Assembly: GCA_012031655.1 (NCBI GenBank)
Contig: JAAUUD010000007.1
Span: forward strand, 1 to 32,433
Direction of reading: 5' to 3'
Length of the DNA: 32,433 nucleotides
Source of the DNA: Anaerolineae bacterium
Lineage (GTDB): Bacteria; Chloroflexota; Anaerolineae; Aggregatilineales; J027
Below the pieces are notes generated by a model. It was not told where the DNA came from, made no database searches, and saw only the letters and a list, made by a program, of their open reading frames with translations. This document shows positions 1-32,433 of the stretch, piece after piece. The position numbers were made by a program, and so were the translations under genes. The stretch's first letter is position 1. Every line of letters starts with the position of its first letter.

Positions 1-11
1 CCCCGTGGTCA

Positions 12-320
12 GTGCGCCGCCGGCCACGCCCCAGCCCCCCCACCGCGTGCCCCGGTACTTTGCCGCTTCGCTTGAGGGTGGGCCAGCAGGGGCGCGTATT
101 GCCCGGCGACGCCAACCTGATCAATCGCAATCCGGCGCGCCTGGCCGAAGACCCAACGAACGAGAGCATTGGGCGTATCCCGGGGGGCGGGGTCTTTAAT
201 GTGGTGGGCGGCCCGGTCTGTACCAACGATATCGCCTGGTGGCTGGTGGAATTTGAAGGTGTTACGGGCTGGACGGGCGAAGGCGGGGGCACGAGTTATT
301 GGGTGGAGCCGCTGCCCTGA
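12..320 (+). CDS. 3' end of a protein with a bacterial SH3-like (SH3b) C-terminal domain; 5' part outside window or frameshifted
   Basis: LRVGQQGRVLPGDANLINRNPA...IGRIPGGGVFNVVGGPVCTNDIAWWLVEFEGVTGWTGEG...YWVEPLP is SH3b-like. A Pro-rich linker (APPATPQPP) is in the neighbouring frame, with a C7 run between the two. Confidence 0.6.
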   Translation: MRRRPRPSPPTACPGTLPLRLRVGQQGRVLPGDANLINRNPARLAEDPTNESIGRIPGGGVFNVVGGPVCTNDIAWWLVEFEGVTGWTGEGGGTSYWVEPLP

Positions 321-360
321 AGGTAGGGCGGCTGGTGGCCATAGGCTGACAGACCCATAC

Positions 361-392
361 GGGGCGCATCCCCTCGGCAGGGGATGCGCCCC
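361..392. repeat. Perfect 14-bp palindromic stem-loop (REP-like or terminator-like)
   Basis: GGGGCGCATCCCCT-CGGC-AGGGGATGCGCCCC read directly. Confidence 0.6.
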
Positions 393-428
393 TGCGGGCT
401 ACAGGATTTTGCCGCGAGGGCTTGGTGA

Positions 429-734
429 ATAAAGCGGCAGGTTAATCTGATGAACGCCACCAAATATTCGCCCCAGGGCGGCGCCATCTGTTTGCAGCTG
501 GATCGCCACGTGCAGCACATCATCCTGCGGGGGATTGACAGTGGGATGGGCATCGCCCCGGAGGACCTGCCGCGCATCTTTGAACCCTTCTGGCGCGCCG
601 AGAGCGTCGGGCAAATTCGTGGGCTGGGCCTGAGTATCGCCAAAGCCGGCGTAGAGCGCCACCACGGCCACATCCAGGTCGCCAGCACACCAGGCCAGGG
701 GACCACCGTTCCGGTCTTTCTGCCAGACGCCTGA
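429..734 (+). pseudogene. Histidine kinase C-terminal ATPase-domain remnant
   Basis: KRQVNLMNATKYSPQGG (N-box-like), DSGMGIAPEDLPRIFEPFWRAE (G1/F box), GLGLSIAKAGVERHHGHIQVASTPGQGTTVPVFLP (G2 and C-terminal). A stop lies just upstream and no HisKA or sensor region is present. Confidence 0.75.
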
Positions 735-787
735 GCCTGCCATCCAGCAGGATCGCCTGCCGGCGGCATGGCGGCGGGTGCTGCGCC

Positions 788-3700
788 TTACAGCAACAAC
801 GCACCAACCTCGCCTTGCAAAATAGCCAGCGCGATTTCATCAAAGAACAGGGCCTGGCCTTCCTCGCGGGCGATCCGCTGTTGATGCGGTGTCAGCCGGG
901 CTTCGAGCTGCTCCTGAAAGGGCCGAATGTCGTTCTGGACGTTGACGTCGGCGGCGGCATGCTGGGTGATGAGGTAAACCCAGGTGGCCGCGCGGAAGGT
1001 ATCACCCCGCCGTGCCAGGATTTCTGCACAGCCCATCAACCCGTAGAGCGCGGTGGTTAGCGCCTGGTGCTGGAGCGAAAGCTGCAAGATATCCAGAAAG
1101 TAGCAGTGGGCGGTGGCAAGATCGTTCTGCGCCAGGCTAAGCAGGCCAAGGTTGGTGAGGTTCACCAGCACGGATTGATCTTGCTGAATTTCCTCGCTCA
1201 GGCACAGGGATTCTTCGTAATGCCGACGGGCAGCGGGGTAGTCGCCGCGCAGGCGTGCGATTTCGCCCAGGTTGCTGATGGCCGCGCTGGCGCGCTCGCG
1301 GTTGCCCACGGACAGGGCCAGGGCACGGTTTTTGAGGTGGTAGCGCTCGGCCAGGTCCAGGTCGCCCTGGAAGAAGGCAATCGACCCCAGTCGATTGGCG
1401 GCATAGAGGATCATGCTGGCGTCATTAAGCTGGTTGGCTAGCTGCCAACAGGCGGTGATGTGCACGGTGGCGGTTTCAAAATCCCCCAGGCGCCAGGCGA
1501 TGTCGCCCAGACCATATTGAATGCGGGCCAGAGTTAATGGGTCCACATCGTCGCAGGCGGCTAACGCCTGTTGCAGGTAGCGCTGGGCGGTGCTGAAGTC
1601 GCCTGGTGCGCGGCGACCTGGCTCAGCCAGTACATCGCGTTCAAGGCCACGGTGCCTGTTGCTTGGGGCTGGGCCTGCTGGAGCACACTTTCGGCCTCTG
1701 CATACTCGCCCAGGTACCAGCAGGCTTCGCCCAACTGAACCAGTAGGTCTGGTGTGGGGGGGGTGGAGCGTGCGGGCACGCTCCAGGTATTGCCTGGCTG
1801 CCCGAAACGCGCTCACGCGCAGCGATTTTTCTGCGGCCATGCGGCAGTAAGTGAGTTCTTTGGCGCTATCCCCGGCTTTGTGCCAGTGTTGCATCAAGAC
1901 GATGGCATAGTCTGCCAGGGGGTAAAAAGCCTCAATACTCGCCGCGACCTGTGCATGTCGCTTGGCCAATGCTCCAGCATCCAGGGTATAGAGGATGCCA
2001 TCGCGTAGTTTGTCGTGCGCAAAGCTCCAGGTTTCGTTGGCCACCGTGACGATGCTCGCCTCCAGGCAGTGCATCAACCAGGCTTGCAGGTCCAGCTCAG
2101 GGTGCAGGCTGCACAGCAAGAGCGGGTCAATCTGCCGCCCGATGACGGCGGCGGTTTGCAGGGCGGCATGGTCTCGCTGGGGCAAGCGCCGCAAACGTCG
2201 CTCGGCAATAGAGACCAACCCACGGGCAAAACGCGCTCAGGGAGCTGCATCAGCCGCACCTGAGCCAGGGCACCGGCTTCTTCAGCCAGTGCACGGATGA
2301 TCTCGATCAGAAAATAGATGTTGCCTTCGCTTTCGCGTTGTAAGAGGGTCATCAAAGCGGGTTGGTGGCCGCCCAGCATCCGGTTGCTGAGGTCCGCAAT
2401 GGCGTCTGCATTCAGCCGTCCCAGTTTGATCTGATACATTTCTGTGAGCGTTTTGTGAAGCTGCGAGCCTTCATCATCCCGATAGCTGCCAATGACCAGC
2501 ACCGGCAAATCTGCCAGGATATGGCTGAGCTGTTTGAGGGGCTCCAGGCTTTCGACGGCCCAGTGCAGGTCTTCCAGCAGCACCACCACGGGCACATTAG
2601 CCCGCCGGAATAGCCCAACCAGGGTGGAAACAAGCCGCTGCTGGTGGGCCTGGGGCGACAAGGGCGGCCAGGGCGCCACCGGTCGGCCCAGTAGCCTTTC
2701 GAGGTCTGGGATGATCTCTTGCAAAACACTGGCTTCGAGATCGTTGAGGTCACACACCAGCACCAGGCGGCGCACCGCCTCCCGCCAGAGTTGATAGGGC
2801 AGGCCGCCACCCTCCACTGCCTGCCCCGCCAGCACCATCGCACCGCTGGTGAGTGCATGAATACGGATTTCATCCAGCAAGCGCGACTTGCCAACCCCGC
2901 TTTCGCCGCCAATCAGCCAGCCGCTACCGCGTTGGTGCCGCAGGTCATCCAGGGCGTTTTTCAGCAAGGCAACTTCCTGCTCTCGCCCTACGAACTGCGC
3001 CCGCTCCAGAAAGCTGTTGCGGATGTGCAGGGTTTCGACCGGCACCGGAAGCCCAACTGCCACACAGAGGGCTGCCAGGGCATCTTCGGCGCAATCGAAA
3101 CGGTTGGCCGGGTCTTTGGCCATCAAGCGGGCGATGACTTGCTTAAGCGCGGTTGGGATATGCAGCAAATCCAGGCTGGCATCTGCCGAGATGATCTTGA
3201 TGAGCATCGCGCCCTGGTCGGGGCTCCAGAATGGGTGTGTGAGGTTGAACATCTCATAGGCCATCACGCCGACCGCAAAGAGGTCCGCCGCGCGGCTAAC
3301 GGGTTCCCCCAGCAGCACTTCGGGCGCGGCATAGGCCACCGTGCCGGAAAGAAAGGTCAGTTCTTCCTGGCTGGCGCGTTCCACCGCCACCGAAACGCCA
3401 AAGTCAGCCACGTAAACATGCTGCCCGACCACCATCACGTTGGCGGGCTTCATGTCTCGGTGCACGATGCCGCAACGGTGCAGATAGGCCAGAGCCTGGA
3501 GCACCTGCACAAGCAAGCACACCTGTGCCTCCAGCGGTTGGTTGAAGGCCGCCTTGGTCAGGCTTTGGACGTTTTCCAGCAACTCCATGGCCAGGAAGGG
3601 CTGCTGGTCGTGGTCGAAGCCGTAATCTAGCACAGTAATGATATGAGGATGGCGCAACGCGGCCAACAAACTGAATTCGCGGGCCAGCGCCAGGTTAAAG

Positions 3701-3870
3701 TCCGAGTGTGGCGTTGAGTAGCCCTGGAAAAGCGCTTCCTGCCGGGCGAGGACGCGCTTCAGGGCCACCTCTTGTTGAGTCAAACGGTCCAGGGCACGGT
3801 AGACCGTCCCCATTCCCCCGACTCCTAAACGTTCCAACAAGGCGTAACGATTACCAATCAAGTGTTGCAT
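788..3870 (-). CDS. Serine/threonine protein kinase with AAA ATPase and TPR-like C-terminus (frameshifted, at least 3 indels)
   Basis: Kinase motifs GVGGMGTVYRA, VALKRV, HRDMKPANVMVV, ADFGVSV, GTVAYAAPEVL; Walker A GESGVGKSRLL; TPR-like repeats in the 788..2218 and 1561..1779 frames. Adding one T near 2228-2231 (- strand TTTT) restores ERVFARGLVSIAERRLRRLP. Confidence 0.85.
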
Positions 3871-4203
3871 AACGACCCGCCCAATACATCACTCGTCTAC
3901 CGGAAAACAGCATTAAACCGTGGTCATTCACTAGGGTGTGCAGGTGTTTCCAACCCGGGCTAAGTAAAAACTACCCAGTAGGGCCTATCCCCCGGTCCTC
4001 GCCTGACGGGCTGAGTTTTCCCCACATTGCTTAAGGATGCTTTTGTGGTTCGTTTGTGTAGTGCATCGCGTTTGCATACAGTCTGCATCGCCCTCTTCCA
4101 ACAAGGTATGCTGGAGTATCCCAGGGGGCCTAGTGCAGAATGTCATGCAAAGCGGATGCAACCTGGCACCCAGCGAGCACATCATGAGAAGCGCGCTTGC
4201 GCC

Positions 4204-5004
4204 CTAGAGGGGCCGGGGCGGGAGCTTGACGATGAATTCCGTTTCGGGTTGGATCAGCACACTATGAGCGCTAGATTGGGCTTCAAATGGCACAAGGCCC
4301 AGGCGGTCCAGCAAGGCAAAGCGCGCCTGGCGGATGCGCCCAACGGTGCATTGCAGGCGGTCGTGCCAGACGCTGTAGCTCCCCAACCGACCATCCCGCC
4401 GAAAATAGGCGCCCACCAGCGGGTGCGTAAGCTTGAACCAGCCGGCTTCCAGGTCCGAAAAGCCGTCTAAGCTGGCAACGGGCGCGCCGCTATCTTCCAG
4501 CTCCAGCGTTGCGGCGGCCCATGGGCTGGCCGTGGTCATCCGATAGCGGGTGTAGCGCTTTTGCTGGGCGTCGTAGTGTGTCTCAAACCGAATGCGCCCC
4601 CGGTGCCAGGGCAACCGCCAGAGGTAACGCGGGATCACCACCGGCCAGCCGCCCAGTGTGGTGCCGAAGAACCAGACCGCTGCCTGTCCGGTTACACGAT
4701 CAATAACATAGGTGCGGTAGTTGGTCTGCCCAAAGCGAAAATTGGCCTGGGGCAACCTTGCAAAATGAAAATCAGCGTCCTCGAAAGGCACCACAGACAC
4801 CCAAAGCGCGGGTTGCCCATCTGGCCCTGGGGAGGTGTCCAGGTCAAAGCGGGGGTGCACCAGCGGGCGCACCCGTTCCGGCGGCACGGCATAGGTGATC
4901 AGCGCGAAGTGGCGCAGCTTGGTCACCACATCCAACCCCCGGGTGGCGGGTCGTTGCAGCACATGCGGGGCAAAAGGCGGGGCGGGGTCGGTGTTCATCA
5001 GCAT
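4204..5004 (-). CDS. DUF2071 (YqjF-like) family protein
   Basis: FALITYAVPPERVRPLVHPRFDLDT, VSVVPFEDADF, QTNYRTYV and VWFFGTTL match the DUF2071/acetoacetate decarboxylase-like pattern. 266 aa intact. Confidence 0.75.
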   Translation of the reverse strand: MLMNTDPAPPFAPHVLQRPATRGLDVVTKLRHFALITYAVPPERVRPLVHPRFDLDTSPGPDGQPALWVSVVPFEDADFHFARLPQANFRFGQTNYRTYVIDRVTGQAAVWFFGTTLGGWPVVIPRYLWRLPWHRGRIRFETHYDAQQKRYTRYRMTTASPWAAATLELEDSGAPVASLDGFSDLEAGWFKLTHPLVGAYFRRDGRLGSYSVWHDRLQCTVGRIRQARFALLDRLGLVPFEAQSSAHSVLIQPETEFIVKLPPRPL

Positions 5005-5043
5005 TCCCTGTTAAGTATAGCGCCCTTTGCCCCTTGGAGCATG

Positions 5044-6059
5044 CTAGGGGTTGGGCTGCACCAACGGCTTAAGGCTATGCCCGGCGTTGAACTCTGCAAA
5101 ACCGGCGGGTAACTCCGCGAGCGGGAAGCGCCGCTCGATGAGCACCTGATAATGTTCCCGGCGGGCCCGCAACAGGTCCATGTATTCGCCTGTTACCCGC
5201 TCAAAGGAAAGTAGAAGGTGCGCACGTAAGCGGCTTCTTTGCGGCGAATTTGCGGGGAGGGCGTGAGGGTCCAGGGGTTATCATTTTCGCCCAGCATCAG
5301 CACCGCCCCGCCAGATTCAACCAGGCGCATGGCCAGTTCGCGGGCGGCGGGCTGCCCGCTGGCCTCGATGACCAGCCCAAAGCTATCCTGAAGGGTGCTG
5401 TCTTCCAAATCCAGGGCCGTGGCGCCCCACTCGGTCGCCACGGCCACGCGGGCTGCGTTGGGGTCATAGACGCCGATTTCGGCCCACCCCAGCGCCGAGA
5501 GGATCAGTTGGCTGCCCAGGCCCAGCGGCCCCACCCCCACGATGGCCGCCCGTTGCGAGCGGGTGTGGGCGTCGCTGGCCGCCAGGGCATAGTGGATGCC
5601 GTGGGCTGCCGTGCCGATGGTATCCAGCAGCAGCACCCCTTCGTCGTCCCCGATGTCATCCGGCAGGGGGATGCAGTTGGCCGCTGGCGCGGTGAGGTAC
5701 TGCGCGTAGCCGCCGGGCGTTTGCCAGCCCACCAGGCCGCCCTTCGCTTCGGCGCAGCGGTTGGTCATCCCGGCGCGGCATTGGCGGCACGCGCCGCAAA
5801 AGCGCTTGATGTAAACCACCACGCGCGCGCCTTCTGGCAGGGTGGCGCCAGGGCCATTCTGGACCACCGTCGCGGTGAGTTCGTGGCCGGGCGTGATGGC
5901 CGTTCCCCGGTGGTAAAGCCGCCGGTCCGAGCCGCAGAGGCCACAAAAGCGCGTGAGGAGCAGGGCTTCGCCCGGGCCGGGCTGGGGGACCGCCGTTTCG
6001 ATGATCTCAATCTGATCATCGCCGGGGAAGCGCGCCGCGAGCATGGTTTGAGGGATCAT
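5044..6059 (-). CDS. Zn-dependent MDR alcohol/polyol dehydrogenase (3' frameshift)
   Basis: GLCGSDRRLYHRG, GHELTATVV, CGACRQCRAGMTNRC (structural Zn Cys), GVGPLGLGSQLILSALG. One T inserted near 5210 gives FYFPFERVTGEYMDLLRARREHYQVLIERRFPLAELPAGFAEFNAGHSLKPLVQPNP*, ending at 5044. Confidence 0.85.
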
Positions 6060-6115
6060 GATTGCCAGGAACTCCTAAAGTTTGAGCACGAACAAGCATC
6101 CACTCCACGGCGCGG

Positions 6116-7021
6116 CTAGCCCTTGAGCGCCCCGGCAGTGAGACCAGCCACCACGTAGCGTTGCAGCAACAGGGCCAGGATCACCGTGGGCAGCATCACC
6201 AGCAACGCTGTGGCGTTGACCACCGTATATTGCAGGCTGGTGTCGCTGATGAAGGAACTTATCAGCACCGGCAGGGTTTGCACATCCTCCGAGCCGCCCA
6301 GCGTGATCGGGATCAGGAAGTCGTTCCAGGCCAGCAGAAAGGTGATCACGAAGGTCGCGGCGATGCCAGGCATAGAGAGCGGCAGCACCACCCGCCAGAA
6401 CGACCCCAACCGGGTGCAGCCATCCACGCGGGCGGCGTCTTCCAGCTCACCCGGCAGGCTGTCAAAATAGGCGCGCAACATCCAGACGGTGAAGGGCAGC
6501 AAAAAGCCCGTTTGGGCCAAAATCATCCCTTCCAGCGTGTTGAGCAGGTTATAATCCCGCATGCGGATGAATAGCGGGATCACCAGCACAATGAGCGGAA
6601 CCATGCGCGTGGCCAGCAACAGCAGGCCAAAGAAATCCCGGCCTGGGTAGCGCAAGCGCACCAGGGTATAGGCAGAAAGCGAACCCATCGCGATGGTCGC
6701 CAGCCCGGTGGAGATGGCCACAATCGCGGAGTTGCGGAAGGCGGTGGGGAAGTTTTCGATCTGCGGTGGGAAGCGGTTGCGGAAGCTGAGGTCCTGCGCT
6801 GCGCGTTCTTCATCCACCCCAAAGATCAGCATCTCGAAGTTCTCCAGCGTCACCGCCTCTGGGATTGGGTTTTCCACATTGGCCAGCAGGTTGCGCTCGG
6901 TCTGGATGGCCGCCACAAAATCGAGGTGATGGGCGAGCAGGATATACAGCAACGCGACGACGTTCAGCGTCCAGCCGAGCACCTGGCTCCAGAGCTTGCG
7001 GCGGTTGCCTCTGCGCTGCAT
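6116..7021 (-). CDS. Carbohydrate ABC transporter permease (MalG-type)
   Basis: EAA loop ELEDAARVDGCTRLGSFWRVVLPLSMPGI plus hydrophobic helices. Confidence 0.9.
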   Translation of the reverse strand: MQRRGNRRKLWSQVLGWTLNVVALLYILLAHHLDFVAAIQTERNLLANVENPIPEAVTLENFEMLIFGVDEERAAQDLSFRNRFPPQIENFPTAFRNSAIVAISTGLATIAMGSLSAYTLVRLRYPGRDFFGLLLLATRMVPLIVLVIPLFIRMRDYNLLNTLEGMILAQTGFLLPFTVWMLRAYFDSLPGELEDAARVDGCTRLGSFWRVVLPLSMPGIAATFVITFLLAWNDFLIPITLGGSEDVQTLPVLISSFISDTSLQYTVVNATALLVMLPTVILALLLQRYVVAGLTAGALKG

Positions 7022-7023
7022 GG

Positions 7024-7977
7024 CTAGTACTCCACCGAGCGATAGATAAAGCGGACGTAGAAAATGGCCAGGATGGCGATGATCACCGCCAGCACAAAGG
7101 CGGAGGCCGCGCCGTAGTCCAGGTCAAACAGGCGGAAGGACTGCCAATAGGAATACCAGGCTGCTGTCCAGGTGCTATTGCCGGGGCCGCCGTTGGTCAG
7201 GGCAAAGACCTCTTCAAAGATCATGATGGCGAAGGCGGTCCGCAGGACCAGGATCACGGCGATCACCGGGCGCAGCAGGGGCAGCGTGATGAACAAAAAC
7301 TTGTGCAGGTCGTTGGCGCCATCCACCTCCGCCGCCTCGTAAATATCGCGCGGGATGCCCTGCAACGCGGCATAGAACAGCAGCGCGCTAAAGGGCACCA
7401 CCCGCCAGACATAGGCCCACACAACCACCGCCTGCGCCGTGGTCGCATCGCTGAAGAAGCGGATGAAGTTATCCGTCAGGCCCAGGCTAAAGAGCACGGC
7501 GTTCAGGTGGCCATAGCGCGAATTGAAAATGAAGGACCACATCAGGCCATTGGCAATCGGCGGGATGGCCCAGGGCAACAACACAAAAATCCGCGTAAAG
7601 CGACTGATGAACACCTGCTTCTGGTTCATGGCGATGGCCATAAACAGGCCAATCACCAGCATCGAGATCACCGATGCGCCGGCCATCAGCAGGGTGCGCT
7701 GCAAGGTCTCCAGAAAAAGTTCATCGCGCCAGAGTGCCTCGAAGTTTTCGAACCCCTTGTAGGGGATTTCGCCCGTCCGCAGGCCGCGAATGGTGACCTC
7801 GTGCAGGGCCAACCAGAAGGCATAGCCAATGGGATAGCCAATGACCAGGGCGACGATCACCACGGTGGGCAGGTTCATCCAGAAGGCCAGTTGAGCGGAG
7901 CCGATGGCCTGGCGAGAGACCCGCCAACGGCGTTTGCTGCGTTGCTGGGGCACGTTCTGGGAGGCAGCATCCAGCAT
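7024..7977 (-). CDS. Sugar ABC transporter permease (MalF/UgpA-type)
   Basis: EAA loop DIYEAAEVDGANDLHKFLFITLPLLRPVI; abuts the MalG-type gene. Confidence 0.9.
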   Translation of the reverse strand: MLDAASQNVPQQRSKRRWRVSRQAIGSAQLAFWMNLPTVVIVALVIGYPIGYAFWLALHEVTIRGLRTGEIPYKGFENFEALWRDELFLETLQRTLLMAGASVISMLVIGLFMAIAMNQKQVFISRFTRIFVLLPWAIPPIANGLMWSFIFNSRYGHLNAVLFSLGLTDNFIRFFSDATTAQAVVVWAYVWRVVPFSALLFYAALQGIPRDIYEAAEVDGANDLHKFLFITLPLLRPVIAVILVLRTAFAIMIFEEVFALTNGGPGNSTWTAAWYSYWQSFRLFDLDYGAASAFVLAVIIAILAIFYVRFIYRSVEY

Positions 7978-8012
7978 AAGTGCATCCTTATTGTTTCAAA
8001 AGAATACTTTTG

Positions 8013-8059
8013 CGCCCCAGGCGGGGCATCCGGCGGGCGGCACCTGGGCCACCCGCCGG
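8013..8059 (-). promoter_or_regulatory. Two adjacent stem-loops between the substrate-binding protein and permease genes (attenuator or mRNA-stabilising candidate)
   Basis: CCGGCGGG...CCCGCCGG (8030-8037/8052-8059) and GCCCCAGGCGGGGC (8013-8026), in the SBP-permease intergenic gap. Confidence 0.45.
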
Positions 8060-8088
8060 CGCTCTCCAGAAAAACAGTTGCTCGCGGA

Positions 8089-9428
8089 TCAGGCGTTCAG
8101 GTCTTCGGCCCCCTGCGCGATGTTGCCTGCGGCTTCATCTGCGCTGATGGCCCCGCCCAGGCATTCTTGCAGGTTGGGGACAAGGTACTGGTCTACCCAC
8201 TGGTTGTACCAGGGGGCACCCTTGGCTGCGCAAGCCGTGGCAATGAACACGGCGTCCTCGAACTGGCTGTTGTATTCGTCCAGGTCGTAGAGGCTGCCCC
8301 ACAGCTCGCGGATTTCTTCGTTTTCCAGCGCCTTTTGTGGCCAGCCAGAGGTGTAGGCGAACTTGGCGCGTTCCACGGCCATGAAGTAGCCGTCGTTCTG
8401 CGTTTCGCCGCCAAAGTATTGCAGCAGTTGCCAGCTCAGGTCGCGGTCGTAGCTGTTAGACATCAGCGACCAGAGGTTGCCATCATAGGTGGGGGTGCCC
8501 ATGGCAAAATCTGGTGCTGCCCGGCGGTTTCGGACTGGGCTGGGTCGTTGGCGAAGTTCATGTAGCGTTCGCGCGTGTTAGAGAAGATGTGGTTGCCGGT
8601 GGCATGGGCGCGAATGGCCGGGATCCAGCGCAGTTCCAGCGAGGCGGGGTCGGCCACCTGGGTTTCCTGGAAGGTGTCGCGCCACCACTGGAGCGTCTCG
8701 CGGGCCACCGAGCCGGATTCCATCAGCGGGTTGAAGTCTTCGTCAAAGAGCTGGCCGCCCTTGGAGGACACCAGCATGATCCAGGTGTCGCCGATGTGCT
8801 CCAGGCCCACGCCCGCCTGCCAGACAATCGGGTAGTCCATCACGCCATCCATTTTGGCCTTCAGCGCCATTTCGCCCAGTTCTTCCAGGCTGGTGGGCAG
8901 GCTCTCGAAACCGGCTTCTTCGAAGCGCTCGGTGTTGTAGATGTAGGTGTTCAGCGAGAGGAAGTAGGGCAGGCCCCAGATTTCGCCCTGATAGGTTACC
9001 AGGTCGCGCGCGGCGGGCAACATCTGCTCCAGGTAGGCATCCACGCCGGGCAGGTCGGTGATGGGCTGCACGATGCCCTGTTCGGTCCAGGCTGCGCGGT
9101 TGAAGAAGTGCATCACACCCACATCGATCTGATCACCTGCGATGGTCTTGGTGAGGATGCGCTGGTTGGTTTCTTCGATATTGGGTTGCTGGTCCCAGAC
9201 CACCGGCACGCCAAAGTCGCGCTCAAAGAGGGCCATGGCGGCGTTGATGGCGGCTTCGTCACCGTCCACGGTCCAGTAAACCAGCGAGAGTTCATCCTGG
9301 GCAAAGGCACGCCGCAAGCCGAAGCCGGGCTTCAGGCCCAGCCCGCCAGCCAGGGCCAGGCTACCCCCAGCCGCAGAAAGGCGGATAAAATCCCGACGAC
9401 TGAGGCCACGTAATGTTTTGTTGGGCAT
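8089..9428 (-). CDS. Sugar ABC transporter substrate-binding protein with Tat-like signal (one frameshift)
   Basis: RRDFIRLSAAGGSLALAGG Tat-like signal; family-1 extracellular solute-binding architecture. One T added at the - strand TTTT near 8506 gives HQIFAMGTPTYDGNLWSLMSNSYDRD. Confidence 0.85.
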
Positions 9429-10117
9429 GGTTCAGGCTCCTTAAAAGGTCAATACTTGCGCTTTAGGTTGGGAACTGCTGGTTGCGTAAGTCAGTTGAAT
9501 GATCGATGCGTAGCGGACCTTGCCTTTCCTGAAGTGCCAAGCACCCGTGCAAGTGGGGACCAGTGGGGCAGGGCCAGGCACCGCCCGCATAGGGCGCGGC
9601 GGGGTACCCCTGATCTGGATGAAGGCGGCGAAAAAAGGGGAAGGGGAAGGTGAGCAAGTTGAGCAGGCGAATGCACAAAACTATTTTCAACCCCGGCTGC
9701 AAGAGCGCGAAACAATATTCTATAGAAAAGAGTTACCACATCTACAGACGGTTGTCAACGCGTTGAAAGTCGAAGGTAAGGGGTTAGCAATCCAGGCGCA
9801 CGTGGCGTGAATTTCTCAGCATGGGTAGGGTTTGGCGCACAAAAGCGGCCCCCAGATGCCAGGGCCGTTCCCGGTTGCCGCTGGCCGCGCCCCCTGGTGT
9901 GGCTTGACGTGACGGCGCAAACCCAGTATATTTAGCAAGCATGTTCTAATTTCACAGCAGTGCCATCCCGCAACTTGCGGAGGGGCAGCGCCAACGGTTG
10001 CCAAACTCCGCAACCCGCCCACCCGCCGAGCTTGGTGTAACTTTGGGCTCGGCCTTTGGCCCGCTGGCCGTTTTCGCAGCAAGTTCCTTAACCCAGTCCA
10101 CAGCTAAGGAGGTCGGC

Positions 10118-12354
10118 ATGTCTGCGCAGCCCTTTATTGAAGTCCATGGCGCACGGGAGAACAATCTCAAGAACATTTCGTTGCATATCCCCAAACAAAA
10201 ATCACGGTCTTCACCGGGGGTGTCTGGCTCTGGTAAGTCTTCGCTGGTGTTTGATACCATCGCGGCAGAGGCACAGCGCCAGCTTAACGAGACCTTCACC
10301 GCTTTTGTGCAGGGGTTTCTGCCACACTATGGCCAGCCGGATGTGGATAGCATCGAAAACCTGAACTCGCCTATCATCATCGACCAGAAACGGGTGGGTG
10401 GGGGCTCGCGCTCGACCGTCGGCACCTATACCGACATTGCGGCCTTGCTGCGCTTGCTGTTCTCCCGCATCGGCGAGCCGCATGTGGGCCCCGGTTTTGC
10501 TTTTTCCTTCAACACGCCCCAGGGCATGTGCCCTGAATGTGAGGGCATTGGCAAGACCGTGCAACTGGACATGGACAAATTTCTGGACCGCAGCAAGTCG
10601 CTCAATGCGGGGGCAATCCAGCACCCGGAGTTCAAGGTAGGGAAGTGGTTGTGGAAGAACTACACGCTTGCTGGCTTGTTTGACAACGACAAACCCATCA
10701 ACCAGTACACCGCCGATGAGCTACACGCCCTGCTCTATGGAGCAGATTTAAAAGTGCCGTTTGGCGAGTTCAACACCACCTACGAAGGGCTGATCGAGCG
10801 CTTTACGCGGATGTACATCAAAAAAGATGCGGCGGCGATGTCTGACCGCAACCGCGCCATCTTCGAGGCTTTCACCAATTCGCAGACTTGCCCGCTGTGC
10901 CAGGGGGCCCGGCTCAACCAGGCTGCGCTGAACTGCCGTATTCGGGGGCGTAACATCGCAGCGCTTTCTGACCTGGAAGCCACAGACCTGCTGGTTTTTT
11001 GCAAGGGTTGGATGACGACCCCATCGCGGCCCGCGTAGCCGCCAAGCTCACAGAGCGGGTGGGGCACCTGGTTGATATTGGCCTGGGCTACCTCAGCCTG
11101 AGCCGCGAAACCTCCACGCTTTCCGGGGGGGAGTCTCAGCGGGTGAAGATGATCCGGCACCTGGGCAACAGCCTCACAGAAATGCTCTACATTCTGGATG
11201 AGCCGAGTGTGGGCCTGCATGCCCGCGATGTGGCCCGCTTGAACGCCCTCTTGCAGAAGCTGCGCGATAAGGGCAACACGGTGCTGGTGGTGGAGCACGA
11301 CCCAGACGTGATTGCGGTGGCTGACCATGTGGTGGACATGGGGCCACGTGCAGGCATTCATGGCGGGGAAGTCGTCTTCGAGGGCAGCTATACGGCGCTC
11401 CAGCAGGCCCAAACCCTCACCGGGCAATTTTTGGCGCAGCACCTGCCTGTCAAAACCGAAGTGCGCCAACCCACCGGCCACCTGACCATTCGCAACGCCC
11501 AGCTCCATAACCTGAAGAACATCACCGTCGATATCCCCACCGGGGTGCTGACCGTTGTGACGGGCGTGGCGGGTTCTGGGAAAAGCACGCTAATCAACGA
11601 GGTATTCCTGGAACAACAGCCAGAAGCCATCGTGATCGATCAGTCGCGGGTCACCGCCAACAGCCGTTCGGCGCCCGCCACCTATACCGGCATTATGGAT
11701 GAAATTCGCAAGGTATTTGCCCGCACCAATGGCGTCAGTCCGTCGTTGTTTAGTTTTAACTCCGAGGGGAGCTGCCCCCACTGCAACGGGTTGGGGGTGG
11801 TCTACACCGACCTGGCCTTTATGGAAGGCATCGCCACACCTTGCGAAATCTGCGAGGGCAAGCGCTTTAAGGCTGATGTGCTGGAGTACCATTTGCGTGG
11901 TCAGTGCATCAGTGATGTGCTGGACATGACCGCCGAAGAAGCGCTGGAGTTCTTTACGGAGAAGAAGATCCGCCCGGTGGTGCAGGCCATGAACGAGGTT
12001 GGCCTGAGCTACCTCAAGCTGGGGCAGCCACTCAGCACCCTCTCTGGCGGGGAGGGCCAACGCCTGAAGCTGGCCACGGAGTTACACAAGCAGGGCAGCA
12101 TCTACGTGATGGACGAGCCGACCACTGGCTTGCACCTCTCGGATATTGGCTTGCTGATGGGCATCATCGCGCGGCTGGCAGATGCCCAAAACACGGTTAT
12201 ATTGATTGAGCATCATCTGGATGTCATCCGCCAGGCCGATTGGATCATCGACCTGGGGCCGGAGGGTGGCAGCGCCGGGGGGGAGGTCCTTTTTGAAGGG
12301 CCGCCTGCCGCGCTCCAAGGCTGCGAACTGAGCATCACAGCCCGCTTCATTTAA
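10118..12354 (+). CDS. UvrA-like excinuclease ABC-type ATPase, short form (frameshifted)
   Basis: GARENNLKNISLHIP, GVSGSGKSSLVFDTIAAEAQRQ, CPECEGIG, LSGGESQRVKM...YILDEPSVGLHARD; second half GVAGSGKSTLINEVF, CPHCNGLG, LSGGEGQRLKLATEL, YVMDEPTTGLHLSDI. SD AAGGAGG precedes ATG at 10118. Indels near 10197, 10215 and 10995. Confidence 0.9.
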
Positions 12355-12361
12355 AGTTCGG

Positions 12362-12402
12362 GGCGGTCGGTGGAGGAAAAGGCCCACCGACCGCCGCTTT
12401 TA
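12362..12402 (+). terminator. Rho-independent terminator of the uvrA-like gene
   Basis: GGCGGTCGGTGG / CCACCGACCGCC, a 12-bp perfect stem followed by GCTTTTATT, 7 bp after the stop. Confidence 0.8.
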
Positions 12403-12404
12403 TT

Positions 12405-12790
12405 GGCAAAGAAGCCATTCTCGGGCAGTGCATTCAATCGCTCCTGGGCCAGACCTCCCCCAATTCCGAGATCATCTTCGTCAACGAGGAGCAAAAGCCG
12501 CTGAAGGGGGCCAGGATTGGCCTGCTGGGCATGGCCTAGGAGCGCGATACGGACGACGTGCGCCAGTCGCCCTCGCTGGAAGTGCAGCCGTTGTTGGCCT
12601 CGCGCGGGGCGCAGGTGACCTTTTGTGATCCTGACGTGGCCAGTGCACGGATGCACAACGGGGAAACGCTGCACAGCGTTGAACTCAGCATCGATTGGCT
12701 GCAAGCCCAAAATTGCGTCGTCATCCTGAAAGATCATCGCGCCTTTAACTACGCGTTGTGGTGCAGAACGCGCGCCTGGTGAAGCTTTAG
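12405..12790 (+). pseudogene. Chimeric remnant: GT2 glycosyltransferase-like start joined to UDP-glucose/GDP-mannose dehydrogenase C-terminal domain
   Basis: GKEAILGQCIQSLLGQTSPNSEIIFVNEE (GT2-like), then KPLKGARIGLLGMA*ERDTDDVRQSPSLEVQPLLASRGAQVTFCDPDV...VELSIDWLQAQNCVVILKDHRAFNY (UDPG_MGDP_dh_C-like), with an in-frame TAG (12537) and a 3' frameshift. Confidence 0.65.
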
Positions 12791-12810
12791 GCGGCGTGCC
12801 AGGGCAATCG

Positions 12811-12856
12811 GCGCCTGAACCCAGGCCCTCGGGTGCGGGGACATGGGTTCAGGCGC
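12811..12856. repeat. 13-bp perfect inverted repeat (large stem-loop)
   Basis: GCGCCTGAACCCA (12811-12823) / TGGGTTCAGGCGC (12844-12856), 20-nt loop. Confidence 0.65.
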
Positions 12857-12872
12857 TGCGGGTGCTGTTGCC

Positions 12873-13391
12873 TCAGGCGTTGCGGAAGCGGACGACGCTC
12901 TTTTCGGAGTTCTGCCCGGCGACCACACCAAACTGCCGCAATTGGATTTCGTGGCCTATCAGATCAAAAGTAAGCTGCTGAATCCCTTCGTTGCAGCGCC
13001 GTTGCAGGGTGCGCCGGTCGTAGTGGACCAGCTCCGCCAGGCGGACCATTTCCAGGCCCAGGTCGGCACGGATAAAGCGGTAGTAGAGCAGGCTAAAGTT
13101 CTGCCGGTAGGAGTGTTCCTGAGCGAAATCTGCGATCAGCAGGTTCAGGGTATCGCTCTGGCTTCTGAGGTCCGCATCCCCAAGGGCCACCAACAAACGC
13201 GATGCAAGGGCCTGACGAACCGCATGCAGCCGCGCATAGCCACCCTTGAGGTCCCCGAGATGCTGCCGAACCTGGAGCAGTTCCATCCACACCTGGTCAT
13301 CCGGCAAGGGGCGCGCCTGGCGGATGTGCTCCAGCGCGGCGCGTACATGGCTGGGCTGTAATTCGGGGCCAGGCCCGGTCATCGGTTTCAT
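12873..13391 (-). CDS. Small helix-turn-helix-like regulatory protein (172 aa)
   Basis: LLIADFAQEHSYRQNFSLLYYRFIRADLGLEMVRLAELVHYDRRTLQRRCNEGIQQLTFDLIGHE resembles a DNA-binding-like module. Starts 6 nt after the upstream micropeptide stop. Confidence 0.6.
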   Translation of the reverse strand: MKPMTGPGPELQPSHVRAALEHIRQARPLPDDQVWMELLQVRQHLGDLKGGYARLHAVRQALASRLLVALGDADLRSQSDTLNLLIADFAQEHSYRQNFSLLYYRFIRADLGLEMVRLAELVHYDRRTLQRRCNEGIQQLTFDLIGHEIQLRQFGVVAGQNSEKSVVRFRNA

Positions 13392-13397
13392 TGGTGT

Positions 13398-13535
13398 CTA
13401 GCACCCACCGCAGGACTGAACCGGAGCTGTACTGTTGACCCCCGCTTCGGCGTTCGAGGCTCCATAGGCCGGAGCCGCCACCAAAACCAGGGCAATAATC
13501 AGGGCAATTACGGCACGCTTAATACGCTTTGACAT
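13398..13535 (-). CDS. 45-aa predicted secreted micropeptide with C-terminal CGGC
   Basis: Manual translation: MSKRIKRAVIALIIALVLVAAPAYGASNAEAGVNSTAPVQSCGGC*. KRIKR n-region, long hydrophobic core, APAYGA cleavage-like site. GGAG Shine-Dalgarno upstream of ATG. Below the length cut-off of the supplied ORF track. Confidence 0.7.
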   Translation of the reverse strand: MSKRIKRAVIALIIALVLVAAPAYGASNAEAGVNSTAPVQSCGGC

Positions 13536-13549
13536 GTTACCATCTCCGT

Positions 13550-13566
13550 GGCTATAGCAGATAGCC
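13550..13566 (-). promoter_or_regulatory. Small stem-loop directly upstream of the micropeptide RBS
   Basis: GGCTAT-AGCAG-ATAGCC perfect 6-bp stem. Confidence 0.4.
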
Positions 13567-13640
13567 AGAAGGGTCACATGCCGCGCCCCAGGGACCTCTG
13601 AGGCAAAACAGGGGGGCTACTGAGGCTATTCCAGAAAAGA

Positions 13641-13668
13641 AGCCCCAGCCTGTATGCAGGGCGGGGCT
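13641..13668 (-). terminator. Probable rho-independent terminator downstream of the TPR/wHTH regulator
   Basis: - strand AGCCCCGCCCTG-CATA-CAGGCTGGGGCT (10 of 12 paired) followed by TCTTTTCT. Confidence 0.6.
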
Positions 13669-13758
13669 AAAAAACGCGCTGCCTCACCGTTCCCCTGCAA
13701 ACGGAGGAGCTGCGGGGCAGCCTTTCAGCGGGTTGAGGACTAAAGAAGCCTGAACTGC

Positions 13759-15618
13759 CTATGGCAAACTCAGCGCTTCATCCAGTTGGACCATCAACTT
13801 CTGGTACCAGGTCTCCGGCAACTGGGGTTCAAGCTCTGGCAGCAGCTCTTGTGTGCTGAGCATCACCGCCTCGAAGCGCGCCTGATACTGGCGGCGCACG
13901 TCCTCCACAAATTCGCTTTCCACCGAGCGCGCAAAGGAGTTGTAAAGGCTCATCAGCTTAAAGCACAGCGCCAGGCGTTGCAGGGGTTGTTGGGTCTCGA
14001 AGAACTGGCGGTAGGTGTTGTCGAAGTCGTCGCCATCGTAATAGTGCGGGAAGTCCGGCGCCACGACGTAGTGCTGGCTGGGTTCGTCATAGGTGCACCA
14101 GTCCCGCACCTGGAGGGCACGCCGAAAGCTGGTCATGACGGTGTGGAAGCGCTCGCGGGCGCGGGCCGGGTCGGTTTCTGGGTAGAGCGCGGCCAGGATT
14201 TCGCCAATCTGGGCGCGGCGTTGCTCCAGCATATAGAGCAGCAATTGCATCCCCATCTGCCCGTAACGGTCCCGCTGCTGGAGCAAGGTGCCATTGGGCA
14301 GGTAAACCCGTGGGCCGCCAAAGGCATACACCCGCACCCCCTGGAGCGCGCCCTGTTCCTTGATGGCGACCTCAAGTTTCTCGCGCGTGTCTGGCGACCA
14401 CCACCCCCCCAGCAGGGGCAGGCTTAGCTGGTATAGGCGGGCCAGGTGGGTGACCTGCCCTTGCAGGAGAGTTTCTTTTTCCAGGATGTGGATGGTCGTT
14501 TGCACGGTTTCCCAGTCCCGGGCGAGCGCGGCTTGCCAGGCCTTGAGCAGACGCGCCTGGCTTAAGCCCAAAAAGCGCCCCTGGGCTTGCCAGCTTTCCA
14601 CCACGCTCACGCCGTAGTCCGCGCGCTGGTCGCCTTTTTGCGTCTCGATGAAGAGCTGCAACAGACCCACTTCCGGGCTCAGGCGGACATCCTGATAAGC
14701 GACGCTTTGTAGCTCTCTGAGCTTGAGCGTGGCCATGCTGAAGTCCTGCCGGAAAGCCGCAGCCCAGCCCGAAAGCAGCAGATGCGCGTACAGGCTGTGC
14801 AGGTGACCCGTGCTGGGCGGGTTCTCGAGTGCGCGCCGCAGCGTGGCCTCGTCCCCAACCCACAGGGCAATCTGGGCGCTGTTCAGGCGCACCTGCTCGC
14901 GCAGGTAGGCCTCTTTGGTGAGCGCTTCAGCATCCAGCAGATAGCCCATGGCTTTTTCAAACTGGCCTTCCTCCGCGCAAACCTCGCTGGCCTGGAGCAA
15001 CACGCGCGCCACAAGGTCCTGGTTGCCCGTAAGGCCGGCGTAATCTTCGGCTTCGCACTGGTGGCGCCAGCCCGCCAGGCGTAGATTTTGCTCAAAAGCG
15101 GTGGCAGCAGCGCGCAGGCAGGCCCGTGTGACATCATAGGCGCGTTCGGCCAGCGGCACTTCGATACGCTGCAAAAAGAGGCGCCGCGCCTGCTCGTAGT
15201 GCTGAAGTGCGGCGGCGGGGTCGTCCTCGCGGGCGGCTTCGCCATGCAAAAACGCGCATTCGGCCCGGTGAACGAGCAGCGTGCTGTTCTCTTGCACGCG
15301 CGCCAGGGCATAGCGCAGGCGGTCCAGGTCCTGCTCCCGCAGGGCCAGTTGGGCCTGCTGGAGGTAGGCCCGCGCCAGAAGCTCTGGTGCATTGGCCCAG
15401 GCTTTTTGGCAGACCTCCAACGGCACCCGTGCGGCTGCGTAGGCGCCCCGGTCCCCCAGGATTTTTGAGGTTTGGTAGGCCACCTCTGGATAGGTGAGGC
15501 GTGCATCGGGCGGCAGGGAGTTCCACGCATTCACCAGTAAATCGTGGGCTTCTCCGCCTGCCAGAAAGAAGTCGCGCGCCTGGTTTTCGAGATCATCCAT
15601 CGAAATTGAGGTGTTCAT
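13759..15618 (-). CDS. TPR-containing transcriptional regulator with C-terminal winged-helix/BTAD-like (SARP-like) region
   Basis: TPR-like helices over most of the protein, then GVRVYAFGGPRVYLPNGTLLQQRDRYGQMGMQLLLYMLEQRRAQIGEILAALYPETDPARARERFHTVMTSFRRAL (wHTH-like) and a helical C-terminus. 619 aa intact. Confidence 0.7.
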   Translation of the reverse strand: MNTSISMDDLENQARDFFLAGGEAHDLLVNAWNSLPPDARLTYPEVAYQTSKILGDRGAYAAARVPLEVCQKAWANAPELLARAYLQQAQLALREQDLDRLRYALARVQENSTLLVHRAECAFLHGEAAREDDPAAALQHYEQARRLFLQRIEVPLAERAYDVTRACLRAAATAFEQNLRLAGWRHQCEAEDYAGLTGNQDLVARVLLQASEVCAEEGQFEKAMGYLLDAEALTKEAYLREQVRLNSAQIALWVGDEATLRRALENPPSTGHLHSLYAHLLLSGWAAAFRQDFSMATLKLRELQSVAYQDVRLSPEVGLLQLFIETQKGDQRADYGVSVVESWQAQGRFLGLSQARLLKAWQAALARDWETVQTTIHILEKETLLQGQVTHLARLYQLSLPLLGGWWSPDTREKLEVAIKEQGALQGVRVYAFGGPRVYLPNGTLLQQRDRYGQMGMQLLLYMLEQRRAQIGEILAALYPETDPARARERFHTVMTSFRRALQVRDWCTYDEPSQHYVVAPDFPHYYDGDDFDNTYRQFFETQQPLQRLALCFKLMSLYNSFARSVESEFVEDVRRQYQARFEAVMLSTQELLPELEPQLPETWYQKLMVQLDEALSLP

Positions 15619-15925
15619 AATAATCCCAGCCCTCCCTATTAACTTGTTATCCGATCTATTTAAGCGCAGTCCACCGATCCGTGCACCTATTCTAACCTGT
15701 TTGGGACTAAGGCTAAGGCGTACAATTTGACTAAATGGGAATCAGGCAACCTGCGTTGTGGTCAAGCGCTGCGTTCCCGGCGCCAAAGCCGGGGTTAGGG
15801 GGATGGGCAGGGCAAACAGAGAGTGGGGATGAACACCCCGGCACGGCGTGCACCTGGAGCCTGCTGGGGAAGGGCTCGCCTGCGGCCTACAGATCAATTG
15901 TGGGTTCTGGCAGCCACCTGGGTTG

Positions 15926-16231
15926 TTATCGGGTGGCAGGTTCGGTGGCAGCCCGCATCTGATGCACCATGTATTTTTTCACTGGGACGCCGCCAAGCAC
16001 ATGTTCTTCAATAATCTGCGCCAGGGCCTTTTTGTTTGGGCAGCGATACCACACGCCATCGGGATAGACGATCAGGATCGGGCCAATTTTGCAGGCCCCC
16101 AGGCAGCCCACCTGCGAGCGCTTGATGGTCACAGAGGCTTTGCCCAGGAGTTTTTTGGCTTCTTTGGCCAGCTCTTTCCCTTCGCAGTCGCCCCCCTCAC
16201 AGAAAATCAGGTGGTGTGTGTAAGCTTTCAT
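15926..16231 (-). CDS. (2Fe-2S) ferredoxin domain-containing protein (thioredoxin-like ferredoxin)
   Basis: MKAYTHHLIFCEGGDCEGKELAKEAKKLL...GCLGACKIGPILIVYPDGVWYRCPNKKALAQIIEEHVLGG; Cys pattern and CLGAC..GP..VYPDGVWY typical of the family. Confidence 0.85.
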   Translation of the reverse strand: MKAYTHHLIFCEGGDCEGKELAKEAKKLLGKASVTIKRSQVGCLGACKIGPILIVYPDGVWYRCPNKKALAQIIEEHVLGGVPVKKYMVHQMRAATEPATR

Positions 16232-16432
16232 GGAACCCCCAGCGGCACCTTTGCGTGCATAACATGCCAACAGGGTATGCCGAACCGCTGCGGGCGTCTA
16301 TAAACCACGGTCATTAGCGCTTCGTATAAAGTAGAAAAGCAAAGTTTAGTAGATGAGTAGAAGATTAAAACCGTTGGTTAACTTTTGCTGGGGCGGGCTG
16401 TTGAAGCGCCCCAGGCGGGGTTTGGGGCCAGC

Positions 16433-16461
16433 TTGACAGCCCCAATGAGGGGGTGTATGCT
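16433..16461 (+). promoter_or_regulatory. Sigma70-type promoter
   Basis: TTGACA (16433-16438), 17-nt spacer, TATGCT (16456-16461), upstream of the TetR start at 16499. Confidence 0.75.
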
Positions 16462-16465
16462 ATAT

Positions 16466-16485
16466 ATAACCGACCGGTCAGTTAT
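16466..16485. promoter_or_regulatory. Probable TetR autoregulatory operator
   Basis: ATAACCGACCGGTCAGTTAT, 20-bp near-perfect palindrome with one mismatched pair, just after the -10. Confidence 0.75.
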
Positions 16486-16498
16486 TTTTGAGGGCGCG

Positions 16499-17126
16499 AT
16501 GCCTCGTCCCGATGTCAGTGAAGAACGGATTCCGCAAATTCTGGAGGCAGCGGCGCAGGTTTTCGGCCACTATGGGATCGATGGCGCCAGTATGGCGCAG
16601 GTGGCGGCAGCCAGCGGGGTCAGCAAGGCAACCGTTTATCACTATTTTGAGAGTAAAGAGGCACTTGTTCTGGCCCTGGTGCGGCGTCTATTCGAGGCAG
16701 ACCAGGCGGAGCTCGAACGCCTGACCCAGGCTGAGGCGCCAGCCCTAGCCCGTTTGCGCGTCTATTGCCTGGAACTGGTGGCCCTGCTGGAAAGTCAGCG
16801 CGCCCTGACGCCGATCATGGCAGAATCCGCACCCATGCAGGCCGGATGCCCGCCATCCAGGCGGCGCTGCGCGACTCCTTCGAGCGCTATCAGCGTGCGT
16901 TTCAGGCGGTTATCCAGCAGGGCATCGCCCAGGGCGAGGTGCGCTCCTCGGTGGAGGCCAGCGCGGCGGCCCTGGCCCTCATTGCGCTTATCGAAGGCGC
17001 CATCCTGGTGGCTCAACATCTGGGCCAACCGCTGGATGAGACGATGAGCGCGGTTGTCGACACCTTTCTGGAGGGCTTGCGCGGCCAGCCCTCTTTTGCC
17101 CAAAAAGCGACCGACCCATGGCTTAA
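16499..17126 (+). CDS. TetR/AcrR family transcriptional regulator (two indels)
   Basis: ILEAAAQVFGHYGIDGASMAQVAAASGVSKATVYHYFESKEALVLALV HTH. G missing near 16848 gives MQAGMPAIQAALRDSF; A missing in A5 at 17102 gives FAQKSDRPMA* ending at 17126. Confidence 0.85.
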
Positions 17127-17143
17127 CCATCAAGGAGGTTCCG

Positions 17144-17814
17144 ATGCACAAGGCCCCCTAGCTGAAGCTGTTCCCATTCGCTGGGCTTATCCCAGCCCGC
17201 AAAACGCCCTGGACCGTTTTATTGGGCCGGGGGCAACCCGCGCCGAGGTGCTGCTGCAATTCCTGCCCACACTGGCCATTACGCTGGTTTTCCTGGGGGC
17301 GGCCATCCTCGATGGATGGGGCTGGTCGCCCCTCCAATTGGGGGTGGCCGGGTTGCTGACCCTGGATCTGGTCGGCGGCGTCATCACCAACGCCACCAGC
17401 AGCGCGAAGCGCTGGTACCACCGCGCCGGAGAGGGCAAGCGCCAGCACTGCCTGTTTGTGAGCATCCACATCGCGCAACTCACCCTGCTGATGGCCGTTT
17501 TTGACCCCGGCAACTGGACCTTTGTGCTGGGCGCTTATGGCTATCTGCTGCTGGCTGCGTGGCTCATCGTGCGGGCGCCGCTCTACCTTCAGCGCCCATT
17601 GGCCGGGCTGCTGTTGGTGATCAGCTTTTTTCTGTCGCTGGCGGTGCTCCCGGTGCCGCCGCATTTTGCGTGGTTTCTGCCCGTGTTTTATACCAAGCTG
17701 CTGAGCAGCCACCTGCTGCGAGAAGAACCCTACCGCCCGGCCTGGGAAGAAGCCAGCCAACCCCGCGCCCCGTTGGCCAACCTGCCGGGGCGAGAAGCTG
17801 AAAGCCTCGGCTGA
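17144..17814 (+). CDS. Hypothetical multi-pass membrane protein, probably co-transcribed with tetR
   Basis: AAGGAGG SD before ATG 17144. One C missing in the C5 run near 17155 gives MHKAPLAEAVPIRWAYPSPQ..., then several hydrophobic helices. Confidence 0.65.
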
Positions 17815-17903
17815 AGGTCCTCTGCGCGCGCCGTTAGCCTCCGGGGTGGGGGTCGGCGCGCGTCACCCAACTGGGTTGTGGACCAACCTGTTGCCCCAGC
17901 AGC

Positions 17904-18007
17904 ATGTTCAGTTGGGCAGCATGGCCCGCCATCTTGCTTCGGAGCGGCAAGGCGTTTCGACACAGACCATCCGCTACTATGAACGTATCGCGTTGCTACC
18001 GATTTAA
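17904..18007 (+). pseudogene. MerR-family N-terminal HTH fragment
   Basis: GVSTQTIRYYERIALLPI* matches the MerR HTH signature GVS..TIRYYERIGLLP, then a stop. Confidence 0.7.
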
Positions 18008-18130
18008 TCCGCTTGCGCGAAGGATTGGCACAACTACCCCATATCGGGCTGACCATGCCTGAAGACATCGAGATGAAACGCTGCGTTTTTCACCTGATTA
18101 AAAGCGGTTTACCAGAGGAGGAAGTTGCTG

Positions 18131-18580
18131 ATGACAGAGACCCCAACATGCCCGCGCTGTGGCAAAAAGGGACACAGCGTGGATGGCGCAACCGTAAAGT
18201 CAATGCTGGCGGTCAGCCTGCGCCATGTTCAAGACATCCCCTATCGTTTTTGCGCCAGCCCGGATTGTGATGTGGTCTACTACAGCGACGATGGCGCACA
18301 GACCTTCACCACACATCAGGTGCGCGAACGTGTCTATCAGAAGGCCCCAGAAGCCGATGATGTGCTGATCTGCTACTGCTTCCAGCATACGCCGGCAGAT
18401 ATCCGCCAGCGCGTTGCGCAATCCACCCAGGCAACCCTCATTGACGACATTAATGCTGGGATTCATGCTGGGCAATGTGCCTGTGATTGGCGCAATCCAC
18501 AGGGGAACTGCTGTCTGGGCAACGTGCGCCAGCTCGTCAAACAGGTAGAAGCGTCCACCATCACGAGTGAAGAGGAATAA
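18131..18580 (+). CDS. CopZ-type iron-sulfur/zinc metallochaperone-like protein
   Basis: CPRCGKKG...VKSMLAV...FCASPDCDVVYY (zf_CopZ-like), ICYCFQHTPADIR...INAGIHAGQCACDWRNPQGNCCLGNV (BFD-like 2Fe-2S Cys motifs). GAGGAGG SD. Confidence 0.8.
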   Translation: MTETPTCPRCGKKGHSVDGATVKSMLAVSLRHVQDIPYRFCASPDCDVVYYSDDGAQTFTTHQVRERVYQKAPEADDVLICYCFQHTPADIRQRVAQSTQATLIDDINAGIHAGQCACDWRNPQGNCCLGNVRQLVKQVEASTITSEEE

Positions 18581-18582
18581 CG

Positions 18583-18798
18583 ATGTCACTCAAGGAAGTT
18601 GGTATCGTGCGAACCGTTATTGCTGCATGGTGCTGCTTCACGCCAGTTCTCGTCATGCTGTTTGGTGCAGTCGGATTGAGCTGGTTGGCAGACTATCTGG
18701 ATTATGGGCTCTTGCCTGCACTAATCGTCTTTGTGGGTATCGCCGTCTAAGCTGTCTGGCGTGAGTGTGCCGCCCTTCGGCAAGGAGAGGAAGGCTAA
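18583..18798 (+). pseudogene. merF: MerF-like mercuric ion transporter with in-frame stop
   Basis: MSLKEVGIVRTVIAAWCCFTPVLVMLFGAVGLSWLADYLDYGLLPALIVFVGIAV*AVWRECAALRQGEEG*; CCFTPVLV and LDY.LLPAL typical of MerF. TAA at 18748 where the homologous reading frame continues. Confidence 0.8.
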
Positions 18799-18899
18799 TG
18801 GAATCTCGATTTGATACAGTGGTGATCGGTGTGGGGATGGCAGGCTTGACCGGTTTTTCAGCAAGTCAATTTGCATTTATACGCCACACGCTAGCCTAA
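18798..18899 (+). pseudogene. merA: 5' stub of a flavin disulfide reductase, probably mercuric reductase
   Basis: ATGA-style overlap with the merF frame; MESRFDTVVIGVGMAGLT (Rossmann GxGxAG), then homology ends (GFSASQFAFIRHTLA*). Confidence 0.55.
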
Positions 18900-18938
18900 C
18901 TTCATAGCGGTTTGCATGGGGATTTGAAACCAGAACAC

Positions 18939-18967
18939 TTGTGCTTATTTTGGTTTGCCCCTATAAT
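18939..18967 (+). promoter_or_regulatory. Candidate promoter of the reductase gene
   Basis: TTGTGC, 17-nt spacer, TATAAT (18962-18967). Confidence 0.5.
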
Positions 18968-19033
18968 GAAATTGATTGCATCATGCCATCAGCACCGCAC
19001 AACTGTGACGCACAAAGAAAGGTATAGATGTAT

Positions 19034-19564
19034 ATGGCTAAGTTCGTGTTCGGAATGAACCAGTCTCTCGACGGCTACGTTGACCATATGGCGTTTGCGC
19101 CAAGCCCTGCGCTCTTTCGCTACTTCATCGAGGAGGCTCAGGGACAGGCGGGCAGTCTCTACGGTCGCCAGATGTATGAGATCATGCAGTATTGGGATGA
19201 TGATCATGCTGAGTGGGATGCTGATGAACACGCTTTCGCGGCGGCATGGCGGAAACAGATAAAATGGGTTGCCTCGCGCACGCTGAAGTCGGTGGGTCCT
19301 AACGCTATTCTTCTTGAAGGGGATCTGGAGAGCGCTATCCGCAAGCTAAAGACCGAGCGCGACGGGGAGATCGAAGTTGCTGGGCCAAAGCTGGCGCACA
19401 GCCTCACCGAACTTGGTTTGATCGATGAGTATCGAATCTATCTCCACCCCGTCGTGCTGGGTCACGGCACGCCCTATTTCGCCGGTCCCCGTCCACCGCT
19501 CCGCCTGATGACGAATGACCCGGTTGGCGAGGATGTAATCCGGTTGGCCTACGTTCCTGCCTGA
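19034..19564 (+). CDS. Dihydrofolate reductase family (RibD C-terminal) protein
   Basis: MAKFVFGMNQSLDGYVDH, GRQMYEIMQYW, GPKLAHSLTELGLIDEYRIYLHPVVLGHGTPYF. Confidence 0.9.
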   Translation: MAKFVFGMNQSLDGYVDHMAFAPSPALFRYFIEEAQGQAGSLYGRQMYEIMQYWDDDHAEWDADEHAFAAAWRKQIKWVASRTLKSVGPNAILLEGDLESAIRKLKTERDGEIEVAGPKLAHSLTELGLIDEYRIYLHPVVLGHGTPYFAGPRPPLRLMTNDPVGEDVIRLAYVPA

Positions 19565-20013
19565 TGATCAAGCTGCTCGGATAGCCCCACGATGATGCCT
19601 TCGGGTCCACGGATGTAGGCTAGCCGATACGTGTCTTCGAACTGCATTTCACCGATGATCTCAGACCCGTGAGCCCGCATTCGCGCAACGACCTCCTCGA
19701 GGTCATCGACGACGAGCATGACGCGACGAAAGCCCAACGTATTCACCGGCGCGTCGATGGGGCCGAACCGGACAGGATTGGGCGTGTGGAACTTGTCCAG
19801 CTCGATGCCACCGTGACCGTCGGGAGGCCGCATCATGGCGAGTGTGGCCCGCACATCCGCCAGCCCGATCAGCCTCCCGATCAAAGGCCCTTCGACTGTC
19901 GCCTCGCCTTCCAGCTCCATACCGAGTTCGATGAAAAACGCCTTAGCCGCCTCAAGGTCGTCAACAACGAGGAGAACGTTGTCCATCCGTAACAAATTAC
20001 TTTTTGCGGCCAT
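19549..20013 (-). CDS. VOC family protein (glyoxalase-like)
   Basis: DNVLLVVDDLEAAKAFFIELGMELEGE...VMLVVDDLEEVVARMRAHGSEIIGE...YRLAYIRGPEGIIVGLSEQL. Confidence 0.9.
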   Translation of the reverse strand: MAAKSNLLRMDNVLLVVDDLEAAKAFFIELGMELEGEATVEGPLIGRLIGLADVRATLAMMRPPDGHGGIELDKFHTPNPVRFGPIDAPVNTLGFRRVMLVVDDLEEVVARMRAHGSEIIGEMQFEDTYRLAYIRGPEGIIVGLSEQLDHQAGT

Positions 20014-20092
20014 CTATGATCCTTTCAGGGTTGCTCGTATCTTTCCACCAGTCGTGCCGCCAATCAGTTGAACGCTAGTGGCAGCATATCAG

Positions 20093-20659
20093 TTATTTAT
20101 TGTTGGGCTGAAAGACAAGCGCGATGGATCCAAAACTCAGCAATTTGCTTTCCACAAGTTTGACCGTCGTTGGGGGCATTCCGTCCAGGAAGAATCGCCT
20201 TCCCCTTCCGCTGATGAAGGGTTGGACTAAGAACCGGTACTCATCAATCAGACCTGTTCCCATCAGCGATTGAACCAGGGTCGCGCTGCCATCAATAATG
20301 ATGTCTTTGCCTGGCTGCTGTTTTAGTTTGGTGATCTCCTCCACCACATTTCCGCTGATGATGCTGGAGTCTTCCCAAGGAGCACTCGTGAGCGTGTTCG
20401 AGACCACATATTTTTTCATGCCGTTAAGGATCGCACCCAGATCGCTGGTGGTATCCTTCGACCAGCCCGGCCAAAGCATTTCATAGGTCGTCCGCCCCAG
20501 TAGGTAGGTGTCGCCTCTCCGGTACTCTGCGGCAATGTACTCTAGCCTCTTCGCATAATCCACAGCAGACTCATCGGCAGGAGGCCACCAGAGACCCATC
20601 GTATCTGCGTCAAAGACACCATCCAGGGTAATCCACGCTTTTACCCAGAGCTTTCTCAT
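20093..20659 (-). CDS. Dihydrofolate reductase family (RibD C-terminal) protein
   Basis: MRKLWVKAWITLDGVFDADT, LLGRTTYEMLWPGW, IIIDGSATLVQSLMGTGLIDEYRFLVQPFISGRGRRFF. Confidence 0.9.
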   Translation of the reverse strand: MRKLWVKAWITLDGVFDADTMGLWWPPADESAVDYAKRLEYIAAEYRRGDTYLLGRTTYEMLWPGWSKDTTSDLGAILNGMKKYVVSNTLTSAPWEDSSIISGNVVEEITKLKQQPGKDIIIDGSATLVQSLMGTGLIDEYRFLVQPFISGRGRRFFLDGMPPTTVKLVESKLLSFGSIALVFQPNNK

Positions 20660-20759
20660 GTGAGTTCTTCTGGCCTTTCTTGGACTATCATACTTTAACA
20701 ACCTGTCCAATTTCAGGGGTTCAGTACAGGGCTAGGGTCTCGGGCGATGGCGGCTGGGG

Positions 20760-21239
20760 TTATTCTTCGGGCGGGGGGGGGTCCGCTTGCGCCTCCGGGG
20801 GCGGTTCTGCCGGGGTCTGGGCCAGCTTTTTGAGCGTGCGCCGCACGGTCTCATCGCTGATGTACGGCACCACCTGCATTTCGATCAGTTTATCGGCCAG
20901 CAGTTGATAGGTCCAGCGCGGGCGGCCTTCCGGGGCGGGGCTGCTGGCCAGCGCCAGCAGCGCGGCTTCCTGTTCTGCGTTCAACATCCGCTGGCTACCG
21001 TAGCGCTGGCGGTCTTCCAGGCGTTTGGTTTTGGCCCAGCGTTCGCGCGTGGTGGCCACGGTCAGCGGATCGCAACCCAGCAGCAAACAAATCTCCCTGT
21101 CCGAAAGCCCGTCCTCGCTCCAGAGCAAAATTCGCGCCCGGCGGACGATGTGCGCCGGGCGCTCGCCTGCCTGCACAATCTCATGCAGCTGGTTACGTTC
21201 GGCCTGGGTCAGGCGCACCGGAAATTTTTGCTGCCCCAT
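20760..21239 (-). pseudogene. IS630-type transposase N-terminal HTH remnant
   Basis: MGQQKFPVRLTQAERNQLHEIVQAGERPAHIVRRARILLWSEDGLSDREICLLLGCDPLTVATTRERW...YISDETVRRTLKKL; no DDE domain follows. Confidence 0.65.
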
Positions 21240-21449
21240 GGCATCCCTCTTTCGCGGTTTTTGGGTGTGGCCGGCTGCTCCCAGGGGAGCCCCTGCGCTT
21301 TTCGAGACTATACAGGATTTTGCCGGGACCTGCCAGGTGACCCTGGCATAGACCGACCGAGGGTGAGGACCTGCGCGGTGCCCCGGGCTGGCGCAATTTC
21401 CGCCACTCGGTGACTCGAGATTGGGGCGCGGCTCCGCTACAATAGGGTT

Positions 21450-24143
21450 ATGCCCGCACCGATCCTGACCACCAAGCTGCACCTGCCGCCCGCGCGCTCC
21501 GCAGGGTCCAGCGACCGCGCCTGCTGGCGCAGTTGCAAAGCGGCCTCCAGCGCAAACTCACCCTGATCTCTGCCCCGGCGGGCTCCGGCAAAACGACCCT
21601 GCTCAGCGCCTGGTTGGCGCAGTGTGCCTGCCCGGTTGCCTGGCTCTCGCTGGATGAGCGCGACGGCGACCCCTTGCGCTTTGTGGCCTATTGTGTGGCC
21701 GCCCTCCAGACCATTGACCCCGAGATTGGCCAGGTGATTACGCAGGCCAGCGGGAGCAGCCAGCCGCCCCCCGCTGGAGGCACTCCTGACGGCGCTCCTG
21801 AACGACCTGGCCGCGTTGCCTGGCGATTGCCTGCTGGTGCTGGATGATTATCACAGCCTGGAATCGCCAGCGGTGGACCAGGCCCTGGCGTTTATGCTGG
21901 ACCACCTGCCGCCGCAATTGCACCTGGTGATTGCCACGCGCGAGAATCCGCAATTGCCGCTGGCCCGGTTGCGCGCACGCGGCCACCTCACCGAACTTCG
22001 CGCCGCTGATCTGCGCTTTACGCCGCAGGAGGCCGCCGAGTTCCTGAACCGGGTGATGGGCCTGGCGCTGGCTCCCGAAGATGTGGCCGCGCTGGAAAGC
22101 CGCACCGAAGGGTGGATCGCCGGGTTGCAGCTTGCCGCACTCTCGTTACAGGGCCGGGCAGACCGCGCCGAGTTTATCCGGGCGTTTACAGGCAGCCATC
22201 GCTTTGTGCTGGATTATCTGGTGGAAGAAGTGCTGGCGCGCCAACCGCAGCCGGTGCGCGATTTTCTGCTGAAAACTGCCATCCTGGGCCGCCTGAACGG
22301 CGACCTGTGCGATGCGGTGCTGCAACAGCCGGGCAGCCAGGCCATGCTCGAGGCCCTGGAGCAGGGGAACTTGTTCCTGGTGGCGCTGGATGATAAGCGC
22401 CACTGGTACCGCTATCATCATCTGTTTGGGGCGGCGCTGCATAACGACCTTCAGCGCCAGCACCCCGCCGCCCTGCACGCGCTGCACTTGCGGGCCAGTC
22501 GGTGGTTTGCGCAGCACGACCTGCCATACGAGGCCATTCATCATGCCCTGGCCGCGCCGGATTTTGAACACGCCGCTGACCTGCTGGAACGGGTGTGGCT
22601 GGGCATGGATGAGTTCTACCAGACGCCGACCTGGCTGGCCTGGGCCAGGGCCCTGCCAGAGCAGGTGATCCTGAACCGGCCCATTTTGTGCCTGGGCTAT
22701 GGGCGTAGCCTGGCCTACGCCGGGCAACTGGAGCTGGCTGACGCATGGTTGCGGGTTGCAGAGCGCTGGCTACACGCCCCAGAGGGCGACCAGGCCACAA
22801 TGCGCGTGGCCGAAGCACGGCTTTTTGCGTGGCTACCGGCCATGCTGCAATGCTCCTGGACCTACAACGCCCTGGCGCGGGGCGATATCCCAGCGACCCT
22901 GGCGCACGCCCAACATGCGCTGCGGGTGTGGCCGAAGACGACGTGCTGAGCAACATTCAGGCGCAGGCGCTTTCTGGCCTGGCCTACTGGACCCAGGCGA
23001 CCTGCCGCCGCGAACCAGACCTTCAGCACGTTCCTGGAGCGAATGCCGCGCCTGGGGCGTGTTTCGGATTCAGTAGAGCTGGTTTTCATCGTCGCGGACA
23101 TTCGCAGCACGCTGGGGCAGCTCCACGCCGCATACCAGGCCTATCAGAATGCCTTTCGCTTGCTAGCGGACCTGGGCAACCCGGTGGTGATGGGCCTGGA
23201 GGACCTGCACCGGGGCGTGAGCGACCTCTACCGCGAGTGGAACCGCCTGGACCAGGCCGAAGATCATCTGCTGGCGGCGGAAGAACTCAGCGACCAATTG
23301 ATCCTCATGCCCGATTGGCGGCACCGCCTGAGCGTCTCGTGGGCGCGGCTCAAGATGACGCAAGGCGACCTGGAGGCGGCCCTGGGCTGGCTGGACCACG
23401 CCGAACAACACTACATGCGAACGCCTTTGCCAGTGCTGCGTTCTTTTGAAGCGTGGCGGGCGCGGGTCTGGATGCGGCAGGGTGCGCTGGATGCGGCCCA
23501 GGATTGGGTTGCCCGGCATGGCCTGACCGACGCGGGCGAAATCACCTACCGGCGCGAGTTTGACCTGATCACACTGGCTCGCTTGTGGTTGGCGCGGGGG
23601 ATTGCTGACCCCGGGGAGGCCGCCTGGTCCCGGTTGCACGCGCTACTGGCGCGCCTGTTGCACGCTGCGCAGGCAGGCGGCAGGCTGGGCAGTGCCATAG
23701 AAATCCTGGTTATGAGGGCGCTGGCGCAGGTGGCCGAAGGCGACCCCCCTGGCGCGCTGGAACCCTTGCGGCAGGCCCTCGACCTGGCGGAGCCCTCTGG
23801 TTACCTGCGCCTGTTTGTGGATGAGGGGCTGCCTATGCAAATGCTGCTGGGCGAGGCTGTCAAACAAGGGCGTGCTACGGCCTATATGCGCCGCTTGCTG
23901 GCGGCCTTTAGCGCCGCCCCGGACCAACCAGGCGCCCCGCAACCGCTCAGCGAACCCCTCACCGAGCGCGAGCTGGAAGTGCTCCGCCTGTTGGCCACGG
24001 ACCAGAGCGGGCCAGAAATCGCCCGCCATCTGATCATCTCTCTGAGCACACTCCGCACCCACATCCGCAACATCTATGGCAAGCTGGGCGTCAACAGTCG
24101 GCGCGCGGCGGTGCGGCGCACCAGCGAACTCACCCTGCGCTGA
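21450..24143 (+). CDS. LuxR-family (MalT/LAL-type) ATP-binding transcriptional regulator (several frameshifts)
   Basis: MPAPILTTKLHLPPAR start, Walker A SAPAGSGKTTLLSAWL, LLVLDDYH, TPR-like region, C-terminal LTERELEVLRLLATDQSGPEIARHLIISLSTLRTHIRNIYGKLGVNSRRAAV. Pieces are in ORFs 21533, 21816, 22745 and 23043. Confidence 0.9.
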
Positions 24144-24170
24144 GCGACCCCTCGGCCCTGCCTCCGGTAA

Positions 24171-24189
24171 ATCATCACCAGATCATCAC
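24171..24189 (+). repeat. Tandem 8-bp direct repeat, candidate regulator-binding site
   Basis: ATCATCAC-cag-ATCATCAC (11-bp period), upstream of the small ORF/MDR operon. Confidence 0.5.
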
Positions 24190-24285
24190 ATCGGATGACG
24201 ACGGTAGGCCCTGCCTGGGCGTATCCTGAAGGCATATCAAACGCCGCGCAGCTGCGCGCTCTGAAGGATGACCGGAAGGTGACGC

Positions 24286-24528
24286 ATGAACGCTAGCCCG
24301 CTATCAGCAGCCTATCGCATCCGCGTGCAGGGCCACCTTGGCGCGTCCACAGCGGCCCGCTTCCCCGGGATGGCCATCTGTTTCATCGCAAACGGCCAGA
24401 CAGACCTCACCGGGACGCTGGCGGACCAGGCCGCTCTGCATGGCGTGCTGCGGACGATCCGAGATTGTGGGCTGGAGCTGCTGTCCGTTAATCGCCTTGA
24501 ACCCAACGAAGCGCAAGAAGGAGCATAA
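24286..24528 (+). CDS. Small conserved-looking hypothetical protein (80 aa)
   Basis: ORF with near-overlap to the following MDR gene (4-nt gap). Confidence 0.55.
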   Translation: MNASPLSAAYRIRVQGHLGASTAARFPGMAICFIANGQTDLTGTLADQAALHGVLRTIRDCGLELLSVNRLEPNEAQEGA

Positions 24529-24532
24529 CCCC

Positions 24533-25513
24533 ATGAATCAAGCCAAGATGCAGGCGGTGGTCTACACCCAATATGGCCCGCCGGAGGTGCTAAAGCTGCA
24601 AACGGTGCCCATTCCCACCCCCAAGGATGACGAGGTGCTGATCAAGGTCCACGCGGCCACCGTGACCGCTGGCGATGTGAACCTGCGTGGCTTTACCTTT
24701 GTGCCGGATGACATGAAGCTGCTGCCGCGCCTGGCTTTCGGTTTACGCAGGCCCCGCCAGCCCATCCTGGGCACCGAGGTCGCCGGGGAGGTGGTGGCGG
24801 TTGGCCAGGCTGTGCAACGCTTTGCCGTGGGGGATGCCGTTTTTGGCATTGGGTCGTCGCGCCTGGGGGCCTATGCCGAATATGTCACCCGCAAAGCCAC
24901 GGGCGCGCTGGCAACAATCCCGGCGGGCCTGAGCTACACCGAGGCCGCCGCCGTGCCCTTTGGTGCCAGTACTGCGTTGTATTTCCTCCAGCAGCGCGCC
25001 AACGTCCAACCTGGGCAGCAGGTGCTGGTCAACGGCGCTTCGGGCGGGGTGGGGAGCTACGCGGTGCAGATTGCGAAAGCGCTGGGCGCGGAGGTGACCG
25101 CCGTTTGCAGCACGCATAACCTGGACCTGGTGCGTGGCCTGGGTGCCGACCACGTTATCGACTACACCCACGAGGACTTTACGCAGCGCACGGCCACCTA
25201 CGACATCATCCTGGACACAGTGATGGGCGCGCTGCGCTTTGCCGACTGCAAAAATGCCCTCAGGCCAGGTGGGCGCTATCTGGCGGTGGCAGGCGGCCTG
25301 CGCGAGATGCTGCAATCGGTCTGGAACAAGCAGGTGGTTACGGGTACACCCAGGGAAGACGCGGCAGGCATGGCGGCCCTGCAAGCGATGTTACAAACCG
25401 GGCAGATTAAGCCCCTGATTGACCGCTGCTATCCGCTGGCCGAAACCGCCGAAGCGCACCGCTATGTAGAGACGCGACGCAAACGTGGCAGCGTGGTGAT
25501 CAACGTCACCTGA
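24533..25513 (+). CDS. NAD(P)-dependent MDR / quinone-oxidoreductase-like protein
   Basis: MQAVVYTQYGPPEVLKLQTVPIPTPKDDEVLIKVHAATV, GTEVAGEVVAVG, VLVNGASGGVGSYAVQIAKALGAEVTAV. AAGAAGGAG upstream. Confidence 0.9.
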   Translation: MNQAKMQAVVYTQYGPPEVLKLQTVPIPTPKDDEVLIKVHAATVTAGDVNLRGFTFVPDDMKLLPRLAFGLRRPRQPILGTEVAGEVVAVGQAVQRFAVGDAVFGIGSSRLGAYAEYVTRKATGALATIPAGLSYTEAAAVPFGASTALYFLQQRANVQPGQQVLVNGASGGVGSYAVQIAKALGAEVTAVCSTHNLDLVRGLGADHVIDYTHEDFTQRTATYDIILDTVMGALRFADCKNALRPGGRYLAVAGGLREMLQSVWNKQVVTGTPREDAAGMAALQAMLQTGQIKPLIDRCYPLAETAEAHRYVETRRKRGSVVINVT

Positions 25514-25532
25514 AGCGGCCAGGGGAAGCGCA

Positions 25533-25556
25533 GACGGCCCCAGGGTTGGGGCCGTC
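25533..25556. terminator. Bidirectional-type terminator hairpin between convergent genes
   Basis: GACGGCCCCA-GGGT-TGGGGCCGTC, 10-bp perfect stem, between the MDR (+) and VOC (-) genes. Confidence 0.7.
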
Positions 25557-25584
25557 CGCTTTGGTGCGCTGCTCTGCGGCGCTG

Positions 25585-26057
25585 TTAAGCCTGGTTGTAG
25601 GCGTGCTGCAGGGCGTCCACTTCAATCTTTTGCATTTGCAGCATGGCTTGCATCACGGCCTGGGCGCGGGCGGGGTCTGGGTCGCTCAGCAGTTCGCCCA
25701 GCGCACGCGGCACAATCTGCCAGGAGAGGCCAAAGCGGTCCTTCAGCCAGCCACATTGGCTGGGTTCGCCGCCCTCAGTGAGTTGCTCCCACAGGTGGTC
25801 GACCTCGGCCTGGTCTTCGCAGTGCACATACAGGGAAAACGCTTCGGTGGGGCGGAACTGTGGCCCGCCATTGAGCAGCATCAAGGGCTGGCCAGCCAGC
25901 TCAAGGACGGCCATGAACAGGCTGCCCTCGGGGCAGGGCCACCGGGGCCGTGCCGGTCCATGTTCAAGACCCGAGAATCCGGGAAGATGCGCGTGTAGAA
26001 CTCGACGGCGGCTTCGGCGTTGTCATCAAACCAGAGAAAGGGCGTAATCTTTTGCAT
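25585..26057 (-). CDS. VOC/PhnB-like (3-demethylubiquinone methyltransferase-like) protein (one frameshift)
   Basis: MQKITPFLWFDDNAEAAVEFYTRIFPDSRVLNMDRHGPGGPAP[E]GSLFMAVLELAGQPLMLLNGGPQFRPTEAFSLYVHCEDQAEVDHLWEQLTEGGEPSQCGWLKDRFGLSWQIVP. Confidence 0.9.
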
Positions 26058-26202
26058 GGGGCCTCCTGGCTGTGTGCTGTGGATCGTCACATGCTCTTAT
26101 AATAGATCAAATGTACAATTCTGGCAAGCACTTTTGTTCTATCAGCTGGCGACGGCGCCTGGAGTTTCCGCGCGCTTCAGGGGGATGCAGCAGGGGTCAG
26201 GG

Positions 26203-27530
26203 CTACTGGGGGAGTTCCAGGGCCGAGGCTACGGCCTGGAATTCCCCGGTGTAGCGGGTTTCCCACGCCAGGCGCGGGCGCAGGATGTCAACCAGATTGT
26301 GGCCATAGTCGCCGCGTACCGAGGTGCCCAGCCCTTTATCAATCGCGCGCAGGGCCAGGGCGTCTTCAATGATGGCCATCGAGCGCTTTTTGCCCCCCAG
26401 AGAGGTCGCCAATTGGACGGTTACGGTATAGCTGTTCTCTGAAAAAAGGTGGGCTGGGATGGTCACGCTGGCGTAGTATAAGCCGGTTTCTGTGTAGGTT
26501 GTCTCTGTCGGTTCCAGGCTATTGAAGGCACACACCCCCTGCGTATACACGGACACCAGGCAGCGAAAGCGGGCGCTCGGCTTCAGCACCACGAACCCCA
26601 GACGAATGCAGACCGATTCTTCTACATTGACCGCTTTAACAGGGTTGCCCTCTGCATTGAGCGCCTCAACCGAAATCAGGCGAACTTCATCGTTGCCGGG
26701 GGCGCGTTCCAGGTCGCTCCAATCGAAGTGCTCTTTGGTGAGCAGCGATGCGCTGGTGTATTCGCCCACCACTGGTCGGTGGAGGCATCCATGCGTAGCC
26801 GCCCATGGTCCAACCAGATGCTGCGCGGGCACAGACGGGTGGTCGCCGCCAGATTGTGCGAGACAAAGAGCACGGTCCGGCCTTCTTCCTGGGTCAGGTC
26901 TTGCATTTTGCCCAGGCACTTTTGCTGAAAAGCCAGGTCTCCCACCGAAAGCACCTCATCCACCAGCAGGATTTCGGCCCGCAAATGGGCCGCCACTGCA
27001 AAACCCAGGCGCACCCGCATCCCGCTGGAATAGCGCTTGACGGGGGTATCGATGTAATCATCTGGAACGCCGGAAAAAGCCACAATCGCATCAAAGCTTT
27101 CACGGATTTCCTGGGTGGTCATGCCCAGGATGCTGCCATTCAGATAGACATTCTCGCGCCCGGTGAGTTCGGGGTGAAAGCCGGTGCCCACCTCAATGAG
27201 CGAAGCCATGCGCCCCCGCCCCCGTACCACGCCCTCTGTGGGTTCGGTAATGCGCGAGAGGATCTTGAGCAAGGTGCTCTTCCCGGCGCCATTGTGCCCG
27301 ATGATGCCCACCACCTCGCCCGGATGCACGGTGAACGAGATATCACGCAAGGCCCAGAATTCGCGGCTGGCATAGGACGGCAACTGATATTTAAGCAAGG
27401 AACGGGTGCGCTGGAGCGGCGCGCGGAGCATATCCATCATCATCTGGCGTGCGGACTGCTGTTGGTTCTGGACTTCGCCTGTGTAGTAGCGCTTGCTGAC
27501 CCCTTCAACCACCAGTGATGGTCTGCTCAT
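26203..27530 (-). CDS. Polysaccharide ABC transporter ATP-binding protein with Wzt-like C-terminal domain (one frameshift)
   Basis: GIIGHNGAGKSTLLKILSRITEPTEG, RYSSGMRVRLGFAVAAHL, EILLVDEVLSVGD, VLFVSHN; C-terminal beta-rich domain. G missing near 26775 restores ASTDQVVGEYTSASLLTKEHFDWSD. Confidence 0.9.
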
Positions 27531-27696
27531 TAAGCCTTTTCCTTACTCCTGTGTATGGGCGGTGCTTGCCAGGTAACGGAACAAAAGTTGTACTTCCCTG
27601 GGGTCAGAACAGTGCATCCAGGCAAGCCGATGGAGGTGCTTTATGATGCTCAAGCTATGCAGGCCATGCGACAATTGTGATTAACGATTTTCCTGC

Positions 27697-27719
27697 ACTG
27701 TACTTCAAATATGTACAGT
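27697..27719. promoter_or_regulatory. Inverted repeat overlapping the -35 of the Wzm-like gene
   Basis: ACTGTAC-TTCAAATAT-GTACAGT; TATAAT at 27735-27740, 17 nt after TGTACA (27712-27717). Confidence 0.6.
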
Positions 27720-27794
27720 CCAATGCGCCTAGTCTATAATCGCAGTTTGCTTCTGTCAATTCAAAAAGGTTGATGCAGGGTGGCCGCTCCCGGT

Positions 27795-28633
27795 ATGGCA
27801 AGTTCACAGACAACCCATGACGAATGGGTGATCCAGGCCCATCACGGCTGGCGGGGCCTGAACCTGGGCGAAGTCTGGCGCTATCGTCACATGGTCTACC
27901 TGCTGATGTGGCGCAACATTACTGTAGGCTATAAGCAGTCCATCCTGGGGCCGTTCTGGCTCATCATCAACAACATCTTTCTGGTGGTGGTTAACACCCT
28001 CATCTTTGGCGTGATTGCGGACATCGACACGGGCGAGGTCGCCTATCCGCTGTTTAACTTCATCGGCATCATCCCCATGACCCTCTTCACCAGCTTACTG
28101 GGGAGTTCCACCGCCAGCGCACTGAACAACCGGGCCTTCATCGAGAAAATCTACGTGCCGCGCCTGGCCTTCCCCATCATTGGCATGTCCGGCGGCTTGA
28201 TGGGTCTGTTTTCTCTAGCCTGCTGCTGCCTTTTATGCTGGTTTTCTACGAGCACCCGCTGAGCTGGCGCATCGTGACCCTGCCCTTTTTTCTGCTGATT
28301 GCCATGAGCACCGGCATGGGGGTGGGGATGTGGTTTGCGCCCTTGCAGGTGCGCTTTCGGGATATGGGGCAGGTGGTTGGTTACATCAGCCGCATCTGGT
28401 ATTACATGACGCCCGTCATTTACCCCCGCTCGGCGTTGCCCCAACCGCTGGACCAGATCATCCTGTTTAACCCCATCACCACGGTGGTGGAGGGCTTCCG
28501 CTGGGCCTTGGTGGACGGGCAGCCACCGTCGGTTCCCATGCTGGTCCTAAGCATGGTGATCAGCTTTGGGCTGTTGCTGACTGGCGCCCTGTACTTTCGG
28601 CGCCACGAAGCCACCTTTGCGGACCTGGCCTAG
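27795..28633 (+). CDS. ABC-2 type polysaccharide export permease (Wzm-like, one frameshift)
   Basis: YLLMWRNITVGYKQSILGPFWLIINNIF, FIEKIYVPRLAFPI, VRFRDMGQVVGYISRIWYYMTPVIYPRSALP. T missing near 28209 gives MGLFFSSLLLPFMLVFYEHP. Confidence 0.9.
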
Positions 28634-28759
28634 CTCGCGCGCTGGTTGGCTAGCTTGTGGGCAGAAGAGCCAACCCCAGGGCTGTCTCCCCAAGCAGGCG
28701 CCAGCTCCGCTTCGATGGCCACCATCGGCCCGACGAACATCAGCGCCACGGCGATCACG

Positions 28760-29171
28760 GCGCGGCCCGGATGCCTGCATCGATGCCGTGGGCATGGAGG
28801 CACACGGCGAGGGCATTGGCTATGCAGTGGATGGTGTGAAGCAGACTTTGCGCATCCACACGGACCGGGGTACGGCCCTGCCTGAGGCCATTGTGGCCTG
28901 CCGCAAAGGGGGCACCTTCTCTATCCTGGGTGTGTATGGCGTGCTGGATAGCTTTCCGTTGGGCGTCATCATGAACCGGGGCCTGACCGTCCGCACCGCA
29001 CAGCAACACGGCCAGAAGTACTTGCCGCGCCTGCTGGAGCATGCCCAGGCCGGGGAGTGGGACCCCACCTTTCTGGTGACGCGGCGCTTCTCGCTGGAAG
29101 AAGCGCCGCGTGGCTACGAGATGTTCAAAACCAAGGAAGACGGCTGCGTGCGCGCGGTCTTTGTCCCCTGA
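28760..29171 (+). pseudogene. Zn-dependent MDR (formaldehyde dehydrogenase-like) C-terminal fragment
   Basis: PDACIDAVGMEAHGEG...ACRKGGTFSILGVYGVLDSFPLGVIMNRGLTVRTAQQHGQKYLPRLLEHAQAGEWDPTFLVTRRFSLEEAPRGYEMFKTKEDGCVRAVFVP; catalytic N-terminal half missing. Confidence 0.75.
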
Positions 29172-29272
29172 ACCATCCTGCCTGGCGCGGGCTTGTTGCT
29201 GGCCCGTGCCATCGCTACAATACAAGCGCTGTTAGTGAGAGGGCCGCAGCGATCTTTATTCAACGGAACTGG

Positions 29273-30819
29273 GTGCAAGGGGGCTTTAGTGCCGCCTGCC
29301 TGATCCTGATCTTTAATCTGCTGTTCACTGGCAATGCAGCCACCAACGCTGCTGTCTTCAGTGGAACCCGTTTGTTGGCTCTGGTGGGGCTGGCCCTGCT
29401 GTTGCTGAGCGGCAACTTTCTGGCCCGCTGGTTGCCAGCGCGCTGGCAGCTTCCCCTGCTGGCCTATCATGGGGTGTTGCTGGCCCTGACGGGGTGGGTC
29501 GCCAGCCTGTTTTACCTCAATTGGTCCGCTTATCCCTTGCGGACACCCATAGAACGGTTTGCGCTCTTCCTGAGTAGTGCTGTGATCTGGGGCGCGTGGG
29601 TGCTGGCGGCTGAGGATCGGCGGCGCCTGGTGATGCGAGCCACGCCGTGGGTGGGTCTTGTTGGCATCTCGCTGTTCTCGGTGGAAGCAGGCTTGCGCGC
29701 TTACCTCGCCGAGGACCTTAGCGTGGCGGAAACTGCACCCTACCGCGTTAATCGGCCTAATCTTGCCCTGCAATTTGAGGCACAGGAAGGGGTGTTGCCG
29801 GGCGTGGAAGGGCGGACACGCTTTTCCACCGATGCGCTTGGGCTTCGGGGCAGTGCGCTCCCGGAAGCAGGAGACGCGCTTCGCATCCTGGCTATTGGAG
29901 GCAGCACCACGGAATCGCTCTATGTGGATGATGCCGACGCCTGGCCGCACCGCCTGGAGCGGATCGCACAAGCGGAAGGACAGGCCGTGTGGGTGGGCAA
30001 TGCGGGGCGCTCTGGCCACAACAGCCTGCATCATTTTGTGACCCTCTATTATATCGCGCCACAGATTGCCGCAGACGTGGTCCTGATGCTGGTTGGCGTC
30101 AATGACATGACGCCTTTTCTGCGCTCAGGAAATGCGCAGGCGATGCCGCTGATTACCGAGGTGACGCGCTTGCCCGGTGCGATGGATGGGCTGGCCAGCC
30201 GAACATTTTACGCAGACCCCGCCACCCAGGAGCGCCTCACGGACCTGGATGGCGCCTGGCCTTGCTGGAATATCCGTTGGACTGGCTCGCGGGATCGGAT
30301 GAACTGGCTGAAGCAGAAGGGGCGCAGGGGGTGCAGGTTGCGGCACAAGGCTACGCGGAGCGACGGCTTGCCTGGCAGCAGGCCCCGCTGGAACTGGAAA
30401 ACATGCCGCAAGACCTGCCCACCGCCCTGGGGCGCTATCGCCAAAACCTGATAGCCCTGGTAGAAGAAGCCGCCCGGCTGGACGTTAGGCTGGTTTTTGT
30501 GACGCAACCAGCGGTCTGGTCGCCAGCGCTGCCCGAGGTTTTCTGGCACAACCTCTGGTTGATGTACAAGGGAAGTCGGGATACGCCGTATGGGCGCTAT
30601 TCCCCGGCGATCTCTGCGGACCTGATGACCGCCTACAACGGGGTGGTCCTGGATGTTTGCCAGGCGTACACGCTGGTTTGTGTGGATGCCAGCGCCCTCA
30701 ATGGCGAAGTTGCTTACTTTTATGACGATGTTCATCTGAATAGCGCTGGGTCGCATGCGCTCGCGGCGGTGATCTGGCAGACGCTTGAGCCAGTTCTGGC
30801 AACTGAAAAGGCCGGGTGA
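29273..30819 (+). CDS. SGNH/GDSL hydrolase-type protein with N-terminal TM helices (one frameshift; start uncertain)
   Basis: ILAIGGSTTESLYVDDADAWPHRLE, GNAGRSGHNS, GVNDM, YDDVHLNSAGSHALA. C missing near 30254 gives DLDGALALLEYPLDWLAG. Confidence 0.8.
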
Positions 30820-30906
30820 AGCGGCGCAGGTTGCCTATCGAGTGCCTGGGGATGCTTGGCGCGCTTGTGGTTGGCGAACCGGGTCACCTTTTGGCCTAAA
30901 GCGGCG

Positions 30907-31780
30907 CTAGTCCCCGGCGGGCAGCAGCAGGTTAAGCAAGGGGTTGGGGAAGCGCCGCACCAGCGTCAGCGCAAAGAAAGTCTCGACCAGGCCCGGCAAC
31001 GCGGCCACCTCCACCAGCCAGCCCGCGTCCAGTTCATCTTTGACCACAATCGGCGGCACCACCGCCAGCCCGCGATGTTCCCGGGCCACCAGCCGCAACA
31101 TGGCCATGTCGTCCACCTCCGCCACGATGTGCGGACGCAGCCCCAGGCGGCTCACCAGCGCATCAAAGCCACTACGGATGCTCGATTCTGGCGCCGGGAC
31201 CACCAGCGGCTCGTTTGCCAGCAGTACCTCTAGCGGGAGGTGCCCCCGCGCGGGCACCGGATGCCCGATCAGGCTCACGGCTTGTGTGTCGATGGCATGG
31301 GCCACCCAGCGCGTCCCCGCCTCGCGCAGCGGAACCGCATTCGAGAGCACCACATCCCAATTGATAGGCTTCCAGGCTATGGAGCAGTTCATCCAGCCGC
31401 CCGGAACGCATCACCACCTCGACCCCCTCCGCCGCCAGCGAAGGCGCCAGAAATTGCAATTGAAAGTTGCGCGAGAGCGTGGCCAGCGCACCCACGCGCA
31501 ACCCCTGCCGCCGGGGCTGTTCCAGCTCGCCCAGTGTGCCCAGCAATTCCTCGCCCGTGGAAAAGATCGCGTCGGCAAAGTCCAGCGCGATCCGCCCGGC
31601 TTCCGTCAGGACCAGCCGGCGGCCTGTGCGCTCAAAAAGCGGCTGGCCCAGAAAGCCCTCCAGGGCGCTGATCTGCATGGAAAGTGCCGACTGTGACAGG
31701 TTGATTTTCTGCGCGGCGCGTGTCAGGTTGCCCTCGTGGGCCACGATCCAGAAGTAGCGCAGGTGGTGGTAGTTGAGCAT
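30907..31780 (-). CDS. LysR-family regulator, NhaR-like (one frameshift)
   Basis: MLNYHHLRYFWIVAHEGNLTRAAQKINLSQSALSMQISALEGFLGQPLFERTGRRLVLTEAGRIALDFADAIFSTGEELLGTL. Removing an extra G near 31356 gives LHSLEAYQLDVVLSNAVPL. Confidence 0.9.
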
Positions 31781-31816
31781 CGCCTTATTCTACAAAACAG
31801 AACGATAATGTCAAAA

Positions 31817-31841
31817 GCCTATATTTTTCAGATCGATAGGC
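31817..31841. promoter_or_regulatory. Candidate LysR-type operator
   Basis: GCCTAT-N13-ATAGGC between the divergent LysR and NuoL-like genes. Confidence 0.55.
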
Positions 31842-31890
31842 GTATGGTACCCTAGGGGTCTTCCTGAACAAGCGGAGATGGACGTGCGCT

Positions 31891-32433
31891 ATGGATGGTG
31901 TAACCACAACTTCCCTGGTGTTGCTGGCCTATCTGGCGCCGCTGGCGCTGGTCCTGCTGCCCTATAGCGGTGGGCGCTCGCCCGTGGCGGTCTTTCAGCG
32001 GAGCCGCTGGGCGGCTTTTGGGGCGCTGGGGCTGGCGCTGCTAGCGGGCCTGGCTGTGTTGACCTCCGGCCCTTTGCGCAGCCCGTTGCTGGGCCTGGGT
32101 GGGGTGGGGCTGGTGCTGCGCCTGGATGCCCTGAGCGTGATCCTGGTTGGACTGGTGGCCTTTCTGGGCGTTTTGCTGGTGCAGTTCAGCCGCAATTACC
32201 TGGATGGCGACCCGCGCCAGGCGATCTTTTTGCGCCGACTGGCCCTGACCCTGGCGTCTGTGCTGTTCTTCGTGACAGCCGGCACCTGGGGCAGTTGGTG
32301 CTGGGTTGGGTGGGGACCAGCCTGGCGCTGCATCAACTGCTGGTGTTCTACCCCGGAGCGCGCGCGGCCACCCTGGCGGCCCGCAAAAAGTTCCTGGCGG
32401 CGCGGCTGGGCGACCTGGCCTTGATGGCGGCGG
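31891..32433 (+). CDS. NuoL/MrpA-like proton-conducting membrane subunit, DabB-like (partial; one frameshift)
   Basis: LVLRLDALSVILVGLVAFLGVLLVQFSRNYLDGDPRQAIFLRRLALTLASVLFFVTAG; A missing near 32290 gives NLGQLVLGWVGTSLALHQLLVFYPGARAATLAARKKFLAARLGDLALMAA. Confidence 0.75.

What the first reader, a model, noticed from the sequence alone, without database searches (positions are those of the whole stretch)
12873..13566. Overlooked secreted micropeptide (C-terminal CGGC) tightly coupled to an HTH-like protein
On the minus strand, ATG at 13535 opens a 45-aa ORF: MSKRIKRAVIALIIALVLVAAPAYGASNAEAGVNSTAPVQSCGGC*. It has a classic signal peptide layout and would leave a mature peptide of about 20 aa with two Cys in CGGC. 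It has a GGAG Shine-Dalgarno and a stem-loop just upstream. Only 6 nt separate its stop from the ATG of a 172-aa HTH-like protein, and a terminator isolates it from the upstream TPR regulator. Secreted small peptide, DNA-binding-like partner and nearby TPR regulator together recall peptide-signalling cassettes such as RRNPP systems, but I recognise no named family. The signalling role is inference.
Basis: partly seen in the sequence, partly recalled or inferred. Interest (0 to 1): 0.72.

Follow-up and report, generated by a model that had tools for sequence, protein, structure and literature searches.

The report
Secreted micropeptide in regulator–peptide gene cassette
A tiny secreted peptide gene ending in Cys-Gly-Gly-Cys sits between two regulator genes, and a similar regulator-then-micropeptide arrangement turns out to recur across Anaerolineae (Chloroflexota) bacteria, which suggests an undescribed bacterial peptide system.

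Summary
A 45-aa ORF with a Shine-Dalgarno and signal-peptide layout, ending SCGGC, lies 6 nt before a 172-aa gene and behind a terminator-like hairpin. Random sequence gives such an ORF about once per 60 windows. It has no sequence homologue. The 172-aa protein is a detached N-terminal HTH-like domain of STAND-TPR proteins; the upstream 619-aa protein ends in a SARP domain.

New here: ~1050-aa STAND-TPR-SARP regulators of the same order are followed, same strand, by a secreted micropeptide in 28 of 37 loci, against 0 of 39 ordinary BTAD regulators. A ~105-aa "WW" protein gene usually follows. The peptides are under purifying selection (pooled dN/dS 0.22); six end in Cys motifs (CPGC, CGSC, CSC and others). 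In two loci a homologue of the window's HTH domain follows the peptide. The arrangement extends to other orders of the class.

The window locus resembles this cassette, but its regulator lies outside the peptide-linked clade and it has no WW gene. I rate it a divergent variant. Peptide signalling is the likeliest role, unproven. It is not an RRNPP system by the published criteria.

The parts
13759..15618 (-). 619-aa regulator: TPR-type helical repeats, C-terminal SARP (winged helix + BTAD-like) domain, no STAND NTPase
   Evidence: Full-sequence E=1.2e-8 to the C-terminal SARP profile of the cassette regulators; the profile of its own clade matches ordinary BTAD regulators at 1e-12 to 1e-19 over residues ~427-595; Pfam alone is weak (TPR-like 0.0026)
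13641..13668 (-). terminator-like hairpin followed by TTCTTTT, between regulator and peptide
   Evidence: fold -18.6 kcal/mol, z -2.3; sequence
13544..13571 (-). hairpin that pairs the GGAG Shine-Dalgarno of the peptide gene
   Evidence: fold -12.3 kcal/mol, z -2.3; role is inference
13398..13535 (-). 45-aa secreted micropeptide gene: signal peptide (about residues 1-25) and about 20-residue tail ending SCGGC
   Evidence: gene order and tail type as in cassette loci
13401..13460 (-). predicted exported tail ASNAEAGVNSTAPVQSCGGC (cleavage site by eye, SignalP not run)
   Evidence: sequence; inference
12873..13391 (-). 172-aa solo HTH-like protein: detached N-terminal domain of HTH-STAND-TPR proteins
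   Evidence: 38-40% identity to residues 1-164 of the 757-aa protein in the same genome, 35-36% in G002; 38 of 154 genomes of the order hold the domain, mostly fused; no STAND remnant downstream in the window

Best explanation
The locus is a divergent variant of a regulator-micropeptide cassette that is widespread in Anaerolineae. A SARP-type regulator with a TPR sensor region is followed on the same strand by a small transcription unit for a Sec-exported micropeptide and, here, a solo HTH-like DNA-binding domain. The peptide is most likely exported and cut after its signal sequence; its short Cys-containing tail works as an extracellular signal that is read, directly or through an unidentified importer or receptor, by the TPR region of the regulator, which then acts on the neighbouring promoter. 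Shown: the sequence anatomy, the recurrence of the arrangement and purifying selection on peptides of other loci. Inferred: export, cleavage, sensing by the TPR region, autoregulation and the HTH protein's role.
For: Secreted micropeptide downstream of 28 of 37 cassette-type regulators against 0 of 39 ordinary BTAD regulators of the same order, Fisher p=2.5e-13; 26 of 33 without the four search seeds. The window's peptide passes the same scan at the same position. Peptides under purifying selection, pooled dN/dS 0.22 over 10 pairs. Tandem peptide copies, up to four. Cys-ended tails SSCCPGC, GHCSC, ACGMCSG, TACPGCG, AYCPGC, GVCGSC in the order and GGCGCP outside it, about 4 changes on the regulator tree; random ORFs end so in 0.8%. 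HTH-domain genes within 2 kb downstream of regulator and peptide in G056:C26 and G106:C591, the latter a solo domain like the window's; expected 0.003, P about 5e-6 by a rough Poisson estimate. Arrangement also in about 10 of 12 large regulators of other orders of the class. AfsR precedent: a SARP with STAND and TPR domains that activates the afsS promoter (PMC10936776).
Against: The window regulator with own-genome C43 and G002:C29 forms its own clade outside the 39 peptide-linked regulators. C43 and G002:C29 have a convergent gene, not a peptide, downstream, and two other regulators of 659-663 aa also lack one. No WW gene in the window. The peptide has no homologue and its codon usage is not clearly gene-like. 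The hairpin suggests separate transcripts for regulator and peptide. No peptide importer was recognised beside it. Structure predictions were of no use (mean pLDDT 41).
Confidence: 0.45

Rival explanations
1. The peptide is an exported effector, such as a small Cys/Gly-rich antimicrobial, metal- or redox-active or envelope peptide, under control of the neighbouring regulator, and is not sensed by it.
For: Tails rich in Gly, Ser and Cys; tandem copies; WW protein with weak likeness to NHLP/Os1348 RiPP precursors (E 0.003); AfsR/AfsS precedent in which the small gene is the target, not the signal.
Against: Tails are often only 7-12 residues; no RiPP-modifying enzyme or immunity gene was recognised beside them, though this was not searched for systematically.
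Confidence: 0.3
2. The ORF is a chance frame or the stump of a decayed secreted-protein gene.
For: No homologue; GC3 0.60 against 0.75; a neighbouring remnant, the UDP-sugar dehydrogenase fragment at 12558-12782; its regulator clade usually lacks a peptide.
Against: Rare by chance, 1 per 60 windows with SD; right place, length and tail type beside a homologous HTH domain.
Confidence: 0.17
3. The ORF works mainly as a translated leader: its translation opens the hairpin that holds its SD and couples to the 172-aa gene, whose likely SD (GGTGGG) lies inside the codons for CGGC.
For: SD paired in a hairpin; 6-nt gap and GGTGGG 12 nt before the next ATG.
Against: Does not explain a signal peptide nor the secreted peptides of other loci, most of which precede another gene at greater distance.
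Confidence: 0.08

Closest known systems
RRNPP peptide signalling (Rap, Rgg, NprR, PlcR, PrgX)
   Same: Sec-exported small propeptide next to a TPR-containing cytoplasmic regulator with a DNA-binding domain
   Different: Receptors are 250-500 aa and described from Firmicutes and their mobile elements (PMC10075063); here 619 aa (about 1050 aa with STAND domain in the cassette class), C-terminal SARP domain, and an extra HTH or WW gene
AfsR-AfsS of Streptomyces
   Same: SARP regulator with STAND (NOD) and TPR sensor domains that activates transcription of a small regulatory gene, afsS (PMC10936776); the position of afsS beside afsR is from my own knowledge
   Different: SARP is N-terminal in AfsR; AfsS is to my knowledge not a secreted peptide; no WW or HTH gene
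MalT-like STAND-TPR activators (LAL)
   Same: MalT-like TPR sensor region in the cassette regulators (PF17874)
   Different: Output domain is SARP/BTAD, not LuxR HTH; the window regulator has no STAND domain
NHLP / Os1348 / Franean1_4349 RiPP precursor-like proteins
   Same: WW protein of the cassettes scores weakly with them (NF038399 E 0.003, PF14407 E 0.054)
   Different: Below curated cut-offs; conserved WW and PWP motifs; no core region after Gly-Gly seen; absent from the window

Membership tests
RRNPP quorum-sensing system (criteria of PMC10075063) | propeptide of 10-100 aa adjacent to the receptor gene | tested here: met
   45 aa, 223 nt downstream, no recognised gene between
RRNPP quorum-sensing system (criteria of PMC10075063) | propeptide with Sec signal sequence by SignalP | tested here: inconclusive
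   clear signal layout by hydropathy and charge filter; SignalP not available
RRNPP quorum-sensing system (criteria of PMC10075063) | receptor of 250-500 aa | tested here: not met
   619 aa
RRNPP quorum-sensing system (criteria of PMC10075063) | receptor matches TPR HMMs at E<1e-5 | tested here: not met
   best Pfam TPR-type hit 0.0026; the large cassette regulators do match TPR and MalT-TPR models
Anaerolineae SARP-micropeptide cassette (defined here) | SARP regulator followed on the same strand within 700 nt by an SD-preceded secreted micropeptide | tested here: met
   window passes the same scan
Anaerolineae SARP-micropeptide cassette (defined here) | regulator belongs to the ~1050-aa STAND-TPR-SARP clade | tested here: not met
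   separate starred clade with C43 and G002:C29; no STAND domain
Anaerolineae SARP-micropeptide cassette (defined here) | short Gly/Ser- or Cys-ended tail | tested here: met
   tail ends SCGGC; Cys-ended tails in six cassette loci of the order
Anaerolineae SARP-micropeptide cassette (defined here) | WW (NHLP-like) gene after the peptide | tested here: not met
   no WW hit in the window; also absent in G056:C26, where HTH-STAND follows the peptide
HTH-STAND-TPR protein family | N-terminal HTH-like domain | tested here: met
   38-40% identity over residues 1-164 of the own-genome paralogue
HTH-STAND-TPR protein family | STAND NTPase and TPR after the domain | tested here: not met
   ORF ends after the domain; tblastn of two full-length relatives finds no remainder downstream
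AfsR-AfsS type | N-terminal SARP, STAND, TPR order; non-exported small protein | tested here: not met
   SARP domain is C-terminal, no STAND domain in the window regulator, small product has a signal-sequence layout

The most novel reading that the evidence does not exclude
Anaerolineae possess their own widespread peptide-signalling system, built from STAND-TPR-SARP regulators and diverse secreted micropeptides with Gly/Ser or CxxC tails plus a WW accessory protein. The window shows an offshoot without any STAND domain: a TPR-SARP receptor and a solo HTH partner around a CGGC pheromone.
Probability: 0.35. Interest if true: 0.88.

Novelty: new variant of a known kind. Interest (0 to 1): 0.68.

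Why it matters
Peptide quorum sensing by cytoplasmic TPR receptors has been described from Firmicutes and their mobile elements. I found no paper in the held library that describes such a peptide system in Chloroflexota. A conserved regulator-micropeptide pair in a class of abundant, mostly uncultured bacteria would give concrete candidates for their cell-cell communication. It would also offer an input for STAND-TPR-SARP activators, whose natural signals are mostly unknown to me. The family is directly testable with synthetic peptides of 7-20 residues.

Tried and rejected
Peptide homologues by sequence in 61 relatives, 397 class genomes, phages and plasmids: only signal-sequence noise or none. 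CGGC-stop pattern in the family's genomes: 40 ORFs read, none with a signal-peptide layout. First scan of named genome contigs with the 172-aa protein: no relative. Codon statistics: inconclusive. Single-sequence structure predictions of the 172-aa and 619-aa proteins: mean pLDDT 41, not used for fold searches. WW protein as a relative of the HTH domain: no (hhalign probability 0.1). Cys tails confined to one regulator clade: not supported, four changes. Partner of the fused HTH-STAND relatives: in C26 and G002:C5 it is a 259-263-aa protein, not a peptide. Proteins of other whole genomes were not sent to the structure tool because its stated rule excludes them.

Full report
OBSERVATION. The DNA is as described: minus strand, ATG 13535, 45 codons, TAG, 6 nt, ATG 13391 of a 172-aa ORF. 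A GGAG lies 8 nt before the first ATG. The 223-nt spacer to the upstream regulator holds a strong hairpin followed by TTCTTTT, and a second hairpin pairs the GGAG itself. With one fixed filter (ATG, SD, 30-70 aa, positive n-region, hydrophobic core, small residues at a plausible cleavage site), dinucleotide-model sequence gave 1 hit in 60 window lengths and the window gives only this ORF. So it is unlikely to be chance, though the filter was set after seeing the case. Codon usage neither supports nor excludes coding.

NEIGHBOURS. The 172-aa protein matches the first ~160 residues of proteins of about 750-890 aa that continue into a STAND-type NTPase and TPRs. The closest lies in the same genome (C26, 40%). 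In the window the protein stops just after this domain and no remainder is found. Weak Pfam hits to Xre-like HTH and sigma-70 region 4 among its relatives agree with an HTH-like domain. The 619-aa protein is helical-repeat rich and ends in a SARP domain: E=1.2e-8 against a SARP profile from other loci, and its own clade's profile finds BTAD regulators at 1e-12 to 1e-19.

THE CASSETTE. Scanning the loci of both neighbours' homologues for small secreted ORFs showed three striking cases: G053 (tail with three DGQAPGGSY repeats), G001, and G056:C26, where SARP regulator, secreted peptide (..ADGVPGGVHP) and HTH-STAND gene follow each other on one strand. A profile of the regulators' C-termini (A1) then found about 40 regulators, mostly of about 1050 aa, at E<1e-60 in the order. 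Downstream of them lies a 38-63-aa secreted peptide and mostly a ~105-aa protein with conserved PWP, WW and RLDNLMGxALLD motifs. Named records include Thermoflexus sp., Ardenticatenia and Anaerolineae MAGs and Chloroflexi bacterium OLB13.

CONTROL. With one scan for all, 28 of 37 usable cassette regulators and 0 of 39 other BTAD regulators of the same order have such a peptide within 700 nt (p=2.5e-13); 26 of 33 without the four seeds. Some of the nine misses are filter misses (G053's long repeat tail; G061, which carries a close copy of G040's peptide). Ten orthologous or duplicate pairs give pooled dN/dS 0.22, so these peptides are translated and constrained. Peptide genes are duplicated in tandem in several loci, for example four in G052, three in L253, two in G048, G087 and G154. 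In other orders of the class, large SARP regulators carry similar peptides in about 10 of 12 loci, often before a short NHLP-like gene.

CYS TAILS AND HTH. Six peptides of the order end in Cys motifs (SSCCPGC, GHCSC, ACGMCSG, TACPGCG, AYCPGC, GVCGSC), and G194 outside it ends GGCGCP; the window ends QSCGGC. On the regulator tree the Cys type needs four changes, so it arose or was lost repeatedly. In G106:C591 the order is regulator, peptide (SSCCPGC), WW gene, then a solo HTH-domain gene of the window's type. HTH genes downstream of cassette regulators in G056 and G106 are far above expectation (0.003 expected, rough Poisson P about 5e-6).

LIMITS. The window regulator is not a member of the peptide-linked clade: with C43 and G002:C29 it forms its own. 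G002:C29 and C43 have a convergent gene downstream instead of a peptide, and two more regulators of similar length lack one. The window has no WW gene. I therefore call it a divergent variant, linked to the cassette by gene order, peptide type and HTH neighbour, not by regulator phylogeny. Structure models were not usable. The window genome is a fragmented, 70%-complete assembly and the window shows apparent frameshifts, so a 172-aa gene truncated by an assembly error cannot be wholly excluded, although no STAND remainder was found downstream in any frame.

MECHANISM. AfsR of Streptomyces, a SARP with STAND and TPR domains, activates the promoter of the small gene afsS and is held back by its STAND and TPR domains until triggered (PMC10936776). 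By analogy I propose that the cassette regulator activates the micropeptide promoter and that the exported tail, or an imported form of it, is a signal read by the TPR region. This is inference. The main rival is an exported effector peptide under the regulator's control. By the published RRNPP criteria (PMC10075063) receptor length and TPR score are not met, so it is not filed as RRNPP.

NOVELTY. No paper found in the held library links Chloroflexota or Anaerolineae SARP or MalT-like regulators to secreted peptides; that library lacks most subscription journals and preprints.

Noticed in passing
L245-L265, L201-L216 and G handles: The WW protein (PWP..WW..RLDNLMGxALLD) is a conserved family of about 105 aa, unnamed in the libraries searched, tied to SARP regulators; weak NHLP/Os1348 likeness, function unknown.
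   Followed up: partly
L212 / L052 (G053:C216), downstream of the regulator: Micropeptide whose tail holds three DGQAPGGSY repeats, as in multi-copy peptide precursors.
   Followed up: no
L184 (G052:C3), downstream of the regulator: Four tandem micropeptide genes with nearly identical AGQASGGSG(S/N)PLP tails.
   Followed up: no
window 9998-12354 +, 8089-9428 -, 21816-24143 +: UvrA-like, solute-binding and MalT/LuxR-like genes each split over overlapping or adjoining frames, so the assembly or the genes carry frameshifts.
   Followed up: partly
window 12558-12782 +: Fragment of a UDP-glucose/GDP-mannose dehydrogenase C-terminal domain (PF03720) just downstream of the 172-aa gene, on the other strand.
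   Followed up: partly
window 18125-18750 +: CopZ-type zinc-binding protein followed by a 55-aa MerF-like membrane protein (E 4e-11): probable mercury or metal transport pair.
   Followed up: partly
L065 (G000:C26) and L066 (G002:C5): HTH-STAND-TPR genes start 1-6 nt after a conserved 259-263-aa gene without Pfam match.
   Followed up: no
window 13391-13535 -: Peptide and HTH gene are in the same reading frame, parted by TAG and two codons, so stop read-through would give a membrane-anchored HTH protein.
   Followed up: no
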